DNA of 64,000 nt, taken from assembly GCA_021770095.1 (NCBI GenBank), contig JAETRQ010000003.1, positions 1 through 64,000 of the forward strand, written 5' to 3'. The notes under the pieces were generated by a model that searched no databases, was not told the DNA's origin, and saw only the letters and a program-made list of their open reading frames with translations. Numbering within the stretch: position 1 is the stretch's first letter; every line of letters starts with the position of its first letter. Both the position numbers and the translations under genes were made by a program. This stretch comes from Eubacteriaceae bacterium. GTDB taxonomy: Bacteria; Bacillota; Clostridia; Oscillospirales; Acutalibacteraceae. This document shows positions 1 to 64,000 of the stretch, piece after piece.

Positions 1-36
1 GCTGCTTGAAATAGTAATGCGATGTCAAACTTCAGT

Positions 37-109
37 GCCGACTTTCAGTCGGCGAGCCAGTAGGCGGCCCTTATAGGGCCTGTGCAAACCACCAGTTCAA
101 CTGGTGGTT
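37..109. repeat. Cluster of three hairpins, IS200/IS605-end-like
   Basis: Three inverted repeats follow each other: a 7-bp stem with a TTC loop at 37-53, a 6-bp GC-rich stem at 66-80 (GGCCCT/AGGGCC), and 11-bp arms around one base at 87-109. Subterminal hairpins of this kind bound single-strand-transposing IS200/IS605 elements and related REP-type repeats. No transposase is visible, and the sequence upstream lies outside the window, so the element type is inferred. Confidence 0.5.
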
Positions 110-115
110 ATGATT

Positions 116-679
116 TTATTCATCTAATAAACTGTCTGTAACTACTTGATTTTCTTTCCATTCAAATGGAATATTGCAGAACGCACTGCCATATAAAGCA
201 TATTTGTATTCGTATCCCTCATCATCAATGGTTGTAATAAAGCAGTCTCCATAAAAAGCATTTTCTATAAGCATTTTGCGTCTTGATTCATCTGTTGTGA
301 TTTCACCGTTTCGACTTGACAAATCTATATCATATTTTAATTTGAAATTTGCTTTTTCTTTTGTTATGTTTATTGGCTCTGCTTCTGCATATGCATTAGA
401 ATATTCGGGTTCACCGCCCATACTTGGTCCTAATATTGAAACAGAGTCAAATTCTCTATTGTCAAAGAAATAGGTTTTTACTGTGCCGTCAATTTCTATT
501 CTGTAATAATCAGGGTTATCTTCATACTGATATGCTACAATAGAATTGACTTCGTAGCATAGTCTGTTTTCGTGATATGCAATAAAGCATCCAAATATAA
601 AAATCAAAATTGAGATAATAGCGATTATTATAATAGCCATAATGGTTTTTAGAGTACGCTTATTGATTCTTTTAGTCAT
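116..679 (-). CDS. Hypothetical membrane-anchored protein
   Basis: A 187-residue protein with a basic N-terminus (MTKRINKRTLK) followed by one strongly hydrophobic helix at about residues 12-33. The rest is polar, acidic and rich in Tyr and Asp, and is expected outside the membrane. A Cys in the helix (FGCF, near residue 31) does not make a good lipobox. I recognise no family. The gene is monocistronic on the minus strand, and its 3' end abuts the hairpin cluster at 37-109, so it may sit at the border of a mobile element. Start: the ATG at 679, preceded on the minus strand by a GAGGTGA-like ribosome site. Confidence 0.6.
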   Translation of the reverse strand: MTKRINKRTLKTIMAIIIIAIISILIFIFGCFIAYHENRLCYEVNSIVAYQYEDNPDYYRIEIDGTVKTYFFDNREFDSVSILGPSMGGEPEYSNAYAEAEPINITKEKANFKLKYDIDLSSRNGEITTDESRRKMLIENAFYGDCFITTIDDEGYEYKYALYGSAFCNIPFEWKENQVVTDSLLDE

Positions 680-801
680 TTTATCACCTCATTATATACA
701 ATATAGTTTAGATTTATTAAACGAAGATGAATAGCCTGTTAATAAATAGAATTTAATATTATCAAGTGTAATCCTTCTATTCTTTTGCAGTATTTATATA
801 G

Positions 802-813
802 CACAATATTGTG
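802..813. promoter_or_regulatory. 12-bp palindrome, possible operator
   Basis: CACAATATTGTG is a perfect inverted repeat. It lies just upstream of a TATAAT box (844-849) for the XRE regulator gene that starts at 866. That position would suit autoregulation, which is an inference. Confidence 0.3.
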
Positions 814-865
814 TTATATTCCATACTTTTTCATATTATCTGCTATAATTACATAGGGTGATAAT

Positions 866-1090
866 ATGAAATATGAAAATGCACTGCGCAATATCAGAGA
901 GGACAGGGATTTGCGGCAAAAAGATGTTGCCAAAGTTCTGGGAATATCACAGCAGTATTACAGCAGGTATGAGAGCGGAGAGACAGAATTACCGACAAGG
1001 CATCTTGTAACTTTGTGTGAATTTTATAATGTTTCAGCAGACTATCTGATAGGTTTCACACGTGAAGAAAAAACATTACAACGACGATAA
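866..1090 (+). CDS. XRE-family helix-turn-helix transcriptional regulator
   Basis: A 74-residue protein that is essentially one HTH_3 domain. The helix-turn-helix spans about residues 13-34 (LRQKDVAKVLGISQQYYSRY), and the Cro/CI-type continuation includes ELPTRHLVTLCEFYNVSADYL. There is no effector domain. Such single-domain proteins bind short palindromes as dimers. A 12-bp palindrome at 802-813 and a TATAAT box at 844-849 lie upstream, which fits autoregulation. No toxin or phage gene is adjacent, and the target is unknown. The ATG is preceded by a GGTGAT ribosome site, a form used by several genes in this window. Confidence 0.85.
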   Translation: MKYENALRNIREDRDLRQKDVAKVLGISQQYYSRYESGETELPTRHLVTLCEFYNVSADYLIGFTREEKTLQRR

Positions 1091-1202
1091 CAAATAAGTC
1101 GCATATTATTGTAAAATTCATTTGCCAAAAAGGCTGCATTGTCTGATTGCTGCCAAACAATTTCAAATTTATCCGTATTTTGTTTATTTCTTTGCAAAAG
1201 TA

Positions 1203-1230
1203 TTGACATTTTTGGTAAAAGTGTTATTAT
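1203..1230 (+). promoter_or_regulatory. Sigma-A-type promoter of the rimP-nusA-infB operon
   Basis: TTGACA at 1203-1208, then a 16-base spacer and TATTAT at 1225-1230. An overlapping TATACT at 1228-1233 is an alternative -10 with a 19-base spacer. It lies directly upstream of the leader hairpin and rimP. Confidence 0.65.
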
Positions 1231-1259
1231 ACTATATAGTAAGTTTATAATTTCAGGAT

Positions 1260-1285
1260 GAGAGTGAGTCAGCGGGCTCGCTCTC
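1260..1285 (+). promoter_or_regulatory. Leader hairpin upstream of rimP
   Basis: A 9-bp stem (GAGAGTGAG with CTCGCTCTC, including one G-T wobble) closes an 8-base loop. It ends 12 bases before the AGGAGG ribosome site of rimP. There is no long U-run after it, so a 5' stabilising or regulatory structure is as likely as an attenuator. Confidence 0.5.
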
Positions 1286-1309
1286 TTGTATTTATTAGGA
1301 GGTTTTTGT

Positions 1310-1795
1310 TTGGCAGGGAAAGGTAATACTGTGTCAAAAGTGGCTGAGATTGTCACCCCTTTTGCAGAGGAACTGGGTCTTGATATTTGGGACATCCGTT
1401 TTTTGAAAGAGGGTACAGACTGGTATCTCAGAATTTTTATTGACAAAGACGGCGGTGTGTCTATTGATGATTGTGTTGATTTAACGCATGCAATAACCAA
1501 GCCGCTTGATGAGGCTGATCCAATCAGCCAGAGTTATACGCTCGAGGTCAGTTCACCCGGAGTGGAAAGAGAACTTGTGACAGACGCCCATTTTGAAAAA
1601 TATATTGGTGCAGATGTTATGGTAAGATTAATCCGAGCGGTTGATAAGGTAAGAGACTTCAATGGAAAATTGATGGATTACAGTGACGGTAAAATTACTG
1701 TTGAACTCCCTGACGGTGAAACACTCACCACAACAAAAAAAGAAACTTCGTATGTTAAACTTGATGATTTTGACATCAATGATTTTAATAAATAA
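1310..1795 (+). CDS. rimP: Ribosome maturation factor RimP
   Basis: RimP helps assemble the 30S subunit in the cytoplasm. The 161-residue protein shows the two-domain layout: an N-terminal alpha/beta domain with LGLDIWDIRFLKEGTDWYLR and the DLTHAI helix, the SYTLEVSSPGVERELVTDAHF segment typical of RimP, and a C-terminal Sm-like barrel from about residue 85. I choose the TTG at 1310 because AGGAGG (1297-1302) sits 7 bases upstream and the product starts MAGKGNTVSK. An upstream in-frame ATG at 1286 would bury the ribosome site inside the gene. It is the first gene of the operon, 27 bases before nusA. Confidence 0.9.
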   Translation: MAGKGNTVSKVAEIVTPFAEELGLDIWDIRFLKEGTDWYLRIFIDKDGGVSIDDCVDLTHAITKPLDEADPISQSYTLEVSSPGVERELVTDAHFEKYIGADVMVRLIRAVDKVRDFNGKLMDYSDGKITVELPDGETLTTTKKETSYVKLDDFDINDFNK

Positions 1796-1822
1796 TAATT
1801 TCCGGAAAGGATGATAGGAAAA

Positions 1823-2878
1823 ATGAGCAAAGAGTTTTTTGAAGCAGTAAAAATGCTTGAGGCAGAAAAAGGTATTCCTGCTGATTACCTTTATGAAAAA
1901 ATTTCAGCAGCAATTATTGTTGCAGCAAAGCACGATTATAACGGTAAAGATATTGTCCATTGTGACATTGATGAAGAAAAGCAGAAAATTAAAGTTTATG
2001 TAAGAAAAAATGTAGTTGAAGAGATTGAGGACCCTGATACCGATTTGACACTTGAACAGGCACAGGCAATCCGAAAGTCAGCAAAAGTCGGCAAGACGGT
2101 TGACATTCCGCTCAAGACAAAAGACTTCGGCAGAATTGTTGCACAGACTGCAAAGCACGTTATCCGTCAGGGTATCCGTGAGGCAGAAAGAGGACAGATG
2201 CTTGAAGAATTCAAGTCAAAGAATCAGGAACTTGTTACCGCTAAAGTTGAAAGAGTTGACCCGATTACAGGCAATGCAACTCTTGAAATCGGCAAAAATC
2301 AGACTGTTCTTCCAAAAGCAGAACAGGTGCCGGGTGAAGTTCTTGTTGAAGGTTCTTCAGTAAAAGTATTTGTTGTTGATGTTAAAGAAGGCGGCAAAGG
2401 CCCTAAGATTATGATTTCAAGAACACATCCCGGATTGGTCCGCAGATTATTTGAACAGGAAGTTCCTGAAATTTATGATGGTACTATTGAAATCAAGTCA
2501 GTATCACGTGAGGCAGGCTCAAGAGCAAAAATTGCTGTGTTTACCAAGGATGAAGATGTTGATCCTGTCGGCGCTTGTATAGGACCGAGAGGACAGAGAG
2601 TATCCAATATTGTTGATGTCCTCGGCGGCGAAAAAATTGATATTGTAAAATACAGCGAAGACCCTGCTGAATTTGTCAGTGCAGCACTTGCACCATCAGA
2701 AGTTTGCTCAATTGAAATTATTGATGAATTGGCTAAAACCTGCAGAGCAACTGTTCCTGATGATCAACTTTCACTCGCTATCGGCAATAAGGGACAGAAT
2801 GTTCGCCTCGCAGTCAGACTTACAGGATGGAATATTGACATCAAACCTGAGAGCGGATTCTTTGAAGGACAGGAATAA
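1823..2878 (+). CDS. nusA: Transcription termination/antitermination factor NusA
   Basis: NusA binds RNA polymerase and nascent RNA and controls pausing, termination and antitermination. The 351-residue product begins MSKEFFEAVKML, has the N-terminal RNAP-binding domain to about residue 125, an S1 domain, then two KH domains (PVGACIGPRGQRVSNI; LSLAIGNKGQNVRLA). It stops after KH2, as usual in Firmicutes, without the proteobacterial acidic C-terminal repeats. The start could be the ATG at 1811 or the one at 1823. I prefer 1823 because GGAAAGG/AGGA lies upstream of it and the family normally starts here. It lies in the classical rimP-nusA-rnpM-ylxQ-infB order. Confidence 0.95.
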   Translation: MSKEFFEAVKMLEAEKGIPADYLYEKISAAIIVAAKHDYNGKDIVHCDIDEEKQKIKVYVRKNVVEEIEDPDTDLTLEQAQAIRKSAKVGKTVDIPLKTKDFGRIVAQTAKHVIRQGIREAERGQMLEEFKSKNQELVTAKVERVDPITGNATLEIGKNQTVLPKAEQVPGEVLVEGSSVKVFVVDVKEGGKGPKIMISRTHPGLVRRLFEQEVPEIYDGTIEIKSVSREAGSRAKIAVFTKDEDVDPVGACIGPRGQRVSNIVDVLGGEKIDIVKYSEDPAEFVSAALAPSEVCSIEIIDELAKTCRATVPDDQLSLAIGNKGQNVRLAVRLTGWNIDIKPESGFFEGQE

Positions 2879-2899
2879 TTACACTGATTTGGTGATGAT

Positions 2900-3166
2900 A
2901 TGAAAACGAAAAAAATACCACTCAGAATGTGTACCGGCTGCGGAGAAATGTTTGATAAGCGCACACTTGTGCGTGTTGTAAAAAACAAAGACGGTGAAGT
3001 ATCTCTTGATTTGACAGGAAAAAAATCCGGCAGAGGTGCATATGTTTGTAAAAATCTTGATTGTCTGAAGGCAGCAAGGAAGAAGAGAGCATTTGAACGT
3101 GCTTTTTCTATGAAAATAAGTGAAGAAGTATATAACGAAATGGAAGAAGAAATGAATAATGCATAG
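2900..3166 (+). CDS. rnpM: YlxR-family RNA-binding protein (RNase P modulator RnpM)
   Basis: An 88-residue basic protein of the YlxR/DUF448 family, which in Firmicutes binds RNA and has been linked to RNase P. Diagnostic features are PLRMCTGCGEM near the N-terminus, the LVRVV strand and the GRGAYVC motif around residue 52. The Cys pair CTGC and two later Cys (VCKNLDC) may bind metal; this is an inference. It lies 21 bases after nusA with a GGTGAT ribosome site and overlaps the next gene by 8 bases, so the two are probably translationally coupled. Confidence 0.9.
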   Translation: MKTKKIPLRMCTGCGEMFDKRTLVRVVKNKDGEVSLDLTGKKSGRGAYVCKNLDCLKAARKKRAFERAFSMKISEEVYNEMEEEMNNA

Positions 3167-3455
3167 TAAGATTTTATCCATGATAGGGCTTGCAAGAAGA
3201 GCGGGCAAACTTTCAATGGGGCATGATATGGCACTTGAATCTTTAAAAAAACGCAAAGCAAAATTAATCGTGTTTTGCAGTGATGTTTCACCAAGGCTTA
3301 TAAATGAATTTGAAAAAAGAAACAGCAATGTCCCCATAATAAAATCAGATATAACTATGGATGAAGTTCATTTTTCAGTCGGCAAAAAGGTCGGAGTAAT
3401 GACAGTTGACGACGAAAATTTTTCTAAACGATTGATTGAATTATTTAACGATTAG
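3159..3455 (+). CDS. ylxQ: L7Ae-family ribosomal protein YlxQ
   Basis: A 98-residue L7Ae/L30e/S12e/Gadd45-fold protein. The family binds kink-turn RNA. The sequence shows MIGLARRAGKLSMGHDMALESLKK and KAKLIVFCSDVSPR, typical of the bacterial YlxQ group encoded between nusA and infB. The start overlaps the end of rnpM by 8 bases (ATG at 3159 inside the rnpM C-terminus), a common coupled arrangement. The B. subtilis homologue binds K-turns, but its physiological target is unsettled. The assignment rests on fold motifs and conserved position. Confidence 0.9.
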   Translation: MHSKILSMIGLARRAGKLSMGHDMALESLKKRKAKLIVFCSDVSPRLINEFEKRNSNVPIIKSDITMDEVHFSVGKKVGVMTVDDENFSKRLIELFND

Positions 3456-3498
3456 GCAATGAATGGAAATCCGAAGCCTAAGACAGGAGGAAAAGCGA

Positions 3499-5856
3499 AT
3501 GGTCATTAAAGTTAAAGTTTCCGATGTCGCAAAAGATTTTGGGAAAACGAACAAAGATATTATCGGCATTCTTGCAAATCTCTGTGAGGGTAAAAAGACA
3601 GCGAATACTGTTCTTGAAGAAGATGAACTCAATAAACTTTTTGATAAATTGACTCAGGATAACAGCGTCAAGAATTTTGATTCCTATTTTGCAAACGGTA
3701 AGAAGGGCAATTCAAAATCGCAAAACAAGAAAGTACCTTCAGCTGCAAAGAAAACAGAAAATAAGAAGCACCAGAATCAGGCTGCTATTCTGCAGATGGC
3801 AGAGCAGGCTGCTAAGCGTGACGAAGAAAAGGCAAAGAAAAAAGCCGGAAAGACCCCTCAGGCAAGAACAAAGGGTGAGGCACGCCGTATTGATACACGT
3901 GTAAATACAGTTGACCTTGAAAAGTATAATCAAAAATATGAGGATATTGCACCTGCATCAAATATTAATGATTATCAGAAAAAGCAGAAACTCAACCAGA
4001 AGTCAAAGCAATACAGAAAGAAAAAGCCGCAAGGTATGCATGCTCGCTCAAAGAAAGAGACAGAGGCTCAGCGTCTTGCACGTATTGCGGAACAGAGGAA
4101 AAAACAGCAGATTACAATTGAAGTTCCTGATGAAATTACAGTTGGTGAACTTGCAGCACTCCTTCGTATGACAGCAACCGAAGTAATCAAAAAACTGATG
4201 GCTCTCGGCGTAATGGCAACCGTTAATGAAGTGATTGATTATGATACTGCTGAAATTGTTGCAACAGAACTCGGTGCAAAAGTTAAGCATCAGGTTATTG
4301 TTTCTATCGAAGAACAGATTATTGAAGAAGAAATTGAAGACGATGAAAATGCTGTTACAAGACCGCCTGTTGTTTGTGTAATGGGTCACGTTGACCATGG
4401 TAAGACTTCAATTCTTGATGCTATCCGTGATACGGATGTAACTTCAACAGAGGCTGGCGGAATTACACAGGCTATCGGTGCATATCAGGTTGAAATTAAT
4501 TCAGAAAAAATCACTTTCCTTGATACACCGGGTCACGCAGCATTTACTGCAATGAGAGCAAGAGGTGCAATGGCTACTGATATTGCGGTTCTTGTTGTTG
4601 CTGCTGATGACGGTATTATGCCGCAGACAATTGAAGCAATCAATCATGCTAAAGCAGCAGGTGTTGAAATTATTGTTGCCATTAACAAAATGGATAAAGA
4701 AGGTGCAAACCCTGACAGGGTTAAGCAGCAACTTACAGAGCATGAACTTGTTCCTGAAGAATGGGGCGGTGATATTATCTGTGTGCCTGTTTCTGCAAAA
4801 ACAAGAATGGGTATTGATAAATTGCTTGAAACAATTCTTCTCATTGCTGAAATGGGCGAACTCAAGGCAAATCCGAATCGTACTGCAAAAGGTGTTGTTA
4901 TTGAGGCAAAACTGGATAAAGGCCGCGGTCCTGTTGCAACACTTCTTGTCCAGAATGGTACCCTTAATGCAGGGGATATTATTGTTGCAGGAACAGCAGT
5001 CGGTAAAGTAAGAGCCATGACGGACTACCACGGCAAGCCAATCAGCAAAGCAGGTCCTTCAGTTCCTGTTGAAATTATGGGACTTGACAGCACACCGATG
5101 AGCGGTGACGAGTTTAATGCTGTTTCTGATGAAAAACTTGCAAGAACTCTTGTTGAACAGAGACGAACAAAGGCTAAGGAAGAAGAGTTCAACCTCTTCC
5201 AGAAAGTTACTCTTGATACGCTCTTTGACACGCTTCAGGAGGGCGAGATGAAGGAACTCAATATCATTGTTAAGGCTGATGTTCAGGGTTCTGTTGAAGC
5301 CGTAAAACAGTCTCTTCTTAAAATTGAAAATGACGAAGTTAATGTTAAAATTGTACATGGTGCAGTTGGTACTGTAAGTGAGAGTGATGTTATGCTTGCA
5401 TCTGCATCAAATGCAATTATTGTCGGCTTTAATATCGGTGTTGACCCGATTGCGAATGACAATGCTCAGCGCGATGGTATTGAGATTAAAACATATGATA
5501 TTATCTATGATGCGATTGAAGATATTGAGCGTGCAATGCGCGGTATGAGAGCGCCTAAGTATCGTGATGTTGATACAGGTGAGGTTGAAGTAAGAGAAGT
5601 TTATAAAATTTCTTCAGCCGGTACGATTGCAGGTTCTCTTGTAACATCAGGTAATATCAAGAGAAACGGTAAAGTCAGAGTTATCAGAAACGGAAAAGAA
5701 ATTGCAAATGTTAAACTTGCTAATCTGAAGCGTTTTAAGGATGAAGTTAAAGAAGTTTCATCAGGATATGAATGCGGTATCAGTCTGGAAGGCTGGGATG
5801 ACATTCAGGCAGGTGATATTCTTAAGGCTTATATTGTTGAAGAATACAGGGATTAA
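3499..5856 (+). CDS. infB: Translation initiation factor IF-2
   Basis: IF-2 is the GTPase that brings initiator fMet-tRNA to the 30S subunit and promotes subunit joining. The 785-residue protein has an N-terminal IF2_N segment (VSDVAKDFGKTNKDIIGIL), a Lys/Gln-rich low-complexity linker at about 60-190, a second IF2_N, then the G domain with GHVDHGKTS near residue 296, DTPGHAAFT and NKMD, followed by domains II-IV. I choose the ATG at 3499 because AGGAGG (3485-3490) is 8 bases upstream. Extending to 3463 would add 12 residues not typical of the family. It lies between ylxQ and rbfA. Confidence 0.97.
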   Translation: MVIKVKVSDVAKDFGKTNKDIIGILANLCEGKKTANTVLEEDELNKLFDKLTQDNSVKNFDSYFANGKKGNSKSQNKKVPSAAKKTENKKHQNQAAILQMAEQAAKRDEEKAKKKAGKTPQARTKGEARRIDTRVNTVDLEKYNQKYEDIAPASNINDYQKKQKLNQKSKQYRKKKPQGMHARSKKETEAQRLARIAEQRKKQQITIEVPDEITVGELAALLRMTATEVIKKLMALGVMATVNEVIDYDTAEIVATELGAKVKHQVIVSIEEQIIEEEIEDDENAVTRPPVVCVMGHVDHGKTSILDAIRDTDVTSTEAGGITQAIGAYQVEINSEKITFLDTPGHAAFTAMRARGAMATDIAVLVVAADDGIMPQTIEAINHAKAAGVEIIVAINKMDKEGANPDRVKQQLTEHELVPEEWGGDIICVPVSAKTRMGIDKLLETILLIAEMGELKANPNRTAKGVVIEAKLDKGRGPVATLLVQNGTLNAGDIIVAGTAVGKVRAMTDYHGKPISKAGPSVPVEIMGLDSTPMSGDEFNAVSDEKLARTLVEQRRTKAKEEEFNLFQKVTLDTLFDTLQEGEMKELNIIVKADVQGSVEAVKQSLLKIENDEVNVKIVHGAVGTVSESDVMLASASNAIIVGFNIGVDPIANDNAQRDGIEIKTYDIIYDAIEDIERAMRGMRAPKYRDVDTGEVEVREVYKISSAGTIAGSLVTSGNIKRNGKVRVIRNGKEIANVKLANLKRFKDEVKEVSSGYECGISLEGWDDIQAGDILKAYIVEEYRD

Positions 5857-5858
5857 TT

Positions 5859-6206
5859 ATGGCAGGATTTCATATTGACAGAATATCGGAAGATATTAAA
5901 AGAGAAATAATTTCTATTATGCGTGAACTGAAAGATCCGCGCATCAGTGATATGCTGACGGTTATCAAAGTGGATGTCAGTGGAGATTTGAGTTACGCAA
6001 AAGTATATATCAGTGCTATCGAAGGAATTGAGGCTGCAAAAAGTTCTATCAAAGGACTTGAAAGTGCCGGCGGTTATATCAGAAAGCAGCTCGGCACACG
6101 TCTTCACCTTCGTAAAAGCCCTGAACTCAAATTTATAGCGGATGATTCTATTGAAAAAGGAATGGACCTTTTTGAAAAAATCAAGGAAATAAGCAATGAA
6201 AATTAA
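5859..6206 (+). CDS. rbfA: Ribosome-binding factor A
   Basis: RbfA is a cold-shock 30S maturation factor that binds near the 5' end of 16S rRNA. The 115-residue product shows the KH-like fold and family motifs: ISEDIKREIISIMRELKDPRI at the N-terminus, the LTVIKVDVSGDLSYAKVYIS strand, and GGYIRKQLGTRLHLRKSPEL near the C-terminus. It starts 2 bases after infB, overlaps nrnA by 11 bases, and is part of the translation operon. Its length matches the family. Confidence 0.96.
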   Translation: MAGFHIDRISEDIKREIISIMRELKDPRISDMLTVIKVDVSGDLSYAKVYISAIEGIEAAKSSIKGLESAGGYIRKQLGTRLHLRKSPELKFIADDSIEKGMDLFEKIKEISNEN

Positions 6207-7134
6207 TGTTGAACAGTGCGTAGCACTCCTTAAGCAAAATGATAATATTTTGATTCTGACTCATGCTCATCCCGATGGAGATACACTTGGATGCGGTTTT
6301 GCACTTTGCAGAGCATTGATGAAAATCGGCAAAATCTGTGCGGTTGAAAATTGTGATGAGATACCGAAGAAATATGATTATCTTTATGACGATATTGTGA
6401 AGATTAAGTTCAAGCCTGATTATGTTGTTGCAGTTGATGTTGCAACAACAAATCTGCTTGGTGATTTGGATGGGCAGTATCATATTGATTTGTGTATCGA
6501 TCATCATTCAACCAATACAGAATATGCTGACAATACTTTGCTTGAAGACCGCCCTGCAGCGTGTGAAATTATGTTTGATGTAGTAAATGCGCTCGGTACG
6601 GAAATTGACAATAAAATTGCGGATTGTCTTTATACCGGATTGACTACGGATACAGGTTGTTTTCGTTATGCTTCAACAACTGCAAACACATATGCCGTTG
6701 CTGCAAAATTGATTGAATGCGGTGCGGATAACGGCAGAATTAACCGTATTATGTTTGAAACCAAGAGCAAAACTTATGCAAGATTGGAAAGACTTGCTCT
6801 GGATTCCATGCGGTTTTATGAAAATGAGCGTGTTGCAATTATTACAATCACACAGGAAATGTATAAACTTACAGGCTCAAACGAACAGGAAACGGAAGCA
6901 ATTGCCCCTTTGACCAGACAGATTGAAGGTGTTGAAATCGGTATCACGATAAGAGAAAAAGCTGACGGAACCTGCAAGGCATCCGTGCGCACGTTCGAGA
7001 GTGTAAATGCAGCAGAACTTGCCAAATTATTCGGCGGCGGAGGGCATGCTCAGGCTGCTGCGTGCAGATTTGACTGTGATGTTAAAGAGGCGAGGGAACG
7101 TCTTGTTGAAAAGTGCGGAGAATTACTTAAATGA
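6196..7134 (+). CDS. nrnA: DHH/DHHA1 phosphoesterase, NrnA-type nanoRNase/pAp phosphatase
   Basis: Bifunctional NrnA degrades short oligoribonucleotides and dephosphorylates pAp. The 312-residue protein has the metal-binding DHH motifs in order: HAHPDGDTLG near residue 22, VAVDVATT, and CIDHHSTN around residue 97. It also has the C-terminal DHHA1 substrate motif GGGGHAQAAAC near residue 285. The start at 6196 has AAGGAA 7 bases upstream and lies within the end of rbfA; the end overlaps truB by 4 bases. The order rbfA-nrnA-truB-ribF is typical of Firmicutes. The exact split between nanoRNA and pAp activity cannot be told from sequence. Confidence 0.93.
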   Translation: MKINVEQCVALLKQNDNILILTHAHPDGDTLGCGFALCRALMKIGKICAVENCDEIPKKYDYLYDDIVKIKFKPDYVVAVDVATTNLLGDLDGQYHIDLCIDHHSTNTEYADNTLLEDRPAACEIMFDVVNALGTEIDNKIADCLYTGLTTDTGCFRYASTTANTYAVAAKLIECGADNGRINRIMFETKSKTYARLERLALDSMRFYENERVAIITITQEMYKLTGSNEQETEAIAPLTRQIEGVEIGITIREKADGTCKASVRTFESVNAAELAKLFGGGGHAQAAACRFDCDVKEARERLVEKCGELLK

Positions 7135-8027
7135 CAGGTATAATTTGCGTTGATAAGCCAAGTGATATTACATCTTTCGGTATCGTTGCAAAAGTAAGAG
7201 GCATTACAGGAGAGAAGAAAGCAGGGCATACAGGTACACTTGACCCTATGGCAACCGGCGTATTGCCGATTATGCTTGGCGGTGCTACTCGCTTTCTCGA
7301 TTATCTGCCTGACAGTGATAAGGGTTACAGAGCGTCATTTGTTCTTGGAAAAACCACAGATACACTTGATATTACAGGTAATGTTACGGGTGAATTCCCT
7401 GTTCACTCAACTTGTGATGATGTTAAGAATGTTCTTGAAATTTTCAAAGGCAGTATAATGCAGGTTCCGCCTATGTATTCGGCGGTATCTGTCGGCGGTA
7501 AAAGATTATATGACCTTGCACGCAAGGGGATTGAGGTAGAACGTCAGGCGAGAGAAGTTGAAATCAAAGAACTCGAACTCATCGATTATTCTGATAATGA
7601 ATATACAATTGATGTTGTCTGCTCCAAGGGTACATATATCAGAACGCTGGTTGACGATATAGGTAAAGTACTCGGCTGCGGTGCAACAATGACCAAGTTA
7701 ACACGGACTCTTGCAATGGGCTTTACGCTTGACGATGCAGTTACTATTGAAGAGCTGCAGCAAATGAAAGATAATCATTTGTCTTTTGATGGCGTTGTGA
7801 CTGATGTTGAAAAAATGTTTTTGTGTTATGATACAGTTATGGTTTCTCCTGCTCAGTCAAAGCGATTTTCAAACGGCGGTGCGTTGTCACTTGACAGAAT
7901 ACAGAAAAAACTTGAAAACGGGAAATATCGCGTTTATTCTCCGGAAAAAGAATTTTTAGGTCTTGGGGAATGTGATACAGCGAAGAACGAACTTGGTGTA
8001 AAACGACTTTTGGTTAAACGAGATTAA
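7131..8027 (+). CDS. truB: tRNA pseudouridine(55) synthase TruB
   Basis: TruB makes pseudouridine 55 in the T-loop of tRNAs. The 298-residue protein begins MTGIICVDKPSDITS and carries the catalytic-Asp motif GHTGTLDPMATG (Asp about residue 38). Further family motifs are PPMYSAVSVGGKRLYDLARKG and SKGTYIRTLVDDIG. A C-terminal PUA-like tail is present. It overlaps nrnA by 4 bases (ATGA), indicating coupled translation, and lies 3 bases before ribF. No feature is unusual. Confidence 0.97.
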   Translation: MTGIICVDKPSDITSFGIVAKVRGITGEKKAGHTGTLDPMATGVLPIMLGGATRFLDYLPDSDKGYRASFVLGKTTDTLDITGNVTGEFPVHSTCDDVKNVLEIFKGSIMQVPPMYSAVSVGGKRLYDLARKGIEVERQAREVEIKELELIDYSDNEYTIDVVCSKGTYIRTLVDDIGKVLGCGATMTKLTRTLAMGFTLDDAVTIEELQQMKDNHLSFDGVVTDVEKMFLCYDTVMVSPAQSKRFSNGGALSLDRIQKKLENGKYRVYSPEKEFLGLGECDTAKNELGVKRLLVKRD

Positions 8028-8030
8028 TAT

Positions 8031-8846
8031 ATGGCGAATGATAAAACAAAAAAAAGAATAGCGCTTGCTCTGGGCGATTTTGATGGAATGCACAAAGCGC
8101 ATAAGACCGTTATCACCGGTGCAGATGATGTTATTATTTATTGTGTTAATAATAAATTCTCACTTTTGCAGAAGAGTATTTTTGAAAGGCGTTATCCAAA
8201 TACTGTTTTTGCAGATTTTGATGATATAAAATATCTGGACGGTAAGGACTTTATAGAAAAAATACTTGTTGATAAATTCGGAGCAGGTATAGTATTATGC
8301 GGCTTTAATTTCAGATTTGGTAAAAATGCGTCCTGGTCAGCAATGGATATGCGAAAATATCTTGAAAAAAAGGATGTTTGGGTAAGAATTCTTGAACATC
8401 TGGATTTTGATGGTGAACCCATTTCATCAACCCGTATCAGAAAAGCAATTGAAAACGGCAATATTGAACAGGCAAATGAAATGCTTGGTTATAATTTTAC
8501 TTTTGAAAGTGAAGTTATTGAAGGGGATAAAAGGGGACGAACAATAGGTTTCCCTACGATTAATCAGAATTTGCCTGATGGTCTTATTGTTGCTAAATAC
8601 GGTGTGTATGAAAGCCGTGTTTTTGTTGATGGAGTTGCGTATAAGGCGTTTACGAATATAGGTATACGTCCTACGTGGCGAGTAGATTTTCCAATGGCGG
8701 AAACACATATTTTTGATTACAGCGGTAATCTTTATGGCAGAATAATAAGAATTGAACTTATAAGATATTTGAGAGGTGAAAAAGAATTTTCATCGGTTAA
8801 TGAATTGAAAAAGCAACTGAATTATGATAAAAGCAGTATTATTTGA
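8031..8846 (+). CDS. ribF: Bifunctional riboflavin kinase / FAD synthetase RibF
   Basis: RibF converts riboflavin to FMN and then FAD. The N-terminal nucleotidyltransferase domain shows GDFDGMHKAH near residue 15, GFNFRFGKNAS and ISSTRIRKAIENG. The C-terminal flavokinase domain shows GDKRGRTIGFPTIN, followed by YGVYESRVFVDG and TNIGIRPTW. At 271 residues it is shorter than the usual 305-315. The nucleotide-binding HxGH motif reads HKAH here, a Gly-to-Ala change that might affect adenylylation. Its location after truB is conserved. The flavokinase activity is more secure than the FAD synthetase step. Confidence 0.9.
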   Translation: MANDKTKKRIALALGDFDGMHKAHKTVITGADDVIIYCVNNKFSLLQKSIFERRYPNTVFADFDDIKYLDGKDFIEKILVDKFGAGIVLCGFNFRFGKNASWSAMDMRKYLEKKDVWVRILEHLDFDGEPISSTRIRKAIENGNIEQANEMLGYNFTFESEVIEGDKRGRTIGFPTINQNLPDGLIVAKYGVYESRVFVDGVAYKAFTNIGIRPTWRVDFPMAETHIFDYSGNLYGRIIRIELIRYLRGEKEFSSVNELKKQLNYDKSSII

Positions 8847-9504
8847 TTTTGATGAGACACTTCAGGACCGTACAGAGGCATTTGAAAAATATATGGACAC
8901 TTTTATTGCCGATTTTTGCCCGGATATAAGTGCTGAAGAGATAGAAAGAAGAAAAGAAGATTTGCGTGTAACAGGTAACGGCGGTTATGTTACACAAAAC
9001 GGATATGCCAATCGTGAAGAATGGTATGATGATTTAATAGAAAGATGGCAATGGAAAAATGCACCTTCGAGCAAAGTCCTTGCCAATCATTACGATGAGC
9101 GATTCGGTGACCATAATGTGATATTCCCGAATTCACCAAAACTTCTTAAAGAACTGAAAAAAGAGGGCTATATTGTCGGTGTTATCACTAACGGACCCTC
9201 ATATCTGCAAAACCATAAGATGGACACAAGCGGGCTGAGAGCGTATTGTGATATTGTTGTGGTAAGCGGAGATGTAGGTGTTCATAAGCCTGACCCTGCA
9301 CTTTTTGCTTATACAGCAGAAAAACTCGGACTGAAAACAGAAGAATGTGTTTATGTCGGTGATCATCCTGTTAATGATATTCAGGGTGCATTGGCAGCAG
9401 GGATGCAGGCAATACGTATGAATTACGGCTGGTTTAAAGATGAAGATTTGCGGCAGGATGTCCCTGTTATTGAGGATATTCTTGATGTACTTAAATATGT
9501 TTAA
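8824..9504 (+). CDS. HAD-superfamily hydrolase (YjjG/phosphoglycolate phosphatase-like)
   Basis: A 226-residue haloacid-dehalogenase phosphatase. Motif I is DFDETLQD (nucleophile and acid Asp near residues 8 and 10), motif II is TNGP, motif III is the Lys in KPDPALF, and motif IV is GDHPVNDI. A helical C1 cap lies between motifs I and II. The substrate cannot be read from sequence; nucleotides or sugar phosphates are typical. The ATG at 8824 overlaps the end of ribF by 23 bases, so it is probably the last gene of this operon. A hairpin follows at 9510-9542. Confidence 0.9.
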   Translation: MIKAVLFDFDETLQDRTEAFEKYMDTFIADFCPDISAEEIERRKEDLRVTGNGGYVTQNGYANREEWYDDLIERWQWKNAPSSKVLANHYDERFGDHNVIFPNSPKLLKELKKEGYIVGVITNGPSYLQNHKMDTSGLRAYCDIVVVSGDVGVHKPDPALFAYTAEKLGLKTEECVYVGDHPVNDIQGALAAGMQAIRMNYGWFKDEDLRQDVPVIEDILDVLKYV

Positions 9505-9509
9505 TTTTG

Positions 9510-9542
9510 GAAAGTAATCTTGATTTTATTTAGATTACTTTC
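9510..9542 (+). terminator. Strong hairpin after the infB-ribF operon
   Basis: GAAAGTAATCT and AGATTACTTTC form a perfect 11-bp stem around an 11-base loop. The U-run after it is poor. It could be a terminator or a processing/translational structure, since it ends only 10 bases before the ribosome site of the next gene. Confidence 0.5.
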
Positions 9543-9564
9543 GTTATTTATCAGGAGATTTATT

Positions 9565-10299
9565 TTGAAGAATAAAGAAAACAGAAATTATGGAAATCCG
9601 AATCAAACAAGTGCAAAAAAGCAGGCGGCCGGTACGTTGATCGGTATCGTGTTGGGATTGGTTGTTTTTTATGTTTTATTTGATGTTCTTGGTATAGGCG
9701 GTTCCGTTATACCTAAAAAAGATTATAGTTTTTCTTCTTCAAACAACAATTATGTAAGTTCTGTCCAATTCGGTGAATATGATAATGATATTTATAACAG
9801 CAGTTACTGCCATTTGTCATTTACTTTACCGGATGAAAACTGGACTTTTAAAACCGCAGAGGAAATTCAGAAAATTGAATCCGATAATAACGCACAGATG
9901 AATGACAGCGGAAAAGTTTATACTGAAAATGAACTGGAAATATGTTACTATGATATGCTTGCATTTAATGATATAAATGCTTCAAGTGTGGAAGTCGCTA
10001 TTGCTGAAGGAAAAAAAGAAGGATATGCAGAAAAATCCACTTCGGATTTGTATCTTAAAAGTACACGTGATACGATTTTGGAAAGCGATGAACAGGCAGA
10101 AATCAGTGATGTTTATGGTGTTGTTATCGGCGGGGAAACGTACAGAGCAATTGATGTTGATTATTCTGTCAGTGAAGCAGTGCAGACTATGGCGGTTAAA
10201 AAGGCAGGCAACGGATTTGTGATTATTCTCGCCACAAGATATGGAAAGATGGATGATATGGATAATAAATATTATCTTGATTTGTTTTCAAAGTATTAA
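9565..10299 (+). CDS. Hypothetical protein with one N-terminal membrane segment
   Basis: A 244-residue protein. Using the TTG at 9565 (AGGAGA at 9553-9558) it begins MKNKENRNYG and has a hydrophobic helix at about residues 24-47 (AGTLIGIVLGLVVFYVLFDVL). A Ser/Asn-rich linker follows, then a soluble domain of about 170 residues that includes CHLSFTLPDENWTFKTAEEI. The extracytoplasmic domain resembles small lipoprotein-like domains that detect or bind something outside, but I recognise no named family. The alternative start at 9520 would add 15 hydrophobic residues and ignore the ribosome site. It lies between the infB operon and rpsF. Confidence 0.6.
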   Translation: MKNKENRNYGNPNQTSAKKQAAGTLIGIVLGLVVFYVLFDVLGIGGSVIPKKDYSFSSSNNNYVSSVQFGEYDNDIYNSSYCHLSFTLPDENWTFKTAEEIQKIESDNNAQMNDSGKVYTENELEICYYDMLAFNDINASSVEVAIAEGKKEGYAEKSTSDLYLKSTRDTILESDEQAEISDVYGVVIGGETYRAIDVDYSVSEAVQTMAVKKAGNGFVIILATRYGKMDDMDNKYYLDLFSKY

Positions 10300-10322
10300 T
10301 ATGAAAACAATTGAAATTTGTG

Positions 10323-10351
10323 TTGACAATATTTGTACTATTTGATATAAT
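10323..10351 (+). promoter_or_regulatory. Consensus sigma-A promoter of rpsF-ssb-rpsR
   Basis: TTGACA at 10323-10328 and TATAAT at 10346-10351 are separated by 17 bases, a perfect match to the housekeeping consensus. It sits immediately upstream of the S6:S18 leader. Confidence 0.85.
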
Positions 10352-10365
10352 ACATAAGCCTTTAT

Positions 10366-10420
10366 GAAAAGGTAATCCTTGTCTATACCGTGGAGTATAG
10401 GCCAAAAGACCAGAAGGAGG
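10366..10420 (+). promoter_or_regulatory. S6:S18 ribosomal-protein autoregulatory leader
   Basis: The segment AAAAGGTAATCCTTG is followed by a hairpin CTATAC/GTATAG (10383-10400) that displays CCGTGG, and then by a GGAGG ribosome site. Conserved CCG in a hairpin upstream of rpsF is the hallmark of the leader bound by the S6:S18 complex in many bacteria. Its function is inferred from that described motif and the position. The leader looks intact although rpsF itself is damaged. Confidence 0.7.
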
Positions 10421-10429
10421 TGCTAAAGA

Positions 10430-10637
10430 ATGGCATTGAAAAATTATGAAATCGTAATGGTTTTCTCTCTCTCAAATGGAGAGGATGCAGTTGAGGCTCT
10501 CAAAACAAAGTTTACAGACCTCATCAGCAAGAATGGCACTCTTGGCGAAGTTGAAACATGGGGCAAGCGCAGACTCGCTTATAATCAACATCACTGATGG
10601 TGTTCTTCGTTCTCTTATCGTCGCTAAAGGCGAATAA
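10430..10637 (+). pseudogene. rpsF: rpsF (ribosomal protein S6) with internal out-of-frame deletion
   Basis: The reading frame from the ATG at 10430 (AGGAGG upstream) encodes the S6 N-terminus: ALKNYEIVMVFSL and GEVETWGKRRLAYN. It then stops at 10595-10597 after 55 residues. The normal S6 C-terminus, ITDGVLRSLIVAKGE, is present directly downstream but in the +1 frame, ending at TAA 10635-10637. The whole locus spans 208 bases against about 288 for an intact gene. Roughly 80 bases encoding the middle of S6 are therefore missing and the frame is broken. The promoter, leader, ssb and rpsR around it look normal. This is either a real disruption or an assembly/sequencing error; the sequence alone cannot decide. 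Confidence 0.8.
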
Positions 10638-10651
10638 TGGAGGGGTGAATA

Positions 10652-11083
10652 ATGATTAATTCTGTAGTCCTTATGGGCAGATTAACTTATGAACCGGAAT
10701 TGAGAACAACATCAAATGGTTTGAGCGTTATCAGTTTCCAGATTGCTTGTGACAGACAGTATCAGGCAAGAGGGGAAGAAAGACGTGCGGACTTCATTGA
10801 TGTTACAGCATGGCGCCAAACTGCTGAATTCATTTCTCGCTATTTCCACAAAGGTTCAATGATTGCTGTTGAGGGTTCAATCCAGACAGACAATTTTACT
10901 GACAAAGACGGAAATAAGAGAAAGTCTGTAACAGTTGTTGCAAATAATGTATCCTTCTGCGGCTCAAAAGCAGAAAGCGGTACATCAAATCCTGCATTCT
11001 CACAGCCTGCACCAAGTTATGCAAGTGCTGATAATTCGGATTTTGAAGAAATCGTTGATGATGACGATGATTTACCATTTTAA
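10652..11083 (+). CDS. ssb: Single-stranded DNA-binding protein
   Basis: A 143-residue SSB. The OB-fold (about residues 1-105) begins MINSVVLMGRLTYEPELRTT and includes FIDVTAWRQTAEFISRYFHKGS and the GNKRKSVTVVANNVSF strand. A flexible Gly/Ser/Pro linker leads to the acidic C-terminal tip DDDDDLPF, which docks replication and repair partners. It coats ssDNA during replication, recombination and repair. The gene lies between rpsF and rpsR, the conserved Firmicutes order, with GGAGGGG upstream of its ATG. Length is slightly short for the family. Confidence 0.97.
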   Translation: MINSVVLMGRLTYEPELRTTSNGLSVISFQIACDRQYQARGEERRADFIDVTAWRQTAEFISRYFHKGSMIAVEGSIQTDNFTDKDGNKRKSVTVVANNVSFCGSKAESGTSNPAFSQPAPSYASADNSDFEEIVDDDDDLPF

Positions 11084-11098
11084 AGGAGGAAACTAACT

Positions 11099-11338
11099 AT
11101 GGCATATAACAGAGCCGGTGGTCCACGCAAGGGCCGTAAAAAAGTGTGTGTTTTCTGTGTAGAAAAGGTTGAAGAAATTGACTACAAAGATGTTACAAAA
11201 CTCAAGAGATTTGTTTCTGAAAGAGCAAAGATTCTTCCTCGTCGTGTAACAGGTACTTGTGCAAAGCACCAGAGAGAACTCACAACAGCAATTAAGAGAG
11301 CAAGACATATTGCTATTCTCCCTTATACAGCTGACTGA
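11099..11338 (+). CDS. rpsR: 30S ribosomal protein S18
   Basis: A 79-residue basic protein with [17 protein letters not shown] at the N-terminus and the S18 core [22 protein letters not shown], followed by [18 protein letters not shown]18 pairs with S6 on the platform of the 30S subunit. The Cys residues (CVFC and TGTC) mark the zinc-type S18 variant, possibly with metal bound. It has an AGGAGG ribosome site and ends in a strong terminator. Since S6 is damaged here, S18 would lack its normal partner if that damage is real. Confidence 0.97.
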
Positions 11339-11349
11339 TTTGATAAAAT

Positions 11350-11388
11350 AAGAACACCGATTAGTAATTACTAATCGGTGTTCTTTGT
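11350..11388 (+). terminator. Rho-independent terminator after rpsR
   Basis: The 36-base stretch 11350-11385 is a perfect inverted repeat (arms of 18 bases beginning AAGAACACCGATTAGTAA), followed by TTGTTAT. Confidence 0.85.
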
Positions 11389-11433
11389 TATATTTTAACA
11401 TAATTTTTCTTAAAAAATATGCAATATTTATTA

Positions 11434-11462
11434 TTGCAATGACAGACAGATAGGTATATAAT
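11434..11462 (+). promoter_or_regulatory. Promoter of uxaC-kdgK-kdgA
   Basis: TTGCAA at 11434-11439, a 17-base spacer and TATAAT at 11457-11462, located 42 bases before the uxaC start. Confidence 0.6.
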
Positions 11463-11503
11463 TGTCGTGAGAAAAACAGTAATATACAGATTTGGTGATT
11501 AGT

Positions 11504-12907
11504 ATGAAGAATTTTATGGATGCAGATTTCCTTTTAGATACTCTGATGGCAAAGAAGTTGTTCCACGAATTTGCAGAAAATATGCCGATTTGTGATTATC
11601 ATTGTCATTTGAATCCAAAAGAAATATATGAGAATAAAGCACCTGAGAATATTACTCAATTATGGCTTTCCGGCGACCATTATAAATGGAGAGCAATGCG
11701 AAGCTGCGGTGTTGATGAGAAGTATTGTACAGGTAATGCTTCTGACAGAGAAAAGTTTCAGAAATTCGGTTACACTCTCCAATATTGTATCGGTAATCCT
11801 TTATATCACTGGGCTCATATTGAATTGCAGAGATATTTTGGTATTGATACACCGTTGAATGCAAAAACGGCAGATGGTATTTTTGACAGAGCAAACGACG
11901 CTATCAAAAACGGCGACTTCAGACCGCAGAGCCTGATAGCAAAAAGCAATGTTAAAATTGTCTGCACAACAGATGATCCTGTGGATGATTTGAAATATCA
12001 TAAACTTTTAAAAAACACAGATGGATTTGACTGTAAGGTACTCCCGTCTTTCAGACCTGACAAAGCACTGAATGCACATCTGGAAGGTTTTGCAGAGTAT
12101 ATTCATCAACTCGGTAAAGTCAGCGGTGTAGATATAAAGTCATATAAAGATGTTATCAAAGCACTTTTGCGCAGGGCAGATTATTTCGATTCAGTCGGCT
12201 GTAAAGTTTCCGATCAGGCATTTGATTATCCTCCGTATCTGATTGCGGATGATGACGAGATTGAGGATGTATTTCAGCGTGCTATGCATGGCGAAAAAAT
12301 AACATCTCAGGATTGTGATAAATACAGAACACCGGTCCTCCTTGCACTGGGTAAAAAGTATTATGAACTTGGCTGGGCAATGGAAATTCATATCGGTGCA
12401 TTGCGTAATAATAATACTTTGATGTTTGAACAAATCGGACCTGACACAGGATTTGACTCGGTTGATGATTGCGAGATTGCAAAGCCGTTGTCAAAATTTC
12501 TGGATGCATTGAATAGAAACCGGGTTCTTCCAAAAACAATATTATTTAATCTGAATGATAAGGATAATACGGTTCTTGCAACTATGCTCGGCAATTTCCA
12601 ATCCGCAGAAGCAGAGTCGAAAATTCAGTTCGGACCTGCGTGGTGGTTCCTTGATACTATGGATGGCATGACGAATCAGATGAAAACACTCGGTAATCTC
12701 GGTGTTCTTGGAAAATTTGTAGGTATGGAGACTGACTCTCGTTCATTCACGTCATACGGCAGGCATGAATATTTCAGACGCATTATGTGTGCACTTATCG
12801 GCAGATGGGTTGAGGACGGTTGGTATGCATATGATGAAGAAATACTCAAGGAAATTGTGCAGGGAATCAGTTATAATAATGCAATAAAATATTTTGATTT
12901 TGATTAA
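11504..12907 (+). CDS. uxaC: Glucuronate isomerase UxaC
   Basis: UxaC interconverts D-glucuronate/D-fructuronate and D-galacturonate/D-tagaturonate, the first step of uronate catabolism. The 467-residue protein begins KNFMDADFLLDTLMAKKLFHEFA and has the amidohydrolase-fold metal motif DYHCHLNPKEIYEN near residue 31. Family segments GWAMEIHIGALRNNN and the C-terminal GRHEYFRRIMC are also present. The ATG at 11504 is preferred, with GGTGAT just upstream; a TTG at 11492 is possible. It heads an operon with kdgK and kdgA. The intermediate steps (uxaB/uxaA or uxuB/uxuA) are not in this window. Confidence 0.95.
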   Translation: MKNFMDADFLLDTLMAKKLFHEFAENMPICDYHCHLNPKEIYENKAPENITQLWLSGDHYKWRAMRSCGVDEKYCTGNASDREKFQKFGYTLQYCIGNPLYHWAHIELQRYFGIDTPLNAKTADGIFDRANDAIKNGDFRPQSLIAKSNVKIVCTTDDPVDDLKYHKLLKNTDGFDCKVLPSFRPDKALNAHLEGFAEYIHQLGKVSGVDIKSYKDVIKALLRRADYFDSVGCKVSDQAFDYPPYLIADDDEIEDVFQRAMHGEKITSQDCDKYRTPVLLALGKKYYELGWAMEIHIGALRNNNTLMFEQIGPDTGFDSVDDCEIAKPLSKFLDALNRNRVLPKTILFNLNDKDNTVLATMLGNFQSAEAESKIQFGPAWWFLDTMDGMTNQMKTLGNLGVLGKFVGMETDSRSFTSYGRHEYFRRIMCALIGRWVEDGWYAYDEEILKEIVQGISYNNAIKYFDFD

Positions 12908-12925
12908 TGGAAAGGATATAATGCT

Positions 12926-14023
12926 ATGGATTTGAAATTAAGACCAAAAGAAGAATGTATGTTTGATGAAATTTCACTTGGTGAAATTATGCTCCGCCTT
13001 GATCCGGGTGAAGGCAGAATTAAAACTGCTCGCTCATTCCGTGCTTGGGAAGGCGGCGGAGAATATAATGTTGCAAGAGGACTCAGGAGATGTTTCGGTC
13101 TCAAGACAAGCGTGGTAACCGCTTTTGCCGAAAATGAAGTCGGCTATCTTATGGAAGATTTGATTCTTCAGGGCGGTGTGGATACCTCTCTCATCAAGTG
13201 GATGCCGTTTGACGGTATTGGCAGAACAGTCAGAAACGGTATTAATTTTACAGAACGAGGATACGGCATTCGTGGTGCTATCGGTGCATCTGACCGTGGT
13301 AACACTGCTGCTTCACAGTTAAAACCCGGAGATATTGACTGGGATTATATTTTCGGTACACTCGGCGTACGCTGGCTCCATACCGGCGGAATTTATGCCG
13401 CTCTTTCTGAAAGTGCTGCTGATGTTGTTATTGAGGCTGTCAAAAAAGCAAAAGAATACGGCACAGTTGTTTCTTACGACCTTAACTATCGTCCTTCACT
13501 CTGGAAAGATATTGGCGGTCAGGCAAAAGCACAGGAAGTGAACAGGGAAATTGCAAAATATATTGATGTTATGATTGGCAATGAAGAGGATTTCACTGCT
13601 TCTCTCGGTTTTGAAGTTGAGGGTAATGATGCTGACCTTAAAGAACTCAATATGGACGGTTATTACAAAATGATTGAAACCGTAACAAAAGCATATCCTA
13701 ACTTTAAGGTAATTGCTACCACACTCAGAACGGTTAAGACAGCAACAGTAAATGACTGGAAGGCAATTTGCTGGGCAGACGGTCAGATTTATCAGTCAAT
13801 GGAATTTCCTGCTCTTGAGATTCTTGACCGTGTCGGCGGCGGAGATTCCTTTGCATCAGGTCTTATTTATGGTCTTATGACATATAATGATGCTCAAAAA
13901 GCCGTGAATTACGGCGTTGTTCACGGTGCACTTGCTATGACAACTCCCGGTGATACTTCAATGGCATCGCTTAAAGAGGTTGAAAGCAAGGTTAATGGCG
14001 GTTCAGCAAGAGTACAAAGATAA
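12926..14023 (+). CDS. kdgK: 2-keto-3-deoxygluconate kinase (PfkB family)
   Basis: Phosphorylates 2-keto-3-deoxygluconate to KDPG. The 365-residue PfkB/ribokinase-family protein has the substrate-binding GGGEYNVARGLRR near residue 45, the central lid region, and the catalytic signature DRVGGGDSFASGL near residue 302, whose Asp is the general base. It starts at ATG 12926 with AAAGGA upstream, 18 bases after uxaC, and is followed by kdgA. Context makes KDG the likely substrate; sequence alone would allow another sugar. It is a little longer than the typical 310-340 residues. Confidence 0.92.
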   Translation: MDLKLRPKEECMFDEISLGEIMLRLDPGEGRIKTARSFRAWEGGGEYNVARGLRRCFGLKTSVVTAFAENEVGYLMEDLILQGGVDTSLIKWMPFDGIGRTVRNGINFTERGYGIRGAIGASDRGNTAASQLKPGDIDWDYIFGTLGVRWLHTGGIYAALSESAADVVIEAVKKAKEYGTVVSYDLNYRPSLWKDIGGQAKAQEVNREIAKYIDVMIGNEEDFTASLGFEVEGNDADLKELNMDGYYKMIETVTKAYPNFKVIATTLRTVKTATVNDWKAICWADGQIYQSMEFPALEILDRVGGGDSFASGLIYGLMTYNDAQKAVNYGVVHGALAMTTPGDTSMASLKEVESKVNGGSARVQR

Positions 14024-14069
14024 AAAGACATTTATATTGAATAGGAATTGATATTTAGGAGATAAAATT

Positions 14070-14726
14070 ATGGCAAATAAAATTGAAACATTAGCAAAAA
14101 TACAAGAGGTTGGTATTGTTGCAGTTGTTCGTGCAACATCCATTGAGCAGGCTGAAAAAATTACAGATGCTTGTATTGCAGGCGGTGTCGCAGCAATTGA
14201 ACTCACATTCACAGTTCCGCATGCTGACAAACTGATTGAAGCAATGAAAGCAAAATATAATTCAGGAGAAATCATTATCGGTGCAGGTACTGTTATGGAT
14301 GCTGCAACTGCCCGTATTGCTATTCTTGCAGGTGCAGAATATATTGTTTCACCTTATTTTGACCCTGAGACGGTTAAAACCTGTAATCGTTACGGCGTTC
14401 CTTCCATGCCCGGTATTTATACCCCGACTGAGGCTGTACATGCTATGGAATGCGGTGCAGATGTGCTCAAAGTTTTCCCCGGCGATATAGCAGGTCCTGC
14501 ATTTATTAAGGATATTCACGGACCAATCCCTAATGCGGTTATGATGCCTTCAGGCGGTGTTGATGTTGACAATGTCAAAGATTGGATTAAAGCAGGCGCG
14601 GTTGCCTGTGGTGCCGGTTCTTCACTCATCGCAGGGGCAAAAACAGGTGATTATGATAAGATCACTGAGACAGGTAAACTCTTTGTTCAGCGTATCAAAG
14701 AAGCAAGAGCAGAAATGAAAAAGTAA
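14070..14726 (+). CDS. kdgA: KDPG/KHG aldolase
   Basis: Bifunctional 2-keto-3-deoxy-6-phosphogluconate / 4-hydroxy-2-oxoglutarate aldolase (Eda family), giving pyruvate and glyceraldehyde 3-phosphate. The 218-residue class I aldolase shows GIVAVVRATSIEQA at the N-terminus, the catalytic Glu in AIELTFTVP, GAGTVMD, the SPYFDPE segment and the Schiff-base Lys in VLKVFPGD near residue 133. It is the third gene of the uronate operon, 46 bases after kdgK with an AGGAGA ribosome site, and is followed by a strong terminator. Confidence 0.95.
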   Translation: MANKIETLAKIQEVGIVAVVRATSIEQAEKITDACIAGGVAAIELTFTVPHADKLIEAMKAKYNSGEIIIGAGTVMDAATARIAILAGAEYIVSPYFDPETVKTCNRYGVPSMPGIYTPTEAVHAMECGADVLKVFPGDIAGPAFIKDIHGPIPNAVMMPSGGVDVDNVKDWIKAGAVACGAGSSLIAGAKTGDYDKITETGKLFVQRIKEARAEMKK

Positions 14727-14733
14727 TAAAGGC

Positions 14734-14774
14734 AAAATCATTCCCGTTTTTTATTTGAAAACGGGAATGATTTT
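14734..14774 (+). terminator. Rho-independent terminator after kdgA
   Basis: AAAATCATTCCCGTTTT pairs with AAAACGGGAATGATTTT around a 7-base loop. The final TTTT gives the U-run. Confidence 0.85.
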
Positions 14775-14782
14775 GTATAAAC

Positions 14783-14811
14783 TTGACACTATATTATTTA
14801 TAATATATAAT
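14783..14811 (+). promoter_or_regulatory. Consensus promoter of greA-lysS
   Basis: TTGACA at 14783-14788, 17 bases, TATAAT at 14806-14811. Confidence 0.8.
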
Positions 14812-14845
14812 AATATAATTAAAAATGCGATAAGGAGATTTTATT

Positions 14846-15313
14846 ATGGCAGCAAAACAATTTAAAATGACTGCAGCAGGAAAAGCAGAACTTGAAAAAG
14901 AGTTGGATTTTCTTAAAACCGAAGGCAGAATTGATATAGCAGAAAAACTTAAGGTTGCACGTTCATACGGTGACCTTTCAGAAAACAGTGAATATGATGA
15001 AGCAAAATCTGAGCAGGCTAAGATTGAAGCCAGAATCAGTGAACTTGAATATCAGCTCGATAATGCTGTTATTATTGATACAGCAGGTTCGGATACAGTA
15101 AGCATGGGTTCAAAGGTTACTGTTGTAAGAAACAGTGATAAAGTTGAAGCAACTTATGAGATTGTCGGTTTTGCTCAGTCAAACCCTTCTGAAGGAAAAA
15201 TCAGTGACGAAAGCCCTGTCGGAAAAGCTCTTATGGGTGCTAAAAAGGGTGAGACTGTTACTGTTGAGGCACCAATCGGTAATCTGGAACTTAAAATTAA
15301 ATCAGTAGAATAA
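14846..15313 (+). CDS. greA: Transcript cleavage factor GreA
   Basis: GreA rescues backtracked RNA polymerase by stimulating transcript cleavage in the secondary channel. The 155-residue protein has an N-terminal coiled coil (TAAGKAELEKELDFLKTE through EARISELEYQLDNA) with the acidic tip GDLSENSEYDEAK near residue 45. The C-terminal FKBP-like domain carries SPVGKALMGAKKGETV. It has its own consensus promoter and a strong ribosome site, and lies upstream of lysS, a conserved pair in Clostridia. Nothing is unusual. Confidence 0.97.
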   Translation: MAAKQFKMTAAGKAELEKELDFLKTEGRIDIAEKLKVARSYGDLSENSEYDEAKSEQAKIEARISELEYQLDNAVIIDTAGSDTVSMGSKVTVVRNSDKVEATYEIVGFAQSNPSEGKISDESPVGKALMGAKKGETVTVEAPIGNLELKIKSVE

Positions 15314-15376
15314 CAAATAACTCAATTTAATTTTTAATAAATATTTCTTTTACCACAGATTAAGGAGAATAAATAT

Positions 15377-17215
15377 ATGGCAGGAAAGTTTGAAATCACC
15401 AAGTCCGGTGACGGTACTTTCACTTTTGAATTTATTATTGATGATAATACAGTCGGCACAAGTCCTGTTTTTGAAAAAGAAGATATGTGCAAAAGGGGTG
15501 TTAAAGCTGTTAAGAAGAACAGCAGAATGAAAGTTCAGAACACTCTGCAAAATGATGAGGAAAAAACAAATCCAAAGTATCTTGTTGAACAGGACGGAGA
15601 TAAGGTTAAATATACGCTGTTTCTTCAGACTGGAGCAGTTGCTCTTGAAGGCTGGGCAGATGATGAAGATACCGCACTTGCTAATATAGAAAAAATCGGA
15701 AATAACGCAAATGCCGCACAAATGCAGATGGCTGAAGTTGTTTTGTCTGAGAATGAGCAAAAGCAAATCAGAATAAACAAACTCAAAGAACTTCAGGATA
15801 ACGGTAATGACCCATTTGAAATTACAAAGGCAACACAAACCCATACTGCCCTTGAAGTGATTGATAACTTTGATGCACTTGAAGAAAAAGATGTCTCCAT
15901 CTGCGGCCGCATTATGACATGGAGAGATATGGGCAAAGCCAACTTTATTGATGTTCATGACAGAAGCGGCAGAATTCAGGCTTATGTTCGTATGAATGAC
16001 ATCGGTGAAGAAGCGTTCAAAGAATTCAAAAAATGGGATTTGGGAGATATTATTCAGGTTGACGGATTTGTTTTCAAAACAAGAACAGGCGAAATTTCTG
16101 TTCACGCAAAGAAAGTCACGCTCCTTTCAAAATCACTTCTTCCGCTGCCGGAGAAATTTCATGGTCTCACTGATACAGATACACGTTATAGAAAGCGTTA
16201 TCTTGATATGATTATGAATCCGGATGTTAAAGATACATTCATCAAGCGTTCACAGATTATTTCTTCCATCAGAAGTTATCTTGATAATCTTGGTTTTGTT
16301 GAGGTTGAAACCCCTATACTCAATGTTATTGCCGGCGGTGCATCAGCAAGACCGTTTATAACCCATCACAATACACTTGATATGGATATGTATCTGCGTA
16401 TCGCAACAGAACTCTATTTAAAGCGTCTTATTGTAGGCGGTATGGAAAGAGTTTATGAAATCGGCAGAAACTTCAGAAATGAAGGAATGGATGTAAGGCA
16501 TAATCCGGAATTCACCTGTATTGAACTTTATCAGGCATATACAGATTATTACGGAATGATGGATATTGCTGAAAATATTATCAGGAATGCTGCTAATGAA
16601 GTTTGTGACGGCAATCTCCACATCACCTTCAATGGAACAGAAATCGACCTTGAAACGCCGTTTGCTCGTCTCACAATGGTTGAGGCTGTTGAAAAATACA
16701 GCGGAGTGAATTTTGCAGATTTTATGTCTGACAATGAAAAGGCAATTGAAATTGCCAAAGAAAAGGGCATTGAAATTGAAAACGGCAAGGCAACATGGGG
16801 AGACATCCTCAATTCCTTCTTTGAAGAATTTGTTGAAGCAAATCTCATTCAGCCAACATTCATTATGGATTATCCTGTTGAGATTTCTCCGCTTACAAAG
16901 AGAAAGCCTGATTGCCCTGTTCTTACTGAAAGATTTGAACTTTTCATTCTCGGCGGTGAATACGGAAATGCTTATTCCGAACTCAATGACCCGATTGACC
17001 AGATGGGCAGATTTGAGGCACAGATGAAGTTGCGTGAAGCAGGCGACGATGAAGCAAATCTGATTGACCACGATTTTGTTACCGCTCTTGAATACGGTAT
17101 GCCTCCGACAGGCGGACTCGGAATCGGTATTGACAGACTTGTAATGCTGCTTACAGATAATTATTCAATCCGTGATGTTTTATTATTTCCTACAATGAAG
17201 CCGCTTGATAAATAA
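15377..17215 (+). CDS. lysS: Lysyl-tRNA synthetase with N-terminal UPF0339/YegP-like extension
   Basis: A class II LysRS of 612 residues. The normal enzyme starts at about Met118 (MAEVVLSENEQ) and is about 495 residues, with the OB anticodon-binding domain (SICGRIMTWRDMGKANFIDV), class II motif 2 (YEIGRNFRNEGMDVRHNPEF) and motif 3 (GGLGIGIDRLVMLL). Residues 1-117 are an in-frame extension. KFEITKSGDGTFTFEF and GVKAVKKNS in its first half resemble the UPF0339/YegP (DUF1508) fold, and residues 67-110 look like a diverged second copy. No ribosome site precedes the internal Met118, while AAGGAG precedes ATG 15377, so a true fusion is favoured. The role of the extension is unknown. Confidence 0.93.
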   Translation: MAGKFEITKSGDGTFTFEFIIDDNTVGTSPVFEKEDMCKRGVKAVKKNSRMKVQNTLQNDEEKTNPKYLVEQDGDKVKYTLFLQTGAVALEGWADDEDTALANIEKIGNNANAAQMQMAEVVLSENEQKQIRINKLKELQDNGNDPFEITKATQTHTALEVIDNFDALEEKDVSICGRIMTWRDMGKANFIDVHDRSGRIQAYVRMNDIGEEAFKEFKKWDLGDIIQVDGFVFKTRTGEISVHAKKVTLLSKSLLPLPEKFHGLTDTDTRYRKRYLDMIMNPDVKDTFIKRSQIISSIRSYLDNLGFVEVETPILNVIAGGASARPFITHHNTLDMDMYLRIATELYLKRLIVGGMERVYEIGRNFRNEGMDVRHNPEFTCIELYQAYTDYYGMMDIAENIIRNAANEVCDGNLHITFNGTEIDLETPFARLTMVEAVEKYSGVNFADFMSDNEKAIEIAKEKGIEIENGKATWGDILNSFFEEFVEANLIQPTFIMDYPVEISPLTKRKPDCPVLTERFELFILGGEYGNAYSELNDPIDQMGRFEAQMKLREAGDDEANLIDHDFVTALEYGMPPTGGLGIGIDRLVMLLTDNYSIRDVLLFPTMKPLDK

Positions 17216-17254
17216 TGCTGTCGGATATGTTTCTTATGAATTAGGAGAATGATT

Positions 17255-17755
17255 ATGGATAGAAATATTGACAGAGACAGTATTCTTAATGCTGTTGCTC
17301 CGTGTGCTTTTTGCTGCTTTACCTGTGCTGCAATGAAAAATGGTGTGATTGAGGAAACGGCAAAAAAGTTGAATCATTATCTTGATGGCTATTATGCGTT
17401 TAACAAAAAAGTTCTTCCGTTCAAATACAGAAACTACGTTAAAAAGATTAAAGAATTTACTGAACAGCTTGACAAATTATCTGACAGACCTTGTATGGGA
17501 TGTCGTGCAGGTGCAGATAAAAGATGCTGCATTCCCGATTGTTTTATTGACGAATGTACCCGAAAGCACAATGTAGATTTCTGCGGTGAATGTGATGAAT
17601 TTCCATGCAGTAAGGCTTTGAATTTTTTCAAAGGCGAAAATTTAAAAGAATGGAAATCCAATAATGAAAAAATCAGACAGAGTACACCTGAGAAATTTTA
17701 TTGGTATGCTGTGTCCAAACCGCATTATTTGCATTTTTGTTCGGATAATTCATAA
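17255..17755 (+). CDS. DUF3795 cysteine-rich protein
   Basis: A 166-residue protein of the DUF3795 type, common in anaerobes and of unknown biochemical function. It has CAFCCFTCA near residue 18, CMGCRAGADKRCC in the middle, then CTRKHNVDFCGECDEFPC. The spacing suggests metal or Fe-S binding, which is an inference. I use the ATG at 17255 because AGGAGA (17243-17248) lies 6 bases before it; the ORF could open 6 bases earlier. It stands alone between lysS and ilvD. Confidence 0.8.
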   Translation: MDRNIDRDSILNAVAPCAFCCFTCAAMKNGVIEETAKKLNHYLDGYYAFNKKVLPFKYRNYVKKIKEFTEQLDKLSDRPCMGCRAGADKRCCIPDCFIDECTRKHNVDFCGECDEFPCSKALNFFKGENLKEWKSNNEKIRQSTPEKFYWYAVSKPHYLHFCSDNS

Positions 17756-17820
17756 AGTACAAATAAAATCAGTCGTTCATTTATAAAAACGAAATAAATA
17801 TACATAAAGAAGGTATTATA

Positions 17821-19482
17821 ATGAGATCAGATTTAATTAAAGAAGGTCCGTCAAGAGCACCGCATCGTTCTCTCCTCAGAGCGTTGGGTATTGACGAGCT
17901 TGAAATGAAAAGACCGTTTGTTGCGGTAGTAAATTCAAAGAGTGATTATATTCCCGGTCATATGCACCTTGATAAAATTGCAGAACAGGTTAAGGCAGGC
18001 ATCAGAAATGCCGGCGGTGTTCCGTTCGAGTTTAACACCATCGGTGTGTGTGACGGTATTGCAATGAATCATAAGGGAATGAAATATTCTCTTTGTTCAA
18101 GAGAACTGATTGCAGACAGCATTGAAGTTATGCTTACTGCTCATCCTCTTGATGCGATTGTATTTATTCCTAACTGTGATAAAATTGTTCCGGGTATGCT
18201 CCTTGCAGCATGCAGACTCAATCTCCCTTGTATATTCATCAGCGGCGGACCTATGCTGCCGGGCAAAAGCACTGAGACTGAAAACAGAATCGGTCTCTCA
18301 GAGCAGTTTGAATATGTCGGTGCAAACGCAGTAGGCAAGATGAGTATGGAAAATCTTGAGTCCTGTGCGTTTACTGCTTGTCCTACCTGCGGTTCATGTT
18401 CAGGTATGTATACAGCCAATTCAATGAACTGCCTTACTGAAACCATTGGTATGTCACTTCCCGGTTCAGGTACAATCCCTGCTGTTATGAGTGCAAGACT
18501 CAGACTTGCAAAAATGGCAGGTGAAAGGGTTATGGACCTGCTCAAAGAAGACATCAAACCAAGCGATATTATTACTGAAAAAGCAATTGAAAATGCTATG
18601 CGTACAGATATGGCTATCGGTTGTTCAACCAATACAATTCTTCATCTTACTGCTATTGCTCACGCAGCAGGTCACGATATTGACCTTGCTGATTTGGATG
18701 CGTATGGCAGGAAGACACCTCAAATCTGCAAACTCAATCCTGCATCATCTGTATTTATAACAGATCTCAACGATGTAGGCGGAATTCAGGCTGTTGTTAA
18801 AGAACTGGCAAGGGGCGGAATGATTAATACAGATGCACTTACTGTTAACGGAACTGTTGGTGACAGAATCGCCAATGCACCTGACGCAGACGGAGAAATC
18901 ATCAGAAAAATTGAAGATCCGTTTTCAGCAGACGGCGGTATAGCTGTTCTTACAGGTAACCTTGCAGAAGATGGTGCTGTTGTTAAGAAAGGTGCAGTTG
19001 CTCCGGAAATGATGCAGCACAAAGGTCCTGCAAAGTGCTATAACAGCGAGGAAGAAGCAATTGCCGCAATCAACGGCGGAAAAGTCGTTGCAGGTGATGT
19101 TGTTGTTATCCGTTACGAAGGACCAAAAGGCGGTCCCGGTATGAGAGAAATGCTTTCACCTACATCTGCTATCATCGGTATGGGTCTTGGTTCTTCAGTG
19201 GCACTTCTTACTGACGGCAGATTTTCAGGTGCAACCAGAGGTGCATCAATCGGTCACGTAAGCCCTGAGGCAGCAATGGGCGGAACCATTGCCCTGGTTG
19301 AAGACGGGGATGAGATTGAAATTGATATTCCTGCAAGAGTTCTTAAAGTGAATGTTTCCGATGATGTGCTTGAACAAAGAAAAGCAAATTGGAAACCTCC
19401 TGTGCAGGAACTTACAGGATACCTTAAAAGATATGCACAGCATGTAACAAGCGGTGCCAAAGGTGCTGTATTTGAAGATTAG
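17821..19482 (+). CDS. ilvD: Dihydroxy-acid dehydratase IlvD
   Basis: Catalyses the third common step of valine, isoleucine and leucine synthesis. The 553-residue ILVD/EDD enzyme begins [21 protein letters not shown]. It has the Fe-S ligand regions [12 protein letters not shown] and [19 protein letters not shown] near residue 192, the [14 protein letters not shown] segment, and the C-terminal [21 protein letters not shown]. The cluster is oxygen-sensitive in many anaerobes. It has AAGGTATT upstream of ATG 17821. The next gene starts only 12 bases after its stop, so the surface-protein cassette is probably co-transcribed with it. Confidence 0.97.
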
Positions 19483-19493
19483 GAGTCCGTTTT

Positions 19494-20114
19494 ATGAGCA
19501 ACGGTAAAAAGAAACACTCAAAAAACAGATTTTTTACGGATTATATTTTAAAAGTTATATTATTTGTATGCATTGCTTTGGTTATAACCGTTCTGTTATG
19601 TCTTGCAATTGATAAACCGGTTATTTCATTGGTGCATAATATTGAAGCTGCACAGAATATGCAGGTACGTGATATTGTTATCAATAACAATCCAAACACG
19701 GATGAAGATGCTTATTATGGTGATAAAATCGGTGTTATTACCTGTGAAAAAACAGGGCTTAATACAAATATATATTTTGGTGCAAATCGCAAATCCATGT
19801 ACAATGGTGTTGGATTTTCAAACAAAAGTGCAATGTTTGGTGACGGAAAGGTAAGTTTGATTACAGGTTATGATGAAACTTATCTTTCAAGTCTGCGCTA
19901 TATTGAAAATGGTGATATAATCAATATCACTACTCAGTCAGGTGAATATCAGTACAAAGTATTTGATATGAAGTACATAAGTGCTGATAAAGATGCCTAT
20001 AAATCAGATGATGAGGACATGCTTGTTATCTGCAGTATCTGTTCTGATTTATCAGAGCACAGCGGTGAGTGCTTTTACGTATTTGCACAAAGAATAATTG
20101 GGGGTGGAAATTAA
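19494..20114 (+). CDS. Sortase-like membrane protein lacking the catalytic histidine
   Basis: A 206-residue protein with a basic N-terminus, one membrane helix at about residues 19-40 and an extracellular sortase-like barrel. Recognisable blocks are GDKIGVITCEKTGLNTNIYFG (about 76-96), GKVSLITGYDETYLSSL where sortases have a Gly-His, ENGDIINITTQSGEYQYKV, and MLVICSICSD followed by FVFAQR-like VFAQR (Arg200). The TLxTC-type Cys would be Cys180. The residue at the catalytic-His position is Tyr126. A normal transpeptidase is therefore unlikely. It might be a scaffold or substrate-binding pseudoenzyme. Its stop overlaps the next start (TAATG). Assignment is by motif pattern only. Confidence 0.65.
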   Translation: MSNGKKKHSKNRFFTDYILKVILFVCIALVITVLLCLAIDKPVISLVHNIEAAQNMQVRDIVINNNPNTDEDAYYGDKIGVITCEKTGLNTNIYFGANRKSMYNGVGFSNKSAMFGDGKVSLITGYDETYLSSLRYIENGDIINITTQSGEYQYKVFDMKYISADKDAYKSDDEDMLVICSICSDLSEHSGECFYVFAQRIIGGGN

Positions 20115-20944
20115 TGGCAAGTACCCCTGAGAAAAAATTATCAAAAGTATTTCGACAAGTATTATCATTTATTCTGTTTGTTGCAATTACACTGATTGTA
20201 CTTGCAAGTTGTACCAGAGCGGTTGCGCTTGACAGAATCAGAATTGAAAATGCTTTCACAAGTAATATTTGTGTGTCAGGTGTAAGAGATAATCTGATTG
20301 ACTATGCAAAAGACACTTATGCAAGAAACGGACTTGACCGGCAAAATCTAGACAGCATTTTTGATTATAATGACATAAAAGAAGTCGTTAAGGCATATAT
20401 TGTTTGTAATTTGCGTTCAAGTGTGGGTTATAATGAGGATACATATAATGATTTGATAAAAGACATTGTATCCGCATATACTGATGACTTGAACAAGCAA
20501 ATAAAATCGAACGATGCAGCTGTTAAAGAACTTTCATCATCTTTTGAAAGTTATGTTAAAGAAGAAATTGGGCTCGGTGCTATAGACAGTATTGAAAAGA
20601 TACTGAATGTGGGTTCGGTTGCGTCGCTTGTAATTTGCATTGTTGGTGTATTTTTTGCTGTTTCTTCTGCACTGATATTGTTTTTTATCGGCAACAAGCG
20701 TTATCGTAATATCAGAGCAATCGGTAACAGCCTTATGTCAGCAGGTATATTCAACATTTTGTTTGTATTGATGGCTGTTATTACTTTAAAAATTAAACAT
20801 ATTGATATATATCCGCAGTATCTGGCTGATATATTCGCAAAGCACTTTTCTGTTTTTACAAACAGTATTATGTCAATCAGCGGAATACTTATTATATTTG
20901 CAATCATTATTTATACAATTGTTTGGAAAATGAAAAAGGGGTAG
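20114..20944 (+). CDS. Multi-pass membrane protein of unknown function
   Basis: A 276-residue protein with a hydrophobic segment near residues 18-38, a largely helical, charged region of about 140 residues, and three further helices around 185-275 (SLVICIVGVFFAVSSALILFF; SAGIFNILFVLMAVITL; ISGILIIFAIIIYTIVW). The ATG at 20114 overlaps the stop of the sortase-like gene by one base and ends 7 bases before the ABC ATPase gene, so it is within one operon. It does not resemble the six-helix TagG/Wzm permease expected beside such an ATPase. No family recognised. Confidence 0.6.
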   Translation: MASTPEKKLSKVFRQVLSFILFVAITLIVLASCTRAVALDRIRIENAFTSNICVSGVRDNLIDYAKDTYARNGLDRQNLDSIFDYNDIKEVVKAYIVCNLRSSVGYNEDTYNDLIKDIVSAYTDDLNKQIKSNDAAVKELSSSFESYVKEEIGLGAIDSIEKILNVGSVASLVICIVGVFFAVSSALILFFIGNKRYRNIRAIGNSLMSAGIFNILFVLMAVITLKIKHIDIYPQYLADIFAKHFSVFTNSIMSISGILIIFAIIIYTIVWKMKKG

Positions 20945-20951
20945 GGTAATT

Positions 20952-21794
20952 ATGGATAAAGATATAGCAATTTCCGTAAAAGATGTATCAATGTCCTTTA
21001 ATCTTAACAAGGAAAAAGTCGATAATCTTAAGGAATATGTAATTAAATTCCTTACTCGTAAATTAGAATATAAAAAGTTTTATGCACTTAAGGATATAAA
21101 TTTTGAAGTGAAAAAAGGTGAACACCTTGCAATATTGGGTCTTAACGGTGCCGGCAAAAGTACACTGTTAAAAACCATAGTAGGTGTGTATAAACCGGTA
21201 CAGGGTACTATTGAAAAAGATGGCGTTATTGCTCCTCTTCTTGAACTTGGTGCAGGTTTTGATCCTAACTATACAGGTGAAGAAAATATATATCTTTATG
21301 GTGCTATACTTGGATATGACAGAGAATATATCAAATCGAAATTTGATGAAATTGTTGAATTTTCAGAACTCGGTCACTTTATTAAAGTACCTGTTAAAAA
21401 TTATTCAAGCGGTATGAAAGCAAGACTTGGATTTTCTATTGCTACTGCTGTTGAACCTGATGTATTGATTCTGGATGAAGTTCTTTCGGTAGGTGATGCT
21501 GGATTTAAGAAAAAGAGCCTTGCAAAAGTAAAGTCTCTTTTTGAAAACGGCGTTACTGTTTTGTTTGTATCTCACAGTATTGAACAGGTCAAGGCGATTT
21601 GTGATACAGCAATTCTTCTTGAACACGGGCAGATTATTGCACAGGGTGCGGTTACGGATGTTATCCCTGTATATGAAGCTAAAATCAAGAAAAAGCCGGT
21701 GAAAAAGGCACCGCCGAAACAAGAAAAAACCGATACGCCTTCTGAAAATGTAAAGACTGAAAAATCAGAATCTGCATCGGCGAATGATAAATAA
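20952..21794 (+). CDS. ABC transporter ATPase, polysaccharide/teichoic-acid exporter type (TagH/Wzt-like)
   Basis: A 280-residue ATPase. It shows Walker A GLNGAGKST, the YSSGMKARLGFS signature, Walker B DVLILDEVLSVGD and the switch His in FVSHSIEQVK. The long N-terminal insertion YVIKFLTRKLEYKKFYALKDI and the GAGFDPNYTGEENIYL segment are typical of the TagH/RfbE branch that energises export of lipid-linked polymers. The C-terminus is a Lys/Pro/Glu/Ser-rich tail of about 45 residues rather than a carbohydrate-binding domain. No ABC-2 permease gene is adjacent. It is the third gene of the cassette after ilvD. Confidence 0.9.
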   Translation: MDKDIAISVKDVSMSFNLNKEKVDNLKEYVIKFLTRKLEYKKFYALKDINFEVKKGEHLAILGLNGAGKSTLLKTIVGVYKPVQGTIEKDGVIAPLLELGAGFDPNYTGEENIYLYGAILGYDREYIKSKFDEIVEFSELGHFIKVPVKNYSSGMKARLGFSIATAVEPDVLILDEVLSVGDAGFKKKSLAKVKSLFENGVTVLFVSHSIEQVKAICDTAILLEHGQIIAQGAVTDVIPVYEAKIKKKPVKKAPPKQEKTDTPSENVKTEKSESASANDK

Positions 21795-21850
21795 TCGGAC
21801 ATATCTGGCATCTCTTTTCAGTGATGTCAGTTTTGTTTAGGAAAACAATT

Positions 21851-22654
21851 ATGAAAGATTTGATTGATGATTTGTGTTTAGATGAAAATCTCGAGTCAAG
21901 GCTTGAGATTTTTACGCAAAAGAATAAAAATAAAATAAAAAAACTCTGTAACCGCTGCCATAAGGATTTTAATGTACTTGCAGGCTGCAGCAGTTTAATG
22001 CGCCTTGCAGTTTGTCTTGAATATGCACAAACATATACATTTGATCATTATAATCGTCTCGGCATACCGCAGGAATATTTTTATTCAACGCTAAAAGATA
22101 TTTCGATTTGGTGTGAGAATCATAATAATAAGGGTCTGAAAAATTATGGCTGGATTAAAAATCATCTGAAGTGCGAATTATTTAAAATCGGCAGACTTCA
22201 GTATCAAATGTTTTGCTGTAAAAATCCGACTCTTGATTATAAGCAACTGCCTTTTAAGTTCGGAGACAATCTTATTTACATTCATATCCCTCAGGGTGAA
22301 AAATTAATTTATAAAGATTGTGTAGACTCCCTTTTGTCTGCAAAAAAGTTTTTTGAGATTTATTTTCCTGATTTTAATTATCAATTTTTCTTTTGTGAAA
22401 GTTGGCTGTTGTTTGAGGAAAACTTTGCTTTTATGGATACTTCAAGCAATATTTTGCAGTTCCAGTCTTTGTTCAATATAGTATATAGTGCAACAGATGA
22501 CAGGCAGGCAATTGAGCGTATATTTGGCAAAAGAAGAATTGCGAAATCAAATTATCCTGAAAGTACATCTCTGCAGCGCAGTGCAAAAGCATATATGCTC
22601 GACGGCAATAAACTTGGTGTTGGTATCGGTATAATCAATAAAAATGACATATAA
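21851..22654 (+). CDS. Acyltransferase-like protein (NAT_N / GNAT_C type)
   Basis: A 267-residue protein. The C-terminal half has HIPQGEKLIYKDCVDSLLSAK, KKFFEIYFPDF, FFCESWLLFEENF and DTSSNILQFQSLF, a pattern I associate with the GNAT-like C-terminal domain paired with an all-helical NAT_N domain, annotated as acyltransferase in gut Firmicutes. The substrate is unknown. The ATG at 21851 is chosen because AGGAAA lies 7 bases upstream; a GTG at 21821 is less likely. It follows the ABC ATPase by 56 bases and ends at a bidirectional terminator. Confidence 0.6.
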   Translation: MKDLIDDLCLDENLESRLEIFTQKNKNKIKKLCNRCHKDFNVLAGCSSLMRLAVCLEYAQTYTFDHYNRLGIPQEYFYSTLKDISIWCENHNNKGLKNYGWIKNHLKCELFKIGRLQYQMFCCKNPTLDYKQLPFKFGDNLIYIHIPQGEKLIYKDCVDSLLSAKKFFEIYFPDFNYQFFFCESWLLFEENFAFMDTSSNILQFQSLFNIVYSATDDRQAIERIFGKRRIAKSNYPESTSLQRSAKAYMLDGNKLGVGIGIINKNDI

Positions 22655-22689
22655 AAAACTCTTGATAAAATGAATTATCAAGAGTTTTT
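22654..22689. terminator. Bidirectional terminator between convergent genes
   Basis: Fifteen-base arms (AAAAACTCTTGATAA / TTATCAAGAGTTTTT) flank a 6-base loop, with A- and T-runs on both sides. Confidence 0.85.
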
Positions 22690-22722
22690 GTTATTTTATA
22701 CAGAGACCAACAAGTTAGGTTC

Positions 22723-23439
22723 TCATTTTATTAAAAGGTTTGCATTTGATTCTAAAACATCAATTGCACCGCTTCCGCATTTTTTGATGATTTCTTTTAC
22801 CCCTTTTTCATATATCGGCGGGCGTGATTTCAGATTATGACAATCAGAGCCGATTAAATGAATTCTGCCGCTTTCAAGGTATTTGAAGAGTTTTTTTCTT
22901 ACAGACCTTGGTGAGTCGGTAAAAGAACTGATATTAACCTGAACAAGACACCCCATATCAATGTATTCATCAAGCAGATATTCATCTTCCATAAGTGCTG
23001 CATATCGTTCGATATGGGCAAGAATAGGTTTGATTCCATATTCATAGTTAAGGTTCAATAATCTGTCATATACCTCTTGTGAGAACGGAGAAGAAAACGG
23101 ATGCTCAATCAGTACATATTTTGAGTTCGCTATACAAAGTCGGTCCAGATTATCGTAGTTAAAAAGATATTTGCTGATATATACTTCAGCAGCGGGAATC
23201 AATTGTGGACTGTCGGGCGGAAGTTCACTTTGCAGAATACGGAACGCTTTATCCCTTTTTGCTAAAAAGTCGTCAAGTGAAATGGAATCGGAATAATAAT
23301 GCGGTGTGAGTATAATGGATTTTGCACCTTGCTCCTGCAACTTTTTTATCATTGCAAGGCTTGTTTGTACATCAGGTGCACCGTCATCAATTCCTGGAAG
23401 AATATGACAATGGGTTTCAACAAGATTATGAATCATCAT
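22723..23439 (-). CDS. CpsB/CapC-type tyrosine-protein phosphatase (PHP domain)
   Basis: A 238-residue PHP-fold, metal-dependent phosphatase that dephosphorylates bacterial tyrosine kinases. Motifs in order: ETHCHILPGIDDGAPD near residue 8, ILTPHYYSD, the Glu in IPAAEVYIS, PILAHIERY, and IGSDCHN near the C-terminus. All metal-binding His/Asp/Glu expected of the family are visible. It is the last gene of the three-gene minus-strand set with the kinase and chain-length regulator; the gap to the kinase gene is 3 bases. No glycosyltransferase is linked. Confidence 0.92.
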   Translation of the reverse strand: MMIHNLVETHCHILPGIDDGAPDVQTSLAMIKKLQEQGAKSIILTPHYYSDSISLDDFLAKRDKAFRILQSELPPDSPQLIPAAEVYISKYLFNYDNLDRLCIANSKYVLIEHPFSSPFSQEVYDRLLNLNYEYGIKPILAHIERYAALMEDEYLLDEYIDMGCLVQVNISSFTDSPRSVRKKLFKYLESGRIHLIGSDCHNLKSRPPIYEKGVKEIIKKCGSGAIDVLESNANLLIK

Positions 23440-23442
23440 ACA

Positions 23443-24342
23443 CTACCCCTGATTTCTTGGATCATATGGCTGACCACTGAATCCACGTTGATTATTATTG
23501 CCATATCCGCCATATGGTCCATATGTTCCGTATCCGCCGTAAGGACCGTATATACCATATCCTCCATAAGGACCGTATGTTCCGTATCCGTATTTCCCGT
23601 ATCCGCCGTAACCACTTTTGCCGCCGTATTTTGCTGCCTTTGATTCAACAAAGTTAACGACAAATCCGAGTATTTTAGCATCAATAAATTCGAGTGCCGA
23701 AAGCGCTCTCTGCAGTTCAGGATGGGTTGATTTGTTTGAACGTACAACCAATATTACGCCGTCAGATTCTCTGATTAACGGCAGAGCATCGGACACAACA
23801 TTAACAGGCGGTGTATCAATAATAATATAGTCATAATCCCTGCTTATATCTTTCAAAAAGTCCGCCATTAAATCCGAACCCAAAAGTTCGGCAGGATTAG
23901 GCGGTATAGAACCCGAACAGAGGATGGAAAGGTTCTCGTATTCTGTCGGGTGAATAATGCTGAATAAATCCGTACTTCTTTTGCCGGATGCTTTATCACC
24001 AAGATAGTTTGTAAGTCCCGGTGCATTCGGAACAGAGAAATAATGATGAATCTTCGGCTTACGGAGGTCTCCGTCAATCAATAAAACTTTTTGGTCAGCC
24101 TGAGAAACTGTAACAGCAAGGTTTACGGTTGTTGTGGTTTTTCCTTCACTTGGGGCAGAGGATGTTACGACAATAATCTTACAGCCCTTTTTCATTACGG
24201 AAAACATAATGTTGGCACGGATTGTTTTGTAAGATTCTTCTATTCTGAATTTCAGGGCAGGCTGAATCGGAGCATTGCTGAGCAGTAATCTGGATGAAGC
24301 CTGAGTCGAGAGTTTATTGTTTTTATTTTTTCTTTTAGCCAT
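23443..24342 (-). CDS. CpsD/CapB-type tyrosine autokinase with Tyr-Gly repeat tail
   Basis: A 299-residue bacterial tyrosine (BY) kinase. The catalytic domain has Walker A SSAPSEGKTTTTVNLA near residue 61, Walker A' VLLIDGDLRKP near residue 87 and Walker B DYIIIDTPPV near residue 171. The C-terminal region (about 239-293) holds about 15 Tyr, including three tandem copies of [T/I]YGPYGGYG at 255-281. BY-kinases autophosphorylate a C-terminal Tyr cluster, and this one is unusually long and regular. The gene overlaps the transmembrane modulator by 8 bases. It controls export or polymerisation of a surface polymer by analogy. Confidence 0.93.
   Translation of the reverse strand: MAKRKNKNNKLSTQASSRLLLSNAPIQPALKFRIEESYKTIRANIMFSVMKKGCKIIVVTSSAPSEGKTTTTVNLAVTVSQADQKVLLIDGDLRKPKIHHYFSVPNAPGLTNYLGDKASGKRSTDLFSIIHPTEYENLSILCSGSIPPNPAELLGSDLMADFLKDISRDYDYIIIDTPPVNVVSDALPLIRESDGVILVVRSNKSTHPELQRALSALEFIDAKILGFVVNFVESKAAKYGGKSGYGGYGKYGYGTYGPYGGYGIYGPYGGYGTYGPYGGYGNNNQRGFSGQPYDPRNQG
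23500..23580 (-). repeat. Three tandem 27-base repeats in the tyrosine-kinase gene
   Basis: Three in-frame 27-base units encode [T/I]YGPYGGYG (kinase residues 255-281). They differ by synonymous changes and one Thr/Ile change. In-frame repeats of this kind can change copy number by slippage. Confidence 0.8.
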
Positions 24343-25108
24343 TATTTTGTCCTCCTCTCTCAGACTTGTCCGATGCTTTTATTTTGGTCTGCTTTATCTC
24401 AAATTCGGGAATTGTGCCGAGTACGGGGATACCATATCTTTCAGTGAGTTCATCGCTTCCTTTAATTCTTACATCAAGAAGGTCGCGAAGAATGATATAT
24501 GCAATTGCCAATATAACACCGGCAGCAGCACCGATAATACATTTTTTTAAGTACCCGCGGCTCTCGGAAGTGGATGCTTTGGTTGGCGGGTCTTCAACAG
24601 AAGCAAGGATAAGACCGTTATTGGTTGTTTTCATTTTCTGCGGAATACTTTTTTCAAGTTGACTTGCAATTTGGTAAGACATATCAGCGTTTGTGGTTGT
24701 AACAACGATTTTGAACATAGCAGTATCTTCAACAATGCTGTATGAAACCGAACGCTTGATTTGTGATGCAGAATAGGATGTGTTATATTGTTCATTCAGA
24801 CTGTCTGCAACAGATTTGTTAAAATCATTTGTCTGGAACAGTTCGACATATGTGTTGAGCATTTTCATAGCATAGTTCATCTTGCTGGTATTGCTTGCGG
24901 TCTGTGCTGAAACCGTAGAATCTGAGAGTTCCTTATTTGATTCCTGTGCGTATGACAGGAATTCAACACTGGATGAATAAGTGAGTGTTGTAAAATAAGC
25001 AGTATAAAAAGCAGCAAGCAATGCCCCGATAACTGCCAAAAGGGTAATGACTTTCCACTTTCTTAGCAATAACGCTAAAATCTTTTGAATATTCGCATCT
25101 AAATTCAT
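24335..25108 (-). CDS. Chain-length determinant / kinase modulator (Wzz/CapA/YveK family)
   Basis: A 257-residue membrane protein with two helices, at about residues 18-37 (VITLLAVIGALLAAFYTAYF) and 188-208 (CIIGAAAGVILAIAYIILRD), flanking an extracellular domain, the Wzz layout. The C-terminal cytoplasmic part ends GIPVLGTIPEFE, the usual segment that activates the separate CpsD kinase. DPPTKAS just before the second helix matches the Pro-rich family motif. It is the first gene of the minus-strand operon, with a good promoter at 25146-25174. Confidence 0.92.
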   Translation of the reverse strand: MNLDANIQKILALLLRKWKVITLLAVIGALLAAFYTAYFTTLTYSSSVEFLSYAQESNKELSDSTVSAQTASNTSKMNYAMKMLNTYVELFQTNDFNKSVADSLNEQYNTSYSASQIKRSVSYSIVEDTAMFKIVVTTTNADMSYQIASQLEKSIPQKMKTTNNGLILASVEDPPTKASTSESRGYLKKCIIGAAAGVILAIAYIILRDLLDVRIKGSDELTERYGIPVLGTIPEFEIKQTKIKASDKSERGGQNNG

Positions 25109-25145
25109 TGGTTTTCCTCCGCTTTTGTTACTATAATCAAAATAT

Positions 25146-25174
25146 ATATTACTTTATATTATAAAATTTGTCAA
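25146..25174 (-). promoter_or_regulatory. Promoter of the tyrosine-kinase module
   Basis: Read on the minus strand: TTGACA (25174-25169), a 17-base spacer, TAATAT (25151-25146). It lies 38 bases before the Wzz-like gene. Confidence 0.65.
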
Positions 25175-25194
25175 TGATACAAAAAGATTAATTA

Positions 25195-25225
25195 TTGACA
25201 AAGTGGATGAATTAGGTAATAATAC
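25195..25225 (+). promoter_or_regulatory. Candidate promoter of the GH63-like hydrolase gene
   Basis: TTGACA at 25195-25200. Two imperfect -10 candidates follow: TAATAA at 25217-25222 (16-base spacer) and TAATAC at 25220-25225 (19-base spacer). Confidence 0.4.
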
Positions 25226-25266
25226 TTTATATAGAATTTCATTTTATTTGTGTTAAGGAATATGGT

Positions 25267-27948
25267 ATGAGTTTAAATAATTTTACAATGTCTCAGTGGG
25301 GACCTTATTCAAAAAAATATATGGGACTTTCAAAAATTATTGAAAGTATGGCTGATATAGGTGCAAGATTTGATTTGTCAGTGCATCCTACTCTGTGGAA
25401 CAGTTCAACACCTGTACCGAATGTCACTGTTCCGTCAAACTATCATTTGTGGAACTGTAAAAGCGACTATACTTATTTTTCATATAGATATGAACTGATG
25501 TGGAAAGATCAAGTCTATGCAGATGTATCTTTTTCAAAAATTGAAGATGATGTTTATCTTATGCGATGTGAATTTTTTAATAATACTTCACTTTCTCAAA
25601 ATTGTATTTTAAATATTTTCGGTGCACTTGAATTTCCGTATCCAACTTATTGCAAGGTGATTACGCCTGATAAATGTGTGTTGAAAAAAGCAAACGATTA
25701 TATTTCGTATTCATATAACACGCCGCGCCCGTGGGATGAGGAAAACCCTGACGGAATGTTCAAAGGAATGTTTGCGGATAAAGATTTTTATCTTGCAAAA
25801 GGTCTGGGCGACAGATGTGAAAATTATCATGTTCATTTCCTTAATCTCAAGCCTTTCGGTGCTGAAAAAGGGGACACGGTATCTTATGAATTTTCAGCAG
25901 AAAATTTTTCAAATCCGATTGTTGTTCTCAGATACAGAACCGTTACGGACGGCGATGCCGAATTCAAGCTGAATTCCGATAAAATTATACTTGAGCATAG
26001 TGATGATTTGACTTTTGCATATTTACCGTATAATGACCATATGCGCTTTGAAAGCCTTGGTGCAGCAGGCGTCGAATTTGATTTTTTGGCGGTTGTTGAA
26101 GAAGATGAAAAAGATAAAATCAAAACAGAAATACATCAATATGCCTATGTCCCTGAAATAAAAACGGAGAATACAGGAAAAGGAAAAAGAACATCACTCA
26201 AATATGATGGAATAGATTCACCATTTTATATTCTTACCCATAATGCAAATACGAGGGAAAGAACACTTGACTCCGGTTCACTGGAAGATGCACTGATTAA
26301 CCGTCTTTCAAACGGAGATCATACATATGATGATTTGAAAGAGACGTTTTCAAATTCATTTAAAAGAAAGAGCAGTGATCTCGGCTTTTTCCATAACACA
26401 TTGATAAAATCAATATTCATTGCTCCGAACTCCTCTCATACAGAGTATGTAGTCGTTTCAAACAAAAAATGCAAACCACTTACAGATGATGAATACGAGC
26501 AGATTTATCTTCAGGCAAAATCAGGTAATACAATCACCAAATATAATAAAGCAGGTGAAAAATACAGTCTGTCGACAGAAATACTCAAGTCAACACTGCT
26601 GACAAATGTTGTGTATCCTGTATACCGCCACGGAAAGAATGTTATTCACCATACACCGGGCAAAAGATGGGATAGTTTTTATACATGGGACAGCGGATTT
26701 ATCGGTATGGGACTTTTGGAATTTTCAAATGATTTGTGCCAATATGCGCTGGATATGTATCTGTGTGATGAAAGTAACAAGGATTTTGCTTTCCTGCTGC
26801 ACGGCTCACTGGTACCTACTCAGTTTGCCGAGTATCTTGAACTTTTAAAACGCACTGAGGATAAGTCAAAGTTAGAATTTTTATATGATAAAATGAAGCA
26901 TTATTATGAATTTTTACGTGGAAGGACACATGCTTCAACCACTGCCAAATTCAATAACGGACTTCTCACAACTTATGATTATTGGTATTCACATTGCGGT
27001 ATGGATGATTATCCTGCTCAGATTGAGATGATGAACCGAAAGTCACAGAAATATACATGTCCTTGTCTTTCAACGGCACAGATTATCCGTGCAGGCAAGA
27101 TTATGAAAATGGTCGCTGTCTCACTCGGCAGAGTCGATGATGTTAAAGTCTATGATGCAGATATTGATTATTCCACAAAAGCGCTCAATGAACTTGCATG
27201 GGATGATGAGAGCGGTTATTTTGGCTACACAATTTATGATGATAACGGTAATGTAACAGGCATTATGCGCACAGAGGACGGCGAGAATTTCAATAAAGGA
27301 ATGGACGGAATTTATCCTATTGTTGCGGGTGCAGTTGAGGGAGACAGAAAGAAACGCCTTTTGCAGCATATTAAGAATTCTGATGAGATGTGGTCAAGAG
27401 CCGGTATTTCTGCTGTTGATATGTCTGCGTCATACTATTTTGATGACGGATATTGGAACGGTAATGTGTGGATGAGTCATCAATGGTATGTATGGAAAAC
27501 AATGCTGGATAACGGTGAACCGGATTTTGCATATGATATTGCAAAGACTGCGCTTGATATGTGGAAGGCAGAAACTGATTTTACATATAACACCTATGAA
27601 TGTTTTGGTATTGCCACAAAGCGCGGCGGATGGTTCCATAATTTCGGCGGTCTTTCGGCACCTATTTGTATTTGGGCGAATTGTTATTTCAAACCGGGTA
27701 CCGTGACATCCGGTTTTGACTTGTGGACAGATTATCAAAAAGTCAGTGATAACAGTGCGGAAATTTCCTTTAAGTATTATGGCAGTAATGACAATTACAG
27801 CATGATTGTTACGCTCAGCGATGAAAATGATTATATTGCATATCTCGATGATAAAGAGATAGTGTTCAATGAAAGAAATAAAGGTTCACTTGAATTTACT
27901 TTTGATAAAAATGTAACTTCAGGTGTACTGAAAATAAAGGAGAAATAA
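25267..27948 (+). CDS. GH63/trehalase-like (alpha/alpha)6-barrel glycoside hydrolase
   Basis: An 893-residue protein without a signal peptide, so probably cytoplasmic. The N-terminal half is a beta-rich domain. The C-terminal half (from about residue 450) is an (alpha/alpha)6 barrel with HTPGKRWDSFYTWDSGF, SHCGMDDYPAQIEMM (the Asp-Asp-Tyr-Pro motif carries the clan GH-G acid), WNGNVWMSHQWY and TYECFG...GWFHNFGGL. This pattern fits the GH63/GH37-like alpha-glucosidase group. The exact sugar is unknown. The ATG at 25267 has AAGGAA upstream. The next gene starts 8 bases downstream and is probably co-transcribed. Confidence 0.8.
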   Translation: MSLNNFTMSQWGPYSKKYMGLSKIIESMADIGARFDLSVHPTLWNSSTPVPNVTVPSNYHLWNCKSDYTYFSYRYELMWKDQVYADVSFSKIEDDVYLMRCEFFNNTSLSQNCILNIFGALEFPYPTYCKVITPDKCVLKKANDYISYSYNTPRPWDEENPDGMFKGMFADKDFYLAKGLGDRCENYHVHFLNLKPFGAEKGDTVSYEFSAENFSNPIVVLRYRTVTDGDAEFKLNSDKIILEHSDDLTFAYLPYNDHMRFESLGAAGVEFDFLAVVEEDEKDKIKTEIHQYAYVPEIKTENTGKGKRTSLKYDGIDSPFYILTHNANTRERTLDSGSLEDALINRLSNGDHTYDDLKETFSNSFKRKSSDLGFFHNTLIKSIFIAPNSSHTEYVVVSNKKCKPLTDDEYEQIYLQAKSGNTITKYNKAGEKYSLSTEILKSTLLTNVVYPVYRHGKNVIHHTPGKRWDSFYTWDSGFIGMGLLEFSNDLCQYALDMYLCDESNKDFAFLLHGSLVPTQFAEYLELLKRTEDKSKLEFLYDKMKHYYEFLRGRTHASTTAKFNNGLLTTYDYWYSHCGMDDYPAQIEMMNRKSQKYTCPCLSTAQIIRAGKIMKMVAVSLGRVDDVKVYDADIDYSTKALNELAWDDESGYFGYTIYDDNGNVTGIMRTEDGENFNKGMDGIYPIVAGAVEGDRKKRLLQHIKNSDEMWSRAGISAVDMSASYYFDDGYWNGNVWMSHQWYVWKTMLDNGEPDFAYDIAKTALDMWKAETDFTYNTYECFGIATKRGGWFHNFGGLSAPICIWANCYFKPGTVTSGFDLWTDYQKVSDNSAEISFKYYGSNDNYSMIVTLSDENDYIAYLDDKEIVFNERNKGSLEFTFDKNVTSGVLKIKEK

Positions 27949-27956
27949 GGGGTAAA

Positions 27957-29600
27957 ATGGCTAACAGAATTTTTGGAAGCAATAATGAACCGTTGAAAAT
28001 TCAATTTATTACAGATGTTCATTATTATTCAAGAAAAAACGGTACCGAAGGTAAAGCATATGATAAAGCAGAATCAAAATCACAGATGATTATCAAGGAC
28101 AGTGATCTTGTAATAAAAGCAGGATTTGATATGCTGGCGGCGGACACTTCAACTGATATTGTGATTCTTGCAGGCGATACGACCCGCAACGGTGAGATTG
28201 ATTCACATAAAGAATTTATTGAAATGCTTTATGATTTAAAATCAAAAGGTAAGCGTGTTTATGTTATTACTGCAACCCATGATTTCAGACCGGGCGGTGT
28301 AACAGAAGGCTATAAGGGTGACGATAAAATTGAGGTTCCTGCAGTAGATGACAGACAGGAACTTTGGGATATGTATTATGACTTCGGTCCGAGTGAGGCT
28401 ATCTCCACGCATAGGGAATCTCTCAGCTATGTTGTTCAGCTGGCACCCGGTTACAGATTGTTTGCACTGAATGATGATACAAATTTCAAACCTGAAGGCG
28501 AACAGGGTTCAGGTTACAGCGATGACTGTATGAATTGGATTATGGAACAACTCCGTGATGCGCAGGAAAATGATCAGTATGTTATTGCAATGACTCACCA
28601 TCCGATGATTTCACCATCTCCGTTCTATAAGATAATCGGAGGCGGAAATATGCAGAGAAATCATGAAACAACAAGAGAAATTTTTGCTGATGCAGGACTT
28701 CACTGTATGCTTACAGGACACACCCATGTGCATGATATAAGTTATATAACGACTCCGAAAGGTAACAGATTTTATGATGTGGCGTGCGGTGCACTTATTG
28801 GTTGTCCGCCTGTTATGCGTAATGTTACTTTTGACCCGAAGAATGCCAAAATTGATGTTGAAACCGTTACAATCACAGAGGTTGCGGGATTTGATACAAA
28901 CGGAAAACCGTTTGATGAATATATGAAGGGTTTCTTCTTCGGTATGATAAAAGAAGTACTCTGGGCAATGGGCTATGACATTGACCGTCTTGCCGAAATG
29001 TCAGACGCATTTTCAATTCCGGGAGAAAAAATCAAGAAACTCGGTTGGATTTTAAAACCTGTTGGTAAGTTTTTGGACAAACTCACTTTCAAAAAAATTT
29101 GGCGTATGTGTAAAAAAGAATGCACACTGAAGAAATCGGACATCGCAGATATTGCAGATAACAAAGTAATTGATTTTATTCTTGAACTTGTTCAGAATTT
29201 ATATTGCGGTGACTCCCCGTATGGTCCTGATACAAGAGAGTATAAACTTACATGCGCCTTTCTCAATGTTATTGATTCTTTCCTTGATACCATTCATCTC
29301 AGTATCGGTAAATTTATCAAAGGTGCAACAAGTGTAAGGAGTCTTATTGAACCATTGCTTTGGAATTCCGGTTACTGTGATGCCAAAGCAACGCTTCCTA
29401 TTTATCCCGTTTATGATGAGGATAATCCTGCACCAATGCATAAGGAAGAAAATACTTTTAATGATACGGTCAAAAAGAGCAAGAAAGGACCTCTTGTACT
29501 TTTCCTTTTCGTTCTTTTGGTTATTCTTCTTCTCGCAGTTGTTGTCGGTGCGGCTGCCCTTATTGTGTGGGCAATTATTGCAATAATCGGACTTTTTTAA
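27957..29600 (+). CDS. Calcineurin-like metallophosphoesterase with C-terminal membrane anchor
   Basis: A 547-residue protein. Metallophosphoesterase motifs occur in order: TDVHYY near residue 18, LAGDTTRNGE, TATHDF where GNHD is usual, MTHHPM and TGHTHVHD near residue 258. The C-terminus is a Lys-rich stretch followed by a hydrophobic helix (VLFLFVLLVILLLAVVVGAAA) and a second short one, placing the catalytic part at the membrane. There is no N-terminal signal, so it probably faces the cytoplasm. The Gly-Asn to Ala-Thr change at motif III removes an Asn that normally binds metal. The gene is paired with the GH63-like hydrolase. Confidence 0.82.
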   Translation: MANRIFGSNNEPLKIQFITDVHYYSRKNGTEGKAYDKAESKSQMIIKDSDLVIKAGFDMLAADTSTDIVILAGDTTRNGEIDSHKEFIEMLYDLKSKGKRVYVITATHDFRPGGVTEGYKGDDKIEVPAVDDRQELWDMYYDFGPSEAISTHRESLSYVVQLAPGYRLFALNDDTNFKPEGEQGSGYSDDCMNWIMEQLRDAQENDQYVIAMTHHPMISPSPFYKIIGGGNMQRNHETTREIFADAGLHCMLTGHTHVHDISYITTPKGNRFYDVACGALIGCPPVMRNVTFDPKNAKIDVETVTITEVAGFDTNGKPFDEYMKGFFFGMIKEVLWAMGYDIDRLAEMSDAFSIPGEKIKKLGWILKPVGKFLDKLTFKKIWRMCKKECTLKKSDIADIADNKVIDFILELVQNLYCGDSPYGPDTREYKLTCAFLNVIDSFLDTIHLSIGKFIKGATSVRSLIEPLLWNSGYCDAKATLPIYPVYDEDNPAPMHKEENTFNDTVKKSKKGPLVLFLFVLLVILLLAVVVGAAALIVWAIIAIIGLF

Positions 29601-29607
29601 ATCACTA

Positions 29608-29636
29608 TTGCATATGATATAATTTGATGATATAAT
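29608..29636 (+). promoter_or_regulatory. Promoter of the GtrA-like gene
   Basis: TTGCAT at 29608-29613, 17-base spacer, TATAAT at 29631-29636. Confidence 0.55.
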
Positions 29637-29679
29637 TGATAAAGCGTTAATGAAAAAATTGAATTGAGAGGTAAATTTT

Positions 29680-30228
29680 ATGGCGAAAAATTTAAAAGAC
29701 ATTGATAATATGGCCGAAGAGAAAGGCTCTTGGCTTGTAACAGCATGGCAGTTTGTTAAATTTATTGTTGTTTCTCTTCTTGCTTGTATTGTTCAGTTCG
29801 CATTGGTTAACTTGATTCCGTTAATCCCACAGGTTAAAGAAATGTATGGTACAGCATTCCATTGGTTCGTATTTGATTATCCTGTTGAAGACGGCGGTCT
29901 CGGTTATTTCATTGCGTTCAATGTAGCGAATATTGCTGCACAGATTGTCGCTTTCTTTGTAAATAAAGAAAAGACATTTAATTCAGGTGCAAACACAGCG
30001 GTTGTTTTACCCATTTACATAGTGTTTACAATTGCTCTTATCTGTTTCTCTGCTTGGCTTTCACCAACTCTGTATGGCTTGTTTATCAACAAATGGGGCT
30101 GGGCTGAGGCTTTGGCATTAAATATCGCAACAGCAGTTTGCTCTGCACTTCAGTTCTTCCTCTATTTCCCTGTTGACAAACTCCTTTTCAAAGAGAAGAA
30201 AGAAGATAAGGAAGAAAAAAAGGCATAA
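29680..30228 (+). CDS. GtrA-like four-helix membrane protein
   Basis: A 182-residue protein with four predicted helices (about 24-48, 81-102, 110-135, 143-165). The second contains NVANIAAQIVAFFVNKEKTF, close to the GtrA pattern in which a Phe follows an Asn-[Lys/Arg] turn. GtrA proteins are thought to help move lipid-linked sugars across the membrane. The C-terminus is a Lys/Glu-rich tail. It has its own promoter and terminator. Proximity to the GH63-like hydrolase may reflect a glycan-related role, which is inference. Confidence 0.7.
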   Translation: MAKNLKDIDNMAEEKGSWLVTAWQFVKFIVVSLLACIVQFALVNLIPLIPQVKEMYGTAFHWFVFDYPVEDGGLGYFIAFNVANIAAQIVAFFVNKEKTFNSGANTAVVLPIYIVFTIALICFSAWLSPTLYGLFINKWGWAEALALNIATAVCSALQFFLYFPVDKLLFKEKKEDKEEKKA

Positions 30229-30240
30229 TTATAACGGATT

Positions 30241-30267
30241 AAAAACGGCTCATTCGAGCCGTTTTTT
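30241..30267 (+). terminator. Rho-independent terminator
   Basis: AAAAACGGCTC and GAGCCGTTTTTTT form an 11-bp stem with an ATTC loop. Confidence 0.9.
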
Positions 30268-30303
30268 TGTTCGGTTCGGAATGAAAATATTTTTAATTTA
30301 TCC

Positions 30304-30333
30304 GGTAACCTTTTGGTATTTCACATCGTTATA
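30304..30333 (+). promoter_or_regulatory. ECF-sigma-type promoter, copy A
   Basis: GGTAACC (30304-30310), a 16-base spacer, and CGTTATA (30327-30333). The AAC-containing -35 and CGT-containing -10 fit ECF sigma promoters. The transcript would start near the inverted repeat GAAAGG-A-CCTTTC (30339-30351). The same layout recurs upstream of the paralogue at 54178-54207, which supports autoregulation. Confidence 0.7.
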
Positions 30334-30369
30334 TAAGTGAAAGGACCTTTCAGAAAGGGTGGTGGCATA

Positions 30370-30852
30370 ATGACCGAAAATGAATTTATAAGTGTTGTAA
30401 AACAGAACAGTAAGCGTATTTATCTGATAGCACTTTCAGTCACAAAGAACAGCAGTGACGCAGAAGATGTTATGCAGAATGTGTTTTTGAAATTATGGAA
30501 ATACAAAAAACCTTTTAACGATTCTGAACATCTGAAAAAATGGCTGACTGCTGTCTGTGTTAATGAAAGCAAGGATTATATCAAAAATCCGTTCAGGAAA
30601 AGGAATTTACCTCTCGATAAAGCGGTGGATATTTCTGTTCTTGATAAAACACAGAATATTGATTTGTTCAAAGCAATTATGTCACTTGATACAAAAGAGC
30701 GAACGATAATACATCTGTTTTACTATGAAGATATGTGTGTTGCTGATATTTCAGATATACTCAGGCTAAAAGAATCTACAGTGAAAACAAGATTGTTTCG
30801 TGCAAGAAAAAAGATTAAGGCTATTTTGGGAGATGAATGGATAAATGAATAA
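30370..30852 (+). CDS. ECF-type RNA polymerase sigma factor, paralogue A
   Basis: A 160-residue sigma-70-family ECF factor. Region 2 includes ALSVTKNSSDAEDVMQNVFLKLW (about residues 21-43) and KKWLTAVCVNESKDY. Region 4 ends with LFYYEDMCVADISDILRLKES and TVKTRLFRARKKIK. There is no extra C-terminal domain. I choose ATG 30370 by comparison with the paralogue at 53659-54141, which is also 160 residues and ends in the same ILGDEWIN motif. It overlaps the downstream partner gene by 8 bases. Its promoter looks self-recognised. The inducing signal is unknown. Confidence 0.9.
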   Translation: MTENEFISVVKQNSKRIYLIALSVTKNSSDAEDVMQNVFLKLWKYKKPFNDSEHLKKWLTAVCVNESKDYIKNPFRKRNLPLDKAVDISVLDKTQNIDLFKAIMSLDTKERTIIHLFYYEDMCVADISDILRLKESTVKTRLFRARKKIKAILGDEWINE

Positions 30853-31762
30853 AAATAATCAGAATTATAAAGAAACCTTTGCAGCCTTCAATCCATCAGA
30901 TACGGCTGTTGAAAAGATTTTTGAAATGACGACGGATAACAGAAAATCTGTAAATGGGATTATATTTAAGCGGGTTGCTGCTGTCGTGCTGGCATTTGTA
31001 CTTGTAATCAGCGGGGGATTCGGGGTAAATACCGTTATCGGTAAAAAAACACAGTCATATGACAAACTCGGAGTTATGGTTGCAATGGCAGGTGAAAGAG
31101 AACTGCTTTCGGCAGGCAGTATTAATGAACAACAATTGTTTTACAGAATATATGTTGCCGATATGGATGATAAAGAGCAATGGAATCGCATTAAAACGGA
31201 GTGGGGTAACGAAAAAGCAGAACAGCTTGAAAAGGCATCCGAGTTAGGTGAAAAAAATATAACTGCAGGCGTTGGTTCCGGCGGTAGCGGATGCTATAGC
31301 AGTGAACAGGACAGAGAGACAGCAATGTTATACACCCTTCGTGCAGGGGAATTTGTTTTAACATTAAACGATTACAGCAATGTTAAAAGCATAACAATTG
31401 AGAATTCCAGTGAATACGGCAATGTTAATTTGCAATTGGATGTTGAAGGTGAGGATTTGTCTGTTTATAATAGACACGGTCATTGTGTTTCTGCAACAGG
31501 TGAAGAGATAAGATACAGTATAGAACAGGGATTTTATGAAACGCATACTCAAAATGGCACTGTTAATAAAGGGTATTGTGTTCAGTGGGAAGCAAGTCAT
31601 GATTTATATGATACAATTGGAAATGATGTCAATTTCGATTTGTCACAGATTAAAGATACAATCATTTTTACGGTCCGCTATGATGATGGCTCAAGTGAAC
31701 AGGCAAGTGTAAATCTTGCTTTTGACAGGGATGGATATATGCATATTACAGATACTGAATAA
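30845..31762 (+). CDS. Putative membrane anti-sigma/partner protein A
   Basis: A 305-residue protein with a cytoplasmic N-terminus (about 1-38), one membrane helix (about 42-62, VAAVVLAFVLVISGGFGVNT) and a long extracellular part. The N-terminus YKETFAAFNPSDTAVEKIFEM matches YKRTFSQIRPSDETIERIFEM of the partner at 53253-53666, while the extracellular parts differ. A shared cytoplasmic motif beside a shared sigma factor suggests it binds the sigma factor; this is inference, as no RsgI or ZAS motif is seen. Translation is probably coupled through the 8-base overlap. Confidence 0.65.
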   Translation: MNKNNQNYKETFAAFNPSDTAVEKIFEMTTDNRKSVNGIIFKRVAAVVLAFVLVISGGFGVNTVIGKKTQSYDKLGVMVAMAGERELLSAGSINEQQLFYRIYVADMDDKEQWNRIKTEWGNEKAEQLEKASELGEKNITAGVGSGGSGCYSSEQDRETAMLYTLRAGEFVLTLNDYSNVKSITIENSSEYGNVNLQLDVEGEDLSVYNRHGHCVSATGEEIRYSIEQGFYETHTQNGTVNKGYCVQWEASHDLYDTIGNDVNFDLSQIKDTIIFTVRYDDGSSEQASVNLAFDRDGYMHITDTE

Positions 31763-31776
31763 TGAAACAGGCAATA

Positions 31777-31805
31777 AAAGACTTGATTTTGTTCAAGTCT
31801 TTTTT
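31777..31805 (+). terminator. Rho-independent terminator after sigma module A
   Basis: AAAAGACTTGA and TCAAGTCTTTTTT pair around a short TTTTGT loop, followed by a T-run. Confidence 0.85.
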
Positions 31806-31852
31806 GTTGCGTATTTATATCATTTATGATATTATAAACAATGGTGATTTAT

Positions 31853-33217
31853 GTGGAAGCGGCAAAGAATGATAAAATTGAATTAACAATTGATGCTCTG
31901 ACTTCCGAGGGCAGCGGCGTCGGCAGGTATAACGGTTTGGCTGTATTTGTCCGCGGTACAGTACCGGGGGACAGAATCATTGCCCATATCATTAAACGCT
32001 CAAAAAATTATGCTGTTGCAATTGTTGATAAAATGATTCAGCCGAGTCCGTCACGGATTGAAAGTGACTGTCCGTATTCTTTAAAATGCGGCGGATGTTC
32101 CTTCCGGCATATGACATATGATGAAGAGTTGAAATATAAAAAAAGCAGAGTACAGGACGCTATAAACAGAATTGCGCATCTTGATGTTGAAGTGGAAGAT
32201 ATTATCGGTGCTGATGATTTGTGTGCATACAGAAATAAGGCACAGTACCCTGTAAACATCTGTGACGGTGCGTTATATGCAGGCTTTTATGCATACAAAA
32301 GCCATAGAATTATTCCTTGTGCAGATTGCCGATTACAGCCTGAACAATTCCAAAAGTGCCTTGATGTGTTCACTGAATGGGTTAGAAAGAATCATATCAC
32401 CTCATATGACGAAAATACCGGCAAAGGACTTTTACGCCATATTTATTTGCGCAAAGGTTTTGTTACAGGTGACATAATGGTGTGTGCCGTTATCAATGGT
32501 GACAGTATCCCGAATAAAGAACAATTGATTGATTTGCTTGTCAACAGAATTGACGGCTTAAAATCCGTTGTACTGAATATCAACAAAGAAAAAACAAATG
32601 TTATACTTGGTAAAAAATCAAAAACGATATGGGGCAGTGATACAATTTCCGATATACTTCTCGGTAAAAAATTTTTGATTTCTCCAAATTCTTTCTATCA
32701 GGTTAATCATAATCAGTGTGAAAAATTATATCTGAAAGCAAAGGAATATGCCGACCTGTCAGGCAATGAAATTTTGCTAGATTTGTATTGCGGTGTAGGT
32801 ACAATAGGGCTTACAATGGCAGACAGCGTCAAAAAATTGGTTGGGATTGAGATTGTCCCGCAGGCGATAGAAAATGCAAAGATGAATGCAGAGATGAATG
32901 GCGTTGACAATGCAGAATATATCTGTGCTGACGCACCTAAAGGGGCAGAAATCCTTAAGGCAAAAGGACTTCAACCGGATGTGATTATTCTTGATCCGCC
33001 GAGGAAAGGCTGTGACCAATCTTTGTTCAATGTGATTGAACAAATGTCTCCGGAAAAGATTGTCTATGTTTCCTGCGACAGTGCAACCCTCGCACGCGAT
33101 TTGAAAATCCTTGATGACATGCATTATAAAACAGTTAAAGTGACTCCACTGGATATGTTCCCCCGTACCCCTCACGTAGAATGTGTGGCTTTGATAACCA
33201 AAAATCAGATTGATTAA
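31853..33217 (+). CDS. rlmD: 23S rRNA (uracil-C5)-methyltransferase, RlmD/RumA family
   Basis: A 454-residue class of SAM-dependent uracil-5-methyltransferase. It has a TRAM domain at the N-terminus (IELTIDALTSEGSGVGR), the Fe-S Cys motif DCPYSLKCGGCSF plus a downstream Cys, the SAM site LDLYCGVGTIGL, PPRKGC, and the catalytic Cys in VYVSCDSATLARD near the C-terminus. The exact 23S uridine (747 or 1939 type) cannot be told. I prefer GTG 31853 with GGTGAT just upstream; ATG 31841 has no ribosome site. The HD hydrolase gene follows after 22 bases. Confidence 0.93.
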   Translation: MEAAKNDKIELTIDALTSEGSGVGRYNGLAVFVRGTVPGDRIIAHIIKRSKNYAVAIVDKMIQPSPSRIESDCPYSLKCGGCSFRHMTYDEELKYKKSRVQDAINRIAHLDVEVEDIIGADDLCAYRNKAQYPVNICDGALYAGFYAYKSHRIIPCADCRLQPEQFQKCLDVFTEWVRKNHITSYDENTGKGLLRHIYLRKGFVTGDIMVCAVINGDSIPNKEQLIDLLVNRIDGLKSVVLNINKEKTNVILGKKSKTIWGSDTISDILLGKKFLISPNSFYQVNHNQCEKLYLKAKEYADLSGNEILLDLYCGVGTIGLTMADSVKKLVGIEIVPQAIENAKMNAEMNGVDNAEYICADAPKGAEILKAKGLQPDVIILDPPRKGCDQSLFNVIEQMSPEKIVYVSCDSATLARDLKILDDMHYKTVKVTPLDMFPRTPHVECVALITKNQID

Positions 33218-33239
33218 GAAATAAGTTAAGGATATACCA

Positions 33240-33917
33240 ATGACAAAAGATACATATTCGCTGATAGAAAATTATATGCTCTCCTGTATGGAAGACAGTG
33301 CTCATGATAAAGAGCATATTTACCGTGTGCTTTATACCGCTTTGGAAATTGCGCAGGGAGAAGTCGATATTGATTATGATGTTTTGATTGCTGCTTGTTT
33401 ACTGCACGATATTGGGCGTAAAGAACAGTTTGAAAATCCGTCATTGTGCCATGCATTTATCGGCAGTGAGAAAGCATATTTATTTTTGATTGATAACGGA
33501 TTTGGCGATGCGTTTGCAGGACATGTCCGTGATTGCATCCAAACACACCGATACAGGAAAAATAATCTGCCGCAAAGCATTGAAGCAAAAATTCTGTTTG
33601 ACGCAGATAAAATTGATGCAGCAGGCGCAATGGGTATTGCAAGGACTTTGATTTACAAAGGCATTGTTAGTGAGCCTATATATTCTTTGACATCTGACGG
33701 CAAGGTATCTGACGGAAAAGATGATAAAACACCATCTTTTTTCCAAGAATATAAATACAAACTGGAGAAGATATATACAAATTTCTATACCGAAAAGGGA
33801 ACGGAAATTGCAAAAGCAAGGCAGCAGACTGCCATATCTTTTTATAATGATTTATACTGTGAAGTGCATTCGGTATATGAAAACGGCAAAGATAAACTTG
33901 ACAGCATACTCTTATGA
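33240..33917 (+). CDS. HD-domain phosphohydrolase
   Basis: A 225-residue protein with the HD metal motif spread as AHDKEHIYRVLYTA near residue 21, ACLLHDIGRKEQF around residue 52, then a His (GHVRDCIQTHRYRKN) and the Asp in DADKIDAAGAMGIAR. This matches the YedJ-like HD hydrolase group, which acts on nucleotides or nucleotide-like phosphates. The substrate is unknown. It begins 22 bases after rlmD and is likely co-transcribed with it. Confidence 0.88.
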   Translation: MTKDTYSLIENYMLSCMEDSAHDKEHIYRVLYTALEIAQGEVDIDYDVLIAACLLHDIGRKEQFENPSLCHAFIGSEKAYLFLIDNGFGDAFAGHVRDCIQTHRYRKNNLPQSIEAKILFDADKIDAAGAMGIARTLIYKGIVSEPIYSLTSDGKVSDGKDDKTPSFFQEYKYKLEKIYTNFYTEKGTEIAKARQQTAISFYNDLYCEVHSVYENGKDKLDSILL

Positions 33918-33934
33918 ACTATAATTAAAGATAA

Positions 33935-33962
33935 TTGACAATTCTCTTTAATAAAATAAAAA
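33935..33962 (+). promoter_or_regulatory. Candidate promoter of the PqqD-like/NTase/lepA group
   Basis: TTGACA at 33935-33940 followed after 16 bases by a weak -10, TAAAAA (33957-33962). Confidence 0.35.
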
Positions 33963-33981
33963 TAATTAAGGATTGATATAT

Positions 33982-34248
33982 ATGAAATTGAAAGACGGCA
34001 TTGTTACAAACTCAATAGACGGTGAAAGTTTCGCTATTGCAACCGGTAAAGCAGCAAAGGAATTTAACGGTTTGGTTAAAAATAATCCCAGTGCGGCTTT
34101 CATTTTTGAATTGCTCAAGTGTGAACAGACAGAAGACAGCATTGTTAACGCAATGATGGAAAAATATGATGTTGACGAAGCAACTGTACGTGCAGATGTT
34201 AAAGAACTGATTGACTTATTAAAATCAAAAAAACTGATTGAGGACTAA
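33982..34248 (+). CDS. PqqD-family small protein (RiPP-recognition-element fold)
   Basis: An 88-residue winged-helix protein. The pattern GKAAKEFNGLVKNNPSAAFIFELL, ...IVNAMMEKYDVDEATVRADV and ELIDLLKSKKLIED matches PqqD proteins, which bind leader peptides of ribosomally made, modified peptides. No radical-SAM or maturase gene is adjacent; the next gene, 2 bases downstream, encodes an NTP_transf_5 protein. Start ATG 33982 with AAGGA upstream. Whether it has a peptide substrate is unknown. Confidence 0.8.
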   Translation: MKLKDGIVTNSIDGESFAIATGKAAKEFNGLVKNNPSAAFIFELLKCEQTEDSIVNAMMEKYDVDEATVRADVKELIDLLKSKKLIED

Positions 34249-34250
34249 TT

Positions 34251-35345
34251 ATGAAATATTCATCCATTGAAAGTGAATATTTGATTCAGTTGATTAAGTG
34301 CGCACTCAAGGAACAGCCGTTACCTTCTCCGCCTGAAAATATCAATTGGGATAAACTGATTAAACTGTCAAAACAGCAGCAGGTATATTCTGTCATTTCC
34401 GTTTTACTTGACAGTACTGTTTTGCCGCCTGCACAGGCAGAGGAACTGAATGCATACTCGCAGTCTGAGTTGATTCGTCTTCTTGCAATGAAAAGTGAAT
34501 TTGAACAGTTTGAAAAGGAACTTGAAGATAATCAGATTAAGTTTATGCCGTTAAAAGGCAGTGTTCTGCGTGAATATTACCCGCAGCAAAAAATGCGTCA
34601 GATGAGCGATATGGATATTCTTTATGATTATTCAAAGCGTGATACCCTTGTTAAAATTATGAAGTCGCATGGTTACAGACTGACTGCTTCGTGTGAAAAT
34701 TCGGACGACTTTTTTAAAAATCCGTTTTATACATTTGAGTGGCACAGAGAACTTTTTTTTGAAGAATCAGATTTCTGCCCGCATTTTGATTTATGGGCAA
34801 ATGCAGTTGCTGATAAAGAGAATCGTTATAAATATCATATTGAAGAGACGGAGCATTTTATTTATACAATATGCCATATGTACAAGCATTATGCGACAAA
34901 TGGCTGCGGAGTCAGATTTTTGTGTGATATATATCTTATGCTGAAAAAGTGTTGTATTCATCTTGAACAGGCATTTGATAAATTAGAAGAAATAGGAATA
35001 TCGGATTTTTCAAAAGATGCTGTCAGCCTTGCATATGCCGTTTTTGATGATAATGATGTTACGGATAAACAGCAGAAAATGCTTGATTTTATGCTGAGCA
35101 ATGGTGTGTATGGCAATATGATTGTTGATTACAGCCAGAAGCTGGATGCATTTAACGGTTCAAAATTCAAATACCTGCTTGACAGAATTTTCCCTTCAAA
35201 GAAAAAAATGAAAGCAGATTACAGAATACTTGAAAAGAAACCGTATCTGCTCCCTGCGTATTATATAATCAGACTTTGCACTAAAATGAAATATAATTCA
35301 AAGGCAGCAAAACAAGAATTAAAAGAGATTAAAAAGATAAAATAA
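34251..35345 (+). CDS. Uncharacterised nucleotidyltransferase (NTP_transf_5 family)
   Basis: A 364-residue protein. [22 protein letters not shown] then [13 protein letters not shown] near residue 122 is the acidic metal-binding pair of this nucleotidyltransferase family, with a Lys-Gly before it. HICHMYKHY-like [15 protein letters not shown] occurs later. The family is repeatedly seen beside PqqD-like proteins in peptide-modification or glycan loci; the substrate is unknown. The start is 2 bases after the PqqD-like stop, and the lepA gene follows after 16 bases. Confidence 0.82.
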
Positions 35346-35361
35346 CTTGGAGGATTACCCC

Positions 35362-37179
35362 TTGGCAGTAGATAAAAAACATATTAGGAATTTTTCAATC
35401 ATTGCACATATTGATCACGGCAAGTCAACTCTTGCGGATAGAATTCTTGAACTTACCAGTTCTGTTGCAAGCCGTGATATGCAGGAACAGATTCTTGACG
35501 ATATGGACCTTGAAAGAGAACGTGGAATAACAATAAAAGCCCATGCTGTTAAACTCGATTATAAGGCAAAAAACGGAGAAACTTATGAATTTAATCTGAT
35601 AGATACACCCGGTCATGTCGATTTTAACTATGAGGTTTCACGTTCACTTGCAGCATGTGAGGGTGCGATTTTAATCGTTGATGCGTCGCAGGGTGTTGAG
35701 GCACAGACTCTTGCCAATACGTATCTTGCTCTTGACCATGATTTGGATATTCTTCCTGTTATCAATAAAATTGATTTGCCTGCTGCCGACCCCCAAAGAG
35801 TAGCAGAAGAGGTTGAAGACGTTATAGGTATACCCTGCCTTGATGCACCGCGAGTAAGTGCTAAAACAGGTGAGAATGTTGATGAAGTGCTTGAATATAT
35901 TGTGAATGAAATTTCACCGCCTGAAGGCGATGATGATAAGCCGTTAAAAGCATTGATATTTGATTCTGTATATGATTCTTATCGCGGCGTAATTGTATAT
36001 GTCCGTGTTATGGATGGTAAGATAAAAGCAGGGGATACTATGCGGATGATGGCAACAGGCGCTCAGTTTTCTGTTGTTGAGGTTGGATATATGCGTGCAA
36101 CTTCGCTTGAACCTGCAAAAGAATTGTGTGCCGGTGAAGTTGGGTACATAACCGCTTCAATCAAAACGGTACACGATGCGAATGTCGGCGATACAGTTAC
36201 GCTTGCAGATAATCCTGCTCCCGAGGCTCTTCCCGGTTACCGTAAAGTAAATCCAATGGTGTTCTGCGGTGTTTATCCCGCTGATGGTGCAGATTATGAG
36301 GCCCTTCGTGATGCACTGGAAAAATTAAAACTCAATGATGCGTCCCTTTCCTATGAGCCTGAAACATCGGGGGCGCTCGGTTTTGGTTTTCGCTGTGGTT
36401 TTCTGGGTTTGCTTCATCTTGAAATCATTGAAGAGAGATTGGAGAGAGAGTATAATCTCGACCTCATAACCACCGTTCCGAGCGTCGTTTATAAAATCTA
36501 TATGACAGACGGTTCAATGGTTGAGATTGATAATCCTACCAATTATCCCGATCCTGCTTTGATTGACAGTTGTGAAGAACCATTTGCAAATGCACATATT
36601 TATGTACCGAGCGAATTTGTCGGTACCGTTATGGATATGTGTCAGGAACGCCGTGGTGTATTCAAGGATATGAATTATATTACACCTGAACGTGTGGATA
36701 TTCATTATGAACTCCCGCTTAATGAAATTATTTATGACTTTTTTGATGCACTCAAATCAAGAACACGTGGTTATGCATCTTTTGATTACGAAATTTCAGA
36801 GTACAGAAAGTCGGATTTATGCAAAGTGGATGTTCTGCTCAATGGTGATATTATTGATGCACTTTCCTTTATTATCCACAGAGAAAAGGCATATACCCGT
36901 GCGAGAAAGATTGCAGAACAGTTGAAAAAACATATTCCGCGTCATTTGTTTGAGATTCCTATTCAGGTCGCAATCGGCGGCAAGGTTATTGCAAGAGAAA
37001 CGGTTAAGGCTTTGCGTAAAGATGTGCTTGCAAAATGTTACGGCGGTGACGTTACCAGAAAGAAGAAACTTCTTGAAAAGCAAAAAGAAGGCAAAAAGCG
37101 TATGCGTCAGTTCGGCTCTGTTGAAGTGCCGCAGGAAGCATTCCTTGCAGTTCTCAAACTCTCAAGTGATGATGAATGA
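35362..37179 (+). CDS. lepA: Elongation factor 4 (LepA) GTPase
   Basis: A 605-residue back-translocase-type translation GTPase. P-loop [13 protein letters not shown] occurs near residue 16, [14 protein letters not shown] around residue 78, [10 protein letters not shown], and the LepA-specific C-terminal domain ([21 protein letters not shown] and the Lys-rich [19 protein letters not shown]). The TTG at 35362 is favoured, since GGAGG (35349-35353) lies 8 bases before it; the longer ORF from TTG 35347 overlaps that site. It overlaps or abuts a small downstream ORF. Confidence 0.97.
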
Positions 37180-37180
37180 T

Positions 37181-37444
37181 ATGGAAAAAGAAGTATTTAT
37201 CCGCCATTTGGATTCTGTATATGGTGCGGTTTCCGAAGAATACCGCCTTTGTGCAGAAGGGAAAGGCAGTTATAATGCCAATCAGCTGAAAACGATTCTC
37301 AGCGAACTCAGATCAATGAAATATTGGCTGAATCACCGTGCGTTTGCTCCATATTATCCGCGTGGTATTGCAGATGACTGGCAGCGTGATGATTTGCTGG
37401 GTGCTAAACTTATGAAATTATCGGATGAATATTGGAAATTGTAA
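37181..37444 (+). CDS. Small hypothetical protein after lepA
   Basis: An 87-residue protein (MEKEVFIRHLDSVYGAV...). The middle is rich in Trp and Arg (MKYWLNHRAFAPYYPRG; IADDWQRDDLL). Codon-like composition and a clear stop before a terminator-like hairpin support a real gene. An ATG at 37172 would overlap lepA; the ATG at 37181 begins 1 base after the lepA stop (37177-37179). No family recognised. Confidence 0.55.
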   Translation: MEKEVFIRHLDSVYGAVSEEYRLCAEGKGSYNANQLKTILSELRSMKYWLNHRAFAPYYPRGIADDWQRDDLLGAKLMKLSDEYWKL

Positions 37445-37460
37445 TTGAATATTAATATAA

Positions 37461-37512
37461 AAATAACTTTTGTGATTGGAGATACTATCTTTTTGCACGA
37501 AAGTTATTTTTT
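37461..37512 (+). terminator. Long hairpin terminator after lepA
   Basis: AAATAACTTTTGTG pairs with CACGAAAGTTATTT (one G-T pair) across a loop of about 21 bases, followed by TTTTT. Confidence 0.7.
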
Positions 37513-37548
37513 ATATTCGTTTGTATATACAATTGCATAACAAATGTA

Positions 37549-37577
37549 TTACAAATTAAAAAACAGTGTGATATAAT
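37549..37577 (+). promoter_or_regulatory. Promoter of the leucine-rich-repeat surface-protein gene
   Basis: TTACAA at 37549-37554, a 17-base spacer, TATAAT at 37572-37577. Confidence 0.55.
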
Positions 37578-37619
37578 GTCTGTATAAAAAACATTAAGAA
37601 TTCATAGGAGATATTGGAT

Positions 37620-38422
37620 ATGAAAAGAATTTTAAGTGTTTTTTATCATTGGTTATGCTTCTCAGTATAACAGCAGGTCTGAATTTGACGGCTTTGGCTC
37701 AGACCGGAGAAAGCGGGGGTTTTAAGTACGAAGTGCTTGACAATCCTGAGCATGTCTGGATAACAGGCTATACAGGCACAGATACAAAAGTAGTTGTTCC
37801 GAAATCTATTGACGGCTATGGTGTAGTCGGTATCGGCGTAGAGGCATTTGCAAAGAACGACAATATTGTTGAAGTTGTTCTTCCCGATACAGTTGAATCT
37901 ATTCAGAATTATGCATTTTGGTTCTGCAGAAATCTTAAGTCAATCACATTTACATCTACATTGACTGACATCAGATTTTATGCATTTCAGGGATGTTATA
38001 GTTTAACGGATGTGTACTATAACGGTACTAAGGAACAATGGGATAAAATTACAATCATCAACGGTGAAGATGAAGGCAATATTGAAATTGTAAGTGCAAC
38101 CGTTCACTTTACTGCCGGCAGCTGGGTAAAATCAGGAAGCAGATGGTGGTATAAGCATGCTGACGGAAGTTATACAAAAAATAACTGGGAAAAGATTGAC
38201 GGAAAATGGTATCATTTCGATAAAGATGGTTGGATGCAGACCGGTTGGCTTAAATTAAGCGGCAAATGGTACTATCTCAACAGCAGCGGTGTAATGCTCA
38301 CAGGCTGGCAGAAGATAGGTGGAGCATGGTACTGTTTCAACAGTTCAGGTGCAATGTACAGCAGCCAGTGGGTTGGCAATTATTATGTTGACGCAAGCGG
38401 TAAAAGAGTTAAAAGCAGATAA
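37620..38422 (+). pseudogene. LRR / cell-wall-binding-repeat surface protein, frameshifted in signal peptide
   Basis: The ATG at 37620 (AGGAG upstream) opens MKRILSVF, but the frame stops after 16 codons. Adding one T to the T6 run at 37639-37644 restores MKRILSVF followed by LSLVMLLSITAG and a normal signal peptide, joining the long frame that ends at 38422 (about 267 residues). That product has BspA-type leucine-rich repeats (IGVEAFAKNDNIVEVVLPDT; YAFWFCRNLKSITF) and about five C-terminal choline/cell-wall-binding repeats (GKWYYLNSSGVMLTGWQKI type). It could be a sequencing error, a null mutation or slippage-based phase variation. Without the T, only an unsecreted TTG-started product (37649) is possible. 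Confidence 0.75.
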
Positions 38423-38432
38423 ATAATATAGA

Positions 38433-38466
38433 AATCCCCTAAAATTTAATCTTAGGGGATTCGTTT
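38433..38466. terminator. Terminator after the LRR surface gene
   Basis: AATCCCCTAA and TTAGGGGATT pair around a TTTAATC-type loop, followed by CGTTTTT. Confidence 0.8.
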
Positions 38467-38485
38467 TTGTGGTTATAGTATATAC

Positions 38486-38863
38486 CTAGAATATATTGCC
38501 GAATGATATTTTTTGGTTATCTCGGATTGATTTTATTTGATTTTTAGCAGTTATGAGTTCTTCCTGCAAATCTTCGCTTTTGTTCTGTGCCAGATTTTCA
38601 AGCGAGTTGATGGTTATTCCTGTTTCATCCAACATTCCGTGTTCAATCATAGCGGTCATATACGGATATTTTTTGTCCCAATATTTTTTTAGTTGTTCAC
38701 ATGTTTTTTCTGCACTTTCATAATCATTTTTATCTGCCTGCTCAATAGCGGTATTGATGTAATCAGTTGTGGTTTCATATGCGGTTTTCACTGTGTATTG
38801 TTCAAAAATACACAGTCCGATTGAAATACATAAAAATAAGACGGCTATATATATTCTTTTCAT
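38486..38863 (-). CDS. DUF4363 membrane-anchored protein
   Basis: A 125-residue protein with an N-terminal membrane helix (KRIYIAVLFLCISIGLCIFEQYTV) and a helical extracellular domain with DYINTAIEQADKNDYESAEKTCEQLKKYW. It resembles DUF4363, typically encoded next to DUF421 genes in Clostridia. It overlaps the upstream DUF421 gene by 4 bases, so the pair is coupled. Function unknown. Confidence 0.75.
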   Translation of the reverse strand: MKRIYIAVLFLCISIGLCIFEQYTVKTAYETTTDYINTAIEQADKNDYESAEKTCEQLKKYWDKKYPYMTAMIEHGMLDETGITINSLENLAQNKSEDLQEELITAKNQIKSIRDNQKISFGNIF

Positions 38864-39543
38864 TTTTTCTCCTTATCAATTAAAAATGTATTCCCTGCAT
38901 CATCAATCGTGAGAAGCATAATATTTTCCGGTTGTCTGTTGACGGTTTGCAGTACCAGTTCAATTTCACTTTGTTTAATTTTGTATTCGTTGAAATATTC
39001 GCTTATCGGTTTGCCGTCAATAATGATTGCAACAGGCATTCCGTTTTCTTTTACACTGATACCGACATCGTTTGCAGTCAGAGGTTTATATTCTGCTTTT
39101 GGCAATACGGATATTGTGCCGTTTGTTTCAATAACTGCATCCTGAACTTCACTTATATCAAAAGTTCCTTGCTGTCTGAGTGCATCCACTATATCATCCA
39201 TAGTGAAGCGCATTTCACTGAGCTTTTTTTGGTCGAGTTTTCCGTTCCTTATTATAAAAATCGGTCTGCCCTGAATTAAGTTCCTGAACCAAAGATTTTT
39301 CATGGACAAAACAGATACAAGGATTTCCATGCTGATAAATAACAGTATCGGTACAAGACAGTTGGCGAGCGGCATACTGTTTTCTTCAAGCGGTATAACG
39401 GCTATTGCACTGATTAATATTGTGATAACAAGTTCATGCGGTTTAAGTTCACCTACTTGTCTTTTTCCCATAAGTCTCACAGCAACAATAATAAAAACGT
39501 AAATAATTGCTGCTCTTATAAAATTAATTGCCATATTATTCAC
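38860..39543 (-). CDS. DUF421 (YetF-like) membrane protein
   Basis: A 227-residue protein with about three N-terminal helices (INFIRAAIIYVFIIVAVRLMGKRQ, ELVITILISAIAVIPLE, LANCLVPILLFISMEILVSVLS) and the family segment GKRQVGELKPHELVI. The C-terminal region has RPIFIIRNGKLD, DIVDALRQQGTFDISEVQDAVIETNG and KAEYKPLTANDVG, the usual YetF/DUF421 cytoplasmic domain. In spore formers this family is linked to forespore membranes. Its molecular role is undefined. It is divergent from gerA. Confidence 0.88.
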   Translation of the reverse strand: MNNMAINFIRAAIIYVFIIVAVRLMGKRQVGELKPHELVITILISAIAVIPLEENSMPLANCLVPILLFISMEILVSVLSMKNLWFRNLIQGRPIFIIRNGKLDQKKLSEMRFTMDDIVDALRQQGTFDISEVQDAVIETNGTISVLPKAEYKPLTANDVGISVKENGMPVAIIIDGKPISEYFNEYKIKQSEIELVLQTVNRQPENIMLLTIDDAGNTFLIDKEKK

Positions 39544-39630
39544 CCAAATATATTGTGTGATATTTTTGCATCAATATTATTTTTGATGAATAATAAAACG
39601 CTGTTTGCAAAAATTAACAATGGTGGTGTT

Positions 39631-41097
39631 ATGGAAAATCTATTTATAAGTTATGATGATAATAAAAAAAGATTTGAAGATGATTTTAAAGATTGTTCGG
39701 ATTTTTTGCTGCGTGAGGCAGTATTTTGCGGAATTAAAGGCTTTTTTGCAGTTATGGATGGTTTGATTGATTCTTTGCAGCTTTCGCAAATGGTTGTTTC
39801 ACCAATACTGGAACGTGATTTGGATTTTAAAGACAGCAATGATTTGTATAATCAACTGAAGTTGAGTGTTGTTAATTCTGTTGAACTGAATGATGTGAAC
39901 ACATTTGATGATTGCTATTATTTTTTAATGTCAGGCTTTTGTGTCTTTGTTGTTGACGGAATGAACAAAGCACTCGTATTCGGACTTCAGGGGTTTTCAA
40001 AGCGTTCTATTGATGAACCGTCTAATGAAAGCAATGTCAAAGGCGCAAAAGAATCTTTTATTGAAATTCTGAATGATAACAAAGCACTTTTGAGAAGAAG
40101 ACTGAAAACACATCATTTGAAGTTTAAACAATTAAAACTCGGTACGGCTGCCAATATGCCTGTGGTTATCAGTTATATTGATAACAGAGCAGATCCTGAA
40201 CTGGTAAAAGAAGTTGAGCGCAGACTGAATGCGGCGAATTTTAATACGATTGTTGATTACGGGGAGATTGTCCCATTTGTCGATACAGATGTTAAATCTA
40301 TATTTTCTGCGGTTGCAAATACAGAGCGGCCTGATGTAATTGTGTCAAAACTTCTGGAAGGGCGAGTTGCCATATTAGTTGACGGTTCTCCGTTTGCAAT
40401 CTATCTTCCGTCTTTGTTCAGTGACCATTTTCAAACACCTGATGATTATGATAATCCTCCGTTTTATTCAGGATTTATGAGGGTGCTTAAATATTTCAGC
40501 TTTATGATTTCAATATTTCTTCCGGGAATATATGTTGCTGTAGGTACTTTCCATCAGGAACTGATACCGACTAATTTGCTTTTTACCATTGCAGCGGAAG
40601 AAATTACAACTCCTTTTTCTCTGATGTCTGAGGCACTAATGCTTCTTGTACTGTATGAAATTATGCGTGAGGCAGGTCTCAGATTGCCGAAAAACATCGG
40701 TCATGCGGTTTCGATTATAGGCGGTATAATTATTGGCGAAACAACTGTAACCGCAGGACTTATAGGTGCGCCTATGCTCGTTGTAATTGCAGCAACAGCA
40801 ATCTCATCATATGTTGTATATCCGCTGTATGAAAGTGTTTCCGTATTAAGATTTTTATTCATATTGGCAGGCGGATTTATGGGAATTTACGGAATCATTC
40901 TCGGTGCCGGCGTTGTATTTATAAATATATGTGCCATTAATCCGTTTGGTGTTCCGTTGTCATCGCCGATTTCTCCGTTTGATAAACATTCTGTCGGTGA
41001 CATATTCTATCGTGAAACGTGGAGAAAGTTATCAAAACGCAAAGTAAGAGTTAACAAATTAAGGGGTGCTGATATTGACGTTGGCAAAAAGGGATAG
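39631..41097 (+). CDS. gerA: Spore germination receptor subunit GerAA-type
   Basis: A 488-residue A subunit of a spore germinant receptor. The N-terminal cytoplasmic domain carries ELVKEVERRLNAANFNTIVD. The C-terminal membrane domain begins near residue 290 with FFSFMISIFLPGIYVAVGTFHQELIPTNLL and FSLMSEALMLLVLYEIMREAG, and contains the NIGHAVSIIGGIIIGETTV and AGLIGAPMLVVIA helices typical of GerAA. I use the ATG at 39631 (GGTGGTG before it). Upstream in-frame codons to 39436 run through the promoter region of a divergent gene. The 3' end overlaps gerB. Confidence 0.95.
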   Translation: MENLFISYDDNKKRFEDDFKDCSDFLLREAVFCGIKGFFAVMDGLIDSLQLSQMVVSPILERDLDFKDSNDLYNQLKLSVVNSVELNDVNTFDDCYYFLMSGFCVFVVDGMNKALVFGLQGFSKRSIDEPSNESNVKGAKESFIEILNDNKALLRRRLKTHHLKFKQLKLGTAANMPVVISYIDNRADPELVKEVERRLNAANFNTIVDYGEIVPFVDTDVKSIFSAVANTERPDVIVSKLLEGRVAILVDGSPFAIYLPSLFSDHFQTPDDYDNPPFYSGFMRVLKYFSFMISIFLPGIYVAVGTFHQELIPTNLLFTIAAEEITTPFSLMSEALMLLVLYEIMREAGLRLPKNIGHAVSIIGGIIIGETTVTAGLIGAPMLVVIAATAISSYVVYPLYESVSVLRFLFILAGGFMGIYGIILGAGVVFINICAINPFGVPLSSPISPFDKHSVGDIFYRETWRKLSKRKVRVNKLRGADIDVGKKG

Positions 41098-42121
41098 GAT
41101 TGCACCTATCAGTATTTTTTTTCTGCTTTATATCAGCAGGATAGTCGTTACAATGACGAATATTCAGTCTGTTTCAACAGGATTGATGAATACGGATATG
41201 CTTATCAGTATTGTTTTTGCTTTAGGATTCAATCTTCTTTTGGCTCTGCCGGCGATATATTGTTATTTTAAGCATAAAAATCCTTTTGATGTAAAAATAG
41301 TAGGATTTATTTACTCTCTGTATTTTATCATTCTTGCTGCAATTAATATAGCCAGATTTTCATATTTTGCTTCAACGACACTTAATCCGGATTCGCGCTC
41401 ATGGGTTTTTTCGATGGTTATTGTTTTGTGTGCTTTTTACGGCGCTTATCTTGGTATAGAAAGCCTTGCCCGTTTTTCATCTTTTGCTTTTATACTGCTT
41501 ATCATAGCTGTGGTGGCTGCATTGCTTTGCAATTATGAAAATTATCAGGAAATCAATCTTTATCCTGTGATTATGAATGATACAAAATCAATTTTTGATA
41601 ACACGGTTTATATCATTTCAAGTTCGTCGGAAATCTTGGTTCTGCTTTGTCTTCAGAAAAAAACAAACGGTAATGCAGTAAAACCATATGTTTGGTCTGT
41701 AGTTGCTTCATTTTTTACTATATTTTTGTTAGTCCTTTTTGTAAATGCGGTTATGGGTGATGCGGCTTCATTTCAGGCCTTTCCTCTGTATACTTTGTAT
41801 GAGTTTGCAAAAATCGGTATTTTTGAAAGACTGGACGCGCTGCATATTTCATTCTGGATATTCGCCATATTTATCAAAGCTGTGCTGTTGATTTATTGTG
41901 CATCCATTTCTGTAAAAAAAGGCAAAAACAGTACAAAATGCATAATCTGCTCAGTATTAACCTTGATATTGGCATTGATATTCAGTCAAATGACGCAGAT
42001 TGGCAATCAGTCTGTTCTTGTGGTTGCTGTTGTATATATAATTTTATGTGTAATTATTCCGTTGTTAACACTGATGTTTAAAAAGAGAAATTCAGGTGAT
42101 GAATTAATTGAAAAGTTTTAA
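41075..42121 (+). CDS. gerB: Spore germination receptor subunit GerAB-type (APC-fold)
   Basis: A 348-residue integral membrane protein with about 10 helices, the amino-acid-transporter-like fold of GerAB that binds the germinant. It opens MTLAKRDRIAPISIFFLLYISRIV, and STGLMNTDMLISIVFALGFNLLLALPA follows. The TTG at 41075 lies 8 bases after AAGGGG (41061-41066) and overlaps gerA by 23 bases. The next gene starts inside its final codons. The germinant is not predictable. Confidence 0.92.
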   Translation: MTLAKRDRIAPISIFFLLYISRIVVTMTNIQSVSTGLMNTDMLISIVFALGFNLLLALPAIYCYFKHKNPFDVKIVGFIYSLYFIILAAINIARFSYFASTTLNPDSRSWVFSMVIVLCAFYGAYLGIESLARFSSFAFILLIIAVVAALLCNYENYQEINLYPVIMNDTKSIFDNTVYIISSSSEILVLLCLQKKTNGNAVKPYVWSVVASFFTIFLLVLFVNAVMGDAASFQAFPLYTLYEFAKIGIFERLDALHISFWIFAIFIKAVLLIYCASISVKKGKNSTKCIICSVLTLILALIFSQMTQIGNQSVLVVAVVYIILCVIIPLLTLMFKKRNSGDELIEKF

Positions 42122-43232
42122 AATAATAATTTGTGTTCTGATTATTTCATTAACGTTCACCGGTTGTATGAATTCTGTCCATTTAAAAGATATGATGGTT
42201 GTTGAAGGCTTGGGTGTGGATATTGCGGATGATGAAATAAGCGTCAGTGTTCAGACGCTCAATGCCAGTGAAGCATCAAGCGGTGAATCCATGCAGGGGA
42301 ATATGACGGTTGTAACAGCAGAAAAAGGGAATACCGTTTATCATGCAATTTCAAATCTCGGCAATTATTTGAGCAAGAAAATTTTTTTCGGTCAAAACAA
42401 ACTGATTGTTTTCAGCCGTGATTTGGCGGAAACACAGTTTGATGTTAATATAGATTATTTTCTGCGTTCTTCTGATTCGCGTCCTGATGTGGCTGTATGC
42501 CTGTCTGATTCAAAGGCACAGGATATTATTGAAAGTAAAGAAAATGATACGCATGTGCCGATTGAAGATGTTGTTTATTTGATAAAAAACGGTCAGGATT
42601 CAGGCAAAAGTATGTATATTACCGTTGGTGAATTTCTGAATATTTATTATGACAAAACATCCGATATTTCAATACCGATGCTTGAGATGGACGACGAGAC
42701 CAAAAATGCTAAACTCAAAGGTATCGGTATATTCAATAAAGATAAACTTGTATATGTTACTAATGATAATGAAACAAAGGGATACACCTTTATCAAGGGA
42801 AAGATAAAAACAACTTCAATAGAATTTGAAGATAAGGATTTAGGAAAAATAGTTGTTGATATATTAAATCCTAAAGTGAAAAATAGAACAGAAATAAGAG
42901 ATGGCAAAGTTGTTTTTATAACGGAAATTAAAGCCGAACTCATGATTAATGAGATTGAGAACGGTATTTTGATTTCGCTTGATAAAGAAAAAATGGAACG
43001 TATAAGAAGATTGGCGTGCGATAAAGTTGAAATCTTATGCAGAAAATCGTTTTATGCTTGTCAGAATCACGGAAGTGATGCATTCAGAGTAGGTGAATAC
43101 CTTGCAAAAGATAATCCAAAATCATATGAACTTGTTTCAGAACAGTGGGATGATTATTTCCCGACTGTTGAATATGAAGTAAGTGCGGATATTGCGCTGA
43201 AGAAGATTAGTGATAATACCCAATTAGATTGA
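42108..43232 (+). CDS. gerC: Spore germination receptor lipoprotein GerAC-type
   Basis: A 374-residue lipoprotein. The N-terminal signal KIIICVLIISLTFTGC gives a lipobox at Cys20. The body has the Ger(x)C arrangement: LKDMMVVEGLGVDIADDE near the start, FFGQNKLIVFSRDLAE, YFLRSSDSRPDVAVCLSD, and a C-terminal domain. It begins with TTG 42108 inside the gerB stop region (14-base overlap). The three genes form a complete germinant-receptor operon, implying a spore-forming organism. Confidence 0.93.
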   Translation: MKSFKIIICVLIISLTFTGCMNSVHLKDMMVVEGLGVDIADDEISVSVQTLNASEASSGESMQGNMTVVTAEKGNTVYHAISNLGNYLSKKIFFGQNKLIVFSRDLAETQFDVNIDYFLRSSDSRPDVAVCLSDSKAQDIIESKENDTHVPIEDVVYLIKNGQDSGKSMYITVGEFLNIYYDKTSDISIPMLEMDDETKNAKLKGIGIFNKDKLVYVTNDNETKGYTFIKGKIKTTSIEFEDKDLGKIVVDILNPKVKNRTEIRDGKVVFITEIKAELMINEIENGILISLDKEKMERIRRLACDKVEILCRKSFYACQNHGSDAFRVGEYLAKDNPKSYELVSEQWDDYFPTVEYEVSADIALKKISDNTQLD

Positions 43233-43359
43233 TATATTGTCTGAAAATATTTACCAGTTCATTGCTGTTTGCTTTGCTTTCAGGAAAGAAACAGACAATG
43301 GCTGGTATTATTATTGTCAGTGCAAACATAACTGCATATATAATTATAAGTTTTTTCAT
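43207..43359 (-). CDS. 50-residue ORF resembling a SpoIID-like N-terminus, antisense to the end of gerC
   Basis: On the minus strand, ATG 43359 (AAGGAG upstream) encodes MKKLIIIYAVMFALTIIIPA, then IVCFFPESKANSNELVNIFR, and stops at 43207. The single hydrophobic helix with IIIPA near its end resembles the start of SpoIID-type proteins, so this may be a truncated remnant or a small membrane protein. It overlaps the gerC 3' end by 26 bases. It is below the usual ORF size cut-off. Family assignment is weak. Confidence 0.4.
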   Translation of the reverse strand: MKKLIIIYAVMFALTIIIPAIVCFFPESKANSNELVNIFRQYINLIGYYH

Positions 43360-43371
43360 ATTTCCATCTCC

Positions 43372-43400
43372 TTGACTTTACTTTGAATAATATGTATAAT
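43372..43400 (+). promoter_or_regulatory. Promoter of citrate synthase
   Basis: TTGACT at 43372-43377, 17-base spacer, TATAAT at 43395-43400. Confidence 0.75.
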
Positions 43401-43452
43401 ATATTGATATAATTTATATTTGATTTATTGAATATTAAGAAAGGAGAAATAT

Positions 43453-44826
43453 ATGTCTAATAATTATTACATTTCCCCGATTTCGATGGATGCTCTTTCA
43501 AGTTTATGCTGTGAACTTGACAAAAATAACTCTATAAAGCCACAGGATTTCAAAAAATATCAGGTTAAGAGAGGACTAAGGAACAGCGATGGTACCGGTG
43601 TTATGGCCGGTCTTACGCGTATTTGCTCGGTTGAAGGTTACTATGTTCTTGATGGTGAAAAAGTTCCGAAAGACGGTAAATTATCTTACAGAGGATACGA
43701 CATCAATGATATTGTTGATCATTGTATAGAAGAAGACAGATTCGGTTACGAAGAAGTTGTTTGGCTGCTTTTATTCGGCGAACTTCCCACAGAAAGTCAG
43801 TTGATAAGTCTTAATGAAGTCATTGCGGAATGCAGAGCGTTGCCTGATGAATTCGTTGAAGATATGATTATGAAAAATGCTTCAAAAGATATTATGAACA
43901 AAATGGCACGAAGTGTTATGGGGCTTTATTCATTTGATGAAAATCCGGATGATATTTCTGTTCCGAATGTTTTGCGTCAATCACTTCAACTCATTGCACA
44001 GATGCCGACAATTATGAATAGTGCGTATCAGGTTAAACGCCGTGCATTTTATAATAAAACAATGTTTCTTCATCCAATCAGGAAGGACCAGTCAACAGCT
44101 GAATATATTTTGAATCAGCTCAGGGCTGATAAACAGTTTACCCGCGAGGAAGCAAAGCTGCTTGATATTTGTCTTATGCTTCATGCTGACCACGGCGGAG
44201 GAAATAACTCTACTTTTTCAACAAGAGTACTTACATCAAGCGGTACAGATACATATTCTGCAATTACTGCCGGCTTTGGTTCTCTTAAAGGGCCTCGCCA
44301 TGGGGGAGCAAATATCCGAGTTGCTGAGCAAATGAATGAGATTATGGCAGCATTGCCTGATTCAACAGATCCTGCCCAGGTGAAGGACTATCTTGTTAAG
44401 ATTATGAATAAAGAAGCAGGTGACAAAACCGGACTCGTTTACGGTATGGGTCATGCTGTTTATACCAAATCCGATCCAAGAGCAGTTATCCTTAAAGAAA
44501 ATGCAAGAAAACTTGCTTATGAAAAAGGATATGAAAAAGAATTCAGAACACTTGAAAATATTGAGATTCTTACTCCGCAGGTTTTCTCGGAACTCAGAGG
44601 TGTTGAGAAGGTTATGTGCGCAAATGTTGATTTGTATTCAGGTCTTGTATACAAAGTTCTCGGTATTCCTGAGGATTTGTATACTCCGCTTTTTGCAACA
44701 GCAAGAATTGCCGGCTGGTGTGCACACAGACTTGAAGAACTCACTTCGGGCGGCAAAATTATGCGTCCTGCATACAAGAGTGTCAGCCATTCAAGAAAGT
44801 TTGTTGACCTGAGTCACAGAAGTTAA
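43453..44826 (+). CDS. gltA: Citrate synthase
   Basis: A 457-residue citrate synthase, condensing oxaloacetate and acetyl-CoA, which here probably supplies 2-oxoglutarate for biosynthesis. It has GTGVMAGLTRICSVEGYYV, the KLSYRGYDINDI segment, HADHGGGNNSTFSTRVLTSS (catalytic His), GSLKGPRHGGANIRV, GMGHAVYTKSDPRA (second catalytic His) and an Asp near the C-terminal NVDLYSGLVYKVLGIP. The N-terminus carries about 60 residues before the core, as in the Clostridia long-form enzymes. AAGGAG precedes ATG 43453. Confidence 0.95.
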   Translation: MSNNYYISPISMDALSSLCCELDKNNSIKPQDFKKYQVKRGLRNSDGTGVMAGLTRICSVEGYYVLDGEKVPKDGKLSYRGYDINDIVDHCIEEDRFGYEEVVWLLLFGELPTESQLISLNEVIAECRALPDEFVEDMIMKNASKDIMNKMARSVMGLYSFDENPDDISVPNVLRQSLQLIAQMPTIMNSAYQVKRRAFYNKTMFLHPIRKDQSTAEYILNQLRADKQFTREEAKLLDICLMLHADHGGGNNSTFSTRVLTSSGTDTYSAITAGFGSLKGPRHGGANIRVAEQMNEIMAALPDSTDPAQVKDYLVKIMNKEAGDKTGLVYGMGHAVYTKSDPRAVILKENARKLAYEKGYEKEFRTLENIEILTPQVFSELRGVEKVMCANVDLYSGLVYKVLGIPEDLYTPLFATARIAGWCAHRLEELTSGGKIMRPAYKSVSHSRKFVDLSHRS

Positions 44827-44845
44827 GATTTTAAGGAGAATTAAA

Positions 44846-45685
44846 GTGCAAAAGACAAAAGCAAAATTACCTGTTTTATTTATTTTATTAACGGTAACTG
44901 CTGTTTGTGTTTTGCGCTTTTTTCAATTGGTTCGTGATACGGATTCAGTTACCGGTATGATTGTCAGCCACAGTAATATTTCGTTCGTCGTTTATGGGCT
45001 TGAATTTTTAATAATCATATTATCTGCCGTGTATGCTGTTAATCGTGCGAATCTTACTATTGATTTGGCAAAAGAAAGCAGTGACAGAATCTTGCGTGTT
45101 ACGACTGTATTTTTTGCAATTTCAATGTTTCTTGATTTTGTTCACCAATGCTATAATTGTTATGAATATATTGAACGGGTGTCTTTTGTTGAATATGCAT
45201 ATTTGGTACCGCTGATTCTATCGGGATTGTTTGCGCTTATCAGTTGCTTTTATTTTGTATCCTTTGCAATCAGTATTAATAACAGCAATTATGATTTTAC
45301 CAATTTTACCCTGATTCATTTGATGCCGCTTTTTTGGGCATTTACAAAACTGTTCAAAATTATGCTTGATATTGTTGATGTTAAAATCAGTGTGGAAATT
45401 TGCCTTGAATTTTTAGTTTTAATATTCGTATTTTGCTTTATTTTTGCATTCCTGCTGACTATTGACAATAAAAAAAATCATATATCAAAATTTTTTGTGT
45501 TTTCATCCGTTGTGTTGCCGGCGGTTGCCGCAACATTGGTTTTGCCGCGCTATATTGTTATGATTTGCGGCAAGGGTATTTTGCTCAGTAAAATCACTTA
45601 TACCGGAATTACTTATATTATGTTTGGTCTGTTTGCACTTGTTTTATTGTGCGATATAATCAAACGCAGCAGTCAGAAGAATTAA
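44846..45685 (+). CDS. Multi-pass membrane protein, unknown function
   Basis: A 279-residue protein that is mainly hydrophobic, with about eight helices: LPVLFILLTVTAVCVLRFF, ISFVVYGLEFLIIILSAVY, TTVFFAISMFLDFVHQC, then LVPLILSGLFALISCFYF and four more. A polar loop precedes helix five. GTG 44846 has AAGGAG upstream and lies 19 bases after gltA, so co-transcription is likely. No family recognised. Confidence 0.65.
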   Translation: MQKTKAKLPVLFILLTVTAVCVLRFFQLVRDTDSVTGMIVSHSNISFVVYGLEFLIIILSAVYAVNRANLTIDLAKESSDRILRVTTVFFAISMFLDFVHQCYNCYEYIERVSFVEYAYLVPLILSGLFALISCFYFVSFAISINNSNYDFTNFTLIHLMPLFWAFTKLFKIMLDIVDVKISVEICLEFLVLIFVFCFIFAFLLTIDNKKNHISKFFVFSSVVLPAVAATLVLPRYIVMICGKGILLSKITYTGITYIMFGLFALVLLCDIIKRSSQKN

Positions 45686-45698
45686 AGGGATTATTATT

Positions 45699-46631
45699 TT
45701 GTTTTTTGAGAATTTAAAGACGATTGCCACTCAGGTTTTGATTTTATATCTCATTGCCGGAGTTGGTTTTGTAACAGATAAAATAGGAATATTCAAACAG
45801 ATTGATGCCAAAAGACTGATTGATTTGCTTTTTAATGTAATATTACCCATTGCAATTATACATACTTTTATGACGATGGAATATTCAAAAGAGCATGTTA
45901 AAGGCATACTGATTGCATTTGTGTGTGCGTTTGCAACGCATATTTTTGGTGCAATTGTATCGAAATTTACATTCAGAAAGCGTTCGCTTAAAGAAAAAGG
46001 AATTTATCATTATGCCATGATATTGTCGAATGCGGCATTTCTTGCACTTCCTCTTGCGAAGAGTGTTATCGGCAGTGAAGGAATTTTTTATTGCTCAGTA
46101 TATGTTGCTGTTTTTAATATGGTTGCATTTACGCTTGGTATTTATGAAATTTCGGGGCATCAGGCAAAAATTGATTTGAAAAAATTAATTCTTAACCCTG
46201 GTTCAATGTCTGTTATTATCGGTTTGCCATTGTATTTTTTGCAGCTCGATATTCCGTATTTTATTGAATATCCTATGGAACTTGTGGGCAACTGCAATTC
46301 GCCGCTTGCAATGATTGTTTTCGGTACTTTTCTTGCAAATTCAAGTTTTAAAAATCTGTTTGTTAAAAAAGAAATTTATTTTGTATCGTTTGTAAGACTG
46401 GTATTTATTCCGCTTTGCATGCTGGGACTTTTCTATCTTTGCGGTGTCCGCGGTAATCTGTTGGTTGCAATGCTCATTTCAGCCTCTGCACCGACTGCTA
46501 CAAATACAGCAATGTATGCTGCGAAATATGATAATGATACGGCTCTCGGCTCTGAAATAGCGGCACAGTCATCGGTGCTTTCAATAGTCACGATGCCTGT
46601 TATTGTGGCTTTGGCAACAGTGATTAATTGA
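45699..46631 (+). CDS. AEC-family (auxin efflux carrier-like) transporter
   Basis: A 310-residue protein with about ten helices in the AEC/BART arrangement. Recognisable segments are ILYLIAGVGFVTDKIGIFKQ and LIDLLFNVILPIAIIHTFM, and in the second half a repeat with VIGLPLYFLQLDIP and SASAPTATNTAMYAAKYDND. Substrates are usually carboxylates such as malate or lactate, not auxin. TTG 45699 lies 13 bases after the previous gene, so gltA and the two membrane proteins may be one unit. The substrate is unknown. Confidence 0.85.
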   Translation: MFFENLKTIATQVLILYLIAGVGFVTDKIGIFKQIDAKRLIDLLFNVILPIAIIHTFMTMEYSKEHVKGILIAFVCAFATHIFGAIVSKFTFRKRSLKEKGIYHYAMILSNAAFLALPLAKSVIGSEGIFYCSVYVAVFNMVAFTLGIYEISGHQAKIDLKKLILNPGSMSVIIGLPLYFLQLDIPYFIEYPMELVGNCNSPLAMIVFGTFLANSSFKNLFVKKEIYFVSFVRLVFIPLCMLGLFYLCGVRGNLLVAMLISASAPTATNTAMYAAKYDNDTALGSEIAAQSSVLSIVTMPVIVALATVIN

Positions 46632-46672
46632 TTAATGAAATGTAAATTTTATTTTAAATAAATGGATAAGAG

Positions 46673-46701
46673 TTGAATTACTCCTGATTTTGATATATAA
46701 T
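46673..46701 (+). promoter_or_regulatory. Promoter of darA-holB-ricT
   Basis: TTGAAT at 46673-46678, 17-base spacer, TATAAT at 46696-46701. Confidence 0.6.
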
Positions 46702-46753
46702 TGTATAGATGAATGAAGAGAGATGATTATATTATTAAATAAAGGATGATTTT

Positions 46754-47077
46754 GTGAAACTTGTAATTGCTATTTTTTCCAACAAAGATTTGAGTAAAGT
46801 TCTTGCAGTAACAGGGGCAGAAGGCTTCTTTTCAACAAGAATTTCAACCGCCGGTCAATTTTTAGAGGGCGGACACACAACAGTTCTGTTCGGCGTAGAG
46901 GAAGAAAAGGTTGAAGAACTTTTTGGTATTATTGAAAAAAATGTCACAAAAAGAGTTTTGCGTCAAAAGGGCGTTGAAAGTACAATCGAAGGTTCCTTGC
47001 TGAAAAAACCTGTTGATGTTGAAGAATTTGGTGCTGTAGCATTTGTTATTGATGTGGAGCAGTTCAGAAAGTTGTAA
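46754..47077 (+). CDS. darA: Cyclic di-AMP-binding protein DarA/PstA-type
   Basis: A 107-residue PII-like protein that binds c-di-AMP. KLVIAIFSNKDLSKVL, FFSTRISTAGQFLEGGHTTVLFG and VEEEKVEELFGIIEKN, with a T-loop region and C-terminal GAVAFVIDVEQF, match the DarA family of Firmicutes. It begins with GTG 46754, 2 bases short of the holB start region, in the conserved darA-holB-ricT arrangement (tmk, normally first, is absent). Signal transduction targets are unknown. Confidence 0.9.
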   Translation: MKLVIAIFSNKDLSKVLAVTGAEGFFSTRISTAGQFLEGGHTTVLFGVEEEKVEELFGIIEKNVTKRVLRQKGVESTIEGSLLKKPVDVEEFGAVAFVIDVEQFRKL

Positions 47078-47078
47078 T

Positions 47079-48062
47079 ATGAATTCATTTGATTTTGTCG
47101 GTAATGAAAGAACAATAGAACAAGTCGGGGTTCTTATAGACTCCGGACATTTTCCGCATGCTGTTGTGATTGAAGGTGAAAAAGGTCTTGGTAAAAAGAC
47201 TTTAGCATCTTTTATTGCAGCGGCTCTTGTTTGTCGTGGGGAAAATAAACCTTGTTTTGACTGCACACAGTGTAATAAAGCAAAAGGACATATACATCCT
47301 GATATTTTTGAATATTCGGCATCAGGCGGGGCGAATTCATTTCATGTGGATGTTGTGCGTGATGTTATTAAAGATGTTTATATAAAGCCGAATGAGGCTG
47401 ACTATAAGGTTTATCTTCTTGGAAATGCAGATTGTATGAGTGTATCTGCTCAGAACGCATTGCTGAAAGTGCTTGAAGAACCTCCGGAATATGTTGTGTT
47501 TATTCTTACTGCACAGTCGAAAAGTATGCTTCTTGAAACTGTACTTTCTCGTTCGGTTGTTATTACACTTGAAGGCGTGGATAGAAATGCCGGTGCAAAA
47601 TATATTGTTTCCCACTGTGATAATATCGGATTTGATGATGCAAAAAAATCACTTTCCACCTTTAACGGAAATATCGGAAAGACGATTGATAGTATTAAAG
47701 ACGGTAAAACACTCGAACTTGCAAATATCTGCTGTGATATTTGCCGTGCATTGGTTGAGGATAATGAATACAGCCTTCTGCGTGCCTGCTCTGTTTTTCA
47801 AAAAGACAGACAGTCAATCGTTTTTGCATGTGATTTTTTGAAAAATATTTTTCGTGATTCGTTAGTTTACAGCGGAGACAGTAATGTTTTGTCAGGCAGA
47901 GGGGATGTTGCATCAATGCTGAAAACAAAACTTACCAAACAAAAACTTATTGACTTAATTTCTGTTTGTGATAAACTTAAAACAATGGCACTTATGAATT
48001 CGAATAATTCAGTTCTTATTACCAAAATCTGTTATAGCCTCAGAGAGGCTGTCGGAAGATAG
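47079..48062 (+). CDS. holB: DNA polymerase III delta-prime subunit
   Basis: A 327-residue clamp-loader subunit. It has a degenerate P-loop (VIEGEKGLGKKTLASFIA), a zinc-type Cys cluster CRGENKPCFDCTQCNKAKG, the KPNEADYKVYLLGNADCMS segment, and the sensor ALLKVLEEPPEYVVFILTA. The delta-prime lacks normal ATPase motifs, as expected. I use ATG 47079, immediately after darA. The upstream in-frame codons from 47043 lie inside darA. Confidence 0.93.
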   Translation: MNSFDFVGNERTIEQVGVLIDSGHFPHAVVIEGEKGLGKKTLASFIAAALVCRGENKPCFDCTQCNKAKGHIHPDIFEYSASGGANSFHVDVVRDVIKDVYIKPNEADYKVYLLGNADCMSVSAQNALLKVLEEPPEYVVFILTAQSKSMLLETVLSRSVVITLEGVDRNAGAKYIVSHCDNIGFDDAKKSLSTFNGNIGKTIDSIKDGKTLELANICCDICRALVEDNEYSLLRACSVFQKDRQSIVFACDFLKNIFRDSLVYSGDSNVLSGRGDVASMLKTKLTKQKLIDLISVCDKLKTMALMNSNNSVLITKICYSLREAVGR

Positions 48063-48075
48063 GAGATTTATATAG

Positions 48076-48885
48076 ATGACAAAAGTTGTTGGTGTTAAGT
48101 TTACCGACACGGGCAAAACTTATTATTTTGATCCCAAGGGCATTGAAATTTCAAAAAACGATATTCTGATTGTTGAAACTGCTAACGGTATTGAGCACGG
48201 TGTTGCTCAGTATGCGGTCAAAGAGGTTGAAGATGACGAAGTTGTTTCGCCGCTTAAACCTGTCAGAAGAATTGCAACTGAAGAAGATTTAAAAATTATT
48301 GAACAAAATAAAATAGATGAAAAGGAAGCACTTGTAATCTGTGCCGAAAAAATAAAGGCACATAAGCTTGAAATGAATCTGACAGGTGCACAGTATTCTT
48401 TTGACAGAGCAAAGATTATTTTTTATTTCACTGCTGACGGAAGAGTGGACTTCAGGGAACTTGTAAAGGATTTGGCATCCTGCTTCCATACAAGGATTGA
48501 ACTCAGGCAAATCGGCGTGCGTGATGAGAGCCGACTTATCGGCGGTCTGGGAATTTGCGGCAGACCGTTTTGCTGTTCAACTTTCCTTGATGATTTTCAT
48601 TCTGTTACCATTAAAATGGCAAAAGATCAGGGATTGTCACTTGCTCTTGGTAAAATCAGCGGTACTTGCGGCAGATTAATGTGCTGCCTTAAATATGAGC
48701 AAAATTCATATGAGCATCTTCGCAAGATTACTCCGCCTAAAGGCGCAGTTGTGGATTGCCGTGAGGGCAGGGGAACCGTTGTTGATGTTTCGCTTTTGAC
48801 AGGTATGCTGAAAGTTCAGATGGATAATACGCCGGACGGCATGCCGGTGGTTGTTAATCGCAGTGAAGTCAGAGTTGTTAAGTAA
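48076..48885 (+). CDS. ricT: RicT/YaaT-type PSP1-domain protein
   Basis: A 269-residue PSP1-domain protein, part of the Y-complex (RicA-RicF-RicT) that affects RNase Y activity and, in B. subtilis, sporulation and competence. It has VKFTDTGKTYYFDPKGIEI, TRIELRQIGVRDESRLIGG and the Cys segment GGLGICGRPFCCSTFL plus CGRLMCCLKYEQNSYE, the Fe-S ligand region. It starts 13 bases after holB with an AGGAG ribosome site. Confidence 0.92.
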   Translation: MTKVVGVKFTDTGKTYYFDPKGIEISKNDILIVETANGIEHGVAQYAVKEVEDDEVVSPLKPVRRIATEEDLKIIEQNKIDEKEALVICAEKIKAHKLEMNLTGAQYSFDRAKIIFYFTADGRVDFRELVKDLASCFHTRIELRQIGVRDESRLIGGLGICGRPFCCSTFLDDFHSVTIKMAKDQGLSLALGKISGTCGRLMCCLKYEQNSYEHLRKITPPKGAVVDCREGRGTVVDVSLLTGMLKVQMDNTPDGMPVVVNRSEVRVVK

Positions 48886-48924
48886 TGGATTTGTACTGAA
48901 AAAGTATAAAAGAACAAAAATAAC

Positions 48925-48953
48925 TTGACTTTTTTATTTATAACTATTATATT
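48925..48953 (+). promoter_or_regulatory. Promoter of ferredoxin
   Basis: TTGACT at 48925-48930, 17-base spacer, TATATT at 48948-48953. Confidence 0.65.
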
Positions 48954-48984
48954 ATAAATAGTTTGATGTGGGAGGTGTATCACA

Positions 48985-49155
48985 ATGGCATATGCAATTT
49001 CAGATGATTGTATCTCATGCGGCGCTTGTGCTGCTGAATGTCCTGTAAGCGCTATTTCTGAAGGCGACGGCAAGTTTGTTATCGATGCTGATACTTGTAT
49101 CGAGTGTGGTGCTTGCGAAGGCGTTTGCCCTGTAAGTGCTCCTGCTCAGGCATAA
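48985..49155 (+). CDS. 2[4Fe-4S] ferredoxin
   Basis: A 56-residue clostridial-type ferredoxin, too short for many ORF cut-offs. It has two CxxCxxCxxxC motifs: CISCGACAAECP near residue 9 and CIECGACEGVCP near residue 38, each giving four Cys, so all eight ligands for two [4Fe-4S] clusters are present. It carries low-potential electrons for anaerobic metabolism (pyruvate oxidation, hydrogenase). GGGAGG precedes ATG 48985. It has its own promoter and terminator. Confidence 0.96.
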   Translation: MAYAISDDCISCGACAAECPVSAISEGDGKFVIDADTCIECGACEGVCPVSAPAQA

Positions 49156-49174
49156 TGGTATATCAATGATTATG

Positions 49175-49206
49175 GGATAACTTTCAACTGAGAGTTATCC
49201 TGTTTT
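49175..49206 (+). terminator. Rho-independent terminator after ferredoxin
   Basis: GGATAACT (49175-49182) pairs with AGTTATCC (49193-49200) around a 10-base loop, followed by TGTTTTT. Confidence 0.85.
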
Positions 49207-49232
49207 TATTTTTATTATAAAGATAAAAAGGC

Positions 49233-49261
49233 TTGACAAGAAGCGACAATGGTGATAAACT
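49233..49261 (+). promoter_or_regulatory. Promoter of the 34-residue peptide gene
   Basis: TTGACA at 49233-49238, a 17-base spacer, TAAACT at 49256-49261. It is 41 bases before the TTG start. Confidence 0.65.
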
Positions 49262-49301
49262 GTATAAGGTATAAAAGACTGAACGGAAAGGGGTTCTGAA
49301 T

Positions 49302-49406
49302 TTGAAGAAATATATTACTCCGCAAATGAATATTGAAGAATTCACGGTGGATGAAGTTATTACTACAAGTTATATCAGTGGAGAGAACCCGGATACAGAG
49401 TTCTAA
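49302..49406 (+). CDS. 34-residue peptide with ITTS motif, possible RiPP-like precursor or signalling peptide
   Basis: TTG 49302 (AAAGGGG at 49287-49293) to TAA 49404. The product reads MKKYITPQMNIEEFTV, then DEVITTSYISGENPDTEF. It is acidic with no membrane segment and no Cys. The arrangement of a Lys-rich start, a Pro-containing segment, Phe, Asp-x-Val-Ile-Thr-Thr-Ser and a short acidic tail resembles short peptides common in gut Clostridia, sometimes considered RiPP-like; that comparison is from memory. It has its own promoter and terminator, indicating an independently expressed gene. No modification enzyme is adjacent. Confidence 0.65.
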   Translation: MKKYITPQMNIEEFTVDEVITTSYISGENPDTEF

Positions 49407-49415
49407 AACGAATTG

Positions 49416-49444
49416 ACAGGCAGTTTTTAACTGCCTGTTTTTTT
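49416..49444 (+). terminator. Rho-independent terminator after the peptide gene
   Basis: ACAGGCAGTT pairs with AACTGCCTGT around a TTT loop, followed by TTTTTT. Confidence 0.9.
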
Positions 49445-49658
49445 ATTTTCACCATTTATAGTTGGTTGGTTTTATCCGATTTTTCAGTACTGGCAAGGTA
49501 ACAGTGAAAGCTTCACAAATTCGCTTTAATACAGTGCTTTGTGCAGGTTCGGATTACTACGCATTGCCTATTAAATAAAATATGTACAAAAACTGCTTTA
49601 TTGTTGTTGTTTTTTTATTCAAACAGACGATAATGAACAGATTAAGACAAATTTGACT
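49445..49658. other. Intergenic stretch without a supported gene
   Basis: AT-rich, no convincing ribosome site. One short open stretch (roughly 49463-49577) reads as a 38-codon frame without a ribosome site and is not called. Confidence 0.4.
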
Positions 49659-49688
49659 ACAAGTTATTGACATATGTCAATAACTTGT
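49659..49688. promoter_or_regulatory. 30-bp perfect palindrome overlapping the -35 box (operator)
   Basis: ACAAGTTATTGACAT and its exact reverse complement ATGTCAATAACTTGT meet at 49673/49674. The core TTGACATATGTCAA contains the -35 hexamer TTGACA (49667-49672). A regulator bound here would block RNA polymerase. The DUF134 protein encoded just downstream is a candidate ligand (inference). Confidence 0.7.
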
Positions 49689-49694
49689 TATAAT
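49667..49694 (+). promoter_or_regulatory. Promoter of DUF134-pflB-pflA
   Basis: TTGACA at 49667-49672, a 16-base spacer, TATAAT at 49689-49694. The -35 lies within the 30-bp palindrome. Confidence 0.75.
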
Positions 49695-49738
49695 TAATGA
49701 TAGCAATGTGTGATTGCTGTATGGAAAGGATGGTTTTT

Positions 49739-50143
49739 ATGGCACGTCCCAGAAAACACAGACGGCTTTGTTCAGTGCCGCAGGACAAAGTTTTTAACAA
49801 AGGCGAATTATCATCCTCACCAATTAATTTGACTGTTGATGAATATGAAACTGTAAGGTTGATTGATTATGTCGGTTTGACGCAAAAAGAGTGTGCCAAA
49901 CAAATGCAGGTTGCACGTTCTACTGTAACAGCAACTTATGACAGTGCAAGATACAAAATATCAGATTCAATTATTAATAACAAAACAGTAATTGTTGATG
50001 GCGGTGATTTTCAGATTTGTGAAAATTCAGACCATTGCTGCGGTAAATGCGGAAAGAATAAATGCGGCAGATGTAAGCACGGCAGTTGTGAAATGTGCAT
50101 TGGCATATTCCACGAACCCGGCAGAGAATGTTTCGCATTATGA
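49739..50143 (+). CDS. DUF134 (UPF0251) family DNA-binding protein, Cys-rich C-terminus
   Basis: A 134-residue protein that starts MARPRKHRRLCSVPQ as in the DUF134 family. The middle holds a sigma-region-4-like helix-turn-helix, LTQKECAKQMQVARSTV then TATYDSARYKI. The C-terminal 45 residues carry nine Cys (ICENSDHCCGKCGKNKCG, RCKHGSCEMC, REC), suggesting metal or Fe-S binding. I choose ATG 49739 by family alignment; upstream in-frame codons start at 49697. It lies directly upstream of pflB and downstream of a palindromic operator, so redox-responsive autoregulation is a reasonable hypothesis. Confidence 0.85.
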   Translation: MARPRKHRRLCSVPQDKVFNKGELSSSPINLTVDEYETVRLIDYVGLTQKECAKQMQVARSTVTATYDSARYKISDSIINNKTVIVDGGDFQICENSDHCCGKCGKNKCGRCKHGSCEMCIGIFHEPGRECFAL

Positions 50144-50168
50144 TAATATAGAATAAGGAGAATTATTT

Positions 50169-52397
50169 ATGGAAGCTTGGAGAGGTTTTAAAGAAGGCGT
50201 ATGGTGCGACAGCATCAATGTTAAAAATTTTATTAAAATGAATTATACAGCCTATAACGGTGACGCGTCTTTTTTATCAGGACCAACAAAAAGAACAGAA
50301 GAAGTTTTTGAGAAAGTTAAAGAACTTCTTATAAAAGAAAATGAAAACGGCGGAGTCCTTTCTGTTGATACAGATAAAGTACTCTCAATTCTTTCACATG
50401 CTCCCGGTTATGTTGATAAAGAAAAGGATATTATTGTCGGTCTTCAGACAGACGAACCGCTTAAACGAGGTGTATCTCCTTTTGCAGGTTACAGAAATGC
50501 GGTTCAGGCATGCCGAGCATACGGATATGAGATTTCTGATAAAGTAAAAGACGAATTCACATACAGAACAACACACAATACAGGTGTGTTCCGTGCATAT
50601 ACCGATACAATGAAAAAGGCTCGTCATGCCGGTATTCTTACAGGTTTGCCAGATGCTTATGCCCGCGGCAGAATTATCGGTGATTACAGACGTATTGCTC
50701 TTTATGGTATGGATTATCTTATTGAGCAAAAGAAACTCGACAAGAAAAAAGTCGGTGAATCAGATGTGTTTACTGAGGAAACAATTCATCTTCTTGAAGA
50801 CCTTTCAAAACAGCTTGACTTTATGAACCAGCTCAAAGGACTTGCGCTTGACTATGGTTATGATATTTCAAAGCCTGCAACAAATGCTAAGGAAGCAATC
50901 CAGTGGCTGTATTTCGGCTATCTTGGTGCAATTAAAGAGCAAAACGGTGCAGCAAACTCAATCGGCAGAATTGCTGAATTTATAGATTGCTATATTCAAA
51001 GGGACCTTGAAGAAGGCACACTTGATGAACAGGGTGCACAGGAATTGATTGATGATTTCGTTATCAAACTCCGTTTGGTACGTCACCTCAGAACACCTGA
51101 ATATAATGACCTGTTTGCCGGTGACCCTGTATGGGTAACACTTGCTCTTGCAGGTGTAACAGGTGAAGGTAAGTCAATGTGCTCAAAGACTTCTTTCCGT
51201 GTTCTGCAGACGCTTTATAATCTCGGACCTTCTGCTGAACCGAATATTACAGTTCTTTGGTCAGAACATCTTCCTCAGGGCTTTAAAGATTTCTGTGCGC
51301 AGGTTTCAATTGATACGGATTCCATTCAGTATGAGAATGATGATGTTATGAGAAGAATGTATGGTGATGATTACGCTATTGCCTGCTGCGTTTCTGCTAT
51401 GAAAATGGGCAAGCAGATGCAGTTCTTCGGTGCAAGATGTAACCTTGCAAAAGTTCTTCTTATGGCTCTCAACGGCGGTAAGGACGAAATCGGTGCTGAA
51501 CAGATTGCGCCTGAAGGCGAAGTATTTGAAGAAGAAGTACTTGATTATGATAAAGTAATGGCGGCATACAAAAAATATCTTTCATGGATGGCGAAGTTGT
51601 ATGTTAACACGATGAATGTTATCCACTATATGCACGATAAATATGCTTATGAAAGACTTATGATGTCTCTCCACGATACAGATGTTGAAAGACTTATGGC
51701 ATTCGGTGTGTCCGGTATGTCTGTTGCAACAGACTCACTTTCAGCAATTAAATATGCAAAAGTTACACCTATTAAGGATGATCGCGGAATTATCACCGAA
51801 TTCAAGGTTGAAGGTGACTTCCCTAAGTATGGTAACGATGATGACAGAGTTGACCTTATCGGTAAAGATCTTATTGAGTATTTCTATAAAGAACTTTGCA
51901 AAACGCCTGCTTACCGTGGTGCAAAACATACGCTCTCTATTCTTACAATCACATCGAATGTTATGTATGGCAAAAAGACAGGCTCAACACCAGACGGAAG
52001 AAAAGCGGGCGAACCGTTTGCTCCCGGTGCAAATCCAATGCATGGCAGAGATGCCGAAGGTGCACTTGCTTCTCTTAACTCTGTGGCAAAATTGGATTAT
52101 GCTTGTTGTCAGGATGGTATTTCAAATACATTCTCAATTACTCCTGATACGCTCGGCAAGGATGATGATGAAAGAGTTGAGCATCTCACAACCATGCTTG
52201 ATGGCTATTTTGCGCAGGATGCACACCATCTTAATGTTAATGTCCTGAACCGTGAAAAACTGATTGCGGCAATGAATGACCCAACACTTTATCCGTCACT
52301 TACAATCCGTGTCAGCGGTTATGCTGTAAACTTCAATAAACTTACCCGCGAAAAGCAGGAAGAAGTTATTGCAAGAACTTTCCACACAGCGATGTAA
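50169..52397 (+). CDS. pflB: Formate C-acetyltransferase (pyruvate formate-lyase)
   Basis: A 742-residue glycyl-radical enzyme that turns pyruvate and CoA into formate and acetyl-CoA. The catalytic Cys pair is in [19 protein letters not shown] near residue 402, and the C-terminal glycyl-radical loop is RVSGYAVNF near residue 720, both intact. AAGGAG lies upstream of ATG 50169. It requires the activase encoded next. Oxygen would cleave the protein at the glycyl radical site. It is 25 bases after DUF134, so the two are one transcription unit. Confidence 0.97.
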
Positions 52398-52407
52398 TTT
52401 GATGTTA

Positions 52408-52453
52408 ATCACAAAACCCATTGATGCATAAGGTTTTCAATGGGTTTTGTGAT
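52408..52453 (+). terminator. Strong hairpin between pflB and pflA
   Basis: A 17-bp stem (ATCACAAAACCCATTGA / TCAATGGGTTTTGTGAT) with a 12-base loop. It has no clear U-run, so it may reduce rather than stop transcription into pflA. Confidence 0.65.
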
Positions 52454-52497
52454 ATTATCTTATTGATAATTATTATTTGAAGAAGGCGACTGTTTAT

Positions 52498-53205
52498 ATG
52501 AAAGCAGATATACATTCCTTTGAATCTATGGCGGCACTGGATGGTGACGGAGTTCGCTATGCGGTGTTTTTTACAGGCTGTCCGCTGCGGTGTGCCTATT
52601 GCCATAATCCTGACACATGGCATAGGTCCGGCAACGAGTGGACAAGTGAAGATTTGGTGAATAAGATTAAGAGATACAAGCCATATTTCAAAAACGGCGG
52701 CGGTGTGACCTTCTCAGGCGGTGAGCCGCTGCTTAATGCAGAATTTATTGTTGAAACAGGGGAGTTGCTGGAAGAAAACGGCATTCATTATGCGGTTGAT
52801 ACTTCGGGCAGTGTTGCACTTACAGATGACGTAAAGACAGCGCTTGATGGTGCAGAACTTGTAATCCTTGATGTCAAATTTTTTGATGCAGAAAGTTATA
52901 AGAAATATACAAAAGGCAATTTTGATAACTTTATTGCGATAGGGAAGTATTGTACACAAAGAGGAATACGGCTATGGCTGAGAACGGTTATTGTCCCCGA
53001 TATAAATGATGATGAGGAAAGTATCAGGAAATATGCCGAATTTTCAAAACAATTTAAGTTTGAAAAATACGAGTTGCTTGCCTTTCATACAATGGGATTT
53101 TTCAAATATGAAAATCTTGGAATTAAAAATCCCTTAAGTGATACCCCTGCTCTTGATAAAAACAGACTTGAAGAATTACAAACGATTTTGAATAATAATA
53201 TATAA
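52498..53205 (+). CDS. pflA: Pyruvate formate-lyase activating enzyme (radical SAM)
   Basis: A 235-residue radical-SAM enzyme that puts the glycyl radical on PflB. The 4Fe-4S motif is CPLRCAYC near residue 24, followed by HNPDTW as in PflA, then GGGVTFSGGEPL and the VILDVKFFD segment. I choose ATG 52498, giving the typical start KADIHSFESMAALDGDG. The upstream TTG 52477 would add residues absent from the family. It lies about 100 bases after pflB. Confidence 0.95.
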   Translation: MKADIHSFESMAALDGDGVRYAVFFTGCPLRCAYCHNPDTWHRSGNEWTSEDLVNKIKRYKPYFKNGGGVTFSGGEPLLNAEFIVETGELLEENGIHYAVDTSGSVALTDDVKTALDGAELVILDVKFFDAESYKKYTKGNFDNFIAIGKYCTQRGIRLWLRTVIVPDINDDEESIRKYAEFSKQFKFEKYELLAFHTMGFFKYENLGIKNPLSDTPALDKNRLEELQTILNNNI

Positions 53206-53210
53206 AAAGA

Positions 53211-53250
53211 AAGACTCAGTATGAAGGGTATCCAAACTGAGCCTTTTTTT
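53211..53250. terminator. Terminator between convergent pflA and sigma module B
   Basis: AAGACTCAGT and ACTGAGCCTTT pair with one mismatch across a loop of about 17 bases, followed by TTTTT. The T-run serves the plus strand. Confidence 0.6.
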
Positions 53251-53252
53251 CG

Positions 53253-53666
53253 TTATTCCGTAATGTTGTAGGTGACTGTTCCGTCGTCAGATTTTTCACC
53301 GGCTTCTACGGTAATGTCATCTGTAGTCTCAAAACTGATTTCATCGTCTTCGTCATCAACTTCAAACTCGAATGTTTCCATAACAGCTCCGTCTTCTGTT
53401 ACATATTTATCGTGGCTTTTGATATAGTCAACAAGATTAACATTTTCGCCGTTGACGATAAGATTAATGCCTTCGAACAGTGCTCCGTCGGTAGCAGCAT
53501 TTGCTGTCAGTGTTCCGCAGAACAGTGCTGCAAGGCAGGCAACAGCAACAAGTAAGCCTTTGAATTTTATTCTTTTATTTTTCTTTTCACTCATCTCAAA
53601 AATCCTTTCAATTGTTTCATCAGATGGACGGATTTGTGAGAACGTCCTCTTATAATGATTATCCAT
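53253..53666 (-). CDS. Putative membrane anti-sigma/partner protein B
   Basis: A 137-residue protein with a cytoplasmic N-terminus that includes YKRTFSQIRPSDETIERIFEM, one hydrophobic segment (about 35-56, GLLVAVACLAALFCGTLTANA) and an acidic, repeat-free extracellular tail. The N-terminal motif matches partner A at 30845. The tail is much shorter (about 80 residues) and rich in Asp/Glu/Thr. It overlaps the sigma gene by 8 bases, as in module A. The role in restraining sigma is inferred. Confidence 0.6.
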   Translation of the reverse strand: MDNHYKRTFSQIRPSDETIERIFEMSEKKNKRIKFKGLLVAVACLAALFCGTLTANAATDGALFEGINLIVNGENVNLVDYIKSHDKYVTEDGAVMETFEFEVDDEDDEISFETTDDITVEAGEKSDDGTVTYNITE

Positions 53667-54141
53667 TTATCCATTCATCTCCTAAAATTTTTTTTAATTC
53701 TTTTCTCGCACGGTGAAGCCTTGTTTTTACGGCAGATTCCTTTATTTTGAGCAGAGAGGATATATCTTTTACCGTCATATCTTCGTAGTAAAACAGGTGA
53801 ATCACAATGCGTTCTTTTGCAGGCAGTGACATAACGGTATTGAATAAATCATAGCTGCTGTCCTCATTAAAGGTGTATGTCTCTTTTATATCATTAAGCT
53901 GTACATTCCTTTTTCTGAATGGGGATTTAATATAATTTTTACTTTCATTTACACAAACTGCTGTCAGCCATTTATCAAGATGCATATCATTATTAAAGGG
54001 CTTATCATATTTCCATAGCTTCAGGAATACGTTTTGAAGTATATCCTCAGCGTCATTGCGGTTTTGTGTAAAAGAAAGTGCGATTAAAAATAACCGCTGG
54101 TTGTTGCGCTCTACACAGTCTATGAAATTTTCTTCCGTCAT
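53659..54141 (-). CDS. ECF-type RNA polymerase sigma factor, paralogue B
   Basis: A 160-residue ECF sigma factor nearly colinear with paralogue A (30370-30852). Region 2 is ALSFTQNRNDAEDILQNVFLKLW (about residues 21-43) and DKWLTAVCVNESKNYI; region 4 is YYEDMTVKDISSLLKIKES and AVKTRLHRARKELKKIL. It starts at ATG 54141; an ATG at 54144 is possible. The promoter at 54178-54207 resembles that of A, so the two may cross-regulate. The inducing signal is unknown. Confidence 0.88.
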   Translation of the reverse strand: MTEENFIDCVERNNQRLFLIALSFTQNRNDAEDILQNVFLKLWKYDKPFNNDMHLDKWLTAVCVNESKNYIKSPFRKRNVQLNDIKETYTFNEDSSYDLFNTVMSLPAKERIVIHLFYYEDMTVKDISSLLKIKESAVKTRLHRARKELKKILGDEWING

Positions 54142-54177
54142 CATTTCACCATCCTGTCTGAAAGGTCCTTTCACTAT

Positions 54178-54207
54178 TATAACAAAACTGCTTGTGAAAA
54201 GGTTACA
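54178..54207 (-). promoter_or_regulatory. ECF-sigma-type promoter, copy B
   Basis: On the minus strand: TGTAACC (54207-54201), a 16-base spacer, TGTTATA (54184-54178), then GTGAAAGG-A-CCTTTCAGA. It has the same spacing and the same transcript start palindrome as copy A at 30304-30354. Confidence 0.7.
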
Positions 54208-54291
54208 TAAATTAAACAATAATTTAATTGTTAAACACGTTTGTTAAATCGTTAAAAAAATCACAAAGTGCTATAAACTCATACAAATTTA

Positions 54292-54321
54292 TTGTTAAAA
54301 CTTTGTCATTTTTATTATAAT
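54292..54321 (+). promoter_or_regulatory. Candidate promoter of adhE
   Basis: TTGTTA at 54292-54297, an 18-base spacer, TATAAT at 54316-54321. Confidence 0.4.
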
Positions 54322-54383
54322 CATAGAATTTTTGCAAAAAATATTGAAATTTTATTTAGTTAATATTATTATATGAACAACCA

Positions 54384-54405
54384 AATTGTTAATTAATTAA
54401 CAATT
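54384..54405. promoter_or_regulatory. Rex-type operator upstream of adhE
   Basis: A 22-bp perfect palindrome whose core TTGTTAA-TTAA-TTAACAA matches the Rex consensus TTGTTAANNNNTTAACAA. It sits 24 bases before the start codon of adhE. Rex represses fermentative genes when NADH is low. Confidence 0.8.
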
Positions 54406-54429
54406 AATTGCATATATGGAGGTTATTCT

Positions 54430-57027
54430 ATGGAAAGACAAATTATTGACAGTGTTGAAAAACTTGAAGCAGAACTTGAAAAAGTACGTGCTGCACAAAA
54501 AGTATTTTCAACATATACTCAGGAACAAGTTGACAAAATTTTTCTTGCTGCTGCCAAGGCTGCGAATATGGCAAGAATTCCGCTGGCAAAAATGGCTGTG
54601 GAAGAAACCGGAATGGGCGTAGTAGAAGATAAGATTATCAAAAACCACTATGCTGCTGAGTATATCTATAATAAGTATAAAAATACAAAAACCTGCGGTG
54701 TTATCGAAGAAGATAAGTCATTCGGCACAATGAGAGTTGCAGAGCCTATTGGTGTTATTGCTGCAGTTATTCCTACAACAAACCCAACTTCAACTGCTAT
54801 TTTTAAAACGCTTATTGCACTCAAAACAAGAAATGGTATTATCATTTCTCCTCATCCAAGGGCAAAGAATTCAACTGCTGCTGCTGCAAAGATTGTTCTT
54901 GATGCTGCTGTTGAGGCAGGTGCACCTGAGGGCATTATCTCTTGGATTGATGCTCCTTCTCTTGATATGACAAATCTTGTTATGAAAGAGGCAGACATCA
55001 TTCTCGCAACAGGTGGTCCCGGTATGGTTAAGGCTGCTTATTCAAGCGGTAAGCCTGCACTCGGTGTCGGTGCCGGTAATACACCTGCAATTATTGATGA
55101 AAGTGCTGATATACTCAAGGCAGTTAACTCAATCATCCATTCAAAGACATTTGATAACGGTATGATTTGTGCTTCTGAACAGTCCTGTATTGTTGATAAG
55201 AAGATATATAAAGAAGTACGCAAAGAATTTGAAGACAGAGGTTGTTATTTCCTCAAGGCTGATGAGATTGAAAAAGTACGTAAAACAATTATCATCAACG
55301 GTGCTCTTAATGCAAAGATTGTTGGTCAAAAACCTGTAACTATTGCTGCTTTGGCAGGTGTTAAGGTTCCTGAAGAAACAAAGATTCTTATTGGTGAAGT
55401 TGAATCTGTTGACATCAGTGAGGAATTTGCACACGAAAAACTTTCTCCTGTTCTTGCAATGTATAAGAGCGAAGATTTCAGCGATGCACTGGCAAAGGCT
55501 GAACAGTTAATTGCAGACGGCGGTTACGGTCATACATCTTCTATATATCTCAATGAAACTACACAGAGAGCAAAGATTGATGAATTTGCAGCAAGAATGA
55601 AAACTTGCCGTATCCTTGTGAACACACCATCTTCTTTCGGCGGTATCGGTGACCTTTACAATTTTGACCTTGCACCTTCACTCACACTTGGCTGTGGCTC
55701 ATGGGGCGGTAACTCTGTATCTGAAAATGTTGGTGTTAAACACTTGCTTAATATTAAAACGGTTGCAGAAAGAAGGGAAAATATGCTTTGGTTCAGAGCA
55801 CCTGAAAAGGTATATATCAAGAAAGGCTGTCTCCCTGTTGCTCTTGACGAAGTGGGTACAGTTTTAGGTAAGAAAAAGGTATTTATTGTTACAGACTCAT
55901 TCCTTTATAATAACGGTTATACAAAACCGATTACAGATAAACTTGATTCAATGGGTATCGTACACACAACATTCTTCAATGTTGCTCCGGATCCGACTCT
56001 TGCTTGCGCAAAAGAGGGTGTTGCACAGATGAATGCATTCCAGCCTGATTGCATTATTGCTGTCGGCGGCGGTTCTGCAATGGATGCCGGAAAGATTATG
56101 TGGGTGCTTTATGAACATCCTGAAGCAGATTTCTTTGATCTTGCAATGCGTTTTATGGATATTCGCAAGAGAGTTTATACTTTCCCTAAAATGGGTGAAA
56201 AAGCATACTTTATTGCTGTCCCTACATCAGCAGGTACAGGTTCTGAAGTAACACCGTTTGCTGTTATTACAGATGAAGTAAGTGGAACAAAATATCCGCT
56301 TGCTGATTATCAATTGATGCCTAATATGGCAATTGTTGATGCAGATCTTCATATGAATGCACCAAAAGGACTTACATCTGCATCCGGTATTGATGCTGTT
56401 ACACATGCACTTGAGGCTTATGCATCCATGATGGCAACAGAGTATACAGACGGTCTTGCTATTGAGGCTCTTAAGAATATATTTGAATATCTCCCAAGAG
56501 CATATGACAACGGTCCTAATGACCCTGTAGCAAGAGAAAAAATGGCAAACGCTGCTACAATGGCAGGTATGGCTTTTGCAAATGCGTTCCTTGGTGTATG
56601 TCACTCAATGGCTCACAAACTTGGCGCATTCCATCATTTGCCGCACGGTGTTGCAAATGCTCTTATGATTAACTATGTTCTTGAATTCAATGCTGCCGAA
56701 GTTCCTGCAAAGATGGGCACATTCAGCCAGTATGATTATCCAAAGACACTTGCCCGTTATGCACAGGTTGCAGATGCACTTGGGGTTAAAGGCAGAACGG
56801 ATGAAGCAAAACTCAAAGGTCTTATGAAGAAGATTGATGAGCTGAAAGAATATTGCGGTATCAAAAAGTGCATTAAAGATTATGGTGTTGATGAACAATA
56901 CTTCCTCGATACACTTGATGATATGGTTGAACAGGCATTCGATGATCAGTGTACAGGTGCAAATCCAAGACTTCCGCTTATGAGTGAAATTAAGGATATG
57001 TATTTGCGTGCATATTACGGTAAATAA
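54430..57027 (+). CDS. adhE: Bifunctional acetaldehyde-CoA / alcohol dehydrogenase
   Basis: An 865-residue AdhE that reduces acetyl-CoA to acetaldehyde and then ethanol, regenerating two NAD+. The N-terminal CoA-acylating aldehyde dehydrogenase has TNPTSTAIFKTLIALKTRN and the catalytic Cys in NGMICASEQSC near residue 246. The C-terminal Fe-dependent alcohol dehydrogenase has GGGSAMDAGK, VDADLHMNAP and CHSMAHKLGAFHHLPHGVANA with the metal-binding His residues. GGAGG precedes ATG 54430. The Rex-type operator upstream suggests redox control. Confidence 0.97.
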   Translation: MERQIIDSVEKLEAELEKVRAAQKVFSTYTQEQVDKIFLAAAKAANMARIPLAKMAVEETGMGVVEDKIIKNHYAAEYIYNKYKNTKTCGVIEEDKSFGTMRVAEPIGVIAAVIPTTNPTSTAIFKTLIALKTRNGIIISPHPRAKNSTAAAAKIVLDAAVEAGAPEGIISWIDAPSLDMTNLVMKEADIILATGGPGMVKAAYSSGKPALGVGAGNTPAIIDESADILKAVNSIIHSKTFDNGMICASEQSCIVDKKIYKEVRKEFEDRGCYFLKADEIEKVRKTIIINGALNAKIVGQKPVTIAALAGVKVPEETKILIGEVESVDISEEFAHEKLSPVLAMYKSEDFSDALAKAEQLIADGGYGHTSSIYLNETTQRAKIDEFAARMKTCRILVNTPSSFGGIGDLYNFDLAPSLTLGCGSWGGNSVSENVGVKHLLNIKTVAERRENMLWFRAPEKVYIKKGCLPVALDEVGTVLGKKKVFIVTDSFLYNNGYTKPITDKLDSMGIVHTTFFNVAPDPTLACAKEGVAQMNAFQPDCIIAVGGGSAMDAGKIMWVLYEHPEADFFDLAMRFMDIRKRVYTFPKMGEKAYFIAVPTSAGTGSEVTPFAVITDEVSGTKYPLADYQLMPNMAIVDADLHMNAPKGLTSASGIDAVTHALEAYASMMATEYTDGLAIEALKNIFEYLPRAYDNGPNDPVAREKMANAATMAGMAFANAFLGVCHSMAHKLGAFHHLPHGVANALMINYVLEFNAAEVPAKMGTFSQYDYPKTLARYAQVADALGVKGRTDEAKLKGLMKKIDELKEYCGIKKCIKDYGVDEQYFLDTLDDMVEQAFDDQCTGANPRLPLMSEIKDMYLRAYYGK

Positions 57028-57040
57028 GGATTAATTTGTT

Positions 57041-57078
57041 AAAATGCACTAATATTTATCTGTATATTAGTGCATTTT
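57041..57078 (+). terminator. Rho-independent terminator after adhE
   Basis: AAAATGCACTAATAT pairs with ATATTAGTGCATTTT around an 8-base loop. Confidence 0.85.
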
Positions 57079-57132
57079 GTATGATTGATTATTTATTATT
57101 ACTAAAGTATAATACTTATAGGGGGTATCATT

Positions 57133-57876
57133 ATGGCAACTATTATTGGAGAAAGAGAACATAAAAAGATTTATCGTGACGGCGATAAGGTTATTAAAGA
57201 ATTTGACAGTACTTTTACAAAGGCAGAAGTTCTGAACGAAGCACTTAACAATGCCAGAGTTGAAGAAACCGGACTTAAAATTCCTAAACTTCTTGACGTA
57301 AAAAAGACTGAAACAGGCTGGGCTATAACCAGAGAATATGTTGAGGGCGAAACTTTGTCAGACCTTATGAAGAAAAATCCTGATAAGGCTGATGAATATC
57401 TTGAAAAATTTGTTGACCTGCAAATGGAAATTCATTCGAAGAAAGCACCGCACCTTAATAAAATTAAGGATAAAATGCATGCAAAAATCAGTGCTTCTTC
57501 TTATGAAGCAACATTGAGATATGACCTTCATAACAGACTTGAAGGTATGAAGAAACATACAAAAGTTCTTCACGGTGACTTCTGTCCTGCAAATGTTATC
57601 GTTACTCCTGACGGCGATTTTTACGTGATTGACTGGTCACATGCAACACAGGGTAATGCGTCTGCAGATGCAGCAAGAACATATCTTACTTTCTGTCTTC
57701 AGGACAAAAAGGATATGGCTGAAAAATATCTTGATCTTTTCTGTAAAAAAGCAGATATACCAAAGCAGTTGGTTCAGCAATGGATGCCGATTGTTGCTTG
57801 CTCAGAGAGTGTTAAGAATATTGCTGAAGAAAAAGAACTCCTTGATTCTTGGGTTAATGTTTTTGACTTCCAGTAA
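57133..57876 (+). CDS. Aminoglycoside phosphotransferase-like kinase
   Basis: A 247-residue APH/choline-kinase-fold protein. The catalytic loop is VLHGDFCPANVIV near residue 137, and the metal-binding Asp is in YVIDWSHATQG near residue 158. The N-lobe has YRDGDKVIKEF with the ATP-binding Lys. This clostridial group is usually annotated as a phosphotransferase of unknown substrate; antibiotic resistance should not be assumed. It has a GGGGG ribosome site before ATG 57133 and stands alone between terminators. Confidence 0.8.
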   Translation: MATIIGEREHKKIYRDGDKVIKEFDSTFTKAEVLNEALNNARVEETGLKIPKLLDVKKTETGWAITREYVEGETLSDLMKKNPDKADEYLEKFVDLQMEIHSKKAPHLNKIKDKMHAKISASSYEATLRYDLHNRLEGMKKHTKVLHGDFCPANVIVTPDGDFYVIDWSHATQGNASADAARTYLTFCLQDKKDMAEKYLDLFCKKADIPKQLVQQWMPIVACSESVKNIAEEKELLDSWVNVFDFQ

Positions 57877-57883
57877 ACAGATT

Positions 57884-57918
57884 AAAACCGGGTACTTCAC
57901 TGAGGTACTCGGTTTTTG
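57884..57918 (+). terminator. Rho-independent terminator after the APH-like gene
   Basis: AAAACCGGGTAC pairs with GTACTCGGTTTT (one G-T pair) around a TTCACTGAG-type loop, followed by TT. Confidence 0.8.
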
Positions 57919-57947
57919 TTGATATAAATTCCATATCGTTGTATAAT
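57919..57947 (+). promoter_or_regulatory. Promoter of the Gfo/Idh/MocA gene
   Basis: TTGATA at 57919-57924, 17-base spacer, TATAAT at 57942-57947. Confidence 0.6.
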
Positions 57948-57975
57948 GGGATATATTCATTTATCAGGTGATTTT

Positions 57976-58935
57976 ATGGAAAAATTCAGATGGGCATATG
58001 TCGGCAGCGGAAGTATTGCTGAGTCTACTGCTAAAGAGATTGTTAAAGGCAATCACAGTATCATTTCTGTTTACAGCAGGAATTTAGAAAAAGCGAAGTC
58101 TTTTGCACAAAAATATCATGCAGATGCATTTGATGATTTTGACAGTGCTGTCAACAGAGATGATGTCGATGCCGTGTATATTGCCACACCGCATACTTCT
58201 CATGTGGATTATGCCGTGCGTGCAATGGAGTTGGGCAAGCCGGTTTTGTGTGAAAAACCTGTCGGTATCTCGGTTAAAGATGTGGATGTTCTTGTTAACA
58301 CAGCAAAGGGGACAGACACATACTTTTGTGAGGCAATGTGGACTTGGTTTTCCGACGTTGCACTGACGGTGAAAAAATGGGTGCAGGACGGTGCAGTCGG
58401 TGAAGTAAAAAAAGTTATAATCAATTATGCGTTCCCCGGTATTCTTATGCCCAAAACGTCCCGCCTTTTGATGCCTGAAACAGCAGGCGGTGCTTTGCTT
58501 GACATCGGTATTTATCCCATCACATATTGTTATAATCTTTTTGGCTATCCTGATAAAATTTATTGTAAAGGCAAAGTCAGGGGTGGAATAGACCTCAGTG
58601 AAAAGGTGATTCTGGATTACGGCAAATTTAAATGTACGCTGAATATGTCACTTTACGGACTGAAAGAGGGTTGTTTTATAAAAGGCAGCGAAGGTTCAAT
58701 CAGTCTGCCGGTTTTCTTCCATATGGCATCAAAAGCAATACTTAAGAATGATAAAGGCAAACAGGTTTTTAACGGCAGTACAGACTATCTGACAGAGTTT
58801 ACAAGAGTTGCTGAGGAAATAAAGCAGGGCAAAAAAGAATCGTCTTATATTCCATTCAGTGCCACGAGAGATTGTATGAAAATTATGGATGAATGCCGCA
58901 GGCAAATGAATCTGGTATATCCGTTTGAAAAATGA
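57976..58935 (+). CDS. Gfo/Idh/MocA-family oxidoreductase
   Basis: A 319-residue NAD(P)-dependent oxidoreductase. The Rossmann motif is YVGSGSIAESTAKEI (GxGxxG-like) near residue 8. Then come VYSRNLEKAKSFA, YIATPHTSHVDYA, and the catalytic-region Lys-Pro in VLCEKPVGISV near residue 92. The C-terminal domain has GGALLDIGIYPI. It is near in type to trans-1,2-dihydrobenzene-1,2-diol dehydrogenase-like members; the real substrate, probably a sugar, is unknown. ATG 57976 follows a GGTGAT ribosome site. Confidence 0.88.
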   Translation: MEKFRWAYVGSGSIAESTAKEIVKGNHSIISVYSRNLEKAKSFAQKYHADAFDDFDSAVNRDDVDAVYIATPHTSHVDYAVRAMELGKPVLCEKPVGISVKDVDVLVNTAKGTDTYFCEAMWTWFSDVALTVKKWVQDGAVGEVKKVIINYAFPGILMPKTSRLLMPETAGGALLDIGIYPITYCYNLFGYPDKIYCKGKVRGGIDLSEKVILDYGKFKCTLNMSLYGLKEGCFIKGSEGSISLPVFFHMASKAILKNDKGKQVFNGSTDYLTEFTRVAEEIKQGKKESSYIPFSATRDCMKIMDECRRQMNLVYPFEK

Positions 58936-58937
58936 GG

Positions 58938-58967
58938 AAAGGGAGTGGTTAAATACACTCCCTTTTT
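58938..58967. terminator. Bidirectional terminator
   Basis: AAAGGGAGTG and CACTCCCTTT pair around an 8-base loop, with TT on one side and an A-run on the other. Confidence 0.8.
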
Positions 58968-58970
58968 ATA

Positions 58971-59741
58971 TTATTTTGTTGCGGTAAAAAACAGTCTGTT
59001 AAAAGGAAAAATAACTTCGTTGTTTTTCTGCAGCGGATATTGTTCTTTTATTTTTAATAATATATCTTTTTCGAATTCCGTTTTGTCATCATCACTAAGT
59101 TGTTCAAGATAAGGTTTAAGCCCTGTTGATTTGTACCATTCGAGGATACTCTCCTGTGATGCAAGCCGATGATAATATATGGTTTTCCACATAGAAAAAT
59201 CGGCGGAAATATTTGATAACAAGTCAAAATATTCATCATCTGACAGACTGTAGAATTCTCTTCGTTTGGCAAACTTATCTTTCCACTTATCACTGTTCGT
59301 CAATTGAGAGATAATAGCATGTATTTTCATTTCTTCCTGACAAGGTTTTTGGATTGCCAAGATACCGCCTGTATGGAGTATGTGCATCATATCAGCAAGT
59401 AATTTTTTATGATTTGGTATCCATTGTATACAGGCATTTGAAAATACGATGTCAAATTTCTCATCTAATTTATCAAAATCTTTTGTTGCGTCAAACAACA
59501 TAAAATCAAGTTCAGGATAATCTGATTTGGCTCTTTCAATCATATTTGGCGAAAAATCAACACCCAAAATGTAAGCATCGGGATAACGCTTTTTCAGTGC
59601 ATATGTACTGTTGCCCGGTCCGCAGCCGATGTCGATAATCCGCTGTGGATTTTCAATATTGATTCTGTTGACCAAATCAATAGATGGCTGAGTCCGTTCA
59701 GCCTTGAATTTTAAATATTGATTGGAATTCCAATCGCTCAT
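58971..59741 (-). CDS. tam: Trans-aconitate methyltransferase-like SAM methyltransferase
   Basis: A 256-residue class I methyltransferase. The start SDWNSNQYLKFKAERTQPSID is typical of the Tam family; the SAM motif is IDIGCGPGNSTYAL near residue 35, followed by GVDFSPNMIERAK and FSNACIQWIPNHKKLLADM. Tam methylates trans-aconitate, an inhibitor of aconitase-type enzymes, and the neighbourhood of leucine genes suggests detoxifying a similar compound. I use ATG 59741 (GGAG upstream); the ORF could extend upstream to 59810. Confidence 0.75.
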   Translation of the reverse strand: MSDWNSNQYLKFKAERTQPSIDLVNRINIENPQRIIDIGCGPGNSTYALKKRYPDAYILGVDFSPNMIERAKSDYPELDFMLFDATKDFDKLDEKFDIVFSNACIQWIPNHKKLLADMMHILHTGGILAIQKPCQEEMKIHAIISQLTNSDKWKDKFAKRREFYSLSDDEYFDLLSNISADFSMWKTIYYHRLASQESILEWYKSTGLKPYLEQLSDDDKTEFEKDILLKIKEQYPLQKNNEVIFPFNRLFFTATK

Positions 59742-59760
59742 ATCATCATCTCCAAATAAA

Positions 59761-59796
59761 ACAGGACTGCGCGGATTCAACCGTACACAGTCCTGT
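59761..59796 (-). terminator. Hairpin between leuB and tam
   Basis: ACAGGACTG pairs with CAGTCCTGT. On the minus strand it is followed by TTTTATTT, then the tam ribosome site. It is probably a partial terminator. Confidence 0.6.
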
Positions 59797-59809
59797 TCTT
59801 GTTTTATCA

Positions 59810-60880
59810 TTATAACAAACTTGCTACCATGTCACCCATTTGTGAGGTGTTGACTGTTTCAAGTCCGGTTTCTTCAATATCAGGTGTTCTCACTTTGGTG
59901 AGTGCGGTGTCAACTGCTTTTTCAATCGCATCTGCGGCATCACTTTCACCGAGTGAATATCTCAGCATCATTGCACCTGAAAGGATAGTTGCAAGCGGAT
60001 TTGCTTTTCCCTGACCTGCAATGTCGGGTGCTGAACCGTGAATCGGCTCATACATACCGAATGTTCCCTCAGCAAGTGAAGCAGAAGCAAGCATACCGAT
60101 TGAACCTGAAATCATGGATGCTTCGTCTGAAAGAATATCACCGAATATATTTGATGTAACAATCGTATCGAACTGGTTAGGATTGCGTACTAACTGCATT
60201 GCACAGTTGTCAACATACATATAAGAAATTTCAACTTCAGGATAATCTGCTGAAGTTTCTTCCATAACTTTTCTCCATAATTTTGATGAATCAAGAACAT
60301 TTGCCTTGTCAACACAGGTGAGTCTCTTATTTCTCTTCATTGCGTATTCAAATCCTGCTTTTACAATTCTTTTGATTTCAGGATAAGTGTAACGCTCTGT
60401 ATCATAAGCGCCTACAACACCGTTTTCTTCATATGTTGCTCTGTCACCAAAATAGATACCGCCTGTGAGTTCTCTTACAATGAGAATATCAAGATTGTCA
60501 CCGATAATTTCTTCTTTAAGCGGAGATGCGGATTTAAGCGGAGCAAAAATCTTTGCAGGGCGGAGGTTGGCGAAAAGTCCGAGAGCCTCACGGATTGCAA
60601 GGAGTCCTTTTTCCGGTCTGATTTCACTTGGGAGTGTATCCCACTTTGGTCCGCCGACAGAGCCAAGGAGAACTGCATCTGACGCCTTGCAGGCAGTTTC
60701 GGTTTCTTTAGGGAACGGCACACCTGTTGCATCAATGGCAGCACCGCCAAGCAACTGATAATTATAGTCAAGGGTAAAACCGAATTTTTCACCGGCTTTA
60801 TCAAGAACCTTAATACATTCGTCAACGATTTCAGGGCCGATTCCGTCACCCTTTAATACTGTAATTTTATAATTGTTCAT
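59810..60880 (-). CDS. leuB: 3-Isopropylmalate dehydrogenase
   Basis: A 356-residue NAD-dependent beta-decarboxylating dehydrogenase of leucine biosynthesis. It shows [18 protein letters not shown], the substrate-binding Arg segments [23 protein letters not shown] and [11 protein letters not shown], the metal site [30 protein letters not shown], and [16 protein letters not shown] near the C-terminus. ATG 60880 has GGAGGAAACA upstream. It follows leuA by 15 bases. leuC and leuD are not between them, unlike many leuABCD operons. Confidence 0.95.
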
Positions 60881-60895
60881 TGTTTCCTCCATTTA

Positions 60896-62632
60896 TTAAC
60901 AAACATCAAAAATGCCGGGCATTGTATCGTCACGCATTGTGTCATCCTGATCACGGTTGATTGCACAGATGATACCTTTCATGGATGCGTAACTGATATT
61001 GTGGCTTACACCGATGCCGAAAACATCTTTGCCCTGTGGGTTTTTAAGATGAATGTAACTGATTGCTTTTGAATCACTGCCGACTGATATTGCATGTTCG
61101 CTGTAATCAACAAATTCATAGTCGGTTATACCGATTGTTTGTATTGCAGAGAAGAATGCACCGATAGGACCTGAGCCTGTTCCTTCAATTTTAACAGGCG
61201 CATTATCCTTATACTTAATTTCACCTGTGAAGTGAACGGATGTGAGGTAATCTTCTTCATTCTTTTCTTCGCTGATTTTATAGTTCAGGAGTCTGTATGG
61301 TCCGCATACATTTCTATACTCTTTCTGGAAAAGGTCAAATACTTCTGATGATTGGAGTTCCTTACCTTTTTCATCACAAGCCTTTTGTACTACCGAACCG
61401 AATTCAGGATGCATTGCCTTAGGCATTTTGATGCCGTATTCGTTTGCCAGAATATATGCAGTGCCGCCCTTGCCGCTTTGTGAGTTGATACGGATAATCG
61501 GCTCATATTCTCTGCCGACGTCAGCAGGGTCAATCGGGAGATATGGAACTTCCCACAAATCCGAGTGGCTCTCGTCCATATACATTTTACCCTTGTTTAT
61601 TGCATCCTGATGAGAACCTGAGAATGCGGTGAATACAAGTTCGCCTGCGTACGGATGACGCGGAGGAACTGTCATTTTTGTTGTTCTTTCATACACTTCT
61701 TTGATTTTATTTATATCATGGAAATCAAGTTCGGGATCAACACCCTGTGTCCACATGTTCAGAGCAAGTGTAACAATGTCAACATTACCTGTTCTTTCAC
61801 CATTACCGAAAAGAGTACCCTCAACTCTGTCTGCACCTGCAAGCATTGCAAGTTCGGCAGCGGCAACGCCGGTTCCTCTGTCATTATGAGGATGGAGCGA
61901 AATGATTGCTGCGTCACGGTTCGGAAGGTGACGGCAGAAATATTCAATCTGGTCTGCGTATCCGTTTGGTGTTGAACCTTCAACTGTTGACGGAAGGTTG
62001 AGAATAATCGGATTTTCTTTCGTAATATGGAGTTCTTCCATAACCTGACGGCAGATTTCAACAGCGTTATCCATTTCTGTGCCTGTAAAGCTTTCAGGAC
62101 TGTATTCAAATCTGATATTGGTTTCAGGATTTGTTTTCTTTTGTTCTTCTGTTAATTCGTAGATTAATTTTGCACCTTTCACAGCAATGTCAATCACACC
62201 CTGCATATCGGTTTTGAATACAACTTTCCTTTGAAGGGTGGATGTGGAATTGTAAAAATGCACAATAACATTCTTTGCACCTTTGATTGCTTCAAATGTT
62301 TTTTTGATAAGATGTTCTCTTGCCTGAACAAGCACCTGAATGGTAACATCATCAGGGATATATCCGCCGTCAATCAGTGTTCTTAAAATTTCATATTCTG
62401 TTTCACTTGCAGAAGGGAATCCGACTTCAATCTCTTTAACACCGATTTTAACGAGAGTGGAGAAAAGTTCAAGTTTTTCCTGCAAATTCATTGGGTCAAC
62501 AAGTGCCTGATTGCCGTCGCGCATATCAACTGAGCACCAGATAGGTGCTTTTGTAATTGTTTTGTTCGGCCATGTTCTGTCAGGGATGTTTATCGGCTGG
62601 AAGCCGACGTATTTTTCATAACCTTTTTTCAT
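60896..62632 (-). CDS. leuA: 2-Isopropylmalate synthase
   Basis: A 578-residue enzyme catalysing the first committed step of leucine synthesis. The TIM-barrel has WCSVDMRDGNQALVDPMN with the metal-binding Asp near residue 41, VEVGFPSASETE, and ISLHPHNDRGTGVAA (metal His). The C-terminal LeuA dimer/allosteric domain ends GIICAINRDQDD. The layout is of the larger (yeast/actinobacterial-type) class. I choose ATG 62632 with AAGGAG upstream. It is preceded by a T-box leader. Confidence 0.95.
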   Translation of the reverse strand: MKKGYEKYVGFQPINIPDRTWPNKTITKAPIWCSVDMRDGNQALVDPMNLQEKLELFSTLVKIGVKEIEVGFPSASETEYEILRTLIDGGYIPDDVTIQVLVQAREHLIKKTFEAIKGAKNVIVHFYNSTSTLQRKVVFKTDMQGVIDIAVKGAKLIYELTEEQKKTNPETNIRFEYSPESFTGTEMDNAVEICRQVMEELHITKENPIILNLPSTVEGSTPNGYADQIEYFCRHLPNRDAAIISLHPHNDRGTGVAAAELAMLAGADRVEGTLFGNGERTGNVDIVTLALNMWTQGVDPELDFHDINKIKEVYERTTKMTVPPRHPYAGELVFTAFSGSHQDAINKGKMYMDESHSDLWEVPYLPIDPADVGREYEPIIRINSQSGKGGTAYILANEYGIKMPKAMHPEFGSVVQKACDEKGKELQSSEVFDLFQKEYRNVCGPYRLLNYKISEEKNEEDYLTSVHFTGEIKYKDNAPVKIEGTGSGPIGAFFSAIQTIGITDYEFVDYSEHAISVGSDSKAISYIHLKNPQGKDVFGIGVSHNISYASMKGIICAINRDQDDTMRDDTMPGIFDVC

Positions 62633-62663
62633 AATAATCTCCTTCCATATTTGCACAGGAGCA

Positions 62664-62918
62664 AAAATAAAGCCCCTATACATTATAAGTATAGGGGCGT
62701 AATGTTTTACGCGGTACCACCCTATTTCAGCAGTAGGTTAAACTGCCCTTTAGCATCAATCAATGCCTTTGCCTGTAACGCGGCAAAACGGCTGTTCCTA
62801 TTTATTCCTATTCAAAACAGCAACTCCGCAGAGAGCTATGCACCGTATAATATGTATCGGCTTACACCAACCGCCGACTCTCTGAAACTAAATTATAAGG
62901 TCTTTTTCTGCTTCTTAG
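62664..62918 (-). promoter_or_regulatory. T-box leader of leuA
   Basis: Read on the minus strand, a Stem I motif (GAGAGTCGGCGG, TTGGTGTAAGCC) runs from about 62880. It is followed by AGGGTGGTACCGCG, the conserved T-box, at 62723-62710, and a terminator hairpin (GCCCCTATAC at 62672-62681 pairing with GTATAGGGGC at 62689-62698) with a U-run. Uncharged tRNA pairing with the T-box bulge would favour the antiterminator. Leucine specificity is inferred from leuA; I did not assign the specifier codon. Confidence 0.9.
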
Positions 62919-62950
62919 TTTTTATGTGGGTAATATTAAATTGTAAAAAT

Positions 62951-62978
62951 ATTATATCAAAATATTTTGATTTGTCAA
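62951..62978 (-). promoter_or_regulatory. Promoter of the leuA T-box transcript
   Basis: On the minus strand: TTGACA (62978-62973), a 16-base spacer, TATAAT (62956-62951). Confidence 0.75.
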
Positions 62979-62993
62979 GTGGGTATATTTTTA

Positions 62994-63638
62994 TTACAGT
63001 AAAGAATATCCGTATCCGTTTGCAATGGCGTCCACGCGTTCTCCTGCTTTGCAGTGCGGGCAGTCATGCGGAGTGTATGCCTCATATCCCGGAACATCTT
63101 CCTGTGTGAATATTGTATTCACTTCAATCCCTTCAATTACCGGTGTTGCTGAGAAGATTGATGTCACTCCTGCGACTTTACCGCCGTAATACAAAACACT
63201 TTCCATTGCTCTTTGCACTGTTTTACCGCTTGTTATACAAGAAATCAGGATAACAACATCTTTGCCGCTGATAAGTTTCTTCAGATTATCACGGAATATG
63301 ATGTTGCCTGATGCATCATATTCAGGTCCCAAAACATAAACCGTATTACCTGGGTTAGGATTGAGCATACTCGGCCGTGAAAGTTCATGTGCAAGATAAG
63401 CACCAAGTGCCTGCGTTTCATAAAGGCACAGAACAGTGTCTACGTTTATATTTCTTTCAGTATAATACTGAGCCATCAGCATTGCTGCATCAACCGAAAC
63501 ATTGTGATTATGTTTTATGTCAGATGTTCCGATATAATAATTGAGATGGCTTGATGCTGAAATAAAATGACCCGGCATTGCGTGTATGAATACTCGTTCG
63601 TCTCTGTGTGATGTGATTGTGTAAACCGGTTTGTCCAT
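62994..63638 (-). CDS. Phosphoribosyltransferase-like protein (orotate PRTase-like)
   Basis: A 214-residue protein with a type I PRTase fold. The PRPP-loop region is DVVILISCITSGKTVQRAMES near residue 131, where classical PRTases have two acidic residues that are absent here (Ser-Cys instead). The C-terminus has a CPHC pair (HDCPHCKAGERVDAI). Annotated orotate phosphoribosyltransferase in Clostridia, but without pyr genes nearby and lacking the acidic pair, so the activity is uncertain. It is divergent from the partial GH43 gene. Confidence 0.7.
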   Translation of the reverse strand: MDKPVYTITSHRDERVFIHAMPGHFISASSHLNYYIGTSDIKHNHNVSVDAAMLMAQYYTERNINVDTVLCLYETQALGAYLAHELSRPSMLNPNPGNTVYVLGPEYDASGNIIFRDNLKKLISGKDVVILISCITSGKTVQRAMESVLYYGGKVAGVTSIFSATPVIEGIEVNTIFTQEDVPGYEAYTPHDCPHCKAGERVDAIANGYGYSLL

Positions 63639-63669
63639 ATGGTATGCTCCTTTTATATTTATTATATTA

Positions 63670-63698
63670 ATTTTACATTAGTTATATCATTTTTTCAA
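63670..63698 (-). promoter_or_regulatory. Promoter of the PRTase-like gene
   Basis: On the minus strand: TTGAAA (63698-63693), a 17-base spacer, TAAAAT (63675-63670). Confidence 0.5.
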
Positions 63699-63784
63699 CC
63701 AATGTCTATGTACAAAATATGATCAATTATTTGTGGAAAATAGACAAAGCGATAAAATGATACTGAACCAAAAGAAAATTCAAA

Positions 63785-63817
63785 CCCCATTGCTGCCGAA
63801 TAACAATGGGGATTTTT
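63785..63817. terminator. Terminator after the GH43 gene
   Basis: CCCCATTG (63785-63792) pairs with CAATGGGG (63804-63811) around an 11-base loop, with a T-run on the plus side. Confidence 0.7.
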
Positions 63818-63826
63818 TATATATAA

Positions 63827-64000
63827 TTAAATTTTATCTTTATATCTTTCTGCTGTTATAATACCGTCATTGACATGGAGTTTACAGATTCTGGCATTTC
63901 TTCTGTCGCCCTCGAGTCCGTCATCTTCAATATCCCTTGCGTGGTATACAGCATACCATTGGTCTTTGTATTTTATCATGGAATGGTGGCCTGTGCCTTC
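63827..64000 (-). CDS. Glycoside hydrolase family 43-like protein, C-terminal part (cut by window end)
   Basis: The last 57 residues are open from the window end to TAA at 63829-63827. They read EGTGHHSMIKYKDQWYAVYHARD, then GDRRNARICKLHVNDGIIT. GTGHHS followed by W-Y-x-V-Y-H and R-x-A-R-I is typical of GH43 five-bladed-propeller enzymes, which act on arabinan or xylan side chains. The catalytic residues lie outside the window. Its substrate is unknown. Confidence 0.75.
   Translation of the reverse strand, partial: EGTGHHSMIKYKDQWYAVYHARDIEDDGLEGDRRNARICKLHVNDGIITAERYKDKI

Follow-up and report, generated by a model that had tools for sequence, protein, structure and literature searches.

The 34-residue peptide gene at 49302..49406 on the forward strand of the window, a 64,000-nucleotide stretch from a Eubacteriaceae bacterium, is most likely one scattered member of a large family of precursors resembling those of linear polyphosphorylated peptides (LPPs) and tied to secreted proteins. 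Its chemistry and function are putative. Members of the family share fixed Tyr, Pro, Phe and Ser residues, co-occur with a set of enzyme genes to which they are physically linked in some relatives, and in most cases are paired with a secreted-protein gene. The suggestion in the original prediction that the peptide could be a RiPP-like precursor is thereby supported, with a YxxP leader-like motif, co-occurring PqqD, HprK-like and SPase-like genes, and shared clusters in relatives all speaking in its favour.

The peptide unit lies between a ferredoxin gene (PF00037, 48985-49155) and a DUF134 gene (49697-50143). On the forward strand it comprises a promoter-like site (TTGACA-17-TAAACT, 49233..49261, score 10/12) in which a TG precedes the second hexamer, a Shine-Dalgarno-like sequence (GGAAAGGGG, 49285..49293) 8 nt 5' of the TTG start, the gene itself, which encodes MKKYITPQMNIEEFTVDEVITTSYISGENPDTEF and is supported by the ORF list, homology and the family model, and a terminator-like hairpin with a T-run (49415..49439). 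Another terminator-like hairpin (49172..49203, forward strand) stands behind the ferredoxin gene. The hairpin scan returned three terminator-like hairpins in the scanned stretch (one hairpin being counted on both strands) against 0.3 expected. Promoter-like sites numbered three in the scanned stretch against a mean of 3.5 in shuffles, so the promoter originally claimed corresponds to a 10/12 site but is plausible rather than proven. With 205 ORFs of 30 aa or more overlapping the 40-60 kb interval, the peptide ORF alone would be unremarkable; it is regarded as a real gene since homologues are found in its own genome and genus. Most of the homologues inspected have an ATG as the first codon of the same M-K-x-Y, which is evidence for TTG as the start of the window gene. 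The compact unit of Shine-Dalgarno sequence, TTG start, 34-codon frame and terminator is confirmed, and the peptide does lack Cys and a membrane stretch, as first described.

The window peptide matched no Pfam or NCBIfam family. Rfam at the gathering threshold gave a single match in the window, a T-box leader well away from the peptide gene at 62690-62925 on the reverse strand (129 bits); the locus itself thus holds no known RNA element. Searches of plasmid and phage collections gave no match, leaving a reading of the gene as mobile cargo unsupported.

A paralogue in the same genome is 71% identical to the window peptide (E 4.4e-9). Model A1, an alignment of 27 peptides from matches in 60 relatives, finds six copies in the genome and, at E <= 0.01, members in 51 of the 60 sampled genus genomes, with 1 to 14 in each. 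The search for homologous ORFs originally recommended has therefore yielded a conserved peptide family, which is unnamed and reaches up to 14 copies per genome. Matches of the 34-aa query inside long frames (e.g. L017, L019, L020, L021, L024, L027, L032 and L033) were judged to be due to chance and excluded. The family pattern is [Y/F]xxPx6[F/Y], usually followed by DVITTS and then by a variable acidic tail; the ITTS motif highlighted originally is present in the window peptide, but the pattern is wider and its fixed residues are Y/F, P, F/Y and S. The genus sample of 78 members, made up of the window peptide and 77 fetched places, has Pro in all 78, Tyr in 77 (Phe once), Phe or Tyr seven positions after Pro in all 78, and the conserved Ser in 77, though part of this conservation is selected because all members were found with the model. 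The Ser is also present in 26 of 27 peptides in other groups, which contribute 28 rows, at least two of them being one peptide twice. Residues after the Ser are variable and mostly acidic, the last 20 residues of genus members having a median net charge of -4.5, and six of the 78 have a Cys among the final 45 residues of their open frame.

The YxxP motif (codons of Y4-P7, 49311..49322, forward strand) suggests a PqqD-type recognition protein, its presumed binding partner by comparison with PMC13381572. The genome encodes two stand-alone proteins of this type, one of them in the window (33973..34248, forward strand; PF05402, E 4.8e-15; TbiB1, PDB 5v1u, E 8.4e-4), which may in fact begin at the ATG at 33982. 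Directly behind it is an LppN-like nucleotidyltransferase of the NTP_transf_5 type (34251..35345, forward strand; PF14907, E 1.7e-38). An HprK-like kinase gene is found on the same contig, 3.2 kb past the window end (G000:C39:67176-67883; model A2, E 6.6e-77), and a signal-peptidase-I-like protease gene on another contig (G000:C5:33468-33884; model A3, E 1e-39). The PqqD-like and peptidase genes named in the original prediction for testing are thus both encoded in the genome. Neither the kinase nor the peptidase matched Pfam at E 1e-3, and their NCBIfam scores (21 bits to ScmC and 18 bits to SipW, respectively) are far below cut-off, so their labels rest on models A2 and A3, which were built from linked clusters. 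The closest named relatives of the kinase, among 80 HprK-like loci kept of 579, are in metagenome-assembled genomes (MAGs): Clostridium sp. NALB_7961_35 (82%), Eubacterium sp. HAN015 (81%) and Candidatus Eubacterium faecigallinarum (79%).

These enzymes and the peptide occur together across the genus. PF05402 is present as a small stand-alone ORF in 51/51 peptide-positive and 0/9 peptide-negative genus genomes; its raw tally is 53/60, with 52 over cut-off, and the negatives G015 and G066 have only a weak match inside a frame of ~470-510 aa. The HprK-like kinase is found in 47/51 positive genomes (in G072 by a fragment) and 0/9 negative genomes, and the SPase-like protease in 49/51 and 0/9; the four genomes in which the former and the two in which the latter was missed are assemblies of at least 160 contigs. 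Fisher p values are 7e-11, 5e-8 and 4e-9 for the PqqD, HprK-like and SPase-like genes, respectively, but are uncorrected for genome relatedness and overstate independence, as the nine negatives may share one loss. PF14907 is non-discriminating, being present in 60/60 genus genomes, with one copy in each of the nine negatives and two to five in the others. A better control is provided by an order-wide sample of 197 genomes from 110 genera, in which PqqD was found in 32/37 peptide-positive versus 41/160 negative genomes and the HprK-like kinase in 34/37 versus 17/160. Five order genomes have a peptide match and no PqqD (G105, G152, G168, G211 and G233), and three have one and no HprK-like kinase (G132, G168 and G233); the match in G233 sits inside a 797-aa frame.

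In the genome under study the enzyme set is dispersed over several loci, none of them a cluster with a precursor. Loci from other families of the order are tighter: in L053 and L150-L157 no more than ~3 kb separates the peptide gene from HprK-like and PqqD genes, with a weak peptide match (E 8e-4) at a contig edge in L156; L158 and L159 are not compact. L155 runs in the order large secreted protein, peptide, smaller secreted protein, HprK-like kinase, PqqD, SPase-like protease, ABC transporter and nucleotidyltransferase. Only in L155 do the further cluster parts have Pfam support, for the ABC transporter (PF00005, PF00664) and PF14907; elsewhere they were assigned by eye. An ABC exporter is seen by Pfam in L155 and by eye in L053 and L156. 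The same 80 named HprK-like loci (from 579) were also classified with the models. Writing A for peptide, K for kinase, B for PqqD, S for peptidase and N for nucleotidyltransferase, these comprise BKS (25), K alone (17), BK (11), ABKNS (8), BKNS (5), BKN (5), ABKS (5), KS (2), ABKN (1) and AKS (1). PqqD is beside the kinase in 60 of the 80, and a family peptide is present in 15, including Paenibacillus contaminans (A-K-B-S-N), Herbivorax and Acetivibrio alkalicellulosi; in 14 of these 15 it is upstream of the kinase on the same strand. Many HprK-like loci thus lack a family peptide in their vicinity.

Other loci were recovered alongside these. L241, L253, L278 and L292 are HprK-like, PqqD and peptidase sets in MAGs labelled Planctomycetia, planctomycete, Thermoguttaceae and Planctomycetales, and would be outside Bacillota if the bins are clean. 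L117 (G034:C4) and L118 (G064:C13) contain a second RiPP-type cluster, partly named by eye, with two 64-aa ORFs, an HprK-PqqD fusion, a radical-SAM-like ORF, a 726-727-aa ORF and a signal-peptidase-like ORF, together with an ABC transporter in L118.

Most genus members lie behind the gene of a large secreted protein. The 77 genus places fetched were mostly the best-scoring of the model A1 matches rather than a random draw; 10 could not be judged because of contig or stretch ends, leaving 67 assessable. To count as a partner, a protein had to be 300 aa or longer, have a signal peptide by our own simple rule and be encoded on the same strand at most 300 bp upstream. By this rule 56 of the 67 peptides have a partner, 49 of the 56 within 60 bp; the median gap is 16.5 bp and the median partner length 1074 aa. 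Five tandem peptide pairs (L185, L188, L219, L225 and L229) each share one upstream gene, so the 56 correspond to 51 different upstream genes. Among the other genes of the regions and window, 51/461 encode such a protein when strand and position are ignored. The 11 exceptions include some near misses and a few peptides that, like the window copy, appear to stand free. The original description of the unit as free-standing thus holds for the window copy and is atypical of the family.

A scan of 37 of the 55 distinct upstream proteins (of at least 300 aa) identified 14 with BspA-type leucine-rich repeats and 11 with a subtilase domain, and sialidase-like, InlB-type and cohesin domains were also found. 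One C-terminal model matches 35 of the 55 distinct upstream C-termini, a count that is partly circular as the model was built from 29 of them. Among the 441 ORFs of the genus regions and window, this model matches only proteins encoded upstream of a peptide. Among 2027 ORFs of at least 150 aa from all fetched loci, it matches 41 proteins that are followed by a peptide and seven that are not, in a set where linked cases are favoured because the loci centre on peptides or partner genes. None of the seven belongs to the genus sample; they come from L158, L238, L242, L284 and L285, and behind the L242 protein stands a diverged YxxP-like ORF.

One upstream protein has an additional domain. In L219 (1775-5206, reverse strand; G031:C109), a 1144-aa signal-peptide protein directly upstream of a tandem peptide pair contains a ubiquitin domain at residues 720-791 (PF00240, E 7.8e-21) beside BspA-type repeats. 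A ubiquitin domain is unusual in a secreted bacterial protein.

Ten small lipoprotein-like genus ORFs (in L055, L063, L184, L185, L187, L194, L195, L198, L205 and L216) end in DGWINKWY or close variants and lie directly behind a peptide or within ~430 bp of one. Peptides in G002, G006 and G081 themselves end in DDEGWI[DN]KWY, and such a tail or a GWxGIY form is present in 14 of 2396 ORFs. This likeness between peptide and neighbouring lipoprotein tails (DEGWIDKWY) hints that the C-terminus may be the displayed part, in which case it would be a common display motif.

Taken with the enzyme genes, the family features suggest that the gene probably encodes the precursor of a RiPP that works like an LPP, the window copy being an orphan precursor served in trans; the modification, cleavage and export steps we infer from the published pathway. 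The YxxP motif in the first half of the peptide would be held by a stand-alone PqqD-type protein, either the one in the window or the one elsewhere in the genome. By LPP analogy, the HprK-like kinase would then phosphorylate the conserved Ser23 (codon 49368..49370, forward strand), the presumed phosphate acceptor, and the SPase-like protease would cut shortly before it, within or just after VITT. The nucleotidyltransferase at 34251-35345 may decorate the phosphate, and an ABC exporter would release the short acidic core. The claim that the peptide is itself the functional product rather than a leader is accordingly retained in part: members of the family lie behind or apart from other genes and are not attenuator leaders, but under the LPP analogy the first ~20 residues would be cut off to leave a short acidic core. 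A tentative extension is that in these gut clostridia an LPP-type machine serves orphan precursors genome-wide. Each precursor would be expressed together with a single large secreted protein (a subtilase, BspA-type LRR protein or sialidase-like protein), often one with the shared C-terminal domain, and after modification would serve as a tag or ligand anchoring, activating or marking that protein at the cell surface. This is possible, and we hold it with considerably less confidence than the precursor assignment itself.

The secreted-protein pairing could also be explained by unmodified accessory peptides that act as chaperones or ligands of the preceding proteins, with the enzyme co-occurrence reflecting shared ancestry only. 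The position of 56/67 peptides directly after a large signal-peptide protein gene, the partly circular match of 35/55 C-termini to one model and the restriction of that model's matches among 441 ORFs to proteins upstream of a peptide all speak for this. It is nevertheless unlikely, given that co-occurrence extends order-wide, that the peptides are linked to kinase, PqqD and peptidase genes, and that the LPP enzymes, according to PMC13381572, require the very YxxP and Ser that are fixed here. We consider it very unlikely that the peptide is a RiPP precursor of another class, such as one with Thr/Ser-Asp/Glu ester cross-links or of lasso type, made by enzymes that went unrecognised here. TTS followed by an acidic tail would suit such a product and lasso leaders with YxxP are described in PMC13381572, but the lasso leader peptidase family PF13471 has no match in the genome and exceeds the cut-off in only 1/60 genus genomes (three at E 1e-3), no cyclase or ATP-grasp was noticed by eye among the ORFs around linked clusters, and the genes travelling with the family are those of LPPs.

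The LPP-like precursor assignment might hold for the family while the window copy is a decaying, functionless stray paralogue. The copy has no secreted-protein partner, unlike most relatives, starts with TTG, and has no clear orthologue in the 60 relatives, the best match outside its genome being 59% identical (E 7e-5). Against this, all fixed residues are intact and the gene has its own promoter-like site, Shine-Dalgarno sequence and terminator. Between it and the C50 copy, its closest paralogue, dN is 0.30 and dS is not computable, presumably through saturation. Similarity between the two stops at the ORF, which shows that the window gene was not freshly copied, and recent segmental duplication of the C50 locus was rejected on this basis. 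A stray is thus quite unlikely. Its intact fixed residues favour reading the window copy as an independently expressed precursor over a stray. It is free-standing, the rarer form in the family, and the nearest genes of the enzyme set are on its contig, with PqqD and the nucleotidyltransferase 15 kb upstream and the HprK-like kinase 18 kb downstream.

What is new here is the existence of dispersed LPP-like precursors, most of them behind large secreted-protein genes. A literature search of open-licence papers found no dispersed precursors behind secreted-protein genes, and the main text of PMC13381572 (supplements aside) does not mention Clostridia or ruminococci, orphan or in-trans precursors, adhesins or secreted partners. 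Small dispersed ORFs far from biosynthetic clusters can be precursors, and cluster-based mining would miss them.

Three known systems invite comparison. Lasso peptides of the paeninodin and pseudomycoidin type share a PqqD-type protein, an HprK-like kinase, a nucleotidyltransferase and a Y/WxxP leader, as described in PMC7533575. The absence of a match to leader peptidase B2 (PF13471) in the genome sets the present system apart from them, and on this ground a lasso reading was rejected; the product here is presumably linear. There is a fainter resemblance to SynChlorMet, in that the L155 kinase scores 43.6 bits and the kinase of the genome under study 21 bits against ScmC (TIGR04249), and the window PqqD 13.4 bits against ScmD (TIGR04248), but these are far under the curated cut-offs of 125 (ScmC) and 100 (ScmD).

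The closest resemblance is to LPPs. As set out in the main text of PMC13381572 (2026), the Paenibacillus alginolyticus locus lppA-K-B-S-D-N encodes, in order, the precursor, an HprK-like kinase, a recognition protein, an SPase-like leader peptidase, an exporter and an NTP transferase. There, the leader is cut after Thr, core Ser3 carries several phosphates and is not exchangeable for Thr, and no effect was visible when the NTP transferase was deleted. The present family likewise has short precursors with a conserved N-terminus and a variable C-terminus; YxxP is found in 77/78 genus members (FxxP in one) and as YITP in the window peptide, and the Ser conserved in 77/78 is compatible with the phosphorylated Ser of LPPs. 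The genome encodes a stand-alone PqqD-type protein, an HprK-like kinase, an SPase-I-like peptidase and an NTP transferase, and L155 has the same gene order as the LPP locus bar one inserted secreted-protein gene. The biological role of LPPs is stated to be unknown in section 12 of the same paper; the pairing with secreted proteins, often with a shared C-terminal domain, is a strong clue to the role of these LPP relatives and makes the question testable in gut bacteria. In this genus, however, the enzyme genes are scattered, and the precursors are many per genome, dispersed and mostly behind secreted-protein genes. The published leader motif Px9Fx[T/A] (YxxPxVLxHQxIxFETxxS) is present in 0/78 genus and 0/18 other members, which instead have Px6[F/Y], as Px6F in the window peptide, usually with DVITTS; we therefore call the family LPP-like rather than LPP.
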